Below are positions 1-64,000 of a stretch of DNA of 64,000 bases, piece by piece. The position numbers were made by a program, and so were the translations under genes. Position 1 is the first letter of the stretch. Each line of letters begins with the position of its first letter. The notes under the pieces were generated by a model. It was given only the letters and a program-made list of their open reading frames with translations, searched no databases and was not told the origin of the DNA. The DNA comes from Sphingobacterium lactis (GTDB taxonomy: Bacteria > Bacteroidota > Bacteroidia > Sphingobacteriales > Sphingobacteriaceae): positions 1,488,001 to 1,552,000 of the forward strand of contig NZ_CP049246.1 of the NCBI RefSeq assembly GCF_011046555.1. The letters run 5' to 3'.

Positions 1-105
1 GTGACATTAATTTCGGTATTAAAACAAGAAAATGGAACCCTGGGCTTAGCCGCTATCTGTAATGGAGGGGGAGGTGCCAGTGCCATGATCTTAAAAAAAT
101 GTTAA
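1..105 (+). CDS. Acetyl-CoA acetyltransferase (thiolase), C-terminal end only
   Basis: Frame 1 is open from the window edge to TAA at 103-105 and encodes 34 residues. They end in LAAICNGGGGASAM, the conserved C-terminal signature of thiolases; the Cys-Asn-Gly-Gly-Gly stretch holds the second active-site cysteine. Thiolase joins two acetyl-CoA into acetoacetyl-CoA or runs the reverse cleavage in the cytoplasm. The next gene, scoB, starts 3 bases after this stop, so both sit in one short-chain acyl-CoA operon. The rest of the gene lies upstream of the window, so the substrate class cannot be judged. Confidence 0.88.
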   Translation: MTLISVLKQENGTLGLAAICNGGGGASAMILKKC

Positions 106-108
106 GCT

Positions 109-738
109 ATGCTGGATAAATTTGGAATCGCGAAACGAATCGCCAAGGAAGTTAAGGATGGATACTACGTCAATCTGGGTATCGGTATTCCTACCTTGGT
201 GGCTAACTATATTCCCGAAGGGATCAATGTTGTTTTACAGAGTGAAAACGGCTTGTTGGGCATGGGACCCTTTCCGTTGGAAGGTGAGGAGGATGCAGAC
301 TACATCAACGCCGGAAAACAGACGATCACAACCCTACCAGGTTCTGCATTCTTTGATTCGGCCATGAGCTTCGGAATGATCCGCGCAAGGCGGGTCGACC
401 TGACCATCCTCGGTGCGATGGAAGTTTCCGAAAATGGCGATATCGCCAATTGGAAAATCCCAGGAAAGATGGTCAAAGGAATGGGCGGAGCCATGGATCT
501 GGTTGCCAGTGCCGAAAACATTATTGTTGCCATGCAGCACGTCAATAAAGCTGGAGAATCCAAGCTTCTTCCGTCCTGTACGCTGCCCCTCACCGGAGTA
601 CGCTGCGTAAAGAAAATCGTGACGGAACTCGGGGTATTCGAAATCGTCCCAGAGGGAGGATTCAAAGTCCTTGAACTCCACGAAGGCGTATCCCTCGACC
701 AGGTACGACAAAGTACTGCCGGAAAGCTGGTCTACTGA
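109..738 (+). CDS. scoB: 3-oxoacid CoA-transferase, subunit B
   Basis: A 209-residue beta subunit of the heterodimeric succinyl-CoA:3-ketoacid (acetoacetate) CoA-transferase, a cytoplasmic enzyme that moves CoA between succinate or acetate and acetoacetate. The N-terminal NLGIGIPT motif and SENGLLGMGPFP (around residues 45-56) are seen; the Glu of the SENG motif is the known catalytic nucleophile that forms the CoA thioester. Length matches the family. It follows the thiolase end by 3 bases; no A subunit lies downstream, so scoA should be upstream of the window. Transcription probably stops at the hairpin at 1009-1038. The bacterial name could equally be atoA or ctfB. Confidence 0.93.
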   Translation: MLDKFGIAKRIAKEVKDGYYVNLGIGIPTLVANYIPEGINVVLQSENGLLGMGPFPLEGEEDADYINAGKQTITTLPGSAFFDSAMSFGMIRARRVDLTILGAMEVSENGDIANWKIPGKMVKGMGGAMDLVASAENIIVAMQHVNKAGESKLLPSCTLPLTGVRCVKKIVTELGVFEIVPEGGFKVLELHEGVSLDQVRQSTAGKLVY

Positions 739-800
739 GGATAGATATGAGATACGAGTTGTTAGATTTGAGATATGAGAATTGAGATGTGAGATAGTAA

Positions 801-1009
801 GGGTAAGCGAGGTGCAATATTTGGCTGAAGAATATCCTAATTTCCTTCATGCTATTCCGCCCTATGTCTAACTACTTAATTCTAACTACTACAAACTGTA
901 ACAAAAAGGGTGGGCGAGGTGCAAAATTTGGCTAAAGAGATAAGTGTACTTTGCAATTCCGCCCTAGGTCTAACTACTTAATTCTAACTACTACATACTG
1001 TAACAAAAA
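801..1009 (+). repeat. Two tandem intergenic repeat units of about 105 bp
   Basis: Unit 1 (801-907) and unit 2 (908-1009) both begin with GGGT(R)RGCGAGGTGCAA, continue with TTTGGCT(g/a)AAGA, diverge in the middle, and end with an almost identical stretch from ATTCCGCCCTA to CTGTAACAAAAA. Neither carries an open reading frame of note. The spacer before them (743-797) holds four degenerate copies of GATATGAGA. The unit start resembles the left end of the palindrome at 26412, which suggests a dispersed family. Confidence 0.8.
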
Positions 1010-1038
1010 ACGGGAGCTCCTAAGAGCTCCCGTTTTTT
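1009..1038. terminator. Bidirectional intrinsic terminator between scoB and lolA
   Basis: CGGGAGCTC (1011-1019), a 4-base loop, then GAGCTCCCG (1024-1032) and a run of T; the upstream side is a run of A, so it can end transcription from both strands. It sits between the convergent scoB and lolA and touches the lolA stop. Confidence 0.9.
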
Positions 1039-1039
1039 G

Positions 1040-1684
1040 TTACCTCAGATCGACCAATTCAAATCCCGGATATTTTGTTTTCTGGAATTGGAAGGCAGCA
1101 TCTGCGATTGGGGAGTTTACATATAACCCGTTGATAGTATAGGTATATTTGGCTCCCGATTTATCAAATATTGTCACATCGTGGATGTGTTTGTTCTTGT
1201 TTATTCTCAGCTTGATCTTTGCATAGTTGCTCTTGGTATCCGCTGGAGACAGGTCGATAACCGTTAATTTACCGACTTTGCCTGCACTTTCATCGGTGCT
1301 GCTCACGTAGTTGTAGCCATCCCTATAGAATGTGAAGATATTGTTCGGTCCTATGGATTGACCGGAGTTATCCGCTTCAGATACCTGAACTTCTTTATCT
1401 TCCTTCAGTACAGACCAAACCGATTTCCCATCGGAAATCAATTCCTGCGTAGGCAGGTTGATCTTGTATTTGTTTGCACCCTTGTTCAGAAAGAGCTGGC
1501 CTTTGTCGTTATAACTTTCGCCATTCTTCTGAGTAGCTTTAAAGCTGAAATCCGACTGAATCGTGCTATAACCGTCATATTTACGGGATACTTCGTCCAA
1601 AAGTGCTTTTGCAGCCTTGTCCTGTGCAAAACCTGTGGTTGCTGCCAGGAAGGCGATACATACAAAAAGTAGTTTTTTCATCAT
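1040..1684 (-). CDS. lolA: Outer membrane lipoprotein carrier protein LolA
   Basis: A 214-residue periplasmic chaperone that takes lipoproteins released by LolCDE and carries them to the outer membrane. A signal peptide is seen (two Met, Lys-Lys, hydrophobic core, cleavage after FAQ near residue 20), followed by a LolA-like fold pattern with SDFSFKATQ, KGQLFLNK and a C-terminal GLYVNSPIADAAFQFQ. Its ATG shares one base with the ftsK stop, so the two are translationally coupled. The ftsK-lolA order is also known from other Gram-negatives. The second Met (1681) is an alternative start that changes little. Confidence 0.85.
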   Translation of the reverse strand: MMKKLLFVCIAFLAATTGFAQDKAAKALLDEVSRKYDGYSTIQSDFSFKATQKNGESYNDKGQLFLNKGANKYKINLPTQELISDGKSVWSVLKEDKEVQVSEADNSGQSIGPNNIFTFYRDGYNYVSSTDESAGKVGKLTVIDLSPADTKSNYAKIKLRINKNKHIHDVTIFDKSGAKYTYTINGLYVNSPIADAAFQFQKTKYPGFELVDLR

Positions 1685-4305
1685 TAATCTTTTCTTAACG
1701 TTTCCAAATACTGTTCCAATGAATACTCATCCGGGTAGAGGACCTCGCGGGCCTTGCTGCCTTCAAATGGACCTACAATACCTGCAGCTTCCAGTTGATC
1801 GATGATTCTTCCAGCGCGGTTATAACCTAATTTTAACTTGCGCTGAATTAATGATGTTGAGCCTTGCTGATGCATGACGATCAGGCGTGCTGCTTCTTCG
1901 AACAGTTGGTCGCGATCGTCCGGATCGAAGTCCGAAACGTCGGAGCCTCCATCTTCGCCCACATATTCCGGTAGGAGATGTGCTGACGGGTAACCGCGTT
2001 GGGATCCGATGAAATCGGAAACCTGGTCCACCTCCGGCGTATCGACAAAAGCACATTGGATACGGATCAGGTCACTTCCTGTCGCCAGGAGCATATCCCC
2101 GCGTCCGATCAGCTGATCGGCACCACCACTATCCAGGATAGTCCTGGAATCGACCTTGGACAATACCCTGAATGCTAAACGAGCCGGGAAGTTGGCCTTG
2201 ATCGTACCTGTGATGATATTCACGGATGGCCGTTGCGTGGCAATGACCAAGTGGATACCTACCGCACGTGCTAACTGCGCCAGACGAGCAATCGGTGTTT
2301 CCACCTCTTTACCTGCTGTCATCATCAAGTCGGCAAACTCATCAATAATAAGAACTATAAACGGTAAGAATCGGTGACCCTCCTCAGGGTTTAATCGCCG
2401 ATTGATAAATTTTACATTATATTCCTTTAAATTCCGGACCTGCGCGTTCTTCAACAGATCATAACGCTGGTCCATTTCGATACATAGGGAATTTAAGGTG
2501 TTGATTACCTTCTTCGTATCCGTGATAATCGCTTCATCCTCGTTTGGTAGTTTTGCTAAGAAATGGCGTTCGATCTTTTTGAACAGAGAAAGCTCCACTT
2601 TCTTCGGATCGACCAGAACGAACTTCAACTCCGCAGGATGTTTCTTGTACAGCAGCGACGTCAAGATCGCGTTGATACCAACGGATTTACCCTGACCCGT
2701 CGCACCCGCCACCAAAAGGTGAGGCATCTTCGCCAAATCGGCAATATACACCTCATTGGAAATCGTCTTTCCTAAAGCTATAGGCAGGTCCATGTCGGTT
2801 TTCTGGTATTTCTCCGTGGCCAAGATAGAGCGCATGGAAACCATCTCCGGTGACGAGTTGGGAACCTCGATACCGATGGTGCCCTTTCCAGGCATTGGCG
2901 CAATGATACGGATACCCAAGGCCGCTAAGCTTAGGGCAATATCATCCTCCAGGTTCTTGATCTTGGAAATACGAACCCCCGGTTTCGGGATAATCTCGTA
3001 AAGGGTTACCGTAGGACCAATAGTCGCCTTGATGTGTTCGATCTCAATGCTGTAGTTCCTTAAGGTTTCAACAATTTTATTTTTGTTCGCTTCAAGCTCT
3101 TGTTGGTTGATCGTGATCTTGCCAGTTCCGTAATCTTTCAAAAGATCAAGGGTAGGGTACTGGTATCCGGAGAGATCCAACTTAGGGTCATATTCGCCGA
3201 ATTTTTCCACAAGATCATTGGCCGTGATCGGTTTTTCCTCGATCACTTTCGCTACGGTAAGCGCGGGTTCAGCCACGACTTCTTTTTCCTGCGGCGCAGG
3301 TGGGTCGATGGTCAGCTCAATTTCCTGGTTATTTTGCCCGAAATTGGTATTGGGTTTTATCGTGTTCAACGGTAAAGAAACGGTGTTATCCTCCACAGGT
3401 TCCGTTTTTAATCCAATGTTGTCCACATCGCCCTCTTCCTCTTCTTCTATCACTTCCTCTTCAACGTGGTTGTACGTATGTGTGGCTACCTGAGCCGTAT
3501 TATCACGTACTTTATTGATGTGATTTTGGTGTGCCTGATTGGTGGTTGCAAGGTCTTCTTCCTCATCTTCCTCATCGTACTCCTCATCTCCATTGCTGTT
3601 GCGTAAGGACTGGAAGGAGAACTTCAGATCCAGGTTGTAGATCAGTACCAGAGCGGTCAGGATGATAAAGATCAAGAGCCCTGCAGTTCCGATGACGCCA
3701 ATCTGTGATTTCAAAATCTGATTCGTCCAGAATCCAAATTTACCTTCCAGGATATGGGGCGTATTGGAGATGAAATCCTGTGCGAAGCCCAAGGTCACGG
3801 AAAGAATGATGATGGATACTGCGGAATAGATGATCGTTTTCCATACTGGCAGGATCGAACGTTTATAGAGAAACTTATAGCCGATGACAAAGATCACCAA
3901 GATAAACAGGAAGGAGGCTATACCGAACCATTCATACATGAATTGGTTGGCCAACAGGGCCCCAAACTTTCCGAGTTTATTTTCTACGACTGGGGTCTCG
4001 ACCGCTTCATCGTTGATTTCCTCTGTAGTCTTCATTAAAGTGCTCCAGCCACCGTTACTCTGAGCGATGTAACTTTGGTCTGCCTGCCACGTAAAGAGGT
4101 AGGAGACAAATGCTACGGTAAATAGACCGGCAAGGATCAATAAGAATAAACCTAATATTTTAAGTGCCTTTTTCTGACCTTCCGAAAAATTGAATTGGTC
4201 AAAAGACTTTGTCCGACTGCGTTTTTGATAGGATAGCGTGGTATTCTTCGCCTTCTTAGTCCCAGTTGAACCACTGCTGTTTTTGAATGTGTTTAATTTT
4301 GCCAT
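1684..4305 (-). CDS. ftsK: DNA translocase FtsK
   Basis: An 873-residue septal DNA pump that clears and resolves chromosome dimers at division. Four membrane segments are seen near residues 47-70, 119-143, 155-178 and 203-223, then an acidic linker (about 235-295), the alpha/beta motor domain with Walker A GATGQGKS (534-541) and Walker B IIDEFADL, and a C-terminal winged-helix gamma domain (about 805-870, SLIQRKLKLGYNRAGRIID) that reads the polar KOPS-type sequences. A -7 element TAAGTTTG on the minus strand (4330-4337) predicts a leader of about 20 nt. It is followed directly by lolA, with one base shared. Confidence 0.97.
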   Translation of the reverse strand: MAKLNTFKNSSGSTGTKKAKNTTLSYQKRSRTKSFDQFNFSEGQKKALKILGLFLLILAGLFTVAFVSYLFTWQADQSYIAQSNGGWSTLMKTTEEINDEAVETPVVENKLGKFGALLANQFMYEWFGIASFLFILVIFVIGYKFLYKRSILPVWKTIIYSAVSIIILSVTLGFAQDFISNTPHILEGKFGFWTNQILKSQIGVIGTAGLLIFIILTALVLIYNLDLKFSFQSLRNSNGDEEYDEEDEEEDLATTNQAHQNHINKVRDNTAQVATHTYNHVEEEVIEEEEEGDVDNIGLKTEPVEDNTVSLPLNTIKPNTNFGQNNQEIELTIDPPAPQEKEVVAEPALTVAKVIEEKPITANDLVEKFGEYDPKLDLSGYQYPTLDLLKDYGTGKITINQQELEANKNKIVETLRNYSIEIEHIKATIGPTVTLYEIIPKPGVRISKIKNLEDDIALSLAALGIRIIAPMPGKGTIGIEVPNSSPEMVSMRSILATEKYQKTDMDLPIALGKTISNEVYIADLAKMPHLLVAGATGQGKSVGINAILTSLLYKKHPAELKFVLVDPKKVELSLFKKIERHFLAKLPNEDEAIITDTKKVINTLNSLCIEMDQRYDLLKNAQVRNLKEYNVKFINRRLNPEEGHRFLPFIVLIIDEFADLMMTAGKEVETPIARLAQLARAVGIHLVIATQRPSVNIITGTIKANFPARLAFRVLSKVDSRTILDSGGADQLIGRGDMLLATGSDLIRIQCAFVDTPEVDQVSDFIGSQRGYPSAHLLPEYVGEDGGSDVSDFDPDDRDQLFEEAARLIVMHQQGSTSLIQRKLKLGYNRAGRIIDQLEAAGIVGPFEGSKAREVLYPDEYSLEQYLETLRKD

Positions 4306-4329
4306 TAAATGACGCTATTTTCTTTAGTA

Positions 4330-4337
4330 CAAACTTA
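4330..4337 (-). promoter_or_regulatory. Candidate -7 promoter element of ftsK-lolA
   Basis: The minus strand reads TAAGTTTG, an exact match to the Bacteroidota -7 consensus TAnnTTTG, about 25 bases upstream of the ftsK ATG. No good TTTG is seen at -33. Confidence 0.5.
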
Positions 4338-4498
4338 AAAAAAAACCTTAAAGTATACGAATCATAACCCATAGGTTGGTCCTTACTTTTTGTTTAAAAT
4401 GTCGATATATTCAGACAGGGGCTAAATTGTACGATCTTTTCAGGTTCCTTGGTATTGAATTACGTATCCATGTAGCAATAAGCTTTCCAAAATCGTTG

Positions 4499-4506
4499 TA
4501 TATTTG
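4499..4506 (+). promoter_or_regulatory. Candidate -7 promoter element of the DUF4397-like lipoprotein gene
   Basis: TATATTTG matches TAnnTTTG exactly and ends 23 bases before the ATG at 4530. The -33 position lacks TTTG. Confidence 0.45.
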
Positions 4507-4529
4507 AAATTTAAGATTTATAAAATAAT

Positions 4530-5228
4530 ATGTCCATTCCAAAATATATCATTTCTTTCACCATCCTTGTTTTTTGCCTCATAACAAGCTCATGTTCCAA
4601 AGATAATGCGTTAGATGAATTAGATGCTCCAGGTAGCTTTGCCGGTGTTTCGGCGTTCAATGCTATCGGTGGAAGCGATAGTTTGGAGCTGATGATTGCG
4701 GGGCAGGTCGTAAATCGAGACGGGGAGATCTTCAGTGAAGGGACCAACCTGGCTTACAGAACGGTCTTCCCAGGCGAACAAGCCATTGAACTGAAATCCT
4801 TCAGTCCAAATGCAATCTATGCCAAAGGCAAGCACCATTTTCTGGGGTCTAAATTCTATTCCATCTTCTTCTGGGGGAAAGGATCACAAGACTATTATGT
4901 TTCCGAGGATGATATCCTCCAACCTAAAGATGGCTTCGCAAAAATTCGTTTTGTTAACCTTGTGCAGGGCTTAAAAGTCAAATTGGACTATAAAAATCAA
5001 TCGAGCGTCCAATCGCATTCCTTTACTACGCCCATCAGTAACTTCGTAGAAGTAAAACAAGGGGCCAATATGGAGCTTTCGGTTAGTTCGGCTGATAGTA
5101 AATTGGCTGCTGTGGAAGAAAAGGTATGGCTGCAGAACCAAGCCATCTATACATTTGTCATTTATTCCGTTCTTAATAAGGAAACTAAACAACCGGAGTT
5201 GAAACTTCAACAGATTAAACTTCCTTAG
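4530..5228 (+). CDS. Lipoprotein with a DUF4397-like domain
   Basis: A 232-residue predicted lipoprotein. The N-terminus is a lipoprotein signal (hydrophobic stretch ending in ITSSC, lipidated Cys22). The body carries a beta-rich pattern around GFAKIRFVNLVQGLKVKLDY that resembles the DUF4397 family common in Bacteroidota surface proteins; the match is by pattern only. The gene stands alone between the ftsK promoter region and a bidirectional terminator (5251-5276), so context gives no role. Function unknown; the location is probably periplasmic face or outer membrane. Confidence 0.6.
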   Translation: MSIPKYIISFTILVFCLITSSCSKDNALDELDAPGSFAGVSAFNAIGGSDSLELMIAGQVVNRDGEIFSEGTNLAYRTVFPGEQAIELKSFSPNAIYAKGKHHFLGSKFYSIFFWGKGSQDYYVSEDDILQPKDGFAKIRFVNLVQGLKVKLDYKNQSSVQSHSFTTPISNFVEVKQGANMELSVSSADSKLAAVEEKVWLQNQAIYTFVIYSVLNKETKQPELKLQQIKLP

Positions 5229-5250
5229 ATTTACTTGAAACAAATATGTA

Positions 5251-5276
5251 AAAAGCCCCGATAATTCGGGGCTTTT
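5251..5276. terminator. Bidirectional terminator between the lipoprotein gene and tyrS
   Basis: An 11-bp perfect stem AAAAGCCCCGA / TCGGGGCTTTT with a 4-base loop (5262-5265), flanked by A and T runs, lies between two convergent genes. Confidence 0.92.
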
Positions 5277-5290
5277 CTTGTGTGTTGCTA

Positions 5291-6574
5291 TTAATGAACG
5301 GTGATCAGGTAGTAGTTTTTCTTACCACGCTGCACGATCAGGTATTTGTTGTTGATGAGTTGATCCGTGTTGACGGTCATTTCGATATCGTTCAATTTCT
5401 CACGGTTCAACGAAACTCCACCACCTTGAAGCATTTTACGGGCTTCCCCTTTGGAAGGGAATACCTGTGAATCTACAGCTAGGAGATCCAGGATATTGAT
5501 GCCGGCGGCAAGTTTATCCTTGGCAATCTCAAACTGAGGGACACCATCGAATACTTCAAGAACAGCCTCATGGTCCAGATTGGACAAGAAATCCAGTGTT
5601 CCGTTTCCGAATAGGAACTCCGACGTCTTCACTGCAGTTTCATAATCCTGCTCACTGTGTGTACGAATGGTGATATCCTTCGCCAATGCCTTCTGCACCA
5701 AACGCATATGAGGTGCTTGGTCATGCTCAGCAATGATGGCATCGATTTCTTCCTTCGGTTTCAACGTGAAGATCTTAATCCAGTTTTTGGCGTCATCATC
5801 CGTTGCATTCAACCAGAATTGATAATATTTATATGGAGAAGTTTTCTTCGCATCCAGCCATACTGCGCCGGATTCCGTTTTACCAAACTTCTGCCCATCG
5901 GATTTCTTGATAAGCTGGGTAGTCAAGCCGAATACGGTACCCTGTTCCTGGCGGCGTACGATCTCACTACCTGTGACGATGTTACCCCATTGGTCGGAGC
6001 CACCCATCTGCACTTTACAGCCATGGTTCTTCCAAAGATAATAGAAGTCATACCCTTGAATCAGTTGATACGAGAATTCCGTGAAGGATAAACCGTTCTC
6101 CCCCTCTAGGCGTTTCTTAACCGAATCCTTGGCCATCATGTAATTCACGGTAATCAGCTTTCCAACGTCACGGATAAATTCCAAGAAACTGAAGTCTTTG
6201 AACCAATCGTAGTTGTTCACCATCTTCGCATCCGTTTCACCTTCGCCAAATTCCAGGAATTTGACCAATTGGTTTTTCAACGATGCGACATTGTGTTTCA
6301 GCGTTGCTTCATCAAGAAGGTTACGCTCTGCCGATTTAAATGAAGGGTCACCAATCATTCCCGTTGCCCCACCAACCAAAGCAATAGGCTTGTGGCCTGC
6401 ATGCTGAAAGTGGATTAACGTCATGATTTGGGTTAAATGACCAACATGTAGGGAATCGCCTGTTGGGTCGAAGCCGATATAGCCCGCCACTTGTTCTTTG
6501 TTTAACAATTCTTCTGTTCCTGGCATGATGTCTTGAAGCATGCCTCTCCAGCGTAGTTCTTCTACAAAGTTCAT
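5291..6574 (-). CDS. tyrS: Tyrosyl-tRNA synthetase
   Basis: A 427-residue class I synthetase that charges tRNA-Tyr. The HIGH motif appears as HVGH (43-46) after GFDPTGDSL, and the KMSKS loop as KFGKT near residue 230. The tyrosine pocket signature includes YDFYYLW and [10 protein letters not shown]. The C-terminal S4 RNA-binding domain (about 360-427) carries [18 protein letters not shown]. Length is that of the bacterial TyrRS (TyrS rather than TyrZ type was not tested). It is monocistronic, with a -7 box at 6609-6616 and a terminator at 5251-5276. Confidence 0.97.
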
Positions 6575-6608
6575 AATATAACCCTTAAATTATTTTTAAT
6601 TAAGATTG

Positions 6609-6616
6609 CAAAGATA
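6609..6616 (-). promoter_or_regulatory. Candidate -7 promoter element of tyrS
   Basis: The minus strand reads TATCTTTG, exact to TAnnTTTG, predicting a leader of about 30 nt. No T-box-like leader fits in this space. Confidence 0.55.
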
Positions 6617-6663
6617 CGAGATTATAATGTATCTTTCAGATAATAATTGCTAGGAGCGCTTGG

Positions 6664-7347
6664 ATGAATTTTCTTTCTCATTTCTATTTTGAACGTTTTG
6701 CAACCCATCCGGAGCGGGTAGTGGGCTCCCTACTACCAGATTTACTGAAGAACTTCGATAAGAGCTATACCTTCCACCCCCAACGGTTCGAAGAGCAGTT
6801 GTTTACCCATCCGCTGGGCGTTGAGCTGTCCGAAGGGTGGTACCGGCATGTGGAAGTCGATAAACTATTCCATAGTAGCACCTATTTCATCGATCACAGC
6901 CATTACCTGCGGAAGGAGCTTGATCCCGTCATTGCCGATCTCCCTATCCGTGGAACCTTCCTAGCCCATATTGCCATTGAACTGATTTTGGATCATTTGC
7001 TCATCAAACATGAATTGGTGAATGTTTCCCGATTATATGAGAACCTTGCCAATGTCAACCGCACGGTGCTCAAAAATTATTTAATAACCATAGGGGTTCC
7101 AGATGTGGATGGATTCCTGACCTTTTATGATAAGTTTATTGCATGGCGTTATATTTTCGAATATAAAGACTTGGAACAGATTTCAAAGCCTTTGATTAAT
7201 ATTTCAAAACGGATTTGGCAGTTCGAGGTGACGGCAGATGTACATGAGCGAATGACGGCAGTACTGCTTTCCTATACGGAGGAGCGGATGCATGATTTTA
7301 AAGATGTATATGCATATATTCAGGATAATTTGACGTATTTGTCATAA
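6664..7347 (+). CDS. AcpH/DUF479-like protein (acyl carrier protein phosphodiesterase-like)
   Basis: A 227-residue cytoplasmic protein beginning MNFLSHFYFER and continuing GSLLPDLLKNF, the opening pattern of the DUF479/AcpH family (in E. coli AcpH removes the phosphopantetheine arm from ACP). A middle HIAIELILDHLLI segment provides conserved His and Asp in a helical bundle typical of these HD-like proteins. Similarity is by motif memory only and the rest is divergent, so the enzymatic role is uncertain. It precedes an APC permease by 43 bases on the same strand and may be cotranscribed with it. Confidence 0.6.
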   Translation: MNFLSHFYFERFATHPERVVGSLLPDLLKNFDKSYTFHPQRFEEQLFTHPLGVELSEGWYRHVEVDKLFHSSTYFIDHSHYLRKELDPVIADLPIRGTFLAHIAIELILDHLLIKHELVNVSRLYENLANVNRTVLKNYLITIGVPDVDGFLTFYDKFIAWRYIFEYKDLEQISKPLINISKRIWQFEVTADVHERMTAVLLSYTEERMHDFKDVYAYIQDNLTYLS

Positions 7348-7390
7348 ATTTTTTCACTTTTGTTGAAACTCCAATAAAAATTAACTTAAT

Positions 7391-9091
7391 ATGGCTAATA
7401 GGCTATTTCGAAAGAAAAGCGTAGATCAGATTCTTTCAGATGCGGAACATGGCGGCTCGGGCTTAGCGAAAGTCCTTGGTGTCCGGGACTTGGTTTCCTT
7501 GGGTATTGCCGCAATCGTCGGTGCCGGTATTTTCAGTACCATCGGACTGGCGAGTTACAACGGAGGTCCCGCAGTCTCCTTATTATTTGTCTTTGTGGCC
7601 TTTGCCTGTGTTTTCACAGCACTATCTTATGCACAGTTTGCCAGTACGGTTCCGGTTTCCGGATCGGCCTATACATATGCCTATGTGGCATTCGGCGAAC
7701 TTTTCGCATGGATCATCGGTTGGGCATTGGTGCTCGAATATGCAGTTTCCAATATGGTGGTGGCGATCTCCTGGTCGCAATATTTCGTATCGATGCTGGA
7801 AGGATTCGGTATACACCTCCCCAAATGGCTGACCATGGCGCCGGGATATGCCCTAGATGCCCACCAGAAATTCCTGGAAGTAGGGTTGGATAAAATGGAA
7901 TCCATCGATAAAGTTGCCCTACAGGCCTATGAAACGGCTCCTCGGATTTTGGATATGCCCATCATCTTTGACCTTCCGGCCGGCTTGATCACATTTTTTG
8001 TGACCTGGTTGGTATACATCGGAATCAAAGAGTCCCGCAAGGCCAGTAACTTCATGGTCCTGGTGAAGGTCGGGATTATTCTGGCAGTTATCCTTGGTGG
8101 TATTTTCTTTGTGAAACCTGAAAACTGGGTGCCTTTTGCTCCCAATGGCTTGGGTGGCGTAATGAGTGGGGTGGCTGCGGTATTCTTTGCCTTTATCGGC
8201 TTCGACTCCATTTCTACCACAGCGGAGGAATGTAAGAATCCGCAGCGCGATCTGCCGCGCGCAATGATCTATTGCCTACTTATCTGTGCTGTACTGTATG
8301 TGGCCATAACCCTCGTCCTAACGGGGATGGTGAATTATACCGAATTGAACGTTAAGGATCCATTGGCATATGTTTTCCAATATGTCGGATTTGACCACAT
8401 GGCGGGTATAATATCGGTTACTTCTGTCATTGCGATCACATCCGCATTGTTGGTGTTCCAATTGGCACAACCGCGGATCTGGATGACCATGAGTCGGGAC
8501 GGATTGCTGTGGAAGAAATTTGCCACCATCCACCCGAAATATAAAACACCATCCTTTGCGACAATCGTAACAGGTATCGTGGTTGCCGTACCGGCCTTGT
8601 TCTTCAAGATGGATTTCTTTGTGGATTTAACGTCCGTGGGGACTTTCTTCGCCTTTATCCTGGTATGTTGCGGTGTGCTGTATATGGATGCCTCAGGTCT
8701 TTCCAAACGCTCCAAATTTAAGGTGCCTTATGTGAATGGGAAGTATATCGTCGGGATTGGATTTATCATCGGCGTCATTCTGGTTTATCAATTCAGCGGA
8801 GAAACAGTTTCTCATTGGATGGAGATGGGTTCTGCCAATATCCTTTTGCATAAATCGCTGGTCATATTCTTCTGGTTGACATGGTTGGTGCTGAGTTACC
8901 TCAGTTTCAAACATAATTTCTCGCTCTTGCCGGTAATGGGAATCCTCATCAATCTGTACCTGATGTCAGAGCTTGGAGCGAGCAACTGGATCATCTTTAT
9001 CCTGTGGTTATTGGCCGGTTTGGTTATCTATTTTGGGTATGGCTATAAGCATTCCAAACTCAGAAACAGAGAGGAAGAAAAAACGGTATAA
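7391..9091 (+). CDS. APC-family amino acid permease
   Basis: A 566-residue polytopic inner membrane protein with a dozen or more hydrophobic segments. GIAAIVGAGIFSTIG in the first membrane segment is the substrate and sodium/proton-binding turn of the APC superfamily, and FAFIGFDSISTTAEE is the signature of the cationic amino acid/GABA permease-like group (YhdG/CAT type). A long extramembrane loop between helices 4 and 5 (about residues 145-195) is notable. It probably imports an amino acid by proton or sodium symport; the substrate cannot be read from sequence. It ends before a strong terminator shared with kup. Confidence 0.88.
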   Translation: MANRLFRKKSVDQILSDAEHGGSGLAKVLGVRDLVSLGIAAIVGAGIFSTIGLASYNGGPAVSLLFVFVAFACVFTALSYAQFASTVPVSGSAYTYAYVAFGELFAWIIGWALVLEYAVSNMVVAISWSQYFVSMLEGFGIHLPKWLTMAPGYALDAHQKFLEVGLDKMESIDKVALQAYETAPRILDMPIIFDLPAGLITFFVTWLVYIGIKESRKASNFMVLVKVGIILAVILGGIFFVKPENWVPFAPNGLGGVMSGVAAVFFAFIGFDSISTTAEECKNPQRDLPRAMIYCLLICAVLYVAITLVLTGMVNYTELNVKDPLAYVFQYVGFDHMAGIISVTSVIAITSALLVFQLAQPRIWMTMSRDGLLWKKFATIHPKYKTPSFATIVTGIVVAVPALFFKMDFFVDLTSVGTFFAFILVCCGVLYMDASGLSKRSKFKVPYVNGKYIVGIGFIIGVILVYQFSGETVSHWMEMGSANILLHKSLVIFFWLTWLVLSYLSFKHNFSLLPVMGILINLYLMSELGASNWIIFILWLLAGLVIYFGYGYKHSKLRNREEEKTV

Positions 9092-9129
9092 TCGGACAGT
9101 TTAATCAAGAGATATATTTTTAAAGCATA

Positions 9130-9165
9130 AAAAAGCGCCTGTGAAGAGTATCACAGGCGCTTTTT
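9130..9165. terminator. Bidirectional terminator between the permease gene and kup
   Basis: A 15-bp perfect stem (9130-9144 with 9151-9165), a 6-base loop, and A and T tracts on both sides. Confidence 0.95.
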
Positions 9166-9181
9166 GTTGAGGCGTTATTTA

Positions 9182-11122
9182 TTATAACCGTGTCAGCTTG
9201 ACTTCTTCCGTGTTCGGAATGGTCAGTGGCACGCGCTCAAGCGTTACGAAGCTGCTATCCAGGCCAAAACCTTTCTCCTCGGAGAGGCTGAGCTTCTTCA
9301 ATATTTTATAGATTTCCGTAATGATCTTCTCGTTCCATTTCAGGAAGTGTGTCTTGGAGATGACTTTCTCGAGTACCACAAAGTTGAAATCGCCAGGGAT
9401 ATTGTGCTTCTTCAGGGTTTCATAGTTGCTGGTGATATTGATTTCTCCATTTTTCACCATATCTTCTACTACTTTACGGAAAAGCAAGCTGATTTTCTGT
9501 TCCTCCCGGAAACCGAGATGGAAGTCAATGCGGATCAATTTCCCAGGAATCAATTGGGTGACCTTATATTCTCGTGTATGCGGGTTGTCCATGACATCCA
9601 CGTGCACCAACCAATATACATCGGCACGTTTCGCTTTCTTGTTGATGATGGAATAGGTGATCTTGGATTCTACCTCGTACAGGTTGTTCGCACTGGTCAG
9701 GTAGACCAGATGGGAGGCGAACAGGGGAACGGATTTGTCCTCGCTGAGTTCGGACAGAATAGGAAAGTAGTCCCGGATATTGACGAACTTCACAAAGCGA
9801 TTCTTAATTTTCCGTGCGCCGTACCAGCTATACATCACAATGAACAGACTCATCGCCAACAGCAGGGTCAACCAACCACCATGCGCAATCTTACTGATAT
9901 TTCCGACTAGGAATGCCACCTCGATGATGGTATAAACCGTTGCAAAAAGACCGATCAATACCGCATTGATCCGCTTGCGGATCATAAAAACCGTCATCAG
10001 GATGGTGGTCATGATAAAGGTCAGGTTGATGGCCAGACCATAGGCAGCCTCCATATTGCTGGATTCTCGGAAGACCAAGATGACCAACATACAGCCCAAA
10101 TACAGGATGAGGTTCACTGAAGGTACATAAATCTGTCCCTTGTGGTCACTCGGGTAGCGGATTGCCACTTTTGGCCATATATTCAGGCGTACCGCTTCAG
10201 CAATCAGGGTAAAGGATCCCGAAATCATGGCCTGACTGGCAATGACCGCCGCAATGGTCGCAATGGTAACCCCCCAGATCACAAACCAATCCGGCATAAT
10301 CGCATAGAATGGGTTGGTTTCGCCCAATAACAATCCGTTGTGCTCCAAAAGCCATGCACCCTGTCCGAAATAGTTCAGGATCAGCATAATCTTCACATAG
10401 ATCCAGCTGATGCGGATGTTGGACTTGCCCACATGGCCCATGTCCGAATACAGCGCTTCAGCACCCGTGGTACACAGGAAGATGGCACCCAGGATAAACC
10501 ATGCATCGGGATAGGTCGCCAGCAGTTGGTAGGCATAATACGGATTGAGGGACTTCCAAATATCCGGACTGTGTCCCAAATAGGAGACACCCAATACACC
10601 AATCGTGGTGAACCAGATCATCATCAACGGACCAAAGACCCGACCCACGATATTCGTTCCGAACCGTTGGATGATAAAGAGGAAGGAAATGATGAGCACC
10701 ACCACGGGGATTGTCGGGAAATTTGGCGTTTTGATCACCAAACCCTCGATGGCCGAAGAAATCGTGATGGCCGGTGTGATCATCCCATCGGCCAGGAGCG
10801 TACTACCTCCGATAATAGCCGGAATAATTAGCCATTTCGCCTTTTTCCGAACCAAAGAGTAGAGCGATAGAATACCGCCCTCGCCCTTGTTGTCCGCATT
10901 CAAGGTGATCAGGACGTACTTTACCGTGGTCTGAAGCGTTAAAGTCCAGAAGATACAGGACAGACCGCCATAGATCATGAGTTCCTGGATTTCTCCCTTG
11001 TTGAAAATTGCCTTGAATACGTAGAGTGGGGATGTGCCTATGTCTCCAAATATGATACCTAAACTGATTAATAAACCGCCCCAACTAAGTTTGTTGAGAT
11101 TGTGTTTATGGTCTGATGACAT
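9182..11122 (-). CDS. kup: KUP-family potassium uptake protein
   Basis: A 646-residue low-affinity potassium:proton symporter of the inner membrane. The family signature LGIIFGDIGTSPLYVFK lies at residues 17-33, followed by about 12 membrane segments (to about residue 430) and a soluble C-terminal cytoplasmic domain of about 200 residues that is usual for Kup. GEGGILSLYSLVRKK and ADGMITPAITISSA are further conserved stretches. The gene is monocistronic and convergent with the permease gene. The upstream spacer (11123-11222) holds only a near-match -7 box on the minus strand (11160-11167). Confidence 0.96.
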   Translation of the reverse strand: MSSDHKHNLNKLSWGGLLISLGIIFGDIGTSPLYVFKAIFNKGEIQELMIYGGLSCIFWTLTLQTTVKYVLITLNADNKGEGGILSLYSLVRKKAKWLIIPAIIGGSTLLADGMITPAITISSAIEGLVIKTPNFPTIPVVVLIISFLFIIQRFGTNIVGRVFGPLMMIWFTTIGVLGVSYLGHSPDIWKSLNPYYAYQLLATYPDAWFILGAIFLCTTGAEALYSDMGHVGKSNIRISWIYVKIMLILNYFGQGAWLLEHNGLLLGETNPFYAIMPDWFVIWGVTIATIAAVIASQAMISGSFTLIAEAVRLNIWPKVAIRYPSDHKGQIYVPSVNLILYLGCMLVILVFRESSNMEAAYGLAINLTFIMTTILMTVFMIRKRINAVLIGLFATVYTIIEVAFLVGNISKIAHGGWLTLLLAMSLFIVMYSWYGARKIKNRFVKFVNIRDYFPILSELSEDKSVPLFASHLVYLTSANNLYEVESKITYSIINKKAKRADVYWLVHVDVMDNPHTREYKVTQLIPGKLIRIDFHLGFREEQKISLLFRKVVEDMVKNGEINITSNYETLKKHNIPGDFNFVVLEKVISKTHFLKWNEKIITEIYKILKKLSLSEEKGFGLDSSFVTLERVPLTIPNTEEVKLTRL

Positions 11123-11222
11123 ATAGATTGTGCGTTAGTTTTGTGTCAATTATTGAGTGCAATATTACTACTTTTATTGCGACAACGTATTTTCTTGTTA
11201 AAAATTGTTAAAGGGTATAGTT

Positions 11223-11257
11223 TTTGCTCATAAAAAAAGTAAATTTTTTTAGTTTTG
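11223..11257 (+). promoter_or_regulatory. Consensus Bacteroidota promoter of the sorting-tail-like gene
   Basis: TTTG (11223-11226), 23 bases, then TAGTTTTG (11250-11257), an exact -33/-7 pair. Transcription would start near 11261 and leave a leader of about 70 nt before the ATG at 11330. Confidence 0.75.
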
Positions 11258-11329
11258 CATTAGGAAATAAGGATTAAATGTTTATTTTTGATTAAACCAT
11301 TGACCTAGTTCCTATATCCAACTTTTACT

Positions 11330-11755
11330 ATGAAATTAGAATTGAGAAAAATATCACGTCTTGCAGTCTGTAACCTATGTCTTTGCTTAGGTTTAGCAGG
11401 ATATGCTCAAGCTTCTAGTTTATCCACTTCCACTTCTTCCACGGTGACGGCATTTGATTTTTCCGCAGACAAACCGGAGGAGAACGAAAAGTTGATCAAT
11501 AATGTAAAGGTATTCTACAACGGCATTGCCGATCAGGTAGCTGTTCAATTCAAATTGAGCAAATCCAGTACGGTAAGCATTCGGGTGATGGATGCCCTGG
11601 GGAATGAGGTCTTGAGTCTTCACAATGGTTCCCTGGAAGCTGGCGTACAGAACCTGCAGTTCGAGACACACCAGAAATTGACCGATGGGTTTTACTTCGT
11701 TCGTGTGTCGAGTGGATCAGAGACCATCGTAAAACGTATTTCAGTTCGAAATTAA
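11330..11755 (+). CDS. Small secreted protein made of a T9SS C-terminal sorting-domain-like module
   Basis: A 141-residue protein with a signal peptide (cleavage after YAQA near residue 27), a short Ser/Thr-rich stretch, and about 80 residues of beta-sandwich pattern: VQFKLSKSSTVSIRVMDALG, then DGFYFVRVSSG and a final VKRISVRN. This matches type IX secretion C-terminal sorting domains (FlgD/Por-like), which normally sit at the end of a large cargo. Here the domain is nearly the whole protein, so it has no recognisable passenger. It has its own consensus promoter and terminator. It might be periplasmic or surface-exposed; function unknown. Confidence 0.65.
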   Translation: MKLELRKISRLAVCNLCLCLGLAGYAQASSLSTSTSSTVTAFDFSADKPEENEKLINNVKVFYNGIADQVAVQFKLSKSSTVSIRVMDALGNEVLSLHNGSLEAGVQNLQFETHQKLTDGFYFVRVSSGSETIVKRISVRN

Positions 11756-11781
11756 ATCCATTTTTGGAAAATTAGATATTT

Positions 11782-11807
11782 AAAAGGCCTTCAACAGAAG
11801 GCCTTTT
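11782..11807 (+). terminator. Terminator of the sorting-tail-like gene
   Basis: An 11-bp stem AAAAGGCCTTC / GAAGGCCTTTT with a 4-base loop and a T tract. Confidence 0.9.
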
Positions 11808-11853
11808 TCATTTTCTAACCTGTAATCATTTCACAGGTATGATTGAAAAACAG

Positions 11854-11884
11854 AAAAGCCGGACCTGTGAAGGATCCGGCTTTT
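11854..11884 (-). terminator. Terminator of gltA
   Basis: AAAAGCCGGA (11854-11863) pairs with TCCGGCTTTT (11875-11884) around an 11-base loop. On the minus strand it follows the gltA stop and ends in a short U run. Confidence 0.8.
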
Positions 11885-11903
11885 ACATGCTTGTATGAAA
11901 TTC

Positions 11904-13193
11904 TTATTTTCTATCTGCGATAGGAACGTATTGACGAAGGTTCTCACCAATGTACACCTGTCTAGGGCGGCCAATTGGCTCCTTGTTGTCACGCATTTCT
12001 TTCCATTGTGCAATCCATCCCGGAAGACGGCCCAATGCGAACAATACGGTGAACATATCCGAGTTGAAACCTAGTGCACGGTAGATGATACCGGAGTAGA
12101 AGTCAACATTTGGATACAATTTACGGTCGATGAAGTACTGATCGCTCAGTGCTGCTTCTTCCAGACGTTTCGCGATATCCAATACCGGATCTTGAACGCC
12201 TAATTTTTCCAACACATCGTCACATGCTTTCTTGATGATTTTAGCACGTGGGTCGAAGTTTTTGTATACACGGTGTCCAAATCCCATCAAACGGAATGGA
12301 TCGTTTTTGTCTTTTGCTTTTGCCAAGTATTTGTCAGCATCGCCGCCATCGTTCTTGATCGCTTCCAACATCTCGATTACCGCTTGGTTGGCACCGCCAT
12401 GCAATGGACCCCAAAGGGCATTGATACCTGCGGAAATGGATGCGTACATGTTTGCGTTTGATGAACCTACCATACGTACCGTAGAGGTCGAACAGTTTTG
12501 CTCGTGGTCCGCATGTAAGATCAATAATTTATGCATCGCATCGATTACTACTGGGTCGAAAGTTTTCTCCTGATTTACTTCGCCGAAGATCATGTTCAAG
12601 AAATTCTCGATATAGCCAAAGTTGTTTTTCGGATAAACTACCGGATGGCCCAAAGATTTCTTCTGGATCCAAGATACGATCGTTGGCATTTTCGCCAAAA
12701 GATTGATGATCATCTTGTTCTCTTCCTCGTCCGTTTGGTTCGGGTTCAAAGATTCTGGATAGAATGCCGATAGCGCACCTACCAAACAAGAAAGCTGACC
12801 CATCGGGTGAGATTTGGATGGAAATCCAGCAAAGAAATTCTTCATGTCTTCGTGGATCATCATCTGCGAACGGATGTCCGCACGGAATTTCTCCAATACA
12901 TCCTTCGTTGGAAGTTCGCCATAAATCAATAGGTAGGCAACCTCTAAGAAAGTAGATTTATCCGCTAAATCTTCGATCGCATAACCACGGTAGGTCAATA
13001 CACCTTTCTCTCCATCTAAGAAGGTAATGGCACTCTTTGTCGATCCTGTGTTTTTAAATCCCGGGTCTAGGGTAATGTATCCTGATTGGTCTCTTAATTT
13101 TGAAATATCTATGGCTTTTTCATTCTCCGTTCCCGTGATAACAGGGAAATCAAATGTAGTCCCATTTAAGTTAATAGATGCAGTTTCAGACAT
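11904..13193 (-). CDS. gltA: Citrate synthase
   Basis: A 429-residue type II (hexameric, Gram-negative type) citrate synthase that condenses acetyl-CoA and oxaloacetate, the entry step of the TCA cycle. GPLHGGANQAVIEML and MGFGHRVYKNFDPRA hold catalytic and substrate-binding His residues, and the C-terminal FYSGIIYRALG and RPRQVYIGE are conserved. An N-terminal beta-rich extension typical of type II enzymes is present. A minus-strand -7 box (13242-13249) gives a leader of about 45 nt. Two inverted repeats lie upstream (13289-13326). Confidence 0.97.
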   Translation of the reverse strand: MSETASINLNGTTFDFPVITGTENEKAIDISKLRDQSGYITLDPGFKNTGSTKSAITFLDGEKGVLTYRGYAIEDLADKSTFLEVAYLLIYGELPTKDVLEKFRADIRSQMMIHEDMKNFFAGFPSKSHPMGQLSCLVGALSAFYPESLNPNQTDEEENKMIINLLAKMPTIVSWIQKKSLGHPVVYPKNNFGYIENFLNMIFGEVNQEKTFDPVVIDAMHKLLILHADHEQNCSTSTVRMVGSSNANMYASISAGINALWGPLHGGANQAVIEMLEAIKNDGGDADKYLAKAKDKNDPFRLMGFGHRVYKNFDPRAKIIKKACDDVLEKLGVQDPVLDIAKRLEEAALSDQYFIDRKLYPNVDFYSGIIYRALGFNSDMFTVLFALGRLPGWIAQWKEMRDNKEPIGRPRQVYIGENLRQYVPIADRK

Positions 13194-13241
13194 AATCTAA
13201 TTTCTTGTATTTATAGTGATATTACTTTAATCGTATTCTTA

Positions 13242-13249
13242 CAAATGTA
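13242..13249 (-). promoter_or_regulatory. Candidate -7 promoter element of gltA
   Basis: The minus strand reads TACATTTG, exact to TAnnTTTG. No TTTG at -33, which would fit dependence on an activator. Confidence 0.5.
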
Positions 13250-13288
13250 TAAAATTGATTTCTATTTTTTACCCCCGGCGTCGATAAT

Positions 13289-13326
13289 AAATGACACAAA
13301 TTCGTCATTTTGGCTAAATATTAGCC
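13289..13326. promoter_or_regulatory. Pair of inverted repeats in the gltA-blaI spacer
   Basis: AAATGAC-N8-GTCATTT (13289-13310) is directly followed by GGCTAA-N3-TTAGCC (13312-13326). Both are perfect and sit about 50-90 bases upstream of the predicted gltA start, a position used by regulators. The rest of the 313-base spacer shows nothing else beyond the blaI promoter. Confidence 0.5.
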
Positions 13327-13456
13327 ACTTTTTCAAGGCATTTGTTCAGAACAGCCAATTCTTTTCCATTATCGATATCGAATGCAAATTGATCCCTTGA
13401 ATCGCACCACTATCGCTTGACAATCAATCCCTAAACGCGTAAAAAAATGTTAAAAT

Positions 13457-13503
13457 ATTTGGACGTCTACGAAAAGTTCGTAAATTAGTGAAAAATACGT
13501 AGA
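13457..13503 (+). promoter_or_regulatory. blaI-blaR promoter with embedded operator
   Basis: TTTG (13457-13460), 19 bases, then TAAATTAG (13480-13487, one mismatch to TAnnTTTG). Between the two boxes lies the perfect inverted repeat TACGAA-AAG-TTCGTA (13467-13481), which fits the TAC...GTA dyads bound by BlaI/MecI repressors. A wider repeat GTCTACG (13464-13470) / CGTAGAC (13497-13503) encloses the -7 box. The layout is that of an autorepressed blaI promoter. Confidence 0.78.
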
Positions 13504-13506
13504 CCT

Positions 13507-13869
13507 ATGGAAAAGCTAACCTTGCAAGAAGAAGAAGCGATGTTGTCGATCTGGCAATTGAATGGTGGTTTTGTCCGGGAAATCCTGGAGAATCTTAAAG
13601 ACGGTCAAATGCCCTATACAACCCTGGCGTCCACCATCCGGAACCTGGAAAAAAAAGGCTATGTGAAAGCCGTGAAGTACGCTAATGCCAAGCGGTATGA
13701 ACCCATGGTATCGGCGGAAGAGTATAAAGCCAAGTTCATGAATTCCTTCGTCGGCGATTATTTCAAGAATTCGTATAAGGAAATGGTTTCCTTCTTTGTG
13801 AAGGAGGAGAAGCTGAGTTCCGAAGAGTTGGAGGAAATCATGAGTATGATCAAGAACCAAAAATCTTAA
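13507..13869 (+). CDS. blaI: BlaI/MecI-family transcriptional repressor
   Basis: A 120-residue winged-helix repressor. EEEAMLSIWQLNGGFVREILENL and MPYTTLASTIRNLEKKGYV form the recognition fold of the BlaI/MecI/CopY family; the C-terminal helices (about 75-120) serve dimerisation and contain the region where BlaR-type proteases cut. It lies 3 bases upstream of the M56 protease/sensor gene, so the two form the usual repressor-sensor pair. The promoter at 13457-13503 carries the likely operator. No beta-lactamase gene is next to it, so the target may be elsewhere or the pair may control itself only. Confidence 0.92.
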   Translation: MEKLTLQEEEAMLSIWQLNGGFVREILENLKDGQMPYTTLASTIRNLEKKGYVKAVKYANAKRYEPMVSAEEYKAKFMNSFVGDYFKNSYKEMVSFFVKEEKLSSEELEEIMSMIKNQKS

Positions 13870-13872
13870 ACG

Positions 13873-15657
13873 ATGGAAGCGATACTGACCTACCTCATTC
13901 AAGTGAACCTGCTCTTGGCGTTGCTGTTCCTGGGTTACCAAGGTTTGTTGAAAGGGCTAACTTTCTACAGGCTCAACAGGCTGTATCTGTTGCTTGGCTC
14001 AATGTACGCCTTCCTGTACCCATTCTTAGATGTAAAGTCTTGGTTTGCGGACAAGCTCGAGCTCCCTCAGGGTATTTTCTATAGTTATCTCCCGGCGGTG
14101 GAGGTGGAGCAGGCCACCCAATTCAGTTTCGTCGATCTATTGACCTACACAGTGCTGTTGGGGGCAACCGTGTTCTTTACAAAATTGCTCATGCAGTTAT
14201 TGAGCCTGCTGCGTATCCATTGGCACTCCAAACCTGCCCATTGGCGGCAATACCTCTTTCGTAACGTGGTTTTTCCCATTACGCCGTTTTCCTTTTTCAA
14301 TAAAATCTATCTCCATCAGGAGCAGCACCATGACCTGGAGCTGAACGATATTTTCAAGCACGAATACGTCCATGTGAAAGGCCTTCACAGTATCGACGTC
14401 CTCTGGTTTGAAATGGTGTTGATAACCTGTTGGTATAATCCTTTCGTATGGCTAATGCGCAAATCCGTACGTCAAAATCTGGAATTCTTGACTGATCAAC
14501 AAGTGCTGGATAAAGGTGTGGACCGACAGGCTTACCAATACTCGCTGCTGCATGTCACCAAGCAGGGTGCTCGTGTGGACATCAGCAACCAGTTTAATTT
14601 TAAAACCTTAAAAAAGCGCATTATGATGATGAACAAAAAACGCTCATCGAAGGTGGAGCTGGGCAAGTACGCCTTTCTCCTCCCAATCTTGATCATTACC
14701 GGCATCAGTTTTTCAGTAAACAGGGCAGAGGCTCAGATTGAAAAGGTGGTCATCCAATTGCAGGATGCCGACGTGGTCGAACAGATGGACCGGGTGATGA
14801 CCATTAAGCTCCCGGATACCACCAAGCAAGAGGTCAATCGGGTCCATATCGCCAGGGACATGGGAACCCCAGATTCCATTATAGTGAATTTGAAGGAATC
14901 TACCGACGAAGTAATCGTCCGTGAGAAAGGCAACATGGAACAGGGGACAAATACTGAATTCCGCCCCAAAGTGGAACGGATTACCGTAGATCTTCGGAGA
15001 CCTGTGATAATCTATAATGGAGAAAAACTGTCGAAGGAAGCTTCCATAATAAATGTTCCGCTCGAGGAAATGTCGTCCGTGGAAATCATAAAAGGTCCGG
15101 AGGCTGTACAGAAATACGGTCAGGAAGCAAAATATGGCGCCCTTGTTGTCAGGGGTAACCTTCCTGCAGATCGTTTTATGCCCAGGACACCGCAGGTAGG
15201 AGTTGAGTTCAGATCCAAAAAGGTCAAGAATATACCAGGGTTGACTGTCAGCGGACAACAGACAGATACCGTTATAACGGTACAGGGATTCCAGTCGAAA
15301 CCACAACGGTTACATAATGGGGAAGGGATGAAGTTCGAGGCGAAACAACAGGATCTGACAGAAATAACGGTGCAGGGCTACAAGCGTCCTGACAAAACTG
15401 AAGATAATTCTTCCGCTGCCGAAAGTATTCCCCACCGCATTCGAATCTTAGGACATTCGCTAAATTCTGGGAATGCAAGGGATGCACTATATTTTATCGA
15501 TGGCAAGGAAAGCTCCTTCAAAGAGACCCAGAAAATCAATGCCGCGGAAATTGATAGCTTTGAGACAATAAGTCCAACTTCTGCAACATCCCTATACGGT
15601 CAGAAGGGCAAGCATGGAGCGATCATTATTACAACCAAGAACGCCAAGAGAAAGTAA
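13873..15657 (+). CDS. BlaR1/M56-family sensor protease with TonB-plug-like C-terminal modules
   Basis: A 594-residue inner membrane metalloprotease sensor. Several membrane segments occupy residues 1-135; the zinc motif HEYVH is at 163-167, and a further membrane segment follows near 270. BlaR1 proteins sense a periplasmic signal and cleave their BlaI partner. Instead of a penicillin-binding C-terminal domain, this protein has a beta-rich region containing two copies of a pattern seen in TonB-dependent receptor plugs: SVEIIKGPEAVQKYG...GALVVRG (about 395-430) and a final SFETISPTSATSLYG...GAIIITT (about 560-590). What they bind is unknown. It is the second gene of the blaI operon. Confidence 0.85.
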   Translation: MEAILTYLIQVNLLLALLFLGYQGLLKGLTFYRLNRLYLLLGSMYAFLYPFLDVKSWFADKLELPQGIFYSYLPAVEVEQATQFSFVDLLTYTVLLGATVFFTKLLMQLLSLLRIHWHSKPAHWRQYLFRNVVFPITPFSFFNKIYLHQEQHHDLELNDIFKHEYVHVKGLHSIDVLWFEMVLITCWYNPFVWLMRKSVRQNLEFLTDQQVLDKGVDRQAYQYSLLHVTKQGARVDISNQFNFKTLKKRIMMMNKKRSSKVELGKYAFLLPILIITGISFSVNRAEAQIEKVVIQLQDADVVEQMDRVMTIKLPDTTKQEVNRVHIARDMGTPDSIIVNLKESTDEVIVREKGNMEQGTNTEFRPKVERITVDLRRPVIIYNGEKLSKEASIINVPLEEMSSVEIIKGPEAVQKYGQEAKYGALVVRGNLPADRFMPRTPQVGVEFRSKKVKNIPGLTVSGQQTDTVITVQGFQSKPQRLHNGEGMKFEAKQQDLTEITVQGYKRPDKTEDNSSAAESIPHRIRILGHSLNSGNARDALYFIDGKESSFKETQKINAAEIDSFETISPTSATSLYGQKGKHGAIIITTKNAKRK

Positions 15658-15706
15658 TCGGAATTTTTAACAATCTATATTTTTTAACCCCATCAAATTA
15701 GGCAAA

Positions 15707-15734
15707 AAAATAGCAGCCCTTGGGCTGCTATTTT
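15707..15734. terminator. Bidirectional terminator between blaR and the SPFH gene
   Basis: A 13-bp stem AAAATAGCAGCCC / GGGCTGCTATTTT with a minimal loop lies between two convergent genes. Confidence 0.9.
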
Positions 15735-15736
15735 GA

Positions 15737-16522
15737 TTATTTGATATCCTTGAAAATTACCGGACTGTTGCCGTACAATGGCGTTGATCCGTCCCATTTC
15801 TCGATAAATTGTTGTTGGATGATCAATGGTGATAGGGTTTGCTGCCTAAGTTCGTTGGCTTTGGCTTCTGCTTCCGCCTGCACGATCATCTTCTTGGCAT
15901 CGGCCTCTACCACTTTCAGCTCATTTTCGGCCTGTTGTGCCTTCTGTATGGCCGCATTCTTGGCATTGATTGCTTGGGTGATGGATTCCGGGTATTGGAT
16001 GCCACTGGTCAATTGCTCCAGCACAAAGCCTTCCTGAGCCAGAAACTTGTTCATCTTATCCTGTACACCCGCTTCAAAACGTTCGCGATTGCTGATAATC
16101 GAATCCGTACTGTAGTTATTGAATTCAATACGGTAAACATCCTTGATGTGGTTCACCAAGGTCATGTTCAGGATCTCCTCAACCGGTTTGCGGTATTTGG
16201 TGAAAATCTTTGGGGAACTGCCCAAGCTTACCCGAAGGGAAAGGGTAGGATCCACCGAAAATACAGAACCATCCTTGGCATTCACGGTAAAGCTCTCGTA
16301 GTTTACGGTCTGTACATAGGTCGGAAATTCATAGATGGATTCGGTAACCGGGTTGTACCATACGCGGCCGGTAACTAGGCTGACGTCCTGAACACCCTTT
16401 TCCGAACCGTACAATTTGACTTTGATGCCCTCATATCCTGCGTCAATACGCTCCGTACAGGAAACCCAGACAATAAAAGCCACAATAAGTGTTGCGCTAA
16501 GCGCGATGAGGTTACGTTTCAT
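15737..16522 (-). CDS. Prohibitin-like SPFH/Band 7 protein
   Basis: A 261-residue membrane-anchored protein. One N-terminal hydrophobic segment (about residues 4-22, ending in VSC, which could also act as a lipobox) is followed by a Band 7 domain (about 25-190, DAGYEGIKVKLYG, VYRIEFNN) and an Ala/Glu-rich coiled coil (about 185-235), the order found in prohibitins. Such proteins form large rings on the membrane that scaffold proteases or protect membrane proteins. Its ATG shares the A of the preceding gene's stop, so it is coupled to the 62-residue membrane protein. Confidence 0.85.
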   Translation of the reverse strand: MKRNLIALSATLIVAFIVWVSCTERIDAGYEGIKVKLYGSEKGVQDVSLVTGRVWYNPVTESIYEFPTYVQTVNYESFTVNAKDGSVFSVDPTLSLRVSLGSSPKIFTKYRKPVEEILNMTLVNHIKDVYRIEFNNYSTDSIISNRERFEAGVQDKMNKFLAQEGFVLEQLTSGIQYPESITQAINAKNAAIQKAQQAENELKVVEADAKKMIVQAEAEAKANELRQQTLSPLIIQQQFIEKWDGSTPLYGNSPVIFKDIK

Positions 16523-16710
16523 TAAATTGGTTTGTTAATTAGATATAGTATAAATTTATAAAGTACGGCAGCTAAAAGGATAAGTAGGCCAACTCCAGCA
16601 ATAACATCCCAGTCATTCGCTTCACTTAGCAAATGAAAAGCCTGTGTCGACCCCCAAATCAAAAACACAAGGACTACCGGAATGGCAATGAATGGTCTAA
16701 TTTTATCCAT
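16522..16710 (-). CDS. Small two-helix membrane protein coupled to the SPFH gene
   Basis: A 62-residue protein with two hydrophobic segments (about residues 7-27 and 36-56) joined by a short polar loop, and Lys/Asn at the C-terminus. Its stop overlaps the start of the prohibitin-like gene (TAATG), which points to joint translation and perhaps a joint complex. No family is recognised. The arrangement supports it as a real gene despite its size. Confidence 0.7.
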   Translation of the reverse strand: MDKIRPFIAIPVVLVFLIWGSTQAFHLLSEANDWDVIAGVGLLILLAAVLYKFILYLINKPI

Positions 16711-16789
16711 GGCGATAAGTTCAATATTTGTCTATAAGATACCGAAAAATGCCGAATTATAAAAGGGGTAGACCCGAAAAAATAATATA

Positions 16790-17353
16790 TTATTTGGTGT
16801 TCAGGTTGGTCATGGTCAACTCGATCCCGATGTTGATGAAGCTGTTCACCATTTTCACGGCATGCTCGATCAGGGCCGGGAGCTCACGGGCTTCCTCTTT
16901 ATCGAACGGACCCAGGACATAGTCCACCTGACGGCCCTTTGAAAAATTGTCGCCAATCCCGAAACGCAGACGTGGGTAATGCTGGCTACCGACACTGGCT
17001 TCTATGGAGCGAAGACCATTGTGCCCGGCTGCAGAACCCTTGGGTTTAATGCGCAGTGATCCGAACGGTATCGCCAGGTCATCAACGATAACCAAAACAT
17101 TCTGGATGGGCACCTTCAGCTCGTGCATCCAATAGTTAACGGCTTTCCCACTCAGGTTCATGAATGTCGTAGGTTTGATCACCACCACATTGTGGCCGCG
17201 CTGCTTGTACTCCGTATAGTACGCATGCTTCAGCGTAGACCAGGTGCTGCCCGCTTGGTTGGCAAGCTCATCCGCTACCATAAAACCAATGTTATGTCTC
17301 GTGTCGGCATATTCCCTGCCGATATTCCCTAAGCCTACGATCAAATAATTCAT
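16790..17353 (-). CDS. pth: Peptidyl-tRNA hydrolase
   Basis: A 187-residue cytoplasmic enzyme that frees tRNA from dropped peptidyl-tRNA. The opening YLIVGLGNIGREYADTRHNIG holds catalytic His and Asn (RHNIG); KPTTFMNLSGKAV and VIVDDLAIPFGSLRIKPKGSAAGHNGL are the other hallmark stretches. A minus-strand -7 box (17359-17366) with TTTC at -33 (17387-17390) ends 5 bases from the ATG, so the mRNA may be nearly leaderless; it also supports this start. Confidence 0.97.
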   Translation of the reverse strand: MNYLIVGLGNIGREYADTRHNIGFMVADELANQAGSTWSTLKHAYYTEYKQRGHNVVVIKPTTFMNLSGKAVNYWMHELKVPIQNVLVIVDDLAIPFGSLRIKPKGSAAGHNGLRSIEASVGSQHYPRLRFGIGDNFSKGRQVDYVLGPFDKEEARELPALIEHAVKMVNSFINIGIELTMTNLNTK

Positions 17354-17358
17354 GCTTG

Positions 17359-17390
17359 CAAAAGTAAGATTTATCGCGCTGTTATTGAAA
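17359..17390 (-). promoter_or_regulatory. Candidate pth promoter abutting the start codon
   Basis: On the minus strand TTTC (17387-17390), 20 bases, then TACTTTTG (17359-17366). The predicted start of transcription is 2 bases before the ATG. Confidence 0.6.
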
Positions 17391-17445
17391 TATTATATCT
17401 ATCACGGAAAAATGTGACCAAGGGAATTTTTTAGCATTCCTAAAA

Positions 17446-17461
17446 AAGACAAATTTGTCTT
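17446..17461. promoter_or_regulatory. Perfect 16-bp palindrome over the azurin promoter
   Basis: AAGACAAATTTGTCTT is a complete palindrome. Its centre forms a near-consensus -7 box (CAAATTTG, 17450-17457), so a bound protein would block RNA polymerase; transcription would start near 17461. In this denitrification context an NO- or oxygen-responsive repressor is the obvious candidate, but no regulator gene is nearby and the family cannot be named from the site. Confidence 0.65.
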
Positions 17462-17479
17462 AAATATAAAGCACATATC

Positions 17480-18025
17480 ATGAAAAAATTATTCAACATC
17501 GGATCAATCGCATTATTAACCAGTTTAGTGATCGCTTCATGCGGCAACGCGGACCAAGGAAAGTCCAGCGAAGTCGACCATAGCGCACATACAACGGAAG
17601 CAACCGCTGAAACGTCAGCACCTGCGTCCACCCCGTCAACAACGGCTGCCGCAACGTCAAACACGATAACTGTGGAAAGCAACGACCAAATGCAATTCAA
17701 TGTGAGTGAACTGCACGTCAAAGCTGGAGAGCCTGTAAGCCTGACGCTAAAACATGTCGGCAAAATGGATAAAAAAGTAATGGGCCATAACCTTATCGTC
17801 CTGAAATCAGGGGCTGATGTCGCCAAGTTTACCGAAGAAGCCTTGAAAGCACAAGCGACTGACTATATCCCGCAATCCAGCGATATCGTCGCGCATACCG
17901 ACCTGATCGGTGGCGGGGAAGAGAGTAAGATCGAATTTACACTGGATAAAGCTGGGACCTACGATTTCATCTGTTCGTTCCCAGGCCATGCCGGAATCAT
18001 GAAAGGAAAGATTATAGCCGAATAG
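17480..18025 (+). CDS. azu: Azurin-type cupredoxin lipoprotein
   Basis: A 181-residue blue copper electron carrier. A lipoprotein signal ends in VIASC (Cys21), followed by a Ser/Thr/Ala/Pro-rich tether of about 45 residues and an azurin domain. Copper ligands are seen as MGHN (His) and CSFPGHAGIM (Cys, His, axial Met). Azurins pass electrons from the respiratory chain to nitrite reductase. The gene heads the azu-norZ-ric group, but a terminator-like hairpin (18037-18070) separates it from norZ, so azurin is probably made in excess. The palindrome at 17446-17461 covers its promoter. Confidence 0.92.
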   Translation: MKKLFNIGSIALLTSLVIASCGNADQGKSSEVDHSAHTTEATAETSAPASTPSTTAAATSNTITVESNDQMQFNVSELHVKAGEPVSLTLKHVGKMDKKVMGHNLIVLKSGADVAKFTEEALKAQATDYIPQSSDIVAHTDLIGGGEESKIEFTLDKAGTYDFICSFPGHAGIMKGKIIAE

Positions 18026-18036
18026 TTGAACAAGTG

Positions 18037-18070
18037 AAACTGGTGCAGCGTAAGGCTGCACTGGTTTTTT
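18037..18070 (+). terminator. Terminator-like hairpin between azurin and norZ
   Basis: AAACTGGTGCAGC (18037-18049), loop of 5, then GCTGCACTGGTTT (18055-18067) with two G-U pairs, and a U run to 18070. No promoter is seen before norZ at 18091, so read-through is needed for norZ. Confidence 0.75.
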
Positions 18071-18090
18071 AAAACCCAAACCTTCGTATC

Positions 18091-20325
18091 ATGACAAGAG
18101 AGAAAAAATTATGGTGGTCCTTTATCCTCGTGGTGCTGATATCCTTCGGGGTATTGCTGTACTACGGGTATGAGATCTACCAAGTAGCACCACCCGTTCC
18201 CGAAGCGGTCGTCGATGAAAATGGCGAACAACTGTTTACCGGTGATGACATTCGGGATGGGCAGAATATCTGGCAAAGTATCGGTGGTCAGGAAGTGGGT
18301 TCCATCTGGGGGCACGGCGCATACGTCGCACCGGATTGGACAGCTGATTACCTGCATCGCGAGGCTTTGCATATCCTCGGAATCTATGCACAACGGGAAT
18401 ATGCAAAACCCTACGATGCCCTCCAAGAGGAACAGCAGGCCTTACTTTCGACCCGCTTGAAAAAGAATATCCGAAAGAACACCTACGATCCGGCGACAAA
18501 AACCCTAACCATCGATGCCGATAGGATCGCAGCATACCGCGAACTGTCCGCTTATTATGCAGGTCTGTTCACGGATGACCCCAAATTTGATCAATTGCGG
18601 AAAGATTATGCCATTCCGGTAAATTCCATTCAGGATGCTACCCGCATGCAGCAGATGAACGCATTTTTCTTTTGGGCAACCTTGGCAACGGTTACCAACC
18701 GTCCGGATGCCGAAGTATCCTATACCCACAACTGGCCGAACGAGAAGCTCGTGGGCAATGAAATGACCATGGACCTGCTGGCCTGGTCGGGGGTAAGTAT
18801 TATCCTCTTGATCTTTTGTGTAGGTGCGCTCGTGCTCTACCAAGTGAAATCCGGGGAGGATGATGAATTGCTGTATCCCGCGGAAGACCCGTTACTGCGA
18901 CAAGGCGTAACACCATCCATGCGGTTGGTGAAAAAATACTTCTGGGTGGTGAGCCTCTTGATGTTGGTGCAAGTGGGGTTGGGGATTGTTACGGCGCACT
19001 ATGGTGTGGAAGGCGACGGGCTGTACGGTATTCCGATCGACCAGTTTCTTCCTTATGCTGTAACGCGGACCTGGCATACACAGCTGGCTATCTTCTGGAT
19101 CGCCACAGCCTGGCTGGCAACAGGCCTCTATATCGCACCGGCGGTATCCGGAAAGGATCCGAAATTCCAGGTGTTCGGCGTAAACTTCCTGTTCATAGCG
19201 CTATTGATTATCGTTGCGGGGTCCATGATCGGACAATGGTTCGGGGTCATGCAAAAATTGAACCTTGTGGAGAACTTCTGGTTCGGGCACCAAGGATATG
19301 AGTATGTCGATCTGGGCAGATTCTGGCAGATCTTCCTGTTTGTCGGCCTCTTTGTATGGCTTGCCTTGATGATCAGACCATTGCTGCCGGTATTGAGGCG
19401 CGGAGGTGAAGAGAAGAACCTGATCATTATGTTCCTGATTTCCTGTTCAGCCATTGCGCTGTTCTATGGTGCAGGGCTAATGTGGGGAAGACAGACCAAC
19501 TTGGCCATTGCCGAATATTGGCGCTGGTGGGTGGTACACCTGTGGGTAGAGGGCTTCTTTGAAGTGTTTGCTACCGTGGTGATGGCTTTCCTTTTCGTTC
19601 GCCTCGGATTGCTGAAACCGAAAAGCGCAACCTCAAGTGTACTGTTCTCCACCATTATCTTCCTATCCGGGGGGATCTTGGGGACTTTCCACCACCTGTA
19701 CTTCTCGGGAACACCAACAGCTGTTATGGCATTGGGAGCTACCTTCAGTGCGTTGGAAGTTGTGCCATTGACCATTATCGGTTTTGAGGCCTACCATAAT
19801 TACAAGATCTCCAAAGCGACCAAGTGGCTACAGGATTACAAATGGCCGATTTACTTCCTGATTTCCGTGGCCTTCTGGAATTTCTTGGGAGCAGGGGTCT
19901 TTGGATTCATCATCAATCCGCCAATCGCACTCTATTACGTACAAGGTCTCAATACCACACCGCTTCACGGACATACCGCTTTATTCGGAGTGTACGGGAT
20001 GTTAGGAATAGGCTTGATGCTGTTCGTGCTCAGAAGCTTGTATCGCAATGTGAAGTGGAATGACAAACTGATCAAGGTCGGCTTTTGGGGATTGAATATC
20101 GGTCTCTTGGGTATGGCGCTCCTTAGCCTTTTGCCGGTGGGTGTTTGGCAGGCCATTGAAAGTATTGGCAAGGGCATGTGGTATGCCCGGTCTGCCGAGC
20201 TGATGCAGCAACCGGGAATGGTCTTCCTGAAATGGATGCGTACACCGGGGGATGTGGTGTTCGCCATCGGTGTCTTCGCCATCGCTTGGTTCGTATTTGA
20301 TTTAACCCTTAAAAACAAAAAATAA
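18091..20325 (+). CDS. norZ: Quinol-dependent nitric oxide reductase (single chain)
   Basis: A 744-residue inner membrane heme-copper oxidase family enzyme that reduces two NO to N2O with electrons from quinol. The N-terminal extension (residues 1-220, one membrane helix then GQNIWQSIGGQEVGSIWGHGAYVAPDW) is characteristic of the qNOR form that does not need a cytochrome c subunit. The catalytic core has about 12 helices with conserved His such as RTWHTQLAIFW, WWVVHLWVEGFFE and GTFHHLYFSGTP. Length fits the family. It is followed 7 bases later by ric, and it protects against NO made by the NirK encoded downstream. Confidence 0.96.
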   Translation: MTREKKLWWSFILVVLISFGVLLYYGYEIYQVAPPVPEAVVDENGEQLFTGDDIRDGQNIWQSIGGQEVGSIWGHGAYVAPDWTADYLHREALHILGIYAQREYAKPYDALQEEQQALLSTRLKKNIRKNTYDPATKTLTIDADRIAAYRELSAYYAGLFTDDPKFDQLRKDYAIPVNSIQDATRMQQMNAFFFWATLATVTNRPDAEVSYTHNWPNEKLVGNEMTMDLLAWSGVSIILLIFCVGALVLYQVKSGEDDELLYPAEDPLLRQGVTPSMRLVKKYFWVVSLLMLVQVGLGIVTAHYGVEGDGLYGIPIDQFLPYAVTRTWHTQLAIFWIATAWLATGLYIAPAVSGKDPKFQVFGVNFLFIALLIIVAGSMIGQWFGVMQKLNLVENFWFGHQGYEYVDLGRFWQIFLFVGLFVWLALMIRPLLPVLRRGGEEKNLIIMFLISCSAIALFYGAGLMWGRQTNLAIAEYWRWWVVHLWVEGFFEVFATVVMAFLFVRLGLLKPKSATSSVLFSTIIFLSGGILGTFHHLYFSGTPTAVMALGATFSALEVVPLTIIGFEAYHNYKISKATKWLQDYKWPIYFLISVAFWNFLGAGVFGFIINPPIALYYVQGLNTTPLHGHTALFGVYGMLGIGLMLFVLRSLYRNVKWNDKLIKVGFWGLNIGLLGMALLSLLPVGVWQAIESIGKGMWYARSAELMQQPGMVFLKWMRTPGDVVFAIGVFAIAWFVFDLTLKNKK

Positions 20326-20332
20326 CAATAAC

Positions 20333-21055
20333 ATGGAAAATTTAATGAATGAAAAAATAGGCGATATCGTAGCTAAGAATTTCAAGACTGCTGCGGTATT
20401 CACAAAATATGGATTGGACTTCTGTTGCGGTGGACAGATTAGCTTGGAGAAGGCTGCCGAGAAAAAGGGCATCGATGCCGAAGCACTGTTGGCGGAGGTG
20501 AATGCTGTCCTGCAGGAAGGCGGTCAGGAACAGATCGACTTTAATGCTTGGCCTACGGATCTCCTCGCATCTTATATCGTGAAAACTCACCACCGGTATG
20601 TACGTGAGAAAACTCCTGTATTGCTGACCTACCTCAACAAGATTGCGAAGGTCCATGGTGAGCGGCATCCGGAATTACTTGAGATCAATAAACTGTTTGA
20701 GGAATGCGCGGTGGAGCTTGGCCATCACCTGGAAAAGGAGGAAAAGGTGCTGTTCCCGTATATTGAAAAATTGGAAGAGTCCAAAACAGATCGCAATGCC
20801 TACCAGCAGCCTGGTTTCGGATCGGTGAAGAATCCCATCTGGATGATGATCCACGAGCACGAAGCTGAGGGTAACCGCTTTGAAAAGATTGCTGAATTAT
20901 CGAACAACTATACTGCGCCGGATGATGCTTGCAGCACCTACCGGGTAGCTTTCGATATGTTGCGCGAATTTGAACAAGATCTTCATAAACATATCCATTT
21001 GGAGAATAATATCCTATTCCCCAAATCCATAAAATTGGAAGAGACCCTGCTTTAG
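20333..21055 (+). CDS. ric: Iron-sulfur cluster repair di-iron protein (Ric/ScdA/YtfE family)
   Basis: A 240-residue cytoplasmic di-iron protein that restores iron-sulfur clusters damaged by NO or oxidants. The N-terminal DUF542-type domain has IVAKNFKTAAVFTKYGLDFCCGG with the Cys pair at 30-31; the hemerythrin-like domain (about 80-235) provides iron ligands in KTHHRYVR, ELGHHLEKEEKVLFPYI, IHEHEAEG and HKHIHLENNILFP. It is cotranscribed with norZ (7-base gap), a common NO-stress pairing. A terminator follows at 21131-21166. Confidence 0.94.
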   Translation: MENLMNEKIGDIVAKNFKTAAVFTKYGLDFCCGGQISLEKAAEKKGIDAEALLAEVNAVLQEGGQEQIDFNAWPTDLLASYIVKTHHRYVREKTPVLLTYLNKIAKVHGERHPELLEINKLFEECAVELGHHLEKEEKVLFPYIEKLEESKTDRNAYQQPGFGSVKNPIWMMIHEHEAEGNRFEKIAELSNNYTAPDDACSTYRVAFDMLREFEQDLHKHIHLENNILFPKSIKLEETLL

Positions 21056-21130
21056 AATCTCCTCATTATGACTCCATATTCATGCGCCCGCATGGAACGT
21101 AAAACAGCGTTCGAAAATTAAATTAAGTAA

Positions 21131-21166
21131 ACGGAGAGGTTATCGTGCATAGCCCCTCCGTTTTTT
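21131..21166 (+). terminator. Terminator after ric
   Basis: ACGGAG (21131-21136) pairs with CTCCGT (21156-21161), extended by GG/CC around a bulged A, and a run of T follows. The spacer to nirK (21167-21332) holds only a weak -7 box TATTTTTA (21281-21288). Confidence 0.8.
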
Positions 21167-21332
21167 GGTGAAAAATGCGGTTTTTTATTATGTACGGGCG
21201 GTTTTTGAATTGTCATAAAAATGTAACGAAGGTCGCTTTTTTGCATGGTAACAGTCATATTTTATGCGCGATTTTTAGGGTATTTTTAGTTAAAAGGAAA
21301 GGATAAAAAGAATACAAATTAACATCTACTAT

Positions 21333-22772
21333 ATGAAAAGGAAATTCAAAATTTTCAGTATGCTGATGGGGTTTGGCCTTGCATTTATGAGCTGCAGCCA
21401 ACCTGCCGAAAATAAGGCAACCGATACCAGCAAGATACCGGTAAAGGGGGAGTTCGTAGCCGAACTGACATCCCCGCCGCATGTTCCAAAACCTATTGGC
21501 AAACGGGATGCCGCCAAGCTTAAGGTAAGCTTGGAGATCCTCGAACTTGAGGGCGAAATGGTGGATGGCGTAAGCTATACCTATTGGACCTTTGGTGGAA
21601 CCGTGCCGGGACAGTTTATCCGTACCCGCGTTGGGGATGAGGTGGAGTTTCTGTTGAAGAACCACCCGGACAACAAACTGCCGCACAACATTGACCTGCA
21701 TGCCGTAACCGGTCCTGGCGGTGGTGCGGAGTCTTCCCTGGTGGCGCCTGGACATGAGGTGTCGTTCTCATTCAAGTGTCTCAACCCCGGACTGTATGTG
21801 TACCACTGTGCCACAGCTCCCGTGGGTATGCACATCGCAAATGGAATGTACGGCCTAATCCTGGTCGAGCCAGAAGGTGGATTGCCACCCGTGGAGCGCG
21901 AATATTACGTGATGCAGGGGGACTTCTATACCGAAGGTGGCTATGGCGACAAAGGATTGCAACCATTCGATATGAACAAAGCGATCAAAGAAGAAGCTGA
22001 TTATGTGGTGTTCAATGGCAATGTGAATGCATTGGTCAATGAAAATGCCCTTCAGGCAAAAGTGGGTGAAACCATTCGCCTCTTTGTCGGTAATGGTGGC
22101 CCCAACTTGGTGTCTTCCTTCCACGTGATCGGAGAGATCTTTGACAAGGTGCATGTTGAAGGGGGAGACCTGATCAATAAGAATATCCAGACCACGATGA
22201 TCCCAGCCGGAGGTTCTGCCATCGTGGAGTTTAAGGTGGATGTACCGGGAACATTGGTGCTCGTCGATCACTCCATTTTCCGCGCCTTCAATAAGGGAGC
22301 GCTCGGGATGATGAAGGTAGAAGGTGAGGAAAACCACCAGATCTATTCCGGAAAGATCATGGAAGGAATCTATCTACCTGAGGGTGGTACCATCCAGAAA
22401 ATGCCGAAGAAGAAAAAGGTAGAGGTCATTGAGAACAAGACAACCGATCAATCCATCAAGGATGGAAAGGCCATCTTCGCCAGGACCTGTTTGGCCTGTC
22501 ACCAAAGTGAAGGGCAGGGGATCAAGGCGGTATTCCCGCCATTGGCAAAATCCGATTACCTCAATAAGCACAAGGATAAATCCATTGATGCGGTTCTGTT
22601 CGGCCTGAAGGGAGAAATAACCGTGAATGGCGAGAAATATAATTCTGTCATGCCTAGTCAGGCGCTATCGGATCAAGAAGTGGCCGATGTGCTGAACTAT
22701 GTGTACAGCAACTGGGGGAACAACAAAACCGTTGTGACGCCAGCGGACATAAAGAAACGTCGAGAAAAATAA
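21333..22772 (+). CDS. nirK: Copper nitrite reductase with fused C-terminal cytochrome c domain, lipoprotein
   Basis: A 479-residue enzyme reducing nitrite to NO. A lipobox ends at Cys21 (FMSC). Two cupredoxin domains follow. Type 1 copper ligands are His118, Cys159, His167 and Met172; type 2 ligands are His123, His158 and His313, with catalytic Asp121 and His264 in place. From about residue 370 a class I cytochrome c domain carries CLACH (386-390) and a probable axial Met440. The fusion lets the enzyme take electrons directly from the chain or azurin. It begins the nirK-nirV-sco group. Confidence 0.96.
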   Translation: MKRKFKIFSMLMGFGLAFMSCSQPAENKATDTSKIPVKGEFVAELTSPPHVPKPIGKRDAAKLKVSLEILELEGEMVDGVSYTYWTFGGTVPGQFIRTRVGDEVEFLLKNHPDNKLPHNIDLHAVTGPGGGAESSLVAPGHEVSFSFKCLNPGLYVYHCATAPVGMHIANGMYGLILVEPEGGLPPVEREYYVMQGDFYTEGGYGDKGLQPFDMNKAIKEEADYVVFNGNVNALVNENALQAKVGETIRLFVGNGGPNLVSSFHVIGEIFDKVHVEGGDLINKNIQTTMIPAGGSAIVEFKVDVPGTLVLVDHSIFRAFNKGALGMMKVEGEENHQIYSGKIMEGIYLPEGGTIQKMPKKKKVEVIENKTTDQSIKDGKAIFARTCLACHQSEGQGIKAVFPPLAKSDYLNKHKDKSIDAVLFGLKGEITVNGEKYNSVMPSQALSDQEVADVLNYVYSNWGNNKTVVTPADIKKRREK

Positions 22773-22775
22773 GAA

Positions 22776-22819
22776 ATCAGGGGCAAGGTCCTGAACGACC
22801 TTGCCCCCAAAACCCTGAT
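22776..22819 (+). promoter_or_regulatory. Strong hairpin between nirK and nirV without a U run
   Basis: GGGGCAAGGTC (22780-22790) pairs perfectly with GACCTTGCCCC (22797-22807). An outer pair ATCAGGG (22776-22782) / CCCTGAT (22813-22819) competes for its base. No T tract follows, so it is more likely to stabilise the nirK 3' end or limit nirV expression than to be a full terminator. Confidence 0.6.
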
Positions 22820-22823
22820 CGCT

Positions 22824-23591
22824 ATGTTTAAATGCTTCACCTTCCTGATTGTTTTGTTTGGGATACTTTCCCTTCCGCCAGCACTTTCGCAAGAAATGGT
22901 GCTGGTGAAAAAAGGGAGCTTTGTGCCGCTCTATGGGTCGGCAGATAAGCAGCCAGTACAGGTCAAGTCCTTTTACCTGGATGTTTATCCCGTTACCAAT
23001 GCCCAGTACTTGGAGTTTCTCAAACAGAATAAGGCCTTCACAAAATCGCAGATCAAGACCATATTTGCCAACAAGAGCTATTTGGCCTATTGGAAGTCCG
23101 ACCTGGATTACGGGGATGCGAAACCAAATGCGCCGGTGACGAACGTATCCTGGTATGCAGCGAAGAAATACTGTGAGCGTATGGGGAAACGTTTGGCCAC
23201 GGTGGATGAATGGGAGTATGCCGCCATGTCGGATGCAAAGACCTTGGACGCACGCGCAAAGAAATCATACAACCAATATATCCTGAATTGGTACGAGAGC
23301 CCACGAACATATAACAACGTGGTTGGCAGTACTTTCAAGAACTATTGGGGGGTCTATGATATGCATGGCTTGGTTTGGGAGTGGACAGCAGATTTTAACA
23401 GCACCTTTCTGACCGGCGAATCGCGGAAGGATCGGGGTGATGATGGCAATTTATTTTGCGGCGGTGCCTCGGTCAACGCCAGCGACCTGATGAACTATGC
23501 CGCCTTTATGCGCTATGCCTTTCGGGGCAGCATGAAGGCAGCCTATGGCGGCAGGAACCTGGGCTTCCGATGCGCCAGGGATTATAAGTAA
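22824..23591 (+). CDS. nirV: NirV-like formylglycine-generating-enzyme (SUMF1) family protein
   Basis: A 255-residue exported protein with a signal peptide (cleavage after ALSQ near residue 23). The FGE-sulfatase fold is shown by MVLVKKGSF, DVYPVTNAQYLEFLK, NVSWYAAKKYCERMGKRLAT, EWEYAA, GLVWEWTADF and the final RNLGFRCARD. Genes of this family next to nirK are known as nirV; their exact role is not settled, with maturation or assembly of NirK as the usual idea. It lies 51 bases after nirK behind a strong hairpin and 27 bases before sco. Confidence 0.85.
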   Translation: MFKCFTFLIVLFGILSLPPALSQEMVLVKKGSFVPLYGSADKQPVQVKSFYLDVYPVTNAQYLEFLKQNKAFTKSQIKTIFANKSYLAYWKSDLDYGDAKPNAPVTNVSWYAAKKYCERMGKRLATVDEWEYAAMSDAKTLDARAKKSYNQYILNWYESPRTYNNVVGSTFKNYWGVYDMHGLVWEWTADFNSTFLTGESRKDRGDDGNLFCGGASVNASDLMNYAAFMRYAFRGSMKAAYGGRNLGFRCARDYK

Positions 23592-23618
23592 GGAGCAATT
23601 AAGGAATAATTAACGAAT

Positions 23619-24239
23619 ATGAAACTACGAATGAAATACCTCGGATGGGTAGCCTGCGTGGTGGGGCTATTGCTGGGCTGCCAGCCCAAGAGCGGCGACA
23701 CGCAAACTGCCAAGAAACAGCCAGTCGTGACGGAGGATCTTTCGGATCTGTCCGTCTATCATTTGCCGGCCCATTGGACAAACCAGGATGGCGAACAGAT
23801 GGAATTGAAGGACCTCCAGGGCAATGTGGTCGTCGTGGCCATGATCTATACCTCCTGCAAGGCGGCATGTCCCCGTTTGGTGGCGGATATGCGGCATATC
23901 GAGAAAACAATTGACACGAAGCATAGGGATAGGGTCAAGTTTCTTTTGGTCAGCATTGATCCGGAAACCGATACCCCCGAAAAGCTGAAGCAATTTGCCA
24001 TCGATAATGAAATGGATGGACAGCAATGGCTTTTCCTTCGCTCCAATGAGAACGATACGCGCGAATTTGCGGCAACATTGGCCGTGAATTACAAAAAGAT
24101 ATCGCCGATCGATTTCTCCCATTCCAATATCATCAGCCTGTTCAACCCGGGTGGTGAACTGGTCTACCAGCAGGAAGGGCTGGGCGTGGATTATGCACCG
24201 ACCATTGCGGCCATTGAAGCCGAGGCCAACAAACTTTAA
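23619..24239 (+). CDS. SCO1/SenC-family copper chaperone lipoprotein
   Basis: A 206-residue thioredoxin-fold lipoprotein (lipobox LLLGC, Cys21). The copper-binding pair is Cys80 and Cys84 in YTSCKAACP, and a His in FSHSN supplies the third ligand. SCO proteins deliver or reduce copper for respiratory enzymes; here the position after nirK-nirV suggests loading of NirK copper sites, which is inference. It is the last gene of the group. Confidence 0.9.
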   Translation: MKLRMKYLGWVACVVGLLLGCQPKSGDTQTAKKQPVVTEDLSDLSVYHLPAHWTNQDGEQMELKDLQGNVVVVAMIYTSCKAACPRLVADMRHIEKTIDTKHRDRVKFLLVSIDPETDTPEKLKQFAIDNEMDGQQWLFLRSNENDTREFAATLAVNYKKISPIDFSHSNIISLFNPGGELVYQQEGLGVDYAPTIAAIEAEANKL

Positions 24240-24276
24240 GCATGCACTTACCCTTTATATATTAAGTTAAACAAAA

Positions 24277-24302
24277 GAAGGCATCGAGTGATCGATGCCT
24301 TC
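24277..24302 (-). terminator. Terminator of rplY, possibly shared with sco
   Basis: An 11-bp stem GAAGGCATCGA / TCGATGCCTTC with a 4-base loop. The T-rich side is on the minus strand, so it chiefly serves rplY. Confidence 0.8.
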
Positions 24303-24328
24303 CTATTCTATACCGTGGTTGGTATGGA

Positions 24329-24925
24329 TTATTTTTTACCGCCTTTAGCAGCTTTAGCAGCTTCTTGCTCTGCTTGACGCAATGCACGAGACATTACTAC
24401 CGATACGATCGTATCATCGCTGTTGTTCAATACGACTGCATCTTTCAATTCTACTTGAGCAACGCGGAAAGATTTACCTACTTCTAAGCTTTCCATAGGA
24501 ACTTCGATTTCCTGAGGCAAGTTGTTAGGCAATGCTTTTACGCGAAGGTTACGTAATTTCTGTACCAATTTACCACCCATTTTCACACCTGGAGATGTTC
24601 CGGTCAATTTGATTGGGATGTTTACAGAAACTTCTTTATCATCGAATAATTCCAAGAAATCCACGTGAGTAACTAAGTCAGTCAATGGGTGGAATTGAGC
24701 TTCTTGAACGATAGCTTTTGATTTTTTGCCGTTGATATCCAACTCTACGAAGACAACTTCTGGAGTGTAAAGAACGGATTTCAAATCAGCTGCGGATACA
24801 GATAGGTGTGTTTGCTCTTTACCACCATAAAGAACCGCTGGGATTTTTCCCTCGTAACGCAATTCTTTTGCATCTCTTTTCCCTACGTTCTGTCTTGCAG
24901 AACCGCTAATAGCAATTGATTTCAT
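24329..24925 (-). CDS. rplY: 50S ribosomal protein L25/Ctc
   Basis: A 198-residue 5S rRNA-binding ribosomal protein of the long CTC form. The N-terminal L25 domain (about 1-95, SGSARQNVGKRDAKELRYEGKIP and VTHVDFLEL) is followed by a beta-rich TL5/CTC C-terminal domain and a short Ala/Lys/Gly-rich tail. The gene lies downstream of prs, a widely conserved neighbourhood, but the terminator after prs and a separate -7 box show it is transcribed alone. Confidence 0.96.
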   Translation of the reverse strand: MKSIAISGSARQNVGKRDAKELRYEGKIPAVLYGGKEQTHLSVSAADLKSVLYTPEVVFVELDINGKKSKAIVQEAQFHPLTDLVTHVDFLELFDDKEVSVNIPIKLTGTSPGVKMGGKLVQKLRNLRVKALPNNLPQEIEVPMESLEVGKSFRVAQVELKDAVVLNNSDDTIVSVVMSRALRQAEQEAAKAAKGGKK

Positions 24926-24952
24926 TTGTTAAATATTAAAATTTTGAGGTGC

Positions 24953-24982
24953 AAAGATAATCAATAAGTTGAATTACTGAAA
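24953..24982 (-). promoter_or_regulatory. Candidate promoter of rplY
   Basis: On the minus strand TTTC (24979-24982), 18 bases, then TATCTTTG (24953-24960), exact at -7. The leader is about 25 nt. Confidence 0.55.
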
Positions 24983-25044
24983 GGATTTTCATTTTATTTT
25001 GGATGAATAATCCGCTGGCTATCAATTATTCCGAGAAAAAGAAA

Positions 25045-25073
25045 AGCGGCAGGGAGATCATTTCCCTGCCGCT
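25045..25073 (-). terminator. Terminator of prs
   Basis: AGCGGCAGGGA / TCCCTGCCGCT, an 11-bp perfect stem with a 7-base loop, followed by a U-rich tract on the minus strand. Confidence 0.9.
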
Positions 25074-25098
25074 CTTTACATTTATAACCTAAATGGTC

Positions 25099-26055
25099 TT
25101 ATTTTACGTCGAATAGATCAGAAATTGATCCATGCTCGTTTACATTCTTGATTGCACCCGCAAATAGGTTCGCCGTGGAAAGTACCTTGATCTTGCTGCA
25201 CTGCGCTGCTTTTTCAGGGTTCAATTGAATCGTGTCAGTAACGATCATTTCAGTCAATACAGAATTCTCGATGGTTTCGTAAGCCTTGCCCGATAGGACA
25301 GCATGCGTACACACCGCACGTACCGATTTTGCACCGTTCTCCATGATCAATGCTGCTGCCTTGGATAATGTACCCGCAGTATCACAGATATCATCGATCA
25401 GAACCACATCCATACCTGTAACATCACCGATGATGGACATGGATTCAATTTCGTTCGCACGTTTTCTGCGTTTGTCACAGATCACAACCTCTGCATTGAA
25501 GAATTTCGCGAATGTACGCGCACGGTACGATCCGCCCATATCCGGAGAAGCGATCATCAGGTTCTCCAAGTTCAAGGACTTGATGTAAGGAACAAAGATT
25601 ATCGCACCATCCAAGTGGTCAACCGGGATATCAAAGAATCCTTGGATCTGTGCTGCGTGCAAGTCCATGGTCATGATACGGTGAGCACCCGCAGCGGTAA
25701 TCAGATTTGCAATCATCTTCGCGCCAATCGCTACACGTGGTTTGTCCTTACGGTCCTGACGTGCATAGCCAAAATAAGGTACCACCACCGTGATGTAATG
25801 CGCAGAAGCACGCTTCGCAGCATCGATCATCAAGAGTAATTCCAATAAGTTGTCTGAAGGTTGGTTGGTCGATTGGATGAGGAATATATCGCTCCCGCGA
25901 ACTGATTCATTGTAAAATGGTTGAATCTCGCCATCTGAAAACTTTGACAGAGTCATGTCTCCAAGAGGTTTTCCGTATGATTTTGAAATCTTCTCCGCTA
26001 ATTCCAGTGTACCCGATCCAGCGAATAATTTTACGGTATTAAATTGCAAAGGCAT
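25099..26055 (-). CDS. prs: Ribose-phosphate pyrophosphokinase
   Basis: A 318-residue cytoplasmic enzyme making PRPP from ribose 5-phosphate and ATP, the precursor for purines, pyrimidines, His, Trp and NAD. Conserved stretches are KFSDGEIQP, VPYFGYARQDRK, MDLHAAQIQGFF, DMGGSYRARTFAK and the PRPP-binding VVLIDDICDTAGTL; AVLSGKAYE near the C-terminus is also typical. The length equals the class I enzyme. The leader is about 90 nt from the -7 box at 26150-26157. Confidence 0.98.
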   Translation of the reverse strand: MPLQFNTVKLFAGSGTLELAEKISKSYGKPLGDMTLSKFSDGEIQPFYNESVRGSDIFLIQSTNQPSDNLLELLLMIDAAKRASAHYITVVVPYFGYARQDRKDKPRVAIGAKMIANLITAAGAHRIMTMDLHAAQIQGFFDIPVDHLDGAIIFVPYIKSLNLENLMIASPDMGGSYRARTFAKFFNAEVVICDKRRKRANEIESMSIIGDVTGMDVVLIDDICDTAGTLSKAAALIMENGAKSVRAVCTHAVLSGKAYETIENSVLTEMIVTDTIQLNPEKAAQCSKIKVLSTANLFAGAIKNVNEHGSISDLFDVK

Positions 26056-26149
26056 GGTGAAATGATTTTTGGGGTTTTTATATTTTTTATACTGTTTTCT
26101 GCACCATCGTTAACTGCTCTTCCCAGAGTCTGTTAAATAATTATAGCCG

Positions 26150-26180
26150 CAAAGTTAGGTAAATGTTTTAGATTATGAAA
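26150..26180 (-). promoter_or_regulatory. Candidate promoter of prs
   Basis: On the minus strand TTTC (26177-26180), 19 bases, then TAACTTTG (26150-26157), exact at -7. Confidence 0.6.
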
Positions 26181-26411
26181 TTAGAAATGAATAGGGAAAG
26201 TTCAAGTTTGCTTGGCCTGTTGACGTAGCGGTTTGCCTTGGGGCTTGGCGCTATGCTGAAGCAACTGTTCGTTAACGGAGTAGGTGTGCAGGAACGCCAA
26301 TGCCCTGTCGCCTTTCATCGCAATTTGCCCCAACGCAACATGTGGTGTGCGAAGGCTGGCAATTGGTTTATATGCATGAGTTGCAACTCTAACAAAAAAA
26401 TAGGAAAGGGT

Positions 26412-26535
26412 GGACCTTGTCTGAGGTGCATGCGAGGTGCGACCGAGGTGTAGCCGTGGTGAATACGTGTCTATAGACACGCTCTCACCACGCTCTCAGT
26501 ACGCTCTCACCACGGTCTCATGTCGGACAAGGTCC
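26412..26535. repeat. 124-bp imperfect palindrome (long hairpin) in a non-coding spacer
   Basis: The sequence is symmetric around 26473/26474: arms of 62 bases match at 42 positions with no gaps. The outermost 10 bases (GGACCTTGTC / GACAAGGTCC) and the central 16 bases (CGTGTCTATAGACACG) are perfect. Inside, each arm repeats short units: CGAGGTG-like on the left and CGCTCTCA-like on the right. No open reading frame fits it well. It lies in the 759-base spacer between prs and the response regulator; the rest of that spacer (26536-26814) is AT-rich and shows only a 7-bp inverted repeat ATTTGGT-N8-ACCAAAT (26641-26662). Confidence 0.85.
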
Positions 26536-26814
26536 TTGTGTAATTTTAAGGGAATTATCGTTGGTTTATGGTTATGTGTCTTATAATGAGGTGATTGTAT
26601 GTTTTTTTTCTTTGAGTGCAAAATTCGCCAATAAGCGTTTATTTGGTAGTTTTGCACCAAATGTTTGCTCTAAATAGCTATTATTTGAAAAAAAAGCAGC
26701 AGCTAGTAGATGTAAAGATTGTTTTAAAGGGGATTGAAGGGGGAGGATGAAGCTGAATTTTTATTGTGAATATTTTTTAAATATATGTTCTATGAAAACT
26801 ATCATTTTTTGAGA

Positions 26815-27498
26815 TTAAAAATTCACTTTAAAGCCAATTCCCCTAATTGTTTCTATAATTAAATTTTCATCTCTTTGTAAATACTTTCTCAATCGAGAAA
26901 TGAATACATCCATGCTTCGACCTGCAAAGAAGTCATTGCTTTGCCATACCTCCTTTAATATATCATCTCTTGCAATCAGTTGGTCTTTGTGCTGAATAAG
27001 GTAAGAAAGCAATTTGTTTTCTCTTTCAGTTAATTGGATGGAACCGCTTTGAGGGTGTGTTAACAACATTTTTTCTTGGTCAAAAGTATAATTGCCTAAA
27101 GGAATAATTTGATGCAACGTCGGCTGGATTTTTGTTCTTTTTAAAATATTGTGGAGACGTAAGGTCAGCTCTTCTGGGTCGCAAGGCTTGGTCATATAAT
27201 CATCGGCTCCGATCTTCAAACCTGTTAACTTATCGATTTTCTGGTCTTTGGCAGTTAGAAAAAGGATTGGCAGTTTGGGATATGAAGAAAGGAACAATTC
27301 TGCTAGCTTAAACCCATTCATATGAGGCAGCATGACATCCAAAATTGCAATATCATATAAAGAAAGGGAATCAAGTCTATCCAGCATTTTACGCGGATCA
27401 TCTATCCATTCCACACTCATATCGGAATATTCCAGGTATTGCTGCAACATTGCTCCAAAGTCGGGATCGTCCTCAACTAATAAGACTTTATTTTCCAT
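26815..27498 (-). CDS. OmpR-family response regulator
   Basis: A 227-residue two-component regulator. The receiver domain (1-120) has the acidic pair in LLVEDDPDF, phospho-acceptor Asp54 in ILDVMLP, and Lys in DDYMTKPCDPEEL. The C-terminal winged helix (about 135-227) has LTERENKLLSYLIQHKDQLIARDDIL, GRSMDVFISRLRKYL and ETIRGIGFKVNF, which places it in the OmpR/PhoB group (RprY-like in Bacteroidota). MENK was taken as start; an upstream in-frame ATG at 27510 is possible. It overlaps the kinase gene by 11 bases, so the pair is coupled. The AT-rich composition contrasts with its neighbours. Confidence 0.93.
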   Translation of the reverse strand: MENKVLLVEDDPDFGAMLQQYLEYSDMSVEWIDDPRKMLDRLDSLSLYDIAILDVMLPHMNGFKLAELFLSSYPKLPILFLTAKDQKIDKLTGLKIGADDYMTKPCDPEELTLRLHNILKRTKIQPTLHQIIPLGNYTFDQEKMLLTHPQSGSIQLTERENKLLSYLIQHKDQLIARDDILKEVWQSNDFFAGRSMDVFISRLRKYLQRDENLIIETIRGIGFKVNF

Positions 27499-28834
27499 AC
27501 GGCAAAACAATTAAGAATTCTGAACCTAGATTAATTTGGCTCTTTACTTTGATATCTCCATTGAATTGATCTACCACCCTTTTCACGATGTTTAGTCCTA
27601 ATCCAAGACCTTTAGTATTATGGACATTGTCCCTTTGTACACGATAAAATTTCTCAAAAATATATGGCAATTCATCGGCATCAATTCCCTGTCCATTATC
27701 TACAACCTTGACATTTAACATATCATCAATAAAATCAACCGCAAGACTTACCTGAGTCGCTCCATATTTGAAACTGTTTGTTATCAAATTACTAATGATG
27801 GTTTCAAATAAAACCTTATTAACTTGAATTGTCTGTTGAGGAAAAGATAATAGATTTACTTGCCCGTTTAATTCAGTTGTCTGCAAATCGGATAATAAGT
27901 GGTTGATGTCATTTAAACCATAATCACTTTTTTCGGTTGTTACATCAGGATCAGTTAGTGGTTGTAATAATTTCTCCAATCGAAGTATCTGACGGTCTAA
28001 AATGGAGAAATTACTATCACTATGTCTTTTCTGCAAATTAATTGATGCTAACTTCATAGTAGAGATAGGTGTTCTCATTTCATGCGAGACATTGTCTACC
28101 ATATCATGGAGAACCAAAACCTGTTTCTTCTGTTTAAGAAGATTTTTATAAGTTATATAGAATATATAAAGAATGGCTATAAGAATTAGGAAGGAAGCTA
28201 CAACAAACAACAATAATTCACTAAATAAAATCCAATACAAGTTAGCTATGATAAAAGTAGTTTTTCTTGAAACCAAAAAACCATAGCTTATGATTTTTTT
28301 ATCTTCGTTAACCTGTTCATTTATCCTTTCTTTTTCTGAAGTTGACTTGGAATAGGACATTTCCCAGGTACCACTAGTTAGAGAATTTTCCAGCCCTTTA
28401 ACTTCTGAAGATTCATAAATTGTGATGTTCTTATTAAGAAGATTTCGATTTTTAGTATTAGAATATATTGAGGTTAACTCTTTTTTCACCCCAACTTGAT
28501 AGCCAAGGTCCATGAATAAGCTATCTACATATTTTTTTAATTTCCTAGATACCGTATCTGAACGATCATTGTAAAATCTTCGAACACTATCCTCATTGAT
28601 TTTATTTTCATCTAATGCAGCAAATAATTCTACATAGCTTTTGTTCTTCATGTAATAAGAATCATCGAATTTATCTACGTCATCTTCTAAGTTCTTTAAT
28701 TTTACACGAACAGTCTCGACAATCTCCTTTTGCTTCAATGCATAACTATTGACCAGAAAATAAACCTGCATACCGACCAATACTGTAAAGAGTAGCAAAA
28801 ATGACAGGATATATATAATTGGCCTTTTGTTCAT
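27488..28834 (-). CDS. Sensor histidine kinase
   Basis: A 448-residue membrane kinase. Two membrane segments (about residues 5-27 and 198-228) enclose a periplasmic sensor of about 170 residues with no recognised fold. The phospho-acceptor His251 lies in NVSHEMRTP, followed by the N box SNLITNSFKYG, G1 DNGQGID, the F box YIFEKFYRV and G2 GLGLGLNIV. MNKRP was chosen as start because it gives a normal membrane anchor and the -7 box at 28839-28846 ends just before it. It is divergent from the outer membrane barrel gene and cotranscribed with the regulator. Confidence 0.93.
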   Translation of the reverse strand: MNKRPIIYILSFLLLFTVLVGMQVYFLVNSYALKQKEIVETVRVKLKNLEDDVDKFDDSYYMKNKSYVELFAALDENKINEDSVRRFYNDRSDTVSRKLKKYVDSLFMDLGYQVGVKKELTSIYSNTKNRNLLNKNITIYESSEVKGLENSLTSGTWEMSYSKSTSEKERINEQVNEDKKIISYGFLVSRKTTFIIANLYWILFSELLLFVVASFLILIAILYIFYITYKNLLKQKKQVLVLHDMVDNVSHEMRTPISTMKLASINLQKRHSDSNFSILDRQILRLEKLLQPLTDPDVTTEKSDYGLNDINHLLSDLQTTELNGQVNLLSFPQQTIQVNKVLFETIISNLITNSFKYGATQVSLAVDFIDDMLNVKVVDNGQGIDADELPYIFEKFYRVQRDNVHNTKGLGLGLNIVKRVVDQFNGDIKVKSQINLGSEFLIVLPYGK

Positions 28835-28838
28835 AGCA

Positions 28839-28846
28839 CAAATATA
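28839..28846 (-). promoter_or_regulatory. Candidate -7 element of the kinase/regulator operon
   Basis: The minus strand reads TATATTTG, exact to consensus, ending 4 bases before the ATG at 28834, so the mRNA may be leaderless. No TTTG at -33; the direct repeats at 28862-28901 occupy that region. Confidence 0.55.
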
Positions 28847-28861
28847 GATTAAGGAATTCAA

Positions 28862-28901
28862 CATTAATGTACATTAACCTCTCATTAACCGTTTGTTAAC
28901 C
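28862..28901. promoter_or_regulatory. Direct repeats with 11-bp period, probable response regulator site
   Basis: Copies of CATTAAC(C) begin at 28862, 28872 and 28883, with a variant TGTTAACC at 28894. The last three are exactly 11 bases apart, one helical turn, as found for tandem OmpR/PhoB-type binding. They lie in the divergent promoter between the kinase/regulator operon and the barrel gene. Confidence 0.7.
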
Positions 28902-28940
28902 ATCGTTTCAAAGCCCATTCATCAATTTTGAAAAAAAACT

Positions 28941-31316
28941 ATGATGAGATTCGTTTTAATGCTACTATTATTTCCTCTATCACTGGGTGCTCAAGAGATA
29001 ATGCTCAATGGTCGTGTGTTTTCTGAACTACAAAAGCCGATCAATTCGGCTACCATCACTTTTAAAGATATCCAGACAAAACAACCCCTAACATCTGCAG
29101 TTTCTAACAATGATGGAACCTTTAAAGCAACTTTCAAAGCTCATGACAGTTTGATATTGGAAGTTTCGCATTTAAGCTTTGAAAATTACACTGAGGTCCT
29201 ATCCCCAAATTCTATCGATAGTTTGCTGATTCAACTGTATGCTAAAGGTAATCAGTTAGAGGAAGTTTCTGTCATTGGCAAAAAACCATTAATAACCCGC
29301 AAGATTGATAGATTGGTTTTTAATGTCGAGAATAGCAATATTACTTCACTTAACAGCTGGGAAATACTTAAGAAAACTCCATTGGTCAGTGTTCATGGTT
29401 CAACAATAAGTGTAAGAGGTAATTCCAATGTTAAAATACTTATTAATGAAAAACCTGTGATGCTGAGTGGTGAAGAGCTAAAGGCATTATTGGAAAGTAA
29501 CAACGGAACTGATATCGAAAGTATTGAGGTTATTACAAATCCGCCCGCAAAATATGAAGCATCTGGTTCTTCAGTCATTAATATTAAAATGAAGAAGACT
29601 AATTTATATGGCTATAAAGGTGTTCTCACAGCAAGACACACGCAAAGCGACTTTGCAAAAGAATTAATTGGGATCAGTAATTTCTTTAGGTCTGAAAAAT
29701 GGAACATCAAGGCTACCTACAATTTCATCAGTGGAACATATGCCCGATACGGGACCGATTTTATTTATTATCCAAAGGACGAAACGGAATGGAAAACAGA
29801 ATTGAACAGGGTAGACCACGCAAAGAAACAAAACAGCTATTCAATTGGGGCCGACTACTCAATCGATAGTACAATAACCCTTTCTTTTGGAATCGATGGA
29901 TATTATGACCCTAAAACTTATGGATATTATAATGTACCAACTAATATTTCAAACAATAGTGGAACTGTGATTTCTAGATATCAAACGCTCAATGACCATA
30001 TCCGAACTAATAAGAATAATAATTTCTATACCCAATTAAGTAAAGTATGGTCAGAAAACAAAAAGCTGGATTGGACAAACTATGCCTCCTTCAGCAACAG
30101 TACTCATTGGCAAGATATACAGACCCATCTCAACTTTTTAAATGAGCCAAAGGACACATCTCATTTTAGTACTGATAATATAAATAAAATCCAGATGTAT
30201 GCAAGCCAAATGGACCTATCAAATTCATGGAAAGGGGTTGGTTTGGAGTATGGTGCGAAATACAGCTTCGTTAAGACCCAAAGTGATTTGCAATTCCAAG
30301 AAATGGGTAATGGAACTATGCAACATATACCTGAAAAAAGCAATCTCTTCAATTATAAAGAACATAATATATCAGCCTATGCATCAGGTAGCTATTCTTA
30401 TAAAAGATGGCAGTGGAAAGTAGGATTGCGAGCTGAACAAACTTTGTTAAATGGTACTGTTGAACCAAGCCTGGATATTAATAAACAAAATTATCTAGAA
30501 TTTTTTCCTACTTTCTACATGCAATATAATCTTGAAAAAGCCGGGCAGATAGGTTTTTCATATGGAAAGCGGATCAGCAGACCTTCATACACTTGGTTGA
30601 ACCCTGCAAAGTCATTTTACAACCTTTTCTCCTATTTTCAGGGAGACCCCAGACTTCGAGCAACCCTTGGCCATAATCTCAGCTTGAATTACACCATAAA
30701 GAATTGGAATATCGACCTTTTCTATCAATATGAAAAATGGCCAAATATGGAAATTTCATTTCAAAACAACGAGACAAATGAGCTGGTCTATAAATATACC
30801 AATATCCGAAAAAGAGAGTTGGGTGGTCTGAGTATAAACAAGAATTTTTTGCTCTACAAATCTTGGCAACTTCAGACGGATCTAACCGGTTATTTCCATG
30901 AAAACCAATTCATTGGAATGGATCAACAATTATACTTTAATAATGTATTCTTTTTTAACAGTCGAATTAATACGAGTCTGGTTATTGACCCGAAATCTAA
31001 GTGGAATTTGGAGGTTGGATATAACTTCTACTCTCCTTCTATCCAAGGTCCATTCACGATATCATCTTTTTCCAGTACGTATTTAACAACATCAAGAAAA
31101 TTCTTCAAGGAACGGTTAGAGCTCGGTCTTTCCTTTATGGACATTTTTAAAGATGAAGGGACCACTATCAGAACGCGTTACGCCGATCAAAACAATTACT
31201 TTTTAGATTATGCTGATGCATGTAGAATTGTCGGAACCCTTAAATATTCCTTCGGGAACCAGACTTTGAAAAATGGAAAGTCAGTGAAACAGGCAGAAGA
31301 AAGAGGAAGGTTTTGA
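28941..31316 (+). CDS. TonB-receptor-like outer membrane beta-barrel protein
   Basis: A 791-residue outer membrane protein with a signal peptide (cleavage after LGAQ near residue 17), a carboxypeptidase-regulatory-like beta domain (about 20-105, MLNGRVFSELQKPINSATITF), a plug (about 110-225, with VSVHGSTISVRGNSNVKILIN and IESIEVITNPPAKYEASGSS) and a barrel ending in aromatic-rich strands. It resembles the plug-plus-barrel family without a SusD partner. AT-rich codon use like the adjacent kinase and regulator suggests joint acquisition. The promoter lies next to the 11-bp repeats. Substrate unknown. Confidence 0.85.
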   Translation: MMRFVLMLLLFPLSLGAQEIMLNGRVFSELQKPINSATITFKDIQTKQPLTSAVSNNDGTFKATFKAHDSLILEVSHLSFENYTEVLSPNSIDSLLIQLYAKGNQLEEVSVIGKKPLITRKIDRLVFNVENSNITSLNSWEILKKTPLVSVHGSTISVRGNSNVKILINEKPVMLSGEELKALLESNNGTDIESIEVITNPPAKYEASGSSVINIKMKKTNLYGYKGVLTARHTQSDFAKELIGISNFFRSEKWNIKATYNFISGTYARYGTDFIYYPKDETEWKTELNRVDHAKKQNSYSIGADYSIDSTITLSFGIDGYYDPKTYGYYNVPTNISNNSGTVISRYQTLNDHIRTNKNNNFYTQLSKVWSENKKLDWTNYASFSNSTHWQDIQTHLNFLNEPKDTSHFSTDNINKIQMYASQMDLSNSWKGVGLEYGAKYSFVKTQSDLQFQEMGNGTMQHIPEKSNLFNYKEHNISAYASGSYSYKRWQWKVGLRAEQTLLNGTVEPSLDINKQNYLEFFPTFYMQYNLEKAGQIGFSYGKRISRPSYTWLNPAKSFYNLFSYFQGDPRLRATLGHNLSLNYTIKNWNIDLFYQYEKWPNMEISFQNNETNELVYKYTNIRKRELGGLSINKNFLLYKSWQLQTDLTGYFHENQFIGMDQQLYFNNVFFFNSRINTSLVIDPKSKWNLEVGYNFYSPSIQGPFTISSFSSTYLTTSRKFFKERLELGLSFMDIFKDEGTTIRTRYADQNNYFLDYADACRIVGTLKYSFGNQTLKNGKSVKQAEERGRF

Positions 31317-31640
31317 TCTTTAAAAATAATACTTATATGGTAAAATAAACCTATATATGGATTACCGGGCATACAAATAAAACATATTAGTGATCCACTT
31401 AAAGTATGGAAATAACTACTTCAACAGTATAAATCGAAAAATATCAGGGGATATAATGTTTAAAAATATTGAATACCGGGAAAAGTCTACCTGGCTGCGT
31501 AGTTGCGGGTTAGAAAGCCGAAACTTTCAATCTCGAACTAAGCTGAGCAACTGCCATTTAATATTTTTTAAATATTAAAAAATGAAATAAAAAAATGAGT
31601 ATTGAAGGCAGTTTCCTTGCCAGAATTAGCAGAGGAATTT

Positions 31641-31677
31641 CCAAAAATTCCCGGCCGCCCGCCGGGGCAAATTTTGG
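31641..31677. repeat. GC-rich imperfect inverted repeat in AT-rich spacer
   Basis: CCAAAA at 31641 pairs with TTTTGG ending at 31677, and 10 of the 12 outer positions pair around a core rich in CCGG. It sits just downstream of the tRNA-Gln terminator. The rest of the spacer 31317-31640 shows no gene. Confidence 0.45.
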
Positions 31678-31686
31678 GGCGAAAAA

Positions 31687-31714
31687 AAAAGCTTCGATTT
31701 TCATCGAAGCTTTT
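31687..31714 (-). terminator. Terminator of tRNA-Gln
   Basis: A perfect stem GCTTCGAT / ATCGAAGC with a 4-base loop, flanked by A and T runs; the run of nine A at 31682-31690 gives a U tail on the minus strand. Confidence 0.9.
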
Positions 31715-31721
31715 CGTTTGG

Positions 31722-31792
31722 TTGCCCGACCTGGATTCGAACCAAGACAAACGGCACCAAAAACCGTCGTACTACCATTATACTATCGGGCA
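31722..31792 (-). tRNA. tRNA-Gln (UUG)
   Basis: Reading the minus strand, the acceptor stem TGCCCGA / TCGGGCA, a D arm with AATGGTAGTA, an anticodon stem ACGGT / GCCGT around loop TTTTGGT with anticodon TTG, and a T arm with GGTTCGAATCC are all visible. CCA is encoded just beyond the discriminator A (31719-31721). It has a consensus promoter and its own terminator. The 3' end points toward the AT-rich island. Confidence 0.96.
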
Positions 31793-31835
31793 ATCCTTTT
31801 ATGTTTTGTCGCTAGGTTGTTCCCTTTTGACGATG

Positions 31836-31866
31836 CAAATATACGTCGAGTTTTCTATTCTGCAAA
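31836..31866 (-). promoter_or_regulatory. Consensus promoter of tRNA-Gln
   Basis: On the minus strand TTTG (31863-31866), 19 bases, then TATATTTG (31836-31843), exact at both boxes. The transcript would start about 40 bases before the mature 5' end. Confidence 0.85.
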
Positions 31867-32054
31867 TAAAAAATACGTTTAATTATTAAATATACTGATT
31901 TTCAGTCCAATATTTTTTCACGTTATCGGTGCTGTTTGGTATGTCAACGGCATTTGCTGGATTTTAAACGGATAAATTAGAAACTATTTCGGCAATTATA
32001 ATTTGTAATCCTTATTTTCGAAGCAGATTTATTAGAAAAACCTTCTATATTTTT

Positions 32055-35000
32055 ATGAACTATAACAAAATCAATAATCTGTTGGGATGGGCGGTAGGAA
32101 TCATCGCTACCTTGACATACATATTGACACTAGAAAAGACAACGAGTTGGTGGGATACCGGTGAGTTTATTGCATCGGCGTATAAATTGCAGATCGTGCA
32201 TCAACCTGGAGCACCATTATTCTTGATGATCCAGAACCTGTTCTCGAATTTTGCGATGGGTGATAACACGCGGATTGCCTACTGGATGAACATCGGATCT
32301 GCAGTATGTAGTGGATTGACCATTACCTTCCTCTTCTGGACGATCACTGCTTTGGCGAGAAAAGCCTACCTGCACTTGAATAAAGAAGAAGTCCTCAACC
32401 AGGCCAACCTGATCAAGATCATGGGTGCTGGCGTTGTCGGAGCTTTAGCCTATACCTTTTCCGATACATTCTGGTTTTCAGCGGTGGAGTCCGAGGTATA
32501 TGCGATGTCTTCCCTGTGTACAGCAGTTGTATTCTGGGCCATCCTGAAATGGGAAGCACGTGCCGATGAGCCTGGTGCCGACCGTTGGTTATTATTGATT
32601 GCGTATGTGATGGGACTTTCCATTGGGGTTCACCTCTTGAACCTTTTGGTTATTCCGGCAATTGCCTTGGTGATCTACTTCCGCAAAGCGAAGCAGGTGA
32701 CCGGTATGGGGGTTGCCAAAGCCTTACTCTTGGGGGTTGTCGTCCTGGGTTTTGTGCTGTGGGGCGTTATCCAGTATGTTATTAAGTTTGCCGCATTCTC
32801 CGACCTGTTTTTCGTGAACAGCCTGGGTATGCCATTCGGATCCGGCGTGACTTTCTTTGCGCTGTTGTTGGTTGGTCTATTGGTATTCGGTCTGTGGTAT
32901 TCCCACAAGAACCTGAAATATATATTGAACATTTCCCTGTTAAGTTTGGTGTTGATCCTTTTCGGATACAGTTCATTTTCCATGATCCTGATCCGTGCAA
33001 AAGCAGATCCAACCTTGAATAACAGTGATCCTGACAATGCCTTTACGTTCTTGAGTTACCTGAACCGGGAGCAGTATGGTGATGAGCCGTTGATGAAAGG
33101 TCGTTATTTCGATGCGCAGCCAACGGAAATCTTCAACACGGGCAATGTGTACCGTAAGGACGGTAATAAATATGTCGTTGCCAAACAGAAATTCGATTAT
33201 AAATGGAGCCGGACAACCTTGTTTCCGCGTATCTATTCCGATAAACATTCCGGTTACTACCGTGATTTCTTGAACCTTGGACCAACGGAAGAACCTACCA
33301 TGGTGGATAACCTGAAGTTCTTCTTCGGTTATCAGATCGGGGAGATGTACAGCCGTTATTTCATGTGGAACTTTGTGGGTCGCCAGAACGATCATCAAGG
33401 GCCGGGATCCTTCTCCGAAGGAAACTGGATCTCCGGGATCAAACCTATCGACAACATTCGATTGGGCGGTCAATACGCCCTTCCGGAATCCGAGAAAAAC
33501 AATGCCGGTCGAAATACCTATTTCTTCCTGCCGCTGATCTTGGGGATCCTGGGTGCCATTTGGCACTTCAATAAGCAGCAAAGAGGAGCAGCCGTTGTTG
33601 CCCTATTGTTCTTCTTTACGGGATTGGCCATCGTGCTATACCTGAACCAAACACCAATGCAGCCACGTGAGCGTGATTATGCCTATGCAGGATCGTTCTA
33701 TGCATTCTGTATCTGGATCGGTTTCGGCGTGATTTGGCTTGCCGACCTGATCGGTAAAAAGGTGAATACCAAGAACGCTGCAATCGGCGCAACTGCCGTA
33801 GCGACCTTGGCCGGACCGGTATTAATGGCTAGCCAGAACTGGGATGACCACGACCGCTCGGAGAAATTCCTTGCCCGGGATATGGCAAAGAATTACCTAG
33901 AATCCTGTGCACCGAATGCAATCCTCTTCTCCTACGGAGATAATGATACCTACCCGCTATGGTATGTTCAGGAAGTCGAAGGCTTCCGTACGGACGTTCG
34001 CGTCGTCAACCTTAGTTTATTGAGCTCCGATTGGTACATGCGTCAGATGATGCAGAAAGTGAATGACGCTGATGCGTTGCCGATCAACATCGATCCGGAA
34101 AAAGTAAAGGATGGTGTCCGTGATGTCATCTATTACAACGATCTGAATATCCCGGGACACGTGGATGTGGAAGACCTATTGACGATCATGCTTTCCGATG
34201 ATCAGCAATATAAGGTGCAACTGCAGAGTGGCGACTGGGCCAATATCCTGCCGACCAAGAAAATGCAATATAAAGTGGACAAACAAGCTGTCCTAGCAAA
34301 TAATGTGGTACCTAAAGGATGGGAATCAACCATCGTCGATACCATGCAATGGACATTCCCGGGCGGTATCATCAGCCGTGCGGACCTTTCCATCATGGCG
34401 ATCTTGGCGAACAACAACTGGAAACGTCCGGTTTACTTCACGACGACCACACCTGAGGAAAACTTTATCGGCCTTGGAAAATACATGATCTCCGAAGGTT
34501 TTGCCATGCGCCTGATGCCGGTGGATACCGGTGCTGAAGGGGCAGATGGCAGCTTGGTGCTGGATGCCGAAGGTACCTATAACAACATCATCAATAAGTT
34601 CCAATGGGGTAATATCGCTCATGCGAAATACCTGGATCCGGATTCCTACCGCTACATCAGTATGTACGCAGGAACCATCTTCGGTGAGACCGCGCAGAAA
34701 CTGATCTTCCAAGGGAAACAGGATATGGCGAAGAAATTGGTGAACAATGCCTACGAAAACCTACCGAAGAAAGTGTACCTGATGTCTGAAGCATTTTCGT
34801 ATGCTTCCCTGATCGATGCCATGTATAAAGTAGGGGAAGTGCAGAAAGCCAACGAGATTGCAAAACGCAATTTGACGTTCATCCGTGAGAATATGGCCTA
34901 CTACATGAACATTGCCGAAACCAAGCCGAATTTGGAAACACGCAACATGCGCTTTGGTTTGGCAGCCATTCAGAATTACCAGCGTATCCTGGAGGCCGCA

Positions 35001-35078
35001 CAGCAGAAAGAGCTGTTGAATGAGGTCAACAAGATCTATGAGGTGTACAGACCATTGTACGAAGCCGCACAGAACTAA
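32055..35078 (+). CDS. GT117/DUF2723-family membrane glycosyltransferase-like protein
   Basis: A 1007-residue inner membrane protein. About a dozen membrane helices fill residues 1-590, and a soluble periplasmic C-terminal half follows. The opening motif TTSWWDTGEFIASAYKLQIVHQPGAPLF, with its acidic residues, is the hallmark of the DUF2723 (GT117) family, GT-C-type enzymes assumed to use polyprenyl-linked sugars; QPRERDYAYAGSF in the middle is also typical. The acceptor is not known. The gene is monocistronic, with a strong terminator at 35099-35157. Confidence 0.9.
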   Translation: MNYNKINNLLGWAVGIIATLTYILTLEKTTSWWDTGEFIASAYKLQIVHQPGAPLFLMIQNLFSNFAMGDNTRIAYWMNIGSAVCSGLTITFLFWTITALARKAYLHLNKEEVLNQANLIKIMGAGVVGALAYTFSDTFWFSAVESEVYAMSSLCTAVVFWAILKWEARADEPGADRWLLLIAYVMGLSIGVHLLNLLVIPAIALVIYFRKAKQVTGMGVAKALLLGVVVLGFVLWGVIQYVIKFAAFSDLFFVNSLGMPFGSGVTFFALLLVGLLVFGLWYSHKNLKYILNISLLSLVLILFGYSSFSMILIRAKADPTLNNSDPDNAFTFLSYLNREQYGDEPLMKGRYFDAQPTEIFNTGNVYRKDGNKYVVAKQKFDYKWSRTTLFPRIYSDKHSGYYRDFLNLGPTEEPTMVDNLKFFFGYQIGEMYSRYFMWNFVGRQNDHQGPGSFSEGNWISGIKPIDNIRLGGQYALPESEKNNAGRNTYFFLPLILGILGAIWHFNKQQRGAAVVALLFFFTGLAIVLYLNQTPMQPRERDYAYAGSFYAFCIWIGFGVIWLADLIGKKVNTKNAAIGATAVATLAGPVLMASQNWDDHDRSEKFLARDMAKNYLESCAPNAILFSYGDNDTYPLWYVQEVEGFRTDVRVVNLSLLSSDWYMRQMMQKVNDADALPINIDPEKVKDGVRDVIYYNDLNIPGHVDVEDLLTIMLSDDQQYKVQLQSGDWANILPTKKMQYKVDKQAVLANNVVPKGWESTIVDTMQWTFPGGIISRADLSIMAILANNNWKRPVYFTTTTPEENFIGLGKYMISEGFAMRLMPVDTGAEGADGSLVLDAEGTYNNIINKFQWGNIAHAKYLDPDSYRYISMYAGTIFGETAQKLIFQGKQDMAKKLVNNAYENLPKKVYLMSEAFSYASLIDAMYKVGEVQKANEIAKRNLTFIRENMAYYMNIAETKPNLETRNMRFGLAAIQNYQRILEAAQQKELLNEVNKIYEVYRPLYEAAQN

Positions 35079-35098
35079 CGCATACCAAAGATATAGGC

Positions 35099-35157
35099 AA
35101 CCCGCCGTCTCCGCCCTGATCAAGAAAGCTTCAGGATAGAGACGGCGGGTTTCTTTT
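35099..35157 (+). terminator. Terminator of the GT117 gene
   Basis: A 13-bp stem AACCCGCCGTCTC (35099-35111) / GAGACGGCGGGTT (35139-35151) with a small inner stem CCTGA/TCAGG, followed by a T tract. Confidence 0.92.
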
Positions 35158-35251
35158 TTGGTGTCTTCAATTTCCGGTAATCGGCATCCATTTCCACGGA
35201 TTAATTTCCCAACAGCGCTGTCATTAATTACGATTTTTGGAAAAAATGCCT

Positions 35252-35259
35252 TACTTTTG
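35252..35259 (+). promoter_or_regulatory. Candidate -7 element of pyrR-pyrB
   Basis: TACTTTTG, exact to consensus. Transcription would start near 35263, leaving about 14 nt before the pyrR ATG, too little for a PyrR-type attenuator. Confidence 0.6.
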
Positions 35260-35276
35260 CCTAAATAAATCCATAG

Positions 35277-35822
35277 ATGAAACAATCGATATTATTAGAT
35301 GGACCGAAGTTTCAGATTACGCTCAAGCGATTGTCTCAACAATTAATTGAGAACCATGGGGATTTCTCAAATGCCGTAATCATTGGAATTCAACCGCGCG
35401 GGACCTATTTAGCACAACGTTTAGCAGAAGAGATCAAGGAAATGACCGGAGCCGTGGTGCCCGTTGGCATCCTGGATATTACCTTTTACCGGGATGACTT
35501 CCGGATGAAGGGGGCCAGCCCATTGGCAGCCAACAGTACCGTGATCGACTTTATCATTGAAGGAAAGGATGTCATCCTGGTGGATGACGTACTGTGGACC
35601 GGAAGGACTATCCGTTCGGCCATGGATGCTATTCAGGCGTTCGGCCGTGCAAACCGCATTGAATTGATGGTATTGGTGGATCGCCGCTTCTCGCGCCAGA
35701 TCCCGATCCAACCCGATTATATCGGTATCCAAGTGGATTCTATAGATTCGCAAAAAGTAATTGTGAGCTGGAAAGAGGTGGATGAAAACGATAGTATCGT
35801 GCTGATCACCGAGAAGAAATAG
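35277..35822 (+). CDS. pyrR: PyrR-type pyrimidine regulator/uracil phosphoribosyltransferase
   Basis: A 181-residue type I phosphoribosyltransferase. IGIQPRGTYLAQRLAEEI and the PRPP loop VILVDDVLWTGRTIRSAMDAI are the signatures of PyrR, which in Firmicutes binds pyr mRNA and also has weak UPRTase activity. It lies 22 bases upstream of pyrB, supporting a pyrimidine role. No attenuator is visible in the short leader or the pyrR-pyrB gap, so here it may act mainly as an enzyme or by another mode. Confidence 0.92.
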   Translation: MKQSILLDGPKFQITLKRLSQQLIENHGDFSNAVIIGIQPRGTYLAQRLAEEIKEMTGAVVPVGILDITFYRDDFRMKGASPLAANSTVIDFIIEGKDVILVDDVLWTGRTIRSAMDAIQAFGRANRIELMVLVDRRFSRQIPIQPDYIGIQVDSIDSQKVIVSWKEVDENDSIVLITEKK

Positions 35823-35844
35823 TCTTAGTTTTATTGTTTTACAC

Positions 35845-36780
35845 ATGTCAACAACCGAACAACTGAGTACCCGCCATTTATTGGGTATAAAAGATCTGAA
35901 TAGCAACGATATCCAATTGATCCTGGATACCGCCGCCAACTTTAAGGAAGTCCTGAACAGACCGATCAAGAAGGTTCCATCCCTGCGTGATATTACCATT
36001 GCGAATGTGTTCTTCGAGAACTCCACGCGGACAAGACTGTCCTTCGAGCTGGCAGAAAAGCGCCTCTCTGCGGACATCGTGAACTTTGCAGCTTCATCAT
36101 CTTCCGTGAGCAAGGGCGAGACCCTGATCGACACGGTAAACAATATCCTGGCGATGAAGGTGGATATGATCGTTATGCGCCACCCCTATGCGGGCGCCGG
36201 CGTATTTCTGAGCCGCCATGTGGATGCCCAGATCGTCAATGCTGGAGATGGTGCACATGAGCACCCGACACAGGCCCTTCTGGATTCTTTTTCCATTCGC
36301 GAGCGATTGGGCGATGTGGCTGGAAAGAAGGTCGCTATCATCGGTGATATCCTGCATTCCCGTGTTGCACTGTCCAATATCCTATGCCTACAGAAGCAGG
36401 GTGCGGAAGTGATGGTGTGCGGACCAACGACGCTTATCCCTAAATATATTACCTCACTTGGTGTGAAGGTGGAGCACGATCTGATGAAAGCCCTGAATTG
36501 GTGTGATGTCGCGAATATGCTGCGCATCCAATTGGAGCGTCAGGACATTGCTTATTTCCCTTCCCTTCGGGAATACTCCATGTTGTATGGATTGAATAAG
36601 CAGATCTTGGATTCCTTGGATAAGGAAATCGTCATCATGCACCCCGGACCGATCAATAGAGGGGTGGAGATCACCTCCGATGTTGCGGATAGCAGCCATT
36701 CCATTATCCTGGACCAGGTTGAAAATGGGGTTGCCGTGCGTATGGCAGTGCTCTACCTCTTGGCTGGAAAAAGAGGATAG
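35845..36780 (+). CDS. pyrB: Aspartate carbamoyltransferase, catalytic chain
   Basis: A 311-residue cytoplasmic enzyme joining carbamoyl phosphate and aspartate, the first committed step of pyrimidine synthesis. The carbamoyl phosphate site is FFENSTRTRLSFELA, then KGETLIDT, HPTQALLDSF and the C-terminal MHPGPINRGVEI. No pyrI regulatory chain follows. It is the second gene of pyrR-pyrB and ends before the terminator at 36814-36842. Confidence 0.97.
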   Translation: MSTTEQLSTRHLLGIKDLNSNDIQLILDTAANFKEVLNRPIKKVPSLRDITIANVFFENSTRTRLSFELAEKRLSADIVNFAASSSSVSKGETLIDTVNNILAMKVDMIVMRHPYAGAGVFLSRHVDAQIVNAGDGAHEHPTQALLDSFSIRERLGDVAGKKVAIIGDILHSRVALSNILCLQKQGAEVMVCGPTTLIPKYITSLGVKVEHDLMKALNWCDVANMLRIQLERQDIAYFPSLREYSMLYGLNKQILDSLDKEIVIMHPGPINRGVEITSDVADSSHSIILDQVENGVAVRMAVLYLLAGKRG

Positions 36781-36813
36781 AAAACAAAAGACCTTTTTAG
36801 TATATACGAAAGC

Positions 36814-36842
36814 CCTTCGGACCGAACCCGAAGGGTTTTTTG
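36814..36842 (+). terminator. Terminator of pyrB
   Basis: CCCTTCGG (36814-36821) pairs with CCGAAGGG (36829-36836), followed by six T. The spacer 36843-37201 that follows holds a GC-rich stretch (36990-37060) but no gene that can be supported. Confidence 0.88.
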
Positions 36843-37201
36843 CTGCGCGGAAATTTCATTTGAACGTGCTGATTTAAAGAGGTTTCATCTTAAGTTCACT
36901 TCGATTTAAGGTCTACGTAATACGCAATAGCTATAATACGCTATATAAGATTATGGTTTCTGCACAACAACATCAGGACATGATTCTACCGTCCTACAGG
37001 GGGTTGGCCCGGGGTGCTTATTCCTTTAGTACGGGATGGCCGGTGTGCGAGTTTTCCCTCGAAAAGTTCTTCCCGAAAATGGGGATCCGATTATATCAAA
37101 AAAGATACTTTTCGCAAGACTTCATCGTTTTCATACGGGCGGGGAATGTGTTGTGTTAAATAACGTTAAAAGCCCTAGGTTATTAACAGTTGTTAAGAAC
37201 T

Positions 37202-37236
37202 TTTGAGGAAAACATACAACTTATACACTAATTTCG
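37202..37236 (+). promoter_or_regulatory. Candidate promoter of the envelope cluster
   Basis: TTTG (37202-37205), 23 bases, then TAATTTCG (37229-37236, one mismatch). The start near 37240 leaves a leader of about 80 nt to the chosen ATG at 37321. Confidence 0.5.
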
Positions 37237-37320
37237 TAGGTTGAAGGAATTGTATCATTTCGCCAGTGGAATGGTATGTTTTTAATAGAAAAGGATTCAT
37301 TTAAAGGAGTATTCAATCAT

Positions 37321-40300
37321 ATGTATAAAAAAATTTACCAGGCAGGAATAGCCTTAAGCTTGATGAGTACGCCCGTATTGGCACAGCACTCGGCATGGCA
37401 GGAGGTGAACAAGGCCTATAAGGACGGACTGGAGCTTTATGAGAGAGGGAAATTCAGTTCAGCGGCGAAGCAATTCGACAAGTTTGAGGAGATCCGTACG
37501 AAGTCGACGCTGCAGCTAGATGAGACTGAAGAGCTGTCGTTATTGAAAGAAAACGTTCGTTATTACCAAGCGGTGTGTGCCCTGGAATTGGGGGAGAGCG
37601 ATGCAGAAGGACGTTTCTTGAAATACCTCCGCGATTACCCGGCAAGCTCCAACTCCAAAGCGGCATATTTCCAAATCGGTAAATCATATTATGCGAAGAA
37701 AGATTATGCCAAGGCAATCGAGTGGTTCGAAAAAATCGATGGCAATAATCTAGCCGGAGCGGAAAACACAGAATACCGTTTTAAATTGGCCTATGCCAAA
37801 TTCATGACCGGCGATTATGAAGCCGCAAGACCGGTATTCAACGAGTTGAAAGATAAGGGCGGACAGTACCAAGAGGCTTCCATCTACTATTCAGCCTACC
37901 TGAGCTACCTAAATCAAGAATACAAAACAGCATTGAATGAGTTTGAGCGCCTAGAAGGGTCGAAAACTTATGAAAACAGCTACCCATACTACATCACGGC
38001 ACTATACTTCTTAGATAAGCGTTACGATGACGTATTGGCCTATGCACTGCCAAAATTGGAGTCCACCAAGCAGGAAAGTGAAACGGAAATGCTCCGCATT
38101 ATCGCTGCGACCTACTTTATCAAGGGTGACCTCGATAAATCCAAGGATTACTACGATAGATTCCAGGCACAGGACCAAGGGAAGACACAAAACAACCAGG
38201 ACAGCTACCAGATCGGTTATATCAACTACAAGCTGGGTAACTACGAAAAGGCGATTAGCGAATTGGAAAAATTGGAAGAACCGGATGCGTACTTCCAGAG
38301 TGCCATGATTACCTTGGGTGATGCCTTCCTGAAAACCGGAAATAAACAGAGCGCAAGAAATGCTTTCTTCCGTGCATCGAAATTGGATTTCGACCCACAA
38401 TTGAAGGAGGAAGGTTTATTCAACTATGCGAAGTTATCCTATGATCTGGAATTCCACCAGGTTGCATTGGATGCCATCAATGAATATATCGCAACCTACC
38501 CAAGAACCCGTCGTGCGGAAGAGGCAAAGACCTTATTGGCCGAGGTGTTGTTGAGCACGAAGAACTACCGCGCAGCGGTAGACGTGTTGGAAGATTTGCC
38601 AAACAGAGGTCGGGATGCGAATGCAGCCTACCAGAAAGTAACCTATTACCGTGGTTTGGAATATTACAACGAGCGTGCCTTTGAAAATGCAATCTCCATG
38701 TTCATGCGTTCCGAAGCGAACCGTTATGATGAGGAGATCTATGCGTTGGCAACGTATTGGAAGGCCGAAGCGATGTATGAGGTTCGGAAATACAAAGAGG
38801 CCGTAGCCGCCTTCAACAGATTCCTTTCCTTGCCGGCAGCGCGTAAGACAGATGTGTACAATTATGCCAATTATGCTTTGGCATACGCGGCATTCCGTGC
38901 GGATAACTACAGTACGGCGGCCAACTATTTCGAACGCTTCCTGGCTAGTGGTGGTAAGGATGGTATCGACTTGAATACGCGCAATGACGCTATGGCGCGC
39001 GCTGCGGATTCCTACTTGGCCATCAAAAATTACAGCAAAGCGGCCAACTATTACGATAGATTGATCGCATCAGGAGCACAGAGTCAGGATTACGCACTTT
39101 TCCAAAAGGGGATCCTATTGGGCTTACAGGGTGATAACAACGGTAAAATTTCCACACTGAACACCGTGATGTCGAAATATCCGAAATCAAACTATGCCGA
39201 TGATGTAGCCTTTGAAATCCCGTATACCTATTTCTTGATGGGGGATCACGACCGTGCCATCACCGGGCTGCAGAAAATGGTGGAACAATACCCGAGAAGT
39301 TCGTATGTGCCAAGAGCACTGACGACCATCGGTTTGGTACAGTACAACAAAGACGAAAATGATGCCGCTCTTGCGACCTTCCAACGTGTGGTAAACCAAT
39401 ATCCGACAACGGACGAGGCTAAGCAAGCGTTATCATCCATTGAAAATATTTATTTGGATCGTGGTGATGCATCGGGTTATATCCGTTATGCTACCGGAAC
39501 GAATATTGGTGATTTGAGCACGGCTGAGCAAGATGCCCGTACGTTCTCCATTGCCCGTACGTTATTCGACCGTGGAAACTGGCAGGCATCCGTGGAAGCC
39601 ATCAATGCCTATTTCGATAAATTCCCGAAACCGATCCAAGAGAAACATGCCCGTTTTATCCGTGCGGAAAGTAATGCGCAATTGGGTAAGGACAAGGAAG
39701 CCATGCATGATTTCAATATCATCATGAACGACTGGACCTCGGCGTATACCGAGCGTACCTTGATCTCCGTAGCGAAATTGCACCTGCGCAACAACGCCTA
39801 CAATGAAGCCGTACAGGTTCTGAAGAAACTGGAATTGACTTCCGAATACAAAGAGAACTACGGTTGGGCGGTGAACAATTTGTTGACCAGTTATTTCAAC
39901 ATGGGCGACTATGCAGAAACGCTGAACTATGCGAACATCATCAAGAAGTATGAGAAGTCATCGGAAGAGGATATCGCTAAGGCGCACCTGTATGCGGCGA
40001 AGGCTTACCTATCGACAAGTAAAGGTGGCGAAGGTATGAAAGAATTGAACCTTGCGGCATTGAAGTCCAAAACAGAAACCGGAGCGGAAGCCCGTTTCTT
40101 AGTGGCAGAACAACAATTGAAGAACAAGAATTACGATGGTGCTATCAAATCAGCATTTGATATTTCCGACTCCTTCTCTTCTTACGATTACTGGGTAGCA
40201 AAAGGCTTTATCATTATGGCCCAAGCGTACCAAGGTAAGGGCGATAACTTCCAGGCGAAATCAACGCTGGAGAGTGTGATCGACAATTACGAGAATAAGG

Positions 40301-40350
40301 ATGATGGAATCTTGGATGAGGCGACAAAACTATTGGAAAAAATTAAATAA
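37321..40350 (+). CDS. Exported tetratricopeptide repeat protein
   Basis: A 1009-residue protein with a signal peptide (MYKKIYQAGIALSLMSTPVLAQ, cleavage after LAQ); this ATG was preferred over an in-frame ATG at 37276 because it gives a proper signal. Nearly the whole mature chain is TPR-like helical hairpins, e.g. YYAKKDYAKAIEWFEKI, YKLGNYEKAISELEKLE and ALATFQRVVNQYP. Such solenoids act as periplasmic docking platforms. It is the first gene of the cluster, 11 bases before the barrel gene, and probably contacts the barrel or peptidoglycan-binding partner. Confidence 0.88.
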   Translation: MYKKIYQAGIALSLMSTPVLAQHSAWQEVNKAYKDGLELYERGKFSSAAKQFDKFEEIRTKSTLQLDETEELSLLKENVRYYQAVCALELGESDAEGRFLKYLRDYPASSNSKAAYFQIGKSYYAKKDYAKAIEWFEKIDGNNLAGAENTEYRFKLAYAKFMTGDYEAARPVFNELKDKGGQYQEASIYYSAYLSYLNQEYKTALNEFERLEGSKTYENSYPYYITALYFLDKRYDDVLAYALPKLESTKQESETEMLRIIAATYFIKGDLDKSKDYYDRFQAQDQGKTQNNQDSYQIGYINYKLGNYEKAISELEKLEEPDAYFQSAMITLGDAFLKTGNKQSARNAFFRASKLDFDPQLKEEGLFNYAKLSYDLEFHQVALDAINEYIATYPRTRRAEEAKTLLAEVLLSTKNYRAAVDVLEDLPNRGRDANAAYQKVTYYRGLEYYNERAFENAISMFMRSEANRYDEEIYALATYWKAEAMYEVRKYKEAVAAFNRFLSLPAARKTDVYNYANYALAYAAFRADNYSTAANYFERFLASGGKDGIDLNTRNDAMARAADSYLAIKNYSKAANYYDRLIASGAQSQDYALFQKGILLGLQGDNNGKISTLNTVMSKYPKSNYADDVAFEIPYTYFLMGDHDRAITGLQKMVEQYPRSSYVPRALTTIGLVQYNKDENDAALATFQRVVNQYPTTDEAKQALSSIENIYLDRGDASGYIRYATGTNIGDLSTAEQDARTFSIARTLFDRGNWQASVEAINAYFDKFPKPIQEKHARFIRAESNAQLGKDKEAMHDFNIIMNDWTSAYTERTLISVAKLHLRNNAYNEAVQVLKKLELTSEYKENYGWAVNNLLTSYFNMGDYAETLNYANIIKKYEKSSEEDIAKAHLYAAKAYLSTSKGGEGMKELNLAALKSKTETGAEARFLVAEQQLKNKNYDGAIKSAFDISDSFSSYDYWVAKGFIIMAQAYQGKGDNFQAKSTLESVIDNYENKDDGILDEATKLLEKIK

Positions 40351-40361
40351 GAATAGGACAG

Positions 40362-42077
40362 ATGAAGTTGAACAAAGTTTTTAAAAGATCAACCATATTA
40401 ACTTTATTATTAAGTGCTGGTTTCGGGGCCTATGCGCAGAAACGCGATACCGTAGACCGCCCAGTAACCTTAGACTCTTTTGATATCGTACGTGATTACA
40501 GACCTATTCTTGCTGATGCGGTAAAAATCCGCCGTAGCCCTGATATGGCCAACAAGCGTGAGTACATGCCTAAACTTAACTATGGAAATGTACAGGATAA
40601 GAAATTGGATATCAATACGGGATTGAGCGCCCTCCAGGTGATGGAGACGCCATTCTCGAAGATTGCCGATTACAAGAGCAATTACATCAAATTTGGTGCG
40701 GGTAACTTCAATACTATTCTAGGTGAAGCGTACTTTGCCGTAGAGGATTATGAGGATATCCGTTTCGGTGGTTTTGCGAAGCACCTGAGCCAGAAGGGTA
40801 GCCTGGAGGATCAAAAGTTCTCCAAACAGGAAGTGGGTATCTTCGGACGCCGTATTTTCCCTATGTTTACCGTAGATGGCGTGATCGGCTACAATGGTTT
40901 CGGAACCCGTTTTTATGGAATTCCAACCACTGTTGACAATATTTCATTGAACCCATCGCGTGAGGCGCAACGTTTCAATGATATCTACTTTACAGGTGAA
41001 TTGACCAGCAATTTCGACCCAGAGAACGAAGATGCATTAAGTTATTCCGTAAAGGCAGATGCCTATACGTATAACGATAAGTACGAGGCAAGGGAAAGTT
41101 CCATTGCGCTATCGGGATACCTGAACAAACGCTACAGAGCATTCAATGCCGGAGCGAATCTATCCTTGGATTACAATACCATTAAAGGTGTGAACACACC
41201 AGACGCGAAGTTGAATAACTCCGTGGCGAACATCAATCCATACATCCGTTTCAAAGGGGAGAACTACAACATTACCTTGGGCGCGAACATTGTTTCTGAA
41301 TTTGGCGACAGCTCCCGTTTCAATGTGTTCCCAGAAGCAGAGATTGACTTCGCTTTGGCACCGGGTTACTTCTACATCTTTGGTGGGGTTACTGGCGGTG
41401 TGGAAAAAGGATCTTTCCGCGACTTCACGCGTTTGAATCCATATTTAGGTTCCAATTTCAATATCCAGAATACCATCGAGCGGATGAATATCTATGGGGG
41501 TATCAAAGGGAATGCAGGAGCAACCTTTGGCTATAAGGTAAAAGGTTTCTACCGGAAGGTAGAGGGCTTGGCCATGTTCGTGAACAATGCCACGACGCCA
41601 TTCAATTTTGACCTGGTCTATGACGGAAACGGCGATGACGCGGTGAAACATGTCGGTATCGAAGGGGAGATCAATGTACGCCTATCGGCCCTAGTGAACT
41701 TAGGTGGTCGCTTGAACATTGACCAATACACCATGGTCAATCAGGAGGAAGCTTGGCACATGCCAAAGATGAGATTGGCAGCAAATGCGCGATTCAATAT
41801 TTCAGAGAAATTATTTATCGATGCTGAGGCCCTATTCCATGGGAATTCCTACGCGAAGGAATACACCTATTTGGATGCAACCACAGTACCTACGGATTAT
41901 AAGAAAGCGACAGTTGCGTCGTTCTTTGATTTGAGTGCTGGTGCAGAATACAAGGCCACCAAGCAATTAGGGATCTTTGTGAAAGCGAACAACATGTTAA
42001 ATACGGAATATTCTCGCTACCTGTATTATCCGAAACTAGGATTTAATATTTTAGGTGGTGTAAATTTTTCTTTTTAA
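40362..42077 (+). CDS. Outer membrane beta-barrel protein, plug-less TonB-receptor-like
   Basis: A 571-residue protein with a signal peptide (cleavage after AYAQ near residue 25), an N-terminal periplasmic stretch including DSFDIVRDYRPILADAVKIRRSP, and a barrel of amphipathic strands ending in GGVNFSF with terminal Phe, as outer membrane proteins do. No plug domain is seen. Neighbours (TPR protein before; HU-SPOR, ExbB, ExbD, TonB after) suggest it is the outer membrane anchor of a TonB-powered trans-envelope assembly, not a nutrient receptor. Confidence 0.82.
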   Translation: MKLNKVFKRSTILTLLLSAGFGAYAQKRDTVDRPVTLDSFDIVRDYRPILADAVKIRRSPDMANKREYMPKLNYGNVQDKKLDINTGLSALQVMETPFSKIADYKSNYIKFGAGNFNTILGEAYFAVEDYEDIRFGGFAKHLSQKGSLEDQKFSKQEVGIFGRRIFPMFTVDGVIGYNGFGTRFYGIPTTVDNISLNPSREAQRFNDIYFTGELTSNFDPENEDALSYSVKADAYTYNDKYEARESSIALSGYLNKRYRAFNAGANLSLDYNTIKGVNTPDAKLNNSVANINPYIRFKGENYNITLGANIVSEFGDSSRFNVFPEAEIDFALAPGYFYIFGGVTGGVEKGSFRDFTRLNPYLGSNFNIQNTIERMNIYGGIKGNAGATFGYKVKGFYRKVEGLAMFVNNATTPFNFDLVYDGNGDDAVKHVGIEGEINVRLSALVNLGGRLNIDQYTMVNQEEAWHMPKMRLAANARFNISEKLFIDAEALFHGNSYAKEYTYLDATTVPTDYKKATVASFFDLSAGAEYKATKQLGIFVKANNMLNTEYSRYLYYPKLGFNILGGVNFSF

Positions 42078-42114
42078 TCGAACAAACTATAACTTTGCAG
42101 CAGGAACAGGATAA

Positions 42115-43149
42115 ATGGATTTAGGTAGATATATTCATCAGTTATTAAAGCGCCGTAACGAGGTTTATGTGAAGGGTTTGGGGGTATTCAAGCGCATTCA
42201 TACACCTTCAGTTTACGATGAGAAACGGGCTGTATATCTGCCACCGGTCACTTACCTGGAGTTTGATGCGAAATCCACCTCAGGTGTAGATTTCGTGGAC
42301 TATCTGCAGCAGGCCAAGCAGCTTTCCAAGCAGGCCGCTGAAGCCGAAGTGGAAGAGGCTGTTGTCACTTTGTTGGCGAACATCCGGGACAATGGTCAGG
42401 TGCAGCTGAATCATGTCGGACAACTGATCAAGCACGGGTCATCCTTGGTTTTCAAAGCCGAAGACCTGAGTGGATTTCAATTGCAACCCATCGAACGGAC
42501 AATTGCTGAGCGGGAGGAAGAGACCCCTGTGGTCGAAGAAACCGTAGAACCGGTTCCAGCTCCAGCACCAGAAGTGGAAGAGGTCGTAGAAACGCCGATT
42601 GCCGAGGAAGTGGTGGAAGCTCCCGTTAATGAACCGGTATATGAAGAAGAATACAGTAGACCTGCGGGTAAATCTTCCTGGTACATATGGGTCGGTCTGC
42701 TGGCCCTCTTGATCATTGGGGCATTGGTTTACTTCAATTGGTCTTCATCCGCGGCACCGGAGGCAACAACGGCCGCTGGATCGGATTCAACTTCAGGAAC
42801 TACCGATAGCATCGCTCAGGCATCCACTTTGGATAGCAGTAAAGCGGTTCTGGCAGATTCCCTGGCGGCAGACACAACGGGTAAGAAAGTGTACAATCCA
42901 CTTATTCCGGCAAATCACACCTATCAGATTGTTATCGGTACGCACAGTACCCTGGCTCAGGCGTACGAACAAGCCGAATCTTTTAACAAGGCAGGCGTTG
43001 AATCCGTACGGGTGATTCCGAGCAATCTGGCGCATAACAAGAAAAAAGTAATCTGGGATTCCTACGAAACAAAATTACAGGCAGATTCTGCATTAAAATA
43101 TGTGCGCAAGCACTATGTATCCGATGCTTGGCATCAAAAAATTAAATAG
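42115..43149 (+). CDS. HU-CCDC81-like and SPOR domain transmembrane protein
   Basis: A 344-residue inner membrane protein. Residues 1-125 form the bacterial HU-CCDC81 pattern (DLGRYIHQLLKRRNEVYVKGLGVF), a relative of DNA-binding HU that is cytoplasmic here. A Pro/Glu/Val-rich linker (about 130-185) leads to one membrane helix (about 188-208), a Ser/Thr/Asp-rich periplasmic linker, and a C-terminal SPOR domain (about 268-340, TYQIVIGTHSTLAQAYEQAESF) that binds denuded septal peptidoglycan in known cases. It could therefore tie nucleoid to cell wall. Confidence 0.85.
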   Translation: MDLGRYIHQLLKRRNEVYVKGLGVFKRIHTPSVYDEKRAVYLPPVTYLEFDAKSTSGVDFVDYLQQAKQLSKQAAEAEVEEAVVTLLANIRDNGQVQLNHVGQLIKHGSSLVFKAEDLSGFQLQPIERTIAEREEETPVVEETVEPVPAPAPEVEEVVETPIAEEVVEAPVNEPVYEEEYSRPAGKSSWYIWVGLLALLIIGALVYFNWSSSAAPEATTAAGSDSTSGTTDSIAQASTLDSSKAVLADSLAADTTGKKVYNPLIPANHTYQIVIGTHSTLAQAYEQAESFNKAGVESVRVIPSNLAHNKKKVIWDSYETKLQADSALKYVRKHYVSDAWHQKIK

Positions 43150-43184
43150 TAATCAATCAAAACAGTAAAATATTCTTTTAAACT

Positions 43185-43886
43185 ATGTCATTAGTACAAA
43201 ACCCAGCGATCGTTGACACATTGAACCAAATGCAACAACAGCAACCGGTAGCTTTAGCTACAACGGATGATCTTAATCTTTTAGAGTTATTAATGAAGGG
43301 TGGATGGATTATGATTCCAATCCTCTTGTTATTCTTCTTGGGATTGGTTATATTCTTTGAACGTTACATCACGATCCGTAAGGCAAGCCGTTCCGAAGGT
43401 GGATTACTGGCACAGGTAAAGAGCAATGTATTATCGGGTAAGATCGATGCAGCGATGGCCGCTTGTCGTTCCAATAACTCAGCACTTTCCAGAATGTTGC
43501 AAAAAGGATTGACACGCGTTGGTCGTCCGATCAAAGATATCGAAGGTGCGATCGAGAACCAAGGTAAGTTGGAAGTTTCCCGCTTGGAGAAAAACATCAA
43601 TATCTTGGGTATCATTGCCGGTATCGCGCCGATGCTTGGTTTCGTAGGTACGATTTTCGGGGTTATCCAGATCTTCCGTGATGTGGAGATGGCCGGTGGT
43701 ATCGATATCGGTTCGGTATCCGGAGGTCTTTACGTGAAGATGATCGCTTCGGCATCGGGTCTGACCATTGGTATCTTAGCCTACATCGGTTATCATATCC
43801 TGAACATGATGGTTGAGCGCTTGATCTTGCGCATCGAAACGGATGCTATTGAATTTATTGATTTATTGGATGAACCAAGCATGTAA
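43185..43886 (+). CDS. ExbB/TolQ/MotA-family proton channel protein
   Basis: A 233-residue inner membrane protein with three membrane segments (about 42-62, 133-155 and 175-198). LGIIAGIAPMLGFVGTIFGVIQIF and GLYVKMIASASGLTIGILAYIGYH are the conserved pore helices of ExbB/TolQ. With the next gene (ExbD/TolR) it forms the proton-driven motor that energises TonB or Tol proteins. The gap to the HU-SPOR gene is 35 bases, to exbD 32 bases. Confidence 0.93.
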   Translation: MSLVQNPAIVDTLNQMQQQQPVALATTDDLNLLELLMKGGWIMIPILLLFFLGLVIFFERYITIRKASRSEGGLLAQVKSNVLSGKIDAAMAACRSNNSALSRMLQKGLTRVGRPIKDIEGAIENQGKLEVSRLEKNINILGIIAGIAPMLGFVGTIFGVIQIFRDVEMAGGIDIGSVSGGLYVKMIASASGLTIGILAYIGYHILNMMVERLILRIETDAIEFIDLLDEPSM

Positions 43887-43918
43887 TCCGGGTAACCGAT
43901 TACAGTAAACGAGCTAAA

Positions 43919-44326
43919 ATGAATTTACGAAATAGAAGAAATAAACCTGCTGCAGAAGTGCACACCGCGGCGCTGAACGATATCATGTTCTTCTTGATGT
44001 TGTTCTTCCTATTGGCTTCCGCAGTCTCCAACCCTCAGGTGGTGAAATTGCTGTTGCCTAAGTCCAGCGCTGGGGAGCAATCGGTAGCGAAAAAAACCAT
44101 GACCATTTCCATAACCAGTGATCTGGTCTACCATGTGGATAAGCAACCTGTCCCTTTGGAGCAATTGGAATCTTATATCCAATCCAACCAGGCAACAGGT
44201 GAGGAGCTGACCATTATGTTGTACGCGGATAGCACCGTGCCGATCCAGAACGTGATTTCGGTCATGGATGTTGCGAACAGGTTGAAGGTTAAATTGGTAT
44301 TGGCTACCGAACCCAAGAAAGATTAA
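43919..44326 (+). CDS. ExbD/TolR-family biopolymer transport protein
   Basis: A 135-residue protein with one membrane helix (about 19-40) bearing the essential proton-carrying Asp21 in LNDIMFFLMLFF, and a periplasmic TolR-like domain (about 60-135, TISITSDLVYHVDKQPVPLEQLESYI, VMDVANRLKVKLVLAT). It partners with the ExbB upstream. Confidence 0.93.
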   Translation: MNLRNRRNKPAAEVHTAALNDIMFFLMLFFLLASAVSNPQVVKLLLPKSSAGEQSVAKKTMTISITSDLVYHVDKQPVPLEQLESYIQSNQATGEELTIMLYADSTVPIQNVISVMDVANRLKVKLVLATEPKKD

Positions 44327-44385
44327 TGGCACTGCCATTAAACGTTTTGGGATTTGAATGGTCGTAACAAAGAAGAGATAAGGAC

Positions 44386-45207
44386 ATGTATTACAATCAA
44401 TATCGCGAAGAAAATAACCTGCCGAAGGCATTTGGGATATCCTCATTGGTGATGGCTGCCTTGGCAGCTATCGGATTCTTCATTGTCTTTGGTCAAGACA
44501 TTCCAGAATACGGTATGGGTGGTATCATCGTGAACTATGGTACATCCCCAGAAGGTATGGGTGATGACTATATGAGCGTGGATGAACCTTCCATGGATGA
44601 GAATGCGAATAATGTACGGCCCGATAAGATCGATCCGAATTCAACACCGATCCCTACACCATCCCAGCAGGTAGCCGATAAGGCTGTCGCCACGCAGGAT
44701 GTGGAAGAGGCACCCGTTGTTGCCAAAGCGGAGAAACCTGTAAAGGCGGTCGCTGAACAGACCACAGCGGAGAAAAAGAACGCTACACCGGCAGTAAATC
44801 CAAATGCCCTGTACAAAGGGAAAAAGAACAATGCACAGGGAACAGGTGATGGTACAGGGTCCACAGCCGGAAACCAAGGCTCCAAACTGGGTGACCCATT
44901 GGCCAGCAACTATGGTGAAGGTGGTTCCGGATTCGGAAATGCCATGCTTTCCCTGGAGAATAGACGCTTTACCGTCCCACCAAAGATTGATGATAACGGC
45001 CAACAGACCGGAATTGTCAAGATTGAATTTACCGTGGACAAAAGTGGTAAAATCGTCCGTGCAAGACAGGCCAAAGGAACCACGATCGCGGATTACCGTT
45101 TGATCGAGAAATGTATCCGTGCGGTGGAAAATGCACGCCTGAACGAGCTCCCTAATGCTCCACAGACCCAAACCGGTCTGATTACTTTCAGATTTAGAGT
45201 ACGATAA
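44386..45207 (+). CDS. TonB-family energy transducer
   Basis: A 273-residue protein anchored by one helix (about 16-35), with a long Pro/Ala/Lys/Gly-rich periplasmic linker (about 60-190) and a C-terminal TonB/TolA-like domain (about 195-273, IVKIEFTVDKSGKIVRARQAKG, RAVENARLNELP). The linker could span the periplasm. The fixed place behind a plug-less barrel suggests service to that complex, though it may also energise receptors such as those at 28941 and 57589. It is 10 bases before folC. Confidence 0.85.
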   Translation: MYYNQYREENNLPKAFGISSLVMAALAAIGFFIVFGQDIPEYGMGGIIVNYGTSPEGMGDDYMSVDEPSMDENANNVRPDKIDPNSTPIPTPSQQVADKAVATQDVEEAPVVAKAEKPVKAVAEQTTAEKKNATPAVNPNALYKGKKNNAQGTGDGTGSTAGNQGSKLGDPLASNYGEGGSGFGNAMLSLENRRFTVPPKIDDNGQQTGIVKIEFTVDKSGKIVRARQAKGTTIADYRLIEKCIRAVENARLNELPNAPQTQTGLITFRFRVR

Positions 45208-45217
45208 TACTGCATAT

Positions 45218-46519
45218 ATGAAAACATTTACAGAGGTAATCGAGTATCTTTTTGCTCGATTACCTATGTTTACACGTGATGGTGCCTCAGCCATCAACCC
45301 CGACGTCGATAAGACCCTATTGTTTTGCCAGCACTTCGGCAACCCCCAGCACAAATTCAAATCCATACATATCGCCGGTACCAACGGCAAGGGATCATCC
45401 TCACACATGACCGCCTCCATTTTGGCAGCAGCAGGCCTGAAGACAGGATTATATACCTCGCCTCATTTGGTGGACTTCAGAGAGCGCATCCGCATCGATG
45501 GGCAGATGATTCCCCAGCAATGGGTAGTGGATTTCGTCAATGCCAACCGGGAATTCATCGAGGACATCAAACCTTCGTTTTTTGAAGTCACCGTTGCGAT
45601 GGCATTTGCTTTCTTTGCAGAAGAGCAGGTGGACATCGCTGTGATCGAGGTCGGTTTGGGTGGAAGGCTCGATAGCACAAACATCATCCTACCGGAATTA
45701 TGCCTCATCACCAATATCGGCATGGACCATATGAATATCCTTGGTGATACCATTCAGGAGATCGCTGGGGAAAAGGCCGGCATTATCAAGCCTGGCGTTC
45801 CGGTAATTGTGTCGGAGAAACAGGAAGAGATCGTCTCTGTTTTTGTGGACAAAGCGGCAGCAGGTGATAGTCCGCTAACTTTTGCGGAGGATGTATATAC
45901 CGTTCGTCAATCCGAAAGGAAACTGACGGGGATGGATGTCGCGGTTGAGGATGTCAAGACTAAGGAATGCCATGTATGGCACCTGGACCTGGCCGGATCT
46001 TACCAACGGAAAAATATTATTGGGGTGCTCTGCGTAGTGGATAGCCTTCGTGAAATGGGGTATACCCTGACGGAAGAACAGGTACGCTATGGTCTGTCCC
46101 ATGTGCAACAGGCAACCGGTTTGCGTGGGCGTTGGGAAACCCTGAGCACCGATCCTTGGGTGATCTGTGATACCGGACATAATGAGGACGGCATTAAAGC
46201 CGTGGTACGAAACCTGACCACCCTTAATTTTCATCACTTGCACATCGTCATGGGCGCAATGAAGGATAAAGACCTGGCACATATCCTTCCACAACTGCCT
46301 AAGCATGCGCATTATTACTTTGGAGCACCTGACATGCCAAGAGCGATGAGTGCCGCGGAACTAACCGAGCAGGCAGCATCCTTCGATTTGCAGGGCAATC
46401 CATACCCTAGCGTGGAAGATGCTTACCAAGAGGCATTAAAAGCGTATAAGGAAGGTGATTTGATCTTTATCGGTGGAAGTACCTTTGTTGTCGCTGAGGT
46501 CTTGACTAATCATTCTTAG
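45218..46519 (+). CDS. folC: Bifunctional folylpolyglutamate/dihydrofolate synthase
   Basis: A 433-residue Mur-ligase-like enzyme that makes dihydrofolate and adds glutamates to folate. The ATP loop is IAGTNGKGSSSHMTAS, then GLYTSPHLVDFRERIRIDG, EVGLGGRLDSTNI, LITNIGMDHMNILGDTIQEIAGEKAGIIK and DTGHNEDGI. It follows tonB by 10 bases and is probably cotranscribed, without an evident functional link. It overlaps the convergent ansA by 14 bases, with no terminator between. Confidence 0.95.
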   Translation: MKTFTEVIEYLFARLPMFTRDGASAINPDVDKTLLFCQHFGNPQHKFKSIHIAGTNGKGSSSHMTASILAAAGLKTGLYTSPHLVDFRERIRIDGQMIPQQWVVDFVNANREFIEDIKPSFFEVTVAMAFAFFAEEQVDIAVIEVGLGGRLDSTNIILPELCLITNIGMDHMNILGDTIQEIAGEKAGIIKPGVPVIVSEKQEEIVSVFVDKAAAGDSPLTFAEDVYTVRQSERKLTGMDVAVEDVKTKECHVWHLDLAGSYQRKNIIGVLCVVDSLREMGYTLTEEQVRYGLSHVQQATGLRGRWETLSTDPWVICDTGHNEDGIKAVVRNLTTLNFHHLHIVMGAMKDKDLAHILPQLPKHAHYYFGAPDMPRAMSAAELTEQAASFDLQGNPYPSVEDAYQEALKAYKEGDLIFIGGSTFVVAEVLTNHS

Positions 46520-47528
46520 TCAATTCCCCGCGAATAGGCTGCTGTACCCAATGTGCTACTTCTTCTTGGCTGGATAATTCCCCCTGAAGGTACATGAGCT
46601 TGGTTACAGCGGTCTCAAATGTCATGTCATACCCATTGAGTACACCAATGGTCTGAAGGCCCTGAGAGGTCTCGTAACGCCCCAGTTCTACCGAACCAAC
46701 CTTGCACTGGGAAATGTCCAGGATGTTCTTTCCGGATTTAATAGCACCTTCCAGAAGATCCAAGAACCACTTATCCGTCATGGTATTGCCGCTACCGAAA
46801 GTTTCCATAACGATACTGCGTACATTGGAGTTCAATACAGCTTCAATAGTTTCCGTACTGATGCCCGGGAATAACTTCAAAACCCCAACTTGGTTGTCGA
46901 TATCGTAATGACAGATGAATTCCTTGTCGTCATTATTTAAGAGGACTTCCTCGTTGTAGCGGATATGGATGCCCGCCTCAGCAAGAACAGGGTAATTCGG
47001 AGAGCGGAAAGCCTCGAATTTATCCGAATTGTATTTGAAGGAGCGGTTTCCACGGAAGAGCTTGTTGTCGAACAGAATGCAGACTTCTTGAATAATGGAA
47101 CGTCCATCTTTCTTGGCGGATGCGATTTCCAGGGCGGTCATCAGGTTCTCACGTGCATCGGTGCGGATTTCGCCGATCGGGAGCTGTGATCCGGAGAAAA
47201 TTACCGGTTTCTGCAAGCCTTCCAAGAGGAAGCTCAGCATGGATGCGGAAAACGCCATGGTATCGGAACCGTGTAAGACCACAAAACCATCATACTTCGT
47301 GTAATTGTCGCGGATAATCTTTGCCATTTCCAACCAGATGCTTGGGCGCATGTTGGAAGAATCGATGATGGGATCAAAAGAATGGACCGTCAGTTCATAG
47401 TTCAAGCGACTGAGGTCGGGTAAATTCTTTTCAATTAATTCAAAATCAAATGGAATAAAGGTACCTGTTTCTTCATCTTGTACCATACCAATTGTTCCAC
47501 CGGTGTAAATGATGAATATATTGTGCAT
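46506..47528 (-). CDS. ansA: Type I L-asparaginase
   Basis: A 340-residue cytoplasmic asparaginase releasing ammonia from Asn. The first catalytic Thr lies in IIYTGGTIGM (residues 6-15) and the second in VLHGSDTMAFSASML; SNMRPSIW is also conserved. No signal peptide is present, as expected for type I. It lies 3 bases after tatD on the same strand, forming a tatD-ansA operon. Confidence 0.95.
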   Translation of the reverse strand: MHNIFIIYTGGTIGMVQDEETGTFIPFDFELIEKNLPDLSRLNYELTVHSFDPIIDSSNMRPSIWLEMAKIIRDNYTKYDGFVVLHGSDTMAFSASMLSFLLEGLQKPVIFSGSQLPIGEIRTDARENLMTALEIASAKKDGRSIIQEVCILFDNKLFRGNRSFKYNSDKFEAFRSPNYPVLAEAGIHIRYNEEVLLNNDDKEFICHYDIDNQVGVLKLFPGISTETIEAVLNSNVRSIVMETFGSGNTMTDKWFLDLLEGAIKSGKNILDISQCKVGSVELGRYETSQGLQTIGVLNGYDMTFETAVTKLMYLQGELSSQEEVAHWVQQPIRGELTKND

Positions 47529-47531
47529 CGA

Positions 47532-48326
47532 TTAAATTTTAAAGATTAGTTTGGAGTTATTTGTTGTTATTTCAGCAATCTTATCGATTGCCATCTCATG
47601 GATGTCTGCTAATTTTTCGGCTACATAGTACAGGTAGCTGCTTTCATTTTCTTTACCACGGAAAGGCACGGGAGCGAGGTAGGGTGCATCTGTTTCCAGT
47701 ACAATGTGCTTGAGATCGATCTCCTTTACAACGGCATCCAGTCCGGCCTTCTTAAAGGTCAGGACGCCACCGATTCCGAGCATGAAACCGAGGTTAATCG
47801 CGCGATGGGCTTGCTCCAGATTGCCCGTGAAGCAATGGAAGATCCCGAATAGCCGTTCGTCCTTTTCGGACTCCAAGACCTCGAATACCTCATCGAAAGC
47901 CTCTCGGCAATGGATGGAAATCGGTAAGCCCATTTCTTTCGCCCAGCGGATCTGCTGGCGGAAGGCTTCCTGTTGCCAGGCTAGTGTGGACTTGTCCCAA
48001 TAGAGGTCAATGCCGATCTCACCGATCGCATAGATCTTGGCCGTATCGATGCGCTGACGGATGGTAGCCAATACCTCCTGGAAATTTTCCTTTACGTCGC
48101 ATGGGTGCAACCCCAACATGGGGAAACAATTCGATGGGTAGGCATCGACCGTTTCGAAGACCTTTTCCATCGAGTCGATATCGACATTCGGAAGGAATAG
48201 ACGGGTAATACCCTGATCAAAACAACGCTGCATCTGCTCCGCCAATTTAGGGGTGCCTGCATGGTAGTAAATATGGGTATGTGTATCCGTTAAGGTCTGA
48301 TTCTTTAGGTCAATTTGCGCTGCCAT
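47532..48326 (-). CDS. tatD: TatD-family metal-dependent hydrolase
   Basis: A 264-residue TIM-barrel nuclease-like hydrolase. Metal ligands are seen in TDTHTHIYYH, GEIGIDLYWD, SIHCREAFDE, GIFHCFTGN and ETDAPYLAP. Family members are 3'-5' DNases or related hydrolases. It heads the tatD-ansA pair. A minus-strand -7 box TAACTTTG (48332-48339) ends 5 bases from the ATG, so the mRNA may have almost no leader. Confidence 0.93.
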   Translation of the reverse strand: MAAQIDLKNQTLTDTHTHIYYHAGTPKLAEQMQRCFDQGITRLFLPNVDIDSMEKVFETVDAYPSNCFPMLGLHPCDVKENFQEVLATIRQRIDTAKIYAIGEIGIDLYWDKSTLAWQQEAFRQQIRWAKEMGLPISIHCREAFDEVFEVLESEKDERLFGIFHCFTGNLEQAHRAINLGFMLGIGGVLTFKKAGLDAVVKEIDLKHIVLETDAPYLAPVPFRGKENESSYLYYVAEKLADIHEMAIDKIAEITTNNSKLIFKI

Positions 48327-48331
48327 GGTGC

Positions 48332-48339
48332 CAAAGTTA
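48332..48339 (-). promoter_or_regulatory. Candidate -7 element abutting the tatD start
   Basis: The minus strand reads TAACTTTG, exact to TAnnTTTG; the predicted start is about 2 bases before the ATG. Confidence 0.5.
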
Positions 48340-48371
48340 ACATATTGTTAGTTAACCTGTTTGAAATGAAT

Positions 48372-48410
48372 AAAAAAACGCAGTTATCATAATGAAAACT
48401 GCGTTTTTTT
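48372..48410 (-). terminator. Terminator of the FKBP gene
   Basis: AAAAAAACGCAGTT / AACTGCGTTTTTTT, a 14-bp stem around an 11-base loop, after the FKBP stop on the minus strand. Confidence 0.9.
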
Positions 48411-48435
48411 AAGAATATTGTAATTTATCACCTGT

Positions 48436-49425
48436 TTAGTTAACAGGAATTTGAGTAGGTGCTCCAGTCGGTGGAGTTACCTGTGGTGTATCACCTTTAG
48501 GGCCTGCAATGATGTCCGTGATTTCCACATCAAACACCAATGGTGCATACGGTGGAATCAAGTTGCTTTGCTGACGCTCACCATAACCTAAAGCTGAAGG
48601 AATGATGAAAGTAGCTTTTGATCCTTTTTTCAATAATTGAAGACCTTCAGTCCATCCTTGAATCACTGGTGTGTGTCCGATACGAACGCGCAATGGCTCA
48701 TATTGTTTCATCGGGTGGAAGCTGTTTTCTTTCTTCGCGATATCCAAATTGCTGGTATCGAAAACTTTTCCATTCGTTAATTTACCGGTATAGTTCAATA
48801 CTACGGTATCACCAACTACAGGATTAGCACCTTTACCTTCTTCTTTGATTACGTACTGTAAACCTGAAGCAGTTTTCTTTGGTTGCAATTTGTTTTTTTC
48901 AACGAATCCAGCGATTTTGCTCTCTTCTGCTTTCTTCAAGCCTTCCATTTCGCCCATGTAGTATTTGTTTACTTGGTCAAAAAGTGCTGAATCAGTTAAG
49001 TTACCTTTCTTAAAGTGTTTTTTGACTTTAATCGTGAATTGGATGTACTTGTCTGCGAATTCTGGTTTAGGTTGTCCAGTTCTAGCAGCCATGGTATCTA
49101 AATCCAATTTAAATACGGCGCTATCACCTTCACCTAACATTTTTAGGATTGTGTTATTGTCACCTGGGTAACCACCTTGCATTAAGGAATCTGGAACGAT
49201 AGGTGCAATCTGCGGTAATCCAAGGTCATATGTGCTAGCCAAAAGGGAGTCACGGTCTGTTTTAACAACGATGTCCATGGCAAGAACGTCACCACCTACT
49301 GCTTTTTCGCTGGCTTTGTCCTCGAAGAACTTGTATTCTAGGCCACCTTCGCCTTTTTTGAAATTCTGGCAAGATGCAAGCGCTAGACCTGCTACTGCTG
49401 TTAATACTAAAATTGATTTTTTCAT
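48436..49425 (-). CDS. FKBP-type peptidyl-prolyl isomerase lipoprotein
   Basis: A 329-residue lipoprotein (lipobox LALASC, Cys19) with an N-terminal FKBP-related or linker region (about 25-170) and a C-terminal FKBP domain (about 195-305, GDTVVLNYTGKLTNGKVFDTS, VIQGWTEGLQLLKKGSKATFIIPSALGYG). It should help protein folding in the periplasm or on the outer membrane. The tail is Pro/Thr-rich. It lies 28 bases after nrnA on the same strand. Confidence 0.93.
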   Translation of the reverse strand: MKKSILVLTAVAGLALASCQNFKKGEGGLEYKFFEDKASEKAVGGDVLAMDIVVKTDRDSLLASTYDLGLPQIAPIVPDSLMQGGYPGDNNTILKMLGEGDSAVFKLDLDTMAARTGQPKPEFADKYIQFTIKVKKHFKKGNLTDSALFDQVNKYYMGEMEGLKKAEESKIAGFVEKNKLQPKKTASGLQYVIKEEGKGANPVVGDTVVLNYTGKLTNGKVFDTSNLDIAKKENSFHPMKQYEPLRVRIGHTPVIQGWTEGLQLLKKGSKATFIIPSALGYGERQQSNLIPPYAPLVFDVEITDIIAGPKGDTPQVTPPTGAPTQIPVN

Positions 49426-49453
49426 TTTTCTATTTATAACGCTTATTATATGC

Positions 49454-50461
49454 TTATGTTAAATACTCTTTATATTCCGGTAATACCGATTTGAAACGGT
49501 TCACGACAGTCTGTAGATCTTCCGTTGAATTTCCACCGGCAGCATTCAAATGGCCACCGCCATTGAAATGTTTCTTGCAGATTTCATTGCAAGGGATATC
49601 GCCAATGGAACGCAAAGATAATTTAATTAATTCAGTTCTATCAACAAATAGTCCTGCCAATCGAATGCCTTTGATCGATAGGGCGTAGTTCACCAACCCT
49701 TCGGTATCACCAGTGGTCACATTGAACTTCTGCAGATCCTCGCGGGTCAAAGCAAAAAGTGCTGTATGGTATTCCGGAATCACTTCCAGGCAATTCAGTA
49801 GGCAATAGCCCAAGAATTTTAATCGGTTCTCCGTAGAGCTGTTGTAGATGTTCTCATGGATCTCCCAGTTTCGTGCGCCTGCATCAATCAGGTTGGCAAT
49901 GATATGGTGAACGGCAGAGGTGGTTGACTTGAAGCGGAACGATCCAGTATCCGTCATAATACCGGTATATAGGCAACTGGCAATTACATCATCAATACCT
50001 TCCTTGTCGTTATAGACGTCGGCAATAAAAGTATACACCAGCTGAGCAGTTGCTGCAGCATTGGAATCCCAATAGGACACCTGTGCGAAATCTTCGGGAT
50101 CCAGGTGATGGTCGATCATCCATTTCTGCCCTTTGGCTGCGCGGATAACCGGTTCCAGGATATTGGTACGGGAAAGTGCACTGTAATCCAAACAGAAAAT
50201 AATCGCTGCCTCATCGAACAGTTGTTGTGCACGATCTGGCTGTTCCGGATAATAGATCAAGGTCTCAAAACCGGGCATCCACTCCAAGAAGGCAGGGAAA
50301 TCCGAAGAAAGCACAACATGCACGTCATGTCCCTTCTTTTTCAACCAATGGTATAGACCCAATGACGAGCCTAACGCATCGCCATCCGGTTTATGATGGG
50401 TTGTGATGATAATCTTCTTAGGTTTAGCTAGTTCTGTTAAAAATTCTTCTCCTTGTAACAT
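49454..50461 (-). CDS. nrnA: DHH-family phosphoesterase, NrnA-like oligoribonuclease/pAp phosphatase
   Basis: A 335-residue cytoplasmic enzyme. Metal motifs are HHKPDGDALGSSLG (residues 21-34), CLDYS and the DHH motif IDHHLDP; the C-terminal DHHA1 domain has the nucleotide-binding KKHFNGGGHLNAAGG. NrnA degrades nanoRNAs and pAp. It precedes the FKBP gene in the same direction. The -7 box at 50478-50485 gives a short leader of about 13 nt. Confidence 0.94.
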   Translation of the reverse strand: MLQGEEFLTELAKPKKIIITTHHKPDGDALGSSLGLYHWLKKKGHDVHVVLSSDFPAFLEWMPGFETLIYYPEQPDRAQQLFDEAAIIFCLDYSALSRTNILEPVIRAAKGQKWMIDHHLDPEDFAQVSYWDSNAAATAQLVYTFIADVYNDKEGIDDVIASCLYTGIMTDTGSFRFKSTTSAVHHIIANLIDAGARNWEIHENIYNSSTENRLKFLGYCLLNCLEVIPEYHTALFALTREDLQKFNVTTGDTEGLVNYALSIKGIRLAGLFVDRTELIKLSLRSIGDIPCNEICKKHFNGGGHLNAAGGNSTEDLQTVVNRFKSVLPEYKEYLT

Positions 50462-50477
50462 ACGTATTTTGTGATTG

Positions 50478-50485
50478 CAAACCTA
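50478..50485 (-). promoter_or_regulatory. Candidate -7 element of nrnA
   Basis: The minus strand reads TAGGTTTG, exact to TAnnTTTG. Confidence 0.5.
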
Positions 50486-50578
50486 CTGAAAAAAAATCTG
50501 CAAATAAAAAAAATTAACGGCTAAAGTTGTACCGCTTGCAAATTAAGCGATGTCCTGAAAAGCTTGATTACGAACAGC

Positions 50579-53230
50579 TTAATGCCTGTAGGCATAAAGT
50601 TTGAAATCGCGCTTCGTACTGATCAAGTAATTGCCTGTATTGTAATTGATTTTACCATAGTAAAATAGGGGCTGCGCTTCCAATGGGAATCCTTCCAGCA
50701 CGCCACCATCCGAATTGAAGACATAAATCAGGTTATTTCCCTGAACGGCAATCCCCAGCTGTTTCATACCCCCTGGAGCAGGGAAGAACAAGGGCTCGTC
50801 GGCAATATTCTGTGAGAATGTATAGTCAAAAACAGGACGCAACGGGTCCGCCAATTCATACACCTGCAAAACATTGCCATCTGTAATCAGCATTTCCGGT
50901 GTGGAATTGCCTTGTATGTTTTCTACATATACCTTGAATCCGGAGCGCCAAGTACCTTCCGTGACAACCTTCGTCGTGCCATCACCTTGGATTTCATGCA
51001 CCTGGCCAGCATCATCAACGGCATAGAATATGTAACGGTTGTCCCTGTTCAATACAGCCAATGGGCTCACGAAATTCACGTCGCCTTCCAGATCGATCTG
51101 CTTGGCTTCATTTCCGGAAGCATCAAAAAAGTAGATGCGCCCGTAGCTGGTCTGCACCACGATCTGATTGTCCAACAATTGCGGCAAACCGAGGATTTCC
51201 CCTTCCACCTGTACATTGTCCCAGCCTGTAATCGGTCCGCCATCCATGTCGTATGCTAAAAGGCGGGAGGAAGCAGGGATAATTATACGTTCCTGACCAT
51301 CCCAATCCACCACGATGGGTTTTCCGGTTGGCTCAGCTGGTAAGCTCGTGGAGAAACCACTGAGGTTCTTGCCTTCGGTATCCATCCGGTATAGTCTTCT
51401 GCGATCCGTTACGGCCAAGAGGCTGCGGTCCTTCAATTGTTGGATGCCGCCTACTAATCTTCCCGCAACTAGGGTAGACCATTGTTTGGTTCCCGATGGG
51501 TGAATGGCATGTAGGGTATGGTCCTGCTCCTGTGCGATGATCATCTGTGACGTGTCCGCATATTCGAAGACATACGGGCCATTGATCAGGCGGCTGCCCA
51601 ATTTATATTCCCATTCCGCATTTTCGCCCAGGCGATTCTTGCTCTTGTAGATGGCGTAGAATCGGCTCAGGAAATTGCCGCCATTTCCGGACAGCTGCAG
51701 CGACCACGAGTAAAATTCTTGGTAGCCATATTCTTCATCGTTGCGGAAGTTCCTGCTGTATTTATCATTCAGCACATTCTGAAGGAAATTCTTCGCATTG
51801 CCGGAGTTCAGGAAGAACGTCACATTGGCTTCATTTCCCTGAATCTGTTCATAATTCTTGAATCCCAATTCACCGACCAAGAGATCCCGTCGGTTCCACT
51901 TGCGGCGGTATTCTGTGAGGGTACTCTGATGGTTCGCCATAACCAATAGGTCATCGATCAAGATGAAATAAGGTCTGGAAAAAGCTTTCAGGCCATCCCC
52001 AAAAAAACGGTATGGCATATTCGCATAGCGGAATCGGTAGATGCTGTCACCAACGCTCTCCGCAAAGTCACTGAGCGTGGAGTCCAATACTGTAGTGTCC
52101 TTAAGGCTCACAAATCCCAGATAGTCCGAATTGGTCTGCTCCACGACGGCAAAATTACCGGCCAGGTTGTTCCGGAAAGCATCCAGCATGCCTTCTTTTT
52201 CTTTTTTCAACTGTGTTTCCTGTCCCTGCAATTGCTTGAAGTTGTCCTGCGTGGATTGCCAGCGACTGAGGTCCGAAAACCAAGTCGAAGCATCACTGAA
52301 GGAATATTCAATGAAAATCATGCTGTTGGATGGGAAATAGTTGTACAACCGTTGGGTTGATTTCTGTTGGTTGGCAAAAAGCGCTATATATTCCTTTTCG
52401 GTATCGACCAATTCACTTTCCCCGGTCAGCATCAGGGCATCATTCTTATAGTTGATGTTCCAGACGGTTTGTCCTTTTAGATTGATGAACTGCCGAAGGA
52501 AATCACCCGCTCTATTTTTCTTGAATGCTGCTACGAAAGCGGGCATATTTTGTTGTGGCAAATAGACGGTGAAAGGGGCATTTCTGTTGTTGTGCTCATT
52601 GAAGAACGTCAATTGTTCCTCATTTAATTTCGGGGTCTTCCTATCATTGATCTTGAACAACAGTTCTTTGTCAAAGCTGGCAAAGAAGATGTTCTCCAGG
52701 TAAGAAACATAGAAGATGGAATCGGTCAATTTATGGTCTCGTTCAACGGTATCTTTTTCCGTTTTAAGAAACTGATAGATGCGGATTCCTGCTGTATCCT
52801 GCGTAGTGACTTTATACTTGGAACTGATCGTCAGCATGCCCTGGTCAACCTCCGCCTGTTTGAGTTTGGTTTGGCTTGGTACACTGAACAAGGTACTCAC
52901 GGATTCCTTCCCTGGATGGAGGGAAATGAAAACATCCGTTCCATTAATGTATTCATCCAGGTTTTGACTGCGCAATACATGATTCTTGAGGTGATTCAAT
53001 TGGTCCATCTGTTGCTTCCCGAGCATGGCTTCGAAGATTTCAAAGTCCATGAACGTTTTATCTGTGGATGCATCATTCACAAAGGATGTGATCAAATACG
53101 TATCTGCAGGTAAATGTTGGATGGGTCGTACGGCTTCTTTCTTCTCTTTATTCAGATCTCCGAAATAGAACACCGAAGCAACGACCACGGCTATGAAGAG
53201 GAGAACGGAAACAATAATTGTATTTCTCAT
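50579..53230 (-). CDS. Large membrane-anchored protein of unknown function with a C-terminal propeller-like region
   Basis: An 883-residue protein with one N-terminal membrane helix (about 4-23) and a long extracytoplasmic part. Residues about 40-540 are a mixed alpha/beta region with repeated patterns of DUF3352 type (PADTYLITSFVND, NSMIFIEYSFSDA); residues about 565-883 show repeated beta blades (HTLHAIHPSGTKQWSTLV, RRRLYRMDTEGKNLSG, RLLAYDMDGG, GRIYFFDASGNEAKQ, VYVFNSDGG-like) that suggest a PQQ-like beta-propeller. No catalytic motif is recognised. It has its own promoter and is divergent from the DUF423 gene. Confidence 0.8.
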   Translation of the reverse strand: MRNTIIVSVLLFIAVVVASVFYFGDLNKEKKEAVRPIQHLPADTYLITSFVNDASTDKTFMDFEIFEAMLGKQQMDQLNHLKNHVLRSQNLDEYINGTDVFISLHPGKESVSTLFSVPSQTKLKQAEVDQGMLTISSKYKVTTQDTAGIRIYQFLKTEKDTVERDHKLTDSIFYVSYLENIFFASFDKELLFKINDRKTPKLNEEQLTFFNEHNNRNAPFTVYLPQQNMPAFVAAFKKNRAGDFLRQFINLKGQTVWNINYKNDALMLTGESELVDTEKEYIALFANQQKSTQRLYNYFPSNSMIFIEYSFSDASTWFSDLSRWQSTQDNFKQLQGQETQLKKEKEGMLDAFRNNLAGNFAVVEQTNSDYLGFVSLKDTTVLDSTLSDFAESVGDSIYRFRYANMPYRFFGDGLKAFSRPYFILIDDLLVMANHQSTLTEYRRKWNRRDLLVGELGFKNYEQIQGNEANVTFFLNSGNAKNFLQNVLNDKYSRNFRNDEEYGYQEFYSWSLQLSGNGGNFLSRFYAIYKSKNRLGENAEWEYKLGSRLINGPYVFEYADTSQMIIAQEQDHTLHAIHPSGTKQWSTLVAGRLVGGIQQLKDRSLLAVTDRRRLYRMDTEGKNLSGFSTSLPAEPTGKPIVVDWDGQERIIIPASSRLLAYDMDGGPITGWDNVQVEGEILGLPQLLDNQIVVQTSYGRIYFFDASGNEAKQIDLEGDVNFVSPLAVLNRDNRYIFYAVDDAGQVHEIQGDGTTKVVTEGTWRSGFKVYVENIQGNSTPEMLITDGNVLQVYELADPLRPVFDYTFSQNIADEPLFFPAPGGMKQLGIAVQGNNLIYVFNSDGGVLEGFPLEAQPLFYYGKINYNTGNYLISTKRDFKLYAYRH

Positions 53231-53282
53231 GGACGAAAAGACTTCCTTTTATTTGTTTTCAATTTCAATATAGACAAAAATG

Positions 53283-53290
53283 CAAAATTA
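53283..53290 (-). promoter_or_regulatory. Candidate -7 element of the 883-residue protein gene
   Basis: The minus strand reads TAATTTTG, exact to TAnnTTTG; leader about 50 nt. Confidence 0.45.
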
Positions 53291-53361
53291 GGAGTGGTTT
53301 TATGATTTATTTTATACATTTATAAACGAAAAATCATAAGCGATTATTTTAGCTTCAATTT

Positions 53362-53751
53362 ATGAACAAACAAATTATCCTGACTGCTGCTTTTTTTGGG
53401 CTGTTAGCTGTAATTCTTGGCGCTTTCGGCGCACATGGTTTGGAAGGTAAGATTTCCGATAAACAATTGGAAACGTGGGGGACAGCAAATCAGTACCATT
53501 TCTACCACACCCTAGCCTTATTGTTCTTATCGACATTCTCTAGAGCAAAAAGCCAATCGATTAAGGTTTCCTACATCATGTTCACCCTGGGTATATTCTT
53601 GTTTTCGGGTTCACTTTACCTATTGAGCACAAGAAATCTATTGGGCATCGAAAATATTTCCATCATCGGTCCGGTAACTCCATTGGGCGGACTATGTTTT
53701 ATGGTCGGGTGGATCGCACTTTTTGTTGCCGCAATGAAGAACAGGGCATAG
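53362..53751 (+). CDS. DUF423-family membrane protein
   Basis: A 129-residue inner membrane protein with four hydrophobic helices. AAFFGLLAVILGAFGAHGL at the start, NQYHFYHTLALL and IGPVTPLGGLCFMVGWI match the DUF423 (YgdD/TMEM256-like) family. The family has no established function. A strong palindromic terminator follows at 53796-53818. Confidence 0.92.
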   Translation: MNKQIILTAAFFGLLAVILGAFGAHGLEGKISDKQLETWGTANQYHFYHTLALLFLSTFSRAKSQSIKVSYIMFTLGIFLFSGSLYLLSTRNLLGIENISIIGPVTPLGGLCFMVGWIALFVAAMKNRA

Positions 53752-53795
53752 CACGAGAGACGTGTACATAACGATGTGAAAAACGAGATATTGAG

Positions 53796-53818
53796 GCGAC
53801 CCTAGGGTCGCTTTTTTT
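53796..53818 (+). terminator. Terminator of the DUF423 gene
   Basis: GCGACCCTAGGGTCGC (53796-53811), a complete palindrome folding into a tight hairpin, followed by seven T. Confidence 0.9.
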
Positions 53819-53911
53819 ATGATCGTCGGCGAAGGAGCTGTTTTTATATGTGAAATAGGCGAGTCGCTTGTTATCGCACTGCCAGATGGGGTTTAAACCC
53901 GAGAAAAATGT

Positions 53912-53919
53912 TATTTTTG
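53912..53919 (+). promoter_or_regulatory. Candidate -7 element abutting the priA start
   Basis: TATTTTTG, exact to TAnnTTTG, ends 3 bases before the ATG at 53923, so the predicted first base is the start codon itself. Confidence 0.45.
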
Positions 53920-53922
53920 TTT

Positions 53923-56403
53923 ATGTCTCAACTGGATCTGTCCTCAGGGAATCGTAAAACTTTATTTGTGGAGGTGGTGTTGCCTTTGGCGATTGCCAAG
54001 ACGTACACCTACCGGGTTCCACAGGAATTGAATGATAAGGTGCAAATTGGTGTGCGCGTTATTGTTCAATTTGGTCGCAACAAGATCTATTCAGGTATTG
54101 TGCGCACCATTACGACGGAGGCGCCGCAGCAGTACGAAGCTAAATATATCCTGGATGTCGCAGATCAAAAGCCCATCCTGCATGAGCGACAATTGGAGCT
54201 GTGGGATTGGATCGCGGAATACTACATGTGCTATGTGGGGGATGTGATGCAGGCCGCTTTGCCGGCTGCGCTGAAAATGGCTTCCGAAACCAAAATCGTA
54301 GCTTCCGATGATCCCAATCTGGACCGTTCAGCAGTATCCGATAAAGGGTATATGATTCTGGAAGCGTTGGATATCGCTGGCGAACTATCGGTAAACGATG
54401 TGATCAAGATATTGGGACAGAAAACTGTCTTTCCACTGCTGCGTAGTTTGTTTGAACATGGCTATATCCTCATCTCTGAGGAGATTAAGGAACGTTATAA
54501 ACCGAAAACAAAAGCTTACTTGCGGCTGGCTTCGGAATTTAACGATGCCGATGGTCGCCGCGAACTATTGGATAGCCTAAATCGGGCGCCAAAGCAACAG
54601 GATGCTATTATTGCTTTTCTACAGTTGCTGAAAACAAAGAATGATATCTCCCGGCAGGATGTAATGGAAGCGTCGGGGTGTGGTGCTGGAGCAATTACCG
54701 GTTTGATCGATAAAGGCGTACTGACTGTCGAAGAAAAAGTTGTCAGTCGATTCGAAGGAACGGATATTTTATTATCTCCAGACTTTACGTTCAGCGAGGC
54801 TCAACAGACTGCTTACGATAAAATAAAACTTGAATTTAAGGAAAAGGATGTCAATCTGCTGCATGGGGTAACCGCCTCAGGGAAGACGCAATTGTATATC
54901 CGACTCATTGAGGAAACACTTGCCCAAGGCAAGACGGCCCTATACCTGTTGCCTGAAATTGCGCTGACCGCACAGATTACTGAACGGTTGAAGTTGCATT
55001 TCGGTGATAAGTTAGGGGTGTACCATTCCAAGTTCAATGATAATGAACGCGCAGAAGTATGGCATAAGGTTAACAACTCCGAATTTAAGGTCGTTGTGGG
55101 CGCACGATCGTCTGTTTTCCTGCCGTTCCACAACTTGGGGCTGATCATTGTAGATGAAGAGCACGAGAATTCCTACAAACAATACGATCCGGCACCGCGC
55201 TACCATGCCCGCGATACCGCCATCTACCTGGCGCATCAACACCAAGCAAAGGTATTGTTGGGATCAGCGACACCATCGGTGGAAAGCTATTATAACGCCA
55301 AGGCAGGTAAGTATGGATTGATCGAGCTGTTGGAGCGTTATGGAGAAGCTAAGATGCCCGAGATTCAGATTATCGATATTACAGCAGCCTCCCGGAAGGA
55401 AGAGATGTTTTCCTACTTCAGTGCGGATCTGTTGCGCGAAATTGATGAGGCTGTAAAGCGTAAGGAACAGGTGATCCTCTTCCAGAATCGGCGCGGACAC
55501 ACCCCATTTCTCCAGTGTGGAACCTGTGGGTATGTCGCCAAATGCATCAATTGTGATGTCAGTTTAACCTTCCACAAATCGAGTAACCTGATGCATTGCC
55601 ATTACTGTGGTTTCTCCGAAGAACTGGTCCAGACCTGCCCAGCTTGCGGTTTGCCCAATATGCAAAGTAAGGGCTTCGGTACCGAAAGGGTGGAAGAGGA
55701 GCTGGAACTGCAGCTCCCGAATCTACGCATTGGTCGGTTGGACCTTGACTCCACCAAAGGGAAGTATGGTTTCGACAAGGTCATCTCCGCATTTGATAAT
55801 CAGGAATACGATGTGCTGATCGGTACGCAGATGATTACCAAAGGCCTTGATTTTGGGAATGTAACATTGATCGGTATTATCAACGCCGATTCCATGATCA
55901 ACTTCCCTGATTTTCGAGCATATGAGCGTGCCTTTTCACTATTTTCTCAGGTTTCGGGTCGTGCCGGTCGAAGGCAGACTCCAGGAAAGGTGATCATCCA
56001 GACCAACACGCCGAACCATCGGATTTTGGAACAGGTGACCAATCACAATTACCTGGATATGTTCATGACGGAGGTCACGGAACGAAAGAACTACCAATAT
56101 CCACCTTTCTATAGGCTCATCAAATTGGATGTAAAACATACGGACCAAGATCTGGTGAACCACGCTGCCAAAAACCTGGCATCGCTTTTACGCCAGCAAT
56201 TGGGTGCAAGGGTCCTCGGACCAGAACCTCCACTGGTGGCCCGTGTTCGGAATAACTACATCCAGACCATTACCCTCAAGATTGAACGGCAACAGATTTC
56301 CATTGTGAAAGTGAAGGAGCTGATCAAACAGGCTCTCCTGCATTTTGAACTCGATAAGAAGAATAAAGGGGTACGCGTGCAGATAGATGTCGATCCGTAT
56401 TAA
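53923..56403 (+). CDS. priA: Primosomal replication restart helicase PriA
   Basis: An 826-residue superfamily 2 helicase that reloads the replisome at stalled forks. The 3'-DNA-binding domain starts at about residue 10 (KTLFVEVVLPLAIAKTYTY); the helicase core has GVTASGKTQLY (Walker A), VDEEHENSYK (DEEH box) and GSATPSVES; the zinc-binding insert has CGTCGYVAKCINC and CHYCGF, CPACG. MSQLD was taken as start; an in-frame ATG at 53908 adds five residues but lies upstream of the -7 box. The stop overlaps the convergent PepSY gene by 4 bases. Confidence 0.96.
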   Translation: MSQLDLSSGNRKTLFVEVVLPLAIAKTYTYRVPQELNDKVQIGVRVIVQFGRNKIYSGIVRTITTEAPQQYEAKYILDVADQKPILHERQLELWDWIAEYYMCYVGDVMQAALPAALKMASETKIVASDDPNLDRSAVSDKGYMILEALDIAGELSVNDVIKILGQKTVFPLLRSLFEHGYILISEEIKERYKPKTKAYLRLASEFNDADGRRELLDSLNRAPKQQDAIIAFLQLLKTKNDISRQDVMEASGCGAGAITGLIDKGVLTVEEKVVSRFEGTDILLSPDFTFSEAQQTAYDKIKLEFKEKDVNLLHGVTASGKTQLYIRLIEETLAQGKTALYLLPEIALTAQITERLKLHFGDKLGVYHSKFNDNERAEVWHKVNNSEFKVVVGARSSVFLPFHNLGLIIVDEEHENSYKQYDPAPRYHARDTAIYLAHQHQAKVLLGSATPSVESYYNAKAGKYGLIELLERYGEAKMPEIQIIDITAASRKEEMFSYFSADLLREIDEAVKRKEQVILFQNRRGHTPFLQCGTCGYVAKCINCDVSLTFHKSSNLMHCHYCGFSEELVQTCPACGLPNMQSKGFGTERVEEELELQLPNLRIGRLDLDSTKGKYGFDKVISAFDNQEYDVLIGTQMITKGLDFGNVTLIGIINADSMINFPDFRAYERAFSLFSQVSGRAGRRQTPGKVIIQTNTPNHRILEQVTNHNYLDMFMTEVTERKNYQYPPFYRLIKLDVKHTDQDLVNHAAKNLASLLRQQLGARVLGPEPPLVARVRNNYIQTITLKIERQQISIVKVKELIKQALLHFELDKKNKGVRVQIDVDPY

Positions 56404-57587
56404 GCGTTGGTTTGAAGAACCTTCTTTTTCTTTTTTGTCTTTCGTGCCTGTGCCTGCACCTTGTGGCGCCACAGGATAAACCCTGTTACGGGTAAGACAG
56501 CACAGAAAAGAGAAATGATAAAAGCCAGTATTTTCGTAGGCAGACCGCCGATATTACCGGTATGGAGGTCGTAATTCAAGGTTCCGATCCGATCGCCCAA
56601 CTGAAGTGTGGCAGGCGCATTGACCCGGTCGACTTTATTCTCCGCTTTGCTGAAGTAATACCATTTGAAATCTCCCGTTTTCATTTCCTGCATCCGAATC
56701 TGGACATCAAAAGTCTCATTTTCTGGTTTGCTGCTGCGGATGGACATCATTCCCGATTGAGGGTATTTCTTTAGGAGGAAATGTAGGGCATTGTCCAGTT
56801 GTTCGCCATTTTGAAAATGCATGGGAATGGATGTAACCGGTGGCGGAGCATCCACTTTCTGTTGGCTGTCCAGGGCATTGAAAAATTGGATATATCCCGT
56901 CTTGAAAGATGGATACGTAAAGACCAGCCCCGTAATAGCAATGACCAACGCCAATAGGAAGGAGTAAAATCCCATGACATTGTGAAGGTCGTAATTCAGT
57001 CTTTTCCACTTGGCTTTCCAGTCGATCCACACACTGCGTTTCAATGCCTTGCCCCGCCAGCGTTTCGGCCACCACAGGACCATTCCGGAAATTAGGGTAA
57101 CCACAAAAATGATGGTGGACACCCCGACAACCCATGTGCCGACTTTTTTGCCCAATAGGAGGTTCATGTGCAGTTGCAGGGTGATCTGGAAAAACTCAGT
57201 TTTTGAATTTTCAATGGCAACGAGTTGACCGGTATAGGGATTCATGAAAATCCGTTTATAGGTTTTAAACTGGTTCCAATACCCAAAAGCAGTGTTATCC
57301 ACATCCTGTATACGAAATATCCAGGATCGGTTCTTTGCCGGGTAGAGGTCGACACGCGAAACCTGTTCATTTGCTTGAAGATGTTTCTCGGCAGATGCAC
57401 GCAGCGTACTGAGCGGAAGTGCATCACCGGTATAGGTATCCTCAAGGAAGTATTTTTCGGGGTAGCATAGGAGTTTGAGTTCATCCACAAAGGTGTAGAT
57501 ACAACCCGTAAGACCAAGGATGACAACGACAATTCCCGTTGTTAGCCCGAGCCACTTGTGCAACCATAGGATACCCCGTTTTATCAT
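56400..57587 (-). CDS. PepSY-associated membrane protein (putative ferric-siderophore reductase)
   Basis: A 395-residue inner membrane protein with four main hydrophobic segments and two PepSY-like periplasmic regions. WLHKWLGLTTGIVVVILGLTG at the N-terminus and MVLWWPKRW, NYDLHNVMGFYSFLLALVIAITG in the middle carry His typical of this heme-type membrane reductase family. The C-terminus is Lys-rich. It begins 1 base after the stop of the TonB-dependent receptor, so the two form an iron-uptake pair: the receptor imports the chelate, this protein probably helps reduce and release iron. Confidence 0.85.
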   Translation of the reverse strand: MIKRGILWLHKWLGLTTGIVVVILGLTGCIYTFVDELKLLCYPEKYFLEDTYTGDALPLSTLRASAEKHLQANEQVSRVDLYPAKNRSWIFRIQDVDNTAFGYWNQFKTYKRIFMNPYTGQLVAIENSKTEFFQITLQLHMNLLLGKKVGTWVVGVSTIIFVVTLISGMVLWWPKRWRGKALKRSVWIDWKAKWKRLNYDLHNVMGFYSFLLALVIAITGLVFTYPSFKTGYIQFFNALDSQQKVDAPPPVTSIPMHFQNGEQLDNALHFLLKKYPQSGMMSIRSSKPENETFDVQIRMQEMKTGDFKWYYFSKAENKVDRVNAPATLQLGDRIGTLNYDLHTGNIGGLPTKILAFIISLFCAVLPVTGFILWRHKVQAQARKTKKKKKVLQTNA

Positions 57588-57588
57588 C

Positions 57589-59922
57589 TTAGAATCTGTA
57601 ATTGATATTCAGTGATGCTGTAGTGCCAGTTCCCTTTACATATTCCGCATCCACGGCGCGGTATTGGCTGACAACAGGGAAATAGTCTTTATTCAAAAGA
57701 TTTTCAATACCCAATCCGACAGCCCAATTACGGTTGATCCGGTAGCTACCTGTCAGGTTGAACAGGTCGATGGACTTGACACGACCTTCACTGTTCTTGT
57801 ACACCCCTTTGTCATTCGGTTCGAAACGATCCCTTGATCCGGTAAGGATATAGTGGAGTTGGAGGTTCAAAGCAGGAATGGGACTATAATAGACATATGC
57901 TGTGGCTTTATCCGGTGTTATGCGCGTACCATTGAGGTAGTGGTCTTCATTTTCGGAATCTTCCGCTTTACCTTCCACATGGGTATAGGTCCCACCAAGG
58001 GTCCAGGTATCGGATAGTCTCGCGTTCAGGGCAAATTCTACACCCTGCACCTTTTCTGGTAATCGCTGAGCAACCAGATAGCCATTTACATCGACCAATT
58101 CCACCCCCAATTTCGAGGTACTGTAGTAATAGGCGGCCGAGAAATTGAAGATGCTGTAATTGCTGCTGAACCCGATTTCATAGTTATTGGTGATAACCGG
58201 ATCGGTTTTGATGCTGTCCAAATCGTTGTCTGTAGCGCGGCGTACGATTCGGCCCAACTCATTGATGGCAAATCCCTGTGAAAAGCTTACAAAAGGATTG
58301 AAGAAATCAAATTTATTGTAGCGAAGTCCGGCATTGAATGTTGCGCCTTTATAAGGTATTTCTCCCCCTGTAACCGCGATGCTGCCCTCGTTGTTCGGAC
58401 CTGAGGCAATGGTATGGAAATCCTTGATCTTCACGGTTGCATTTTCATACCGAACACCCCCTTTAAAGATCAGGTTCTCAAAGAAGTCAACACGCAATTG
58501 TGCATAGGGTGCAAAATTAACCATATTCATGTCAGGAATATAGATCCGGCCATCGGTCAGGTTCTGGTCTGTAATATCGTTGAGTAAGTCCAAGCCATAA
58601 GTTACATCCGCTTGGGAATTCAGCAATCGAAATGGCGTATTCAGGTTCAGGCGAAGTCCTTTTTTCTCCGAATTGATCTGGGTCTGTCCCGGACCGTACC
58701 ATGCAGTGCCCTTTTCTATATAGCGGTTCATGGACCGGAAGGTGTTGTAGTACAGCGATGCTTGCAGGGAGGTTTTTCCGATCAGGTTGTTCTTGCTGTA
58801 GGTAAGCATGGCATTGTGGTTATACGGTGTACCGGTAGGCTTTCCTGGGTCTTCACCCGCTATACCGATCGTAGCTTCCGAACCGTATTTGCCGACTTTA
58901 CTGATGTACTTCGCATGCTGGCTGCTGTTGAAGAAATTATACAGCAACGATATGGAGGAAGTGGTGTCGATTTCATAACCGACTTTTAAAAACGCATTGT
59001 ATTGGTAAGAGTTGGACAAGCCATCGGTTTGGCCCAATGGAAGTCCGTCGGCGTCACGCTGTAGACCTGTATAATCCACAGTTCCGCTTACGGTATAGTT
59101 CCATTTATTTGCGCGACCAAAGAAGGATTGATCGACACGGTAGCCAAATGTTTCACTGCTGTGGTACGGATTTAAGGTACTGCTCAGGTTGGTGCTGCCC
59201 GAAAATGGTTTGTTACTGTCTTTATTCGTCTTGGTAATGTAGTTGATGATACCTCCGGCAGATCCATTTCCATAAATCGAAGTTGCGCCCTTAATGACCT
59301 CCACGCGTTCGATCACCGCTGGATCGATGGAGCGGATATCCCGTGCCCCGTTCATCAATGGGGTAGATTGTGGAATTCCATCGATCAATACTAAGACCGA
59401 ACGGCCACGAAGTGTTTGCCCGGTATTGGTCGCCTTGTTGTTGCTTACACCCAATCCCGGGACTGTATTTCCAAGGATGTTGGAAATATTGGTGCTGATC
59501 TGACTTTGTGCTTCAATTTCCTTGCTGGTCAGGATCGTGATCGAAGAGGGCACTGTGGAAATGTGTTCCGGTTTACGCCCCGCCGTAACCACAATCTCAT
59601 CCAGGTTATTTTTCTCTTGAAGAACAAATTGAAGGGGGGATGTGAGTGTATCGGTCCGGAAGGTGTATTTAATCGGTTCGAAACCTGTATAGGATAATTG
59701 CAATTGGATGGGTTGTTTGAAGTCATTTAAGCTATAGCTAAATTCTCCATTGCTATCCGTTCGGCCCAAGGATTTTCCGTTGATCCGAATGTTTACATCC
59801 GCTTGCGGACGTAAATCTGGAGATTGAACCTGGATGTTAAATTCTTGTGCAAAAGCAATTTGAATCAAAAATAAAAGGGTAATTACGACTTTGTATGTTG
59901 CGTTTTTGCTTAGGTAATGCAT
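57589..59922 (-). CDS. TonB-dependent siderophore-type receptor
   Basis: A 777-residue outer membrane receptor. A signal peptide precedes AQEFN (cleavage near residue 26 of the chosen start), then a carboxypeptidase-regulatory-like domain (to about 105), a plug (about 110-235, LDEIVVTAGRKPEHISTVPSS, VLVIDG-like and RVEVIKGATSIYGNGSAGG) and a 22-strand barrel ending in LNINYRF with terminal Phe. The in-frame ATG at 60000 was rejected since the -7 box at 59956-59963 lies downstream of it. Pairing with the PepSY gene points to ferric siderophores; the ligand is unknown. Confidence 0.92.
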   Translation of the reverse strand: MHYLSKNATYKVVITLLFLIQIAFAQEFNIQVQSPDLRPQADVNIRINGKSLGRTDSNGEFSYSLNDFKQPIQLQLSYTGFEPIKYTFRTDTLTSPLQFVLQEKNNLDEIVVTAGRKPEHISTVPSSITILTSKEIEAQSQISTNISNILGNTVPGLGVSNNKATNTGQTLRGRSVLVLIDGIPQSTPLMNGARDIRSIDPAVIERVEVIKGATSIYGNGSAGGIINYITKTNKDSNKPFSGSTNLSSTLNPYHSSETFGYRVDQSFFGRANKWNYTVSGTVDYTGLQRDADGLPLGQTDGLSNSYQYNAFLKVGYEIDTTSSISLLYNFFNSSQHAKYISKVGKYGSEATIGIAGEDPGKPTGTPYNHNAMLTYSKNNLIGKTSLQASLYYNTFRSMNRYIEKGTAWYGPGQTQINSEKKGLRLNLNTPFRLLNSQADVTYGLDLLNDITDQNLTDGRIYIPDMNMVNFAPYAQLRVDFFENLIFKGGVRYENATVKIKDFHTIASGPNNEGSIAVTGGEIPYKGATFNAGLRYNKFDFFNPFVSFSQGFAINELGRIVRRATDNDLDSIKTDPVITNNYEIGFSSNYSIFNFSAAYYYSTSKLGVELVDVNGYLVAQRLPEKVQGVEFALNARLSDTWTLGGTYTHVEGKAEDSENEDHYLNGTRITPDKATAYVYYSPIPALNLQLHYILTGSRDRFEPNDKGVYKNSEGRVKSIDLFNLTGSYRINRNWAVGLGIENLLNKDYFPVVSQYRAVDAEYVKGTGTTASLNINYRF

Positions 59923-59955
59923 CTTATTCTTATTTAGAACAATTAAAAATTGAGC

Positions 59956-60001
59956 CAAAAATAGATAAAGAATCATGAATTGCAATAACAAAATTTGCAA
60001 T
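59956..60001 (-). promoter_or_regulatory. Receptor promoter with overlapping inverted repeat
   Basis: The minus strand has TATTTTTG at -7 (59956-59963). The inverted repeat ATTGCAA (59979-59985) N9 TTGCAAT (59995-60001) lies across the -33 region, where an iron-responsive or other regulator could bind. It does not match the classical Fur box. Confidence 0.5.
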
Positions 60002-60052
60002 TATTTTAAAATGATGAATAATCTAGTTAAGATTAGCTATTTGTGGAATGGG

Positions 60053-60721
60053 TTATTCCGTTTTCCAATCGATGCTACCGAGGTATTTACTGCTTGTGCA
60101 AGGTGTCAAATCGTTGATGGGGCCAAAGGCAATATAAACATGGTATTTGATCTTTTTAAGGGATTTCCCCAAGGGGATAAGTTGTTGTGCACTAAGGGGC
60201 GAATTGCCGTACATCTCTGCGATGATGGGATGCTTTGTTGGTTTGTCCGGAAACAAGAGAACCATGGCCTTGTATTCCGCCATTTTCTCCTTGATCTGCA
60301 ATTGCGGATTGAGTGTCCAACTGATGGAGAGAATCTGCTGCTCGGCACTGATATGTAATGCAGCGCTGTCGATTGGATTGGCAGGTCCTTGGCTGAAAGA
60401 GAACTTTTCCCAGAGGATTTGCAGTTCTGTTTCGCTTTCATCGATAGCATGCTGCAGATTATAGGATAACGCTGCATTCTGGGGATTGAAATTCGGGAAA
60501 TAATATTTAAATCCGCGTTTCACAAAGGGTTGGATGAATGAAAGGTGCTGCTGCATAAGTTTAAGCTTGACCTGCTGGTTACTGGGGTTCTCGGAATTTG
60601 GCTTCATGGAAAATTGCTCTTGATCTTTCTGGAAATGGACAACGCCCTTGTTCGTGACATTGGCGGATTTATGTGCCTGTCCTGAAACCTTACCAATGTT
60701 CGATACATTTTTTGCTGCCAT
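60053..60721 (-). CDS. DUF6266-like protein of unknown function
   Basis: A 222-residue protein without signal peptide or membrane helix. The pattern GKVSGQAHKSANVTNKGVVHF, then NQQVKLKLMQQHLSFIQPFVKRGFKYYFPNFNPQNAALSYNLQHAI resembles the DUF6266 family found in Bacteroidota; the match is from memory of pattern, not a search. No neighbour gives a role: the receptor gene downstream has its own promoter. The 148 bases upstream (60722-60869) are AT-rich with nothing recognised. Confidence 0.6.
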   Translation of the reverse strand: MAAKNVSNIGKVSGQAHKSANVTNKGVVHFQKDQEQFSMKPNSENPSNQQVKLKLMQQHLSFIQPFVKRGFKYYFPNFNPQNAALSYNLQHAIDESETELQILWEKFSFSQGPANPIDSAALHISAEQQILSISWTLNPQLQIKEKMAEYKAMVLLFPDKPTKHPIIAEMYGNSPLSAQQLIPLGKSLKKIKYHVYIAFGPINDLTPCTSSKYLGSIDWKTE

Positions 60722-60869
60722 AAAGAAAGAATAATATGTTTTTATAAATATATTAATTTTCTTTTTGTGAAAATAATTATTCCTGATTATGAACAGGAAA
60801 GTTTGGGGAGTTTAAAAGAAAGGAAGGATTTGTGTCGGGCGTAGGTGCTACGCCCTTTGGGAGAATCTT

Positions 60870-61526
60870 TTACCAGGCTTGATCGCCCACCAGTGGAACG
60901 AACCGGAAGGTGTCTAGTTCAATGCGCTCGAAGTCATTTTCACCGACCCGCAGAATGGTGACCATTTTCTGGAATTTCTCATCGCCTACAGGAATCACCA
61001 ATAAACCACCCAAGCGGAGTTGCTTCAACATTTTTTCCGGCACGAACGGCGCTCCGGCAGTCACGATGATCTTGTCATAAGGTGCATGTTCCGGAATGCC
61101 CTTGGAACCATCACCCAGAAAGAAATTCGGCTTGTACCCCATATATGGTAATACTTGGATAGTTCTGTTAAACAGGTTTTCCTGGCGTTCAATGGTGTAT
61201 ACCTTTGCCCCCAATTCCAGGAGGATGCAGGTCTGGTAGCCAGAGCCCGTCCCGATTTCCAACACTTTATCACCCTTACGGATGTGCAACAGCTGACTTT
61301 GGTAGGCTACGGTGTAAGGTTGAGAAATGGTCTGTCCATCCCCGATTGGGAAAGCAATATCACGATAAGCTTGGTTCCAGAACGTCTCGTCGAAGAAATA
61401 ATGGCGTGGCACTTTTCCGATCGCCCGTAAGACCTGCTGATCTTCGATGCCTCGTTTTTCCAGATGCCTCACCAATTGTTTCCGCGCGCCCTGCTCCCTG
61501 TAATTGTCAATAAACTTATACGCCAT
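60870..61526 (-). CDS. pcm: Protein-L-isoaspartate O-methyltransferase
   Basis: A 218-residue SAM-dependent methyltransferase that repairs isoaspartyl residues. The catalytic segment is AFPIGDGQTISQPYTVA, motif I VLEIGTGSGYQTCILLELGAKVYTIER, and the late YDKIIVTAGAPFVPEKMLKQL and GGLLVIPVG. An open frame runs 79 codons further upstream, but MAYKF at 61526 gives the normal family length and a -7 box (61533-61540) ends just before it, so the upstream part was rejected. Confidence 0.95.
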   Translation of the reverse strand: MAYKFIDNYREQGARKQLVRHLEKRGIEDQQVLRAIGKVPRHYFFDETFWNQAYRDIAFPIGDGQTISQPYTVAYQSQLLHIRKGDKVLEIGTGSGYQTCILLELGAKVYTIERQENLFNRTIQVLPYMGYKPNFFLGDGSKGIPEHAPYDKIIVTAGAPFVPEKMLKQLRLGGLLVIPVGDEKFQKMVTILRVGENDFERIELDTFRFVPLVGDQAW

Positions 61527-61532
61527 ATTCTT

Positions 61533-61540
61533 CAAAATTA
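61533..61540 (-). promoter_or_regulatory. Candidate -7 element abutting the pcm start
   Basis: The minus strand reads TAATTTTG, exact to TAnnTTTG, ending 6 bases before the ATG. Confidence 0.5.
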
Positions 61541-61795
61541 GCCTTATTTTATCACATTCCCGACGTAAAAATGCAAAACATTCACCATCAGAACTGTTAT
61601 TAATTTTCGGCATAAATATTAGCCTCCTGCTATTTTTTTGTACATTTATAGTTGCGGACGGTGTACAAAGTAGCGGCGATAAATTATTCCGGAATTGCAA
61701 GCGCATGGCTGTCATGGCATTCATGCCGATCCCGAATAGTATTTGGCGGTTTCCGATTACCATCCCACAGTTTGTCCATTCAAATTTCGAGATAT

Positions 61796-62656
61796 ATGAA
61801 AAAGCTATCCCTGCTGTTCGTTGTGCTCCTGTTGCAACTGCAGTTTATTTTTGCCCAAGAGAAAAAGTCCCCATCCGATGATGACGTTATGAAAGTATTG
61901 GCTATCGGGAATAGTTTTTCGGAAGATGCGCTAGAAAATTACCTGCATGAGTTGGCAACTGCAGCAGGCAAAAAGATCGTCATCGGAAACCTATATATCG
62001 GTGGAGCACCGCTTGAGCTGCACCTCAACAATGCGCATAACAACCTGAAGGCTTACAGTTACCGTAAGATCGGTGAGGACGGAAAGAAGGTTACGAAAGA
62101 TAGTACCAGTCTGGAAGATGCCCTAGCCGATGAGAATTGGGATTATGTCAGCTTGCAACAGGCAAGTCCGCTATCCGGAAAACTTGATGTCATCAATGAA
62201 TCCCTGACTGACTTGTGGACCTATGTATTTGCGCATGTCCATTCCTCCACTAAATTACTGTATCACCAAACATGGGCTTACCAACAGGATTCCAAGCACG
62301 AAGGCTTCAAAAACTATAACAATGACCAGCTGACGATGTATGACAGCATCATGCATGTGAGCAAAGAATTGGAGAAAATCGGCGATTATGCCTTTATCGT
62401 ACCTTCGGGAACGGCGATTCAAAACTTCCGCACAAGCTCGGTAGGCGATAAGTTGACCCGAGATGGATACCACCTGAACCTGGATTACGGACGATACGCA
62501 GCCGCCCTGACGTGGTACGGTAAATTGTTCAACCTCGACCCGAGGAAGACAACCTACAAACCCGAGAAAGTATCGGATCTGGAAGCGAAAATAGCACGCG
62601 AGGCTGCACATAAAGCCATAAGGAAGCCCTACAAGATTTCAAAGATCAGAAAGTAA
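61796..62656 (+). CDS. DUF4886-type SGNH hydrolase-like exported protein
   Basis: A 286-residue protein with a signal peptide (MKKLSLLFVVLLLQ, cleavage after IFAQ near residue 21). VLAIGNSFSEDALENYL carries the Ser of an SGNH-hydrolase first block, WDYVSLQQASPLSG a middle block, and DGYHLNLDYGRYAAALTWY a late block with His, the pattern of DUF4886. Such proteins are presumed esterases acting on cell-surface or plant sugars; no substrate is suggested by the neighbours. An in-frame ATG at 61652 would remove the signal and was rejected. Confidence 0.82.
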   Translation: MKKLSLLFVVLLLQLQFIFAQEKKSPSDDDVMKVLAIGNSFSEDALENYLHELATAAGKKIVIGNLYIGGAPLELHLNNAHNNLKAYSYRKIGEDGKKVTKDSTSLEDALADENWDYVSLQQASPLSGKLDVINESLTDLWTYVFAHVHSSTKLLYHQTWAYQQDSKHEGFKNYNNDQLTMYDSIMHVSKELEKIGDYAFIVPSGTAIQNFRTSSVGDKLTRDGYHLNLDYGRYAAALTWYGKLFNLDPRKTTYKPEKVSDLEAKIAREAAHKAIRKPYKISKIRK

Positions 62657-62673
62657 CGATCGATATACAGAAG

Positions 62674-62699
62674 AAGCATCGCCCACGCGGTGCTTTTTT
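62674..62699 (+). terminator. Terminator of the DUF4886 gene
   Basis: AAGCATCGC (62674-62682) pairs with GCGGTGCTT (62687-62695) with one G-U pair, followed by a T run. Confidence 0.85.
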
Positions 62700-62801
62700 C
62701 TTTTGGCGTCGGCTATAGCTCATGGATTTTTGTCTGCGGATGCGGGAATACTTTTGCGCTTGCTGACCGGAAATTCCGCGCCTAATCCTTACCTTAGTGC
62801 C

Positions 62802-64000
62802 ATGAGTACCGAATTTTACCAACAGAACGTCGACCGGACGAAAGCCCAAATCACATCCTTGGAAAAACAGATCAATAAAAACGCCTTCTATAGGTTGGGG
62901 TTGATCCTGGTAGGAGGGATAGGTATCTGGCAGCTGTTCTCGCTGAATAATATCCTATTGGTTTTGGGCGCGATGTTGTTGGTCATCGTGCTGTTCGCCT
63001 ACCTGGTTTTCAGGCAGGCAAAAGTAGATCGGAAACTGGAGGAAGCGAAGGTATTCCTGCGGGTCAATGAAAATGAGCTAAACATGCAGGCCGGTCAGCC
63101 GAACATGTATGCTGATGGCGCTGCATTCGAAGATCCAAAACATCCCTATAGCGGCGATCTGGATATCTATGGGCCAAATTCATTGTTTGCCCTACTGAAC
63201 CGATGTGCAACTCGTGACGCCGTTCAGGAATTGGCAAATTGGCTTATGGCACCGGCAGACCGAAAAACCATTTTAGATCGCCAAGAGGCTGTCGAGGAGT
63301 TGAAGCAAGACCCGGAACACCTGCAGGGGATCCAAACAAAAATGCTCTTCAACCTGGGGTCTAAAGTAAATCTTCGATCGTATATCTACAGCTATTTCCA
63401 CGACCAATCCCTGCAATTTGGAAACACATTCTATAAATTCTATGTCCCGCTGGTTCCTTTTATTTTCTTGGCAGGCATACTATTTTCCATCTTCGTGCAG
63501 AATTTAGGGGGGTATTTATTGGGATTGGGGATTGTTCATCTCTTATGGACGATGAGCCAAGCGGGGCGGGTGAGCCAGTTTTCCAATAAAATCGATAAGA
63601 TTGGCATTTCGCTAATCGGCTTTGCCGATGCCATCAAATTGATGGAAGAAAAACAATATCAAGCGTCCCTGAATAAGGAGTTGCAGCAGCAGATCCATGT
63701 GCAGGGCCAGGATAAGAAATTATCGAATATCATCCATGAGTTGGGTAAACTGATCGACAAGTTGGATGTACGAAACAATATGCTCGTTGGAGCCTTGTTG
63801 AATATGCTATTTTTATGGGATTTCAAACAGGTGATGGCCATCAGCAAATGGAAGGATCACTATGAGGATTCCATTATCTCGGGGTTTGATGCCATTGCAA
63901 AATATGAGGCATTGGTTTCCCTCGCTGTTCTCGCGTATAACCACCCCAACTGGACGCAACCTGTGCTGTTGCCGGATTTCCAAAAGGATGCCCTTATGGC
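62802..64000 (+). CDS. Membrane-anchored MutS-like ATPase, N-terminal part
   Basis: The first 399 codons of a gene running off the window. Two hydrophobic segments near residues 32-70 and another pair near 223-260 mark it as membrane-bound. HPYSGDLDIYGPNSLFALLNRCATRDAVQELANWLMAP is the core-clamp pattern of the MutS-like family that lacks the mismatch-recognition domain. The ATPase with Walker motifs should lie beyond 64000. It is not MutS1, and a mismatch repair role should not be assumed. Confidence 0.85.
   Translation, partial: MSTEFYQQNVDRTKAQITSLEKQINKNAFYRLGLILVGGIGIWQLFSLNNILLVLGAMLLVIVLFAYLVFRQAKVDRKLEEAKVFLRVNENELNMQAGQPNMYADGAAFEDPKHPYSGDLDIYGPNSLFALLNRCATRDAVQELANWLMAPADRKTILDRQEAVEELKQDPEHLQGIQTKMLFNLGSKVNLRSYIYSYFHDQSLQFGNTFYKFYVPLVPFIFLAGILFSIFVQNLGGYLLGLGIVHLLWTMSQAGRVSQFSNKIDKIGISLIGFADAIKLMEEKQYQASLNKELQQQIHVQGQDKKLSNIIHELGKLIDKLDVRNNMLVGALLNMLFLWDFKQVMAISKWKDHYEDSIISGFDAIAKYEALVSLAVLAYNHPNWTQPVLLPDFQKDALM

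Follow-up and report, generated by a model that had tools for sequence, protein, structure and literature searches.

Within the window, that is the whole 64,000-nucleotide stretch of Sphingobacterium lactis DNA that was analysed, the list of open reading frames holds six ORFs that all lie on the + strand and together span 37276-45207. They are separated by gaps of 11, 37, 35, 32 and 59 bases, so that the six co-directional genes with short gaps described in the first-pass annotation are present, on the + strand throughout. The position it took as the start, 37202, falls in the upstream region instead of at the start of a gene, and whilst all six members of the proposed set are there, a seventh co-directional gene, folC, accompanies them. 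The features of the region are as follows.

36806..36841, no strand assigned: terminator-like hairpin at the boundary between pyrB and the operon (scan, 10-pair stem)
37202..37236, + strand: possible Bacteroidota-type promoter, TTTG, about 23 bases, then TAATTTCG (from reading of the sequence)
37276..40350, + strand: TPR scaffold protein, periplasmic (ORF; Pfam TPR; NCBIfam; profile A9)
40362..42077, + strand: predicted plug-less 22-strand outer-membrane barrel (AlphaFold, Foldseek, profile A7)
40470..40547, + strand: the barrel's conserved periplasmic tail, residues 37-62 (family conservation; graft on a TPR paralogue)
42115..43149, + strand: bitopic HU-SPOR protein with two HU-CCDC81 domains, a membrane helix (about 189-210) and SPOR (Pfam, model, profiles)
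43185..43886, + strand: ExbB/TolQ-type motor protein (Pfam MotA_ExbB, NCBIfam)
43919..44326, + strand: ExbD/TolR-type motor protein with an invariant membrane Asp, D21 (Pfam ExbD)
44386..45207, + strand: TonB-type force transducer with a conserved juxtamembrane linker (Pfam, NCBIfam)
45218..46519, + strand: folC, a passenger with exbB-exbD-tonB (10-base gap after the TonB gene; co-directional)

The hairpin, whose position is also given as 36813-36835, was called on the - strand, is nearly symmetric and has a run of T at its end on the + strand. Further away, 5' of pyrR-pyrB, lies a gene of the TMEM260-like protein O-mannosyltransferase family (window 32055-35078, + strand; PF11028, 4.1e-73).

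The protein encoded by the second gene has 571 residues and belongs to no Pfam family. In its AlphaFold model (43 orthologues; mean pLDDT 80.1) the strands run from residue 108 to 570, 22 of them by our own count, with short turns and longer loops in alternation; residues 33-105 have no confident structure and only the signal helix precedes the strands. No plug domain was found by Pfam search or in the model, and the 107 residues before the first strand, which include the signal peptide, leave about 80 disordered residues after it, in keeping with the earlier description of the barrel as plug-less. The best solved matches to the model in Foldseek are BtuB and FpvA. With 22 strands, these two matches and nothing confident before residue 108, the modelled protein appears to be a barrel of the TonB-dependent-receptor fold from which the plug is missing. 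Transporters such as BtuB and FpvA share the 22-strand fold and the periplasmic N terminus, yet they have a plug, whereas the window barrel has in its place a conserved disordered tail and is encoded beside TPR and SPOR proteins. Lacking a plug, the barrel does not count as a normal TonB-dependent transporter.

The disordered tail holds the best conserved part of the protein: among Sphingobacteriaceae orthologues the most conserved 22-residue stretch falls in residues 37-62, where mean column identity is 81% versus 65% in the barrel. A conserved DYRP is present in the tail. In some distant lineages the same position reads ETVTVTK or PEFIVTG, which resemble TonB boxes. When scored with a matrix derived from the TonB boxes of E. 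coli, the tail of the window barrel reached p of about 0.5 against shuffled tails, and the score was individually significant in 4 of 43 barrel tails. Since the score of the window protein is not significant, the segment is named here a conserved tail and not a proven TonB box, and is treated as a conserved, putative docking segment.

The product of the first gene is a protein of about 1000 residues with a signal peptide, the position of which makes the Met at 37321 a likelier start than 37276. It passes the cut-off of the NCBIfam family tol_pal_ybgF (TIGR02795, CpoB/YbgF; 154.7 bits against 90.1, in 8 stretches) as well as that of the BamD/YfiO family (107.4 bits against 81.4); CpoB is a component of Tol-Pal, although the window protein is several times longer. 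Stop codons that are read through within some matches to the TPR profile are suspected to fall at the ends of genes.

A link between tail and TPR protein is suggested by a second gene of the same genome (G000:C1:3070116-3072656, equivalent to L204:8117-10672, - strand), in which a signal peptide and the barrel tail are fused to a truncated TPR protein. The tail matches at 65.9 bits (8e-15), and the TPR part corresponds to everything from about residue 244 onwards, with 55% identity. Ahead of this hybrid gene lie a GT20/S6PP gene of the trehalose-synthesis type and the gene of an MscS-type channel. By our count of full-length matches it lies outside the operon in 48 of 61 Sphingobacterium genomes, the tail being intact in all 12 of the Sphingobacterium hybrids inspected; in three Parapedobacter genomes it is found within the operon, in the order TPR-hybrid-barrel (L099:2519-5068, L101:2587-5085, L103:2560-5109). 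As a soluble TPR protein has thus retained the tail, the latter appears to be a portable module that is functionally tied to the TPR protein.

The third gene encodes a protein of 344 residues in which two HU-CCDC81 domains are followed by a single membrane helix and, at the C terminus, a SPOR fold. Pfam calls HU-CCDC81_bac_1/2 in the window protein and gave no call for SPOR in it, which it does call in orthologues (best 2.5e-17). The profile of the family matches the solved SPOR domains of CwlC (2.9e-9), DedD (9.2e-6) and FtsN (3e-5), and the modelled region has the beta-alpha-beta-beta-alpha-beta order, so that the SPOR domain read earlier from the sequence is well founded. A Foldseek search with the whole model gave no match below 0.001, which is expected as two small domains sit on linkers, and no relatives were found among viral contigs. 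FtsN, DedD and DamX, like the HU-CCDC81/SPOR proteins of Bacteroidota, also combine a cytoplasmic domain, one membrane helix, a linker and SPOR; the window protein differs from FtsN, DedD, DamX and their kind in having two cytoplasmic HU-like domains, which are gone in some lineages.

The published prediction for HU-CCDC81 proteins is reportedly that they tether the chromosome to the envelope. The HU part of the window family nevertheless looks like an accessory, given that it is missing in several lineages and that the match to solved HU/IHF proteins ends at about residue 55, short of the DNA-binding arm. The model has a hairpin in the first HU domain and no arm in the second, whose match to HU reaches to about residue 55. 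As many as 37 of 74 downstream SPOR proteins match solely past the HU part of the profile, a figure that sets a ceiling, since HU matches that are divergent or listed separately could go unnoticed, and Pfam found no HU match in three SPOR proteins inspected directly (L151, L155 and L179). HU as an essential link to the nucleoid is not supported, with HU lost in lineages that keep the other parts, and the nucleoid link is the weakest element of the first reading.

The three remaining genes of the six encode a motor. Pfam identifies MotA_ExbB (2.2e-22) and ExbD (2.5e-24), and TonB_C weakly (0.0035, below its curated cut-off). The nearest named relatives of the ExbB, from S. cellulitidis and S. 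mizutaii, are 97% identical to it. A TolQR name was considered and is not claimed, since the TolQ, ExbB, ExbD and TolR equivalogs of NCBIfam were matched only below their cut-offs: ExbB matches TolQ at 1.2e-16 and ExbB2 at 5.6e-10, both far below, and a TolQ/TolR-type identity holds at superfamily level only. The same three families, encoded together here, make up the Ton motor ExbB-ExbD-TonB, from which the window motor differs in its dedicated neighbours and in its TonB protein: the SHLS/His motif known from TonB/TolA is missing from its membrane helix (gene part 44386-44580, + strand), and within the family the juxtamembrane segment GGIIVNYGT..GMGDD hardly varies. Just two motors of the ExbB family are encoded in the genome. 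The second, a standard ExbB-ExbD-ExbD-TonB set near 942 kb, appears to serve general uptake, which would leave the window motor free for a dedicated task.

It is apparent from comparison across the phylum that the set is not a local assemblage. In Sphingobacteriaceae the order TPR, barrel, HU-SPOR, ExbB, ExbD, TonB, folC is found in essentially every locus inspected, some of which end at contig edges. In a sample of 148 genomes of the Bacteroidota phylum, searched with TPR profile A9 and barrel profile A7, a full-length TPR protein was found in 108 and the barrel in 107; both occur together in 107, a single genome (G048) has the TPR protein without the barrel and none has the barrel without the TPR protein. 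Matches to the C terminus of the barrel only, in other classes, were ambiguous at first and were settled by a profile rebuilt from syntenic members. The TPR gene lies directly 5' of the barrel gene in 84 genomes from 27 families, and at least 74 genomes have a match to the SPOR protein at most 3.5 kb 3' of the barrel. ExbB and ExbD adjoin the set in several families of the class to which Sphingobacterium belongs, as they do in other classes. In genomes of families f4 and f2 the motor block and the TPR-barrel-SPOR block are separate, with the f4 motor mostly in the order ExbB-ExbD-TonB-folC and the HU-SPOR gene elsewhere in the genome; the f22 loci inspected have the SPOR gene followed by TonB with no ExbBD, and in two loci (L179, L198) TonB adjoins TPR-barrel-SPOR although ExbBD is not there. 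The gene order, whole or in blocks, is thus kept far outside close relatives, and the conservation argues that the set is a real and ancient unit.

The distribution of this unit does not overlap with that of Tol-Pal. Pal over its curated cut-off together with a full-length TolB is found in exactly 30 of the 148 genomes, all from one family (f15), and TolB is over its cut-off in 28 of these with the other two just below. None of the 30 has the TPR or the barrel protein, so the overlap is zero, although as f15 is one clade this exclusion amounts to a single replacement and should not be counted 30 times. The family is presumably Chlorobiaceae, since FMO, a protein of green sulfur bacteria, is present in all four members tested. 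One of its loci has the order tolQ-tolR-tolA-tolB-pal-cpoB, and its CpoB is the protein that the TPR profile matches weakly. No TolB over the cut-off was found in the TPR-barrel genomes (best in the S. lactis genome 1.9e-20), nor any Pal over the cut-off outside f15 (best in the S. lactis genome 1.2e-22, below the cut-off). By these profiles ten genomes, from f10, f13, f26 and one of f17, have neither system (G041, G044, G045, G050, G053, G117, G124, G160, G168 and G172); among three of them tested for FMO those of f13 and f26 (G044 and G117) were positive and that of f10 was negative.

The window set has much in common with Tol-Pal (TolQRAB-Pal-CpoB): a proton motor of the TolQ/TolR/ExbB/ExbD families, a transducer of the TonB/TolA type, a CpoB-like TPR protein, a link to peptidoglycan and a single operon. 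It differs in that an integral barrel and a SPOR protein stand in place of TolB and Pal, neither of which is found over curated cut-offs, and in its TPR protein of about 1000 residues. As TolB and Pal were tested for and are absent, the set is not a member of Tol-Pal, but it may plausibly serve as a substitute. The dedicated Tol-Pal-like motor with a plug-less barrel and TPR protein that had been suggested thus gains from the wide conservation of order and the mutual exclusion with Tol-Pal in the sample. Our preferred reading, held tentatively and at a little under even confidence, is that the six proteins make up a single dedicated machine that exerts force across the envelope, much as Tol-Pal does.

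In such a machine the SPOR protein would collect the complex where denuded glycan is exposed, that is at the division site, and the ExbB-ExbD motor would drive TonB, which could then tug the disordered tail of the barrel, either directly or by way of the TPR scaffold. Since the barrel would have neither a plug to be displaced nor, in consequence, a gate for a substrate, the force would be borne by the barrel itself and by the surrounding outer membrane, which would be drawn inward and held to the wall. Inward pull and wall attachment are the job of TolQRA-TolB-Pal in other bacteria. On its cytoplasmic face the machine would have the HU part as an accessory adaptor, which some lineages have lost. 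As the core set of TPR protein, barrel and SPOR protein is found in nearly every lineage of the phylum save the one with Tol-Pal, it may hold and divide the outer membrane. The broader proposal, that most Bacteroidota divide and stabilise their outer membrane by a proton-driven machine with outer-membrane parts unrelated to those of Tol-Pal, in which a TonB-type rod pulls a plug-less 22-strand barrel by its tail with the help of a large TPR scaffold and SPOR targeting, is possible but rather doubtful.

The main rival to the force-machine reading is energised export or assembly at the outer membrane. Surface lipoproteins, LPS or some other component of the envelope would then be translocated through the plug-less barrel as a pore, with the TPR protein taking the part of periplasmic adaptor that BamD plays for BamA and with force supplied by ExbBD-TonB. 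A barrel modelled as empty with 22 strands would suit this, as does the passing of the BamD/YfiO cut-off by the TPR protein, and in another class of the phylum (e.g. L184, L187, L188) a LolA-like/FtsK pair adjoins the genes for barrel-HU-SPOR-ExbB-ExbD-TonB. In the window, however, the LolA-like and FtsK-like pair lies away from the operon (1043-4305, - strand), Pfam gave no call for the LolA-like gene, the label being our own, and export leaves both the SPOR protein and the mutual exclusion with Tol-Pal unexplained; we regard it as unlikely. It could also be that the operon merely houses separate machines, the motor serving general TonB uptake and TPR-barrel-SPOR being a neighbouring envelope complex. 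The split blocks of f4 and f2 genomes are what this would predict, but the blocks stand together in several families and other classes and f22 retains TonB alone beside TPR-barrel-SPOR, so that separate machines seem improbable.

A tether between chromosome and envelope, in which the HU domains would bind DNA and couple segregation with constriction, draws on the cytoplasmic N-terminal position of the HU-CCDC81 domains and on the FtsK gene that adjoins the locus in another class. Against this are the loss of the HU part in lineages with the other parts kept, the HU/IHF match that stops before the DNA-binding arm and the fact that HU-SPOR is the fastest-evolving protein of the set, which together make a tether distinctly improbable. 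Least probable of all, and very improbable, is that the barrel is a nutrient receptor of the ordinary TonB-dependent kind, equipped with a motor of its own: it shares its fold with BtuB and siderophore receptors, but it has no plug in the model, the association with TPR and SPOR is conserved across a phylum of very different diets and a second, normal Ton motor is present in the genome.

Another candidate for the role proposed here has been published and has also to be weighed. Tol-Pal is needed for constriction of the outer membrane in many diderms. A 2025 survey of force transducers (PMC12204202) states that Bacteroidetes are without identifiable tol-pal loci, and proposes PorE as their tether from outer membrane to wall and their substitute for Tol-Pal. 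PorE is a single lipoprotein, a fusion of CpoB-TolB-carboxypeptidase-like-Pal parts with no motor described in its locus. PorE and the window set are both proposed as the substitute yet involve different genes, and PorE counts against the force-machine reading. No description of the window gene set was found in the accessible text of the survey, nor in a search of literature that takes in few subscription journals, for which absence counts for little.

A conserved, motor-driven set that none of the Tol-Pal-bearing genomes contains is a concrete candidate for the missing Bacteroidota system. The phylum is dominant in the communities of the gut and of the environment. If the force-machine reading is true, a barrel of the TonB-dependent type would serve these bacteria as a mechanical handle instead of a gate.
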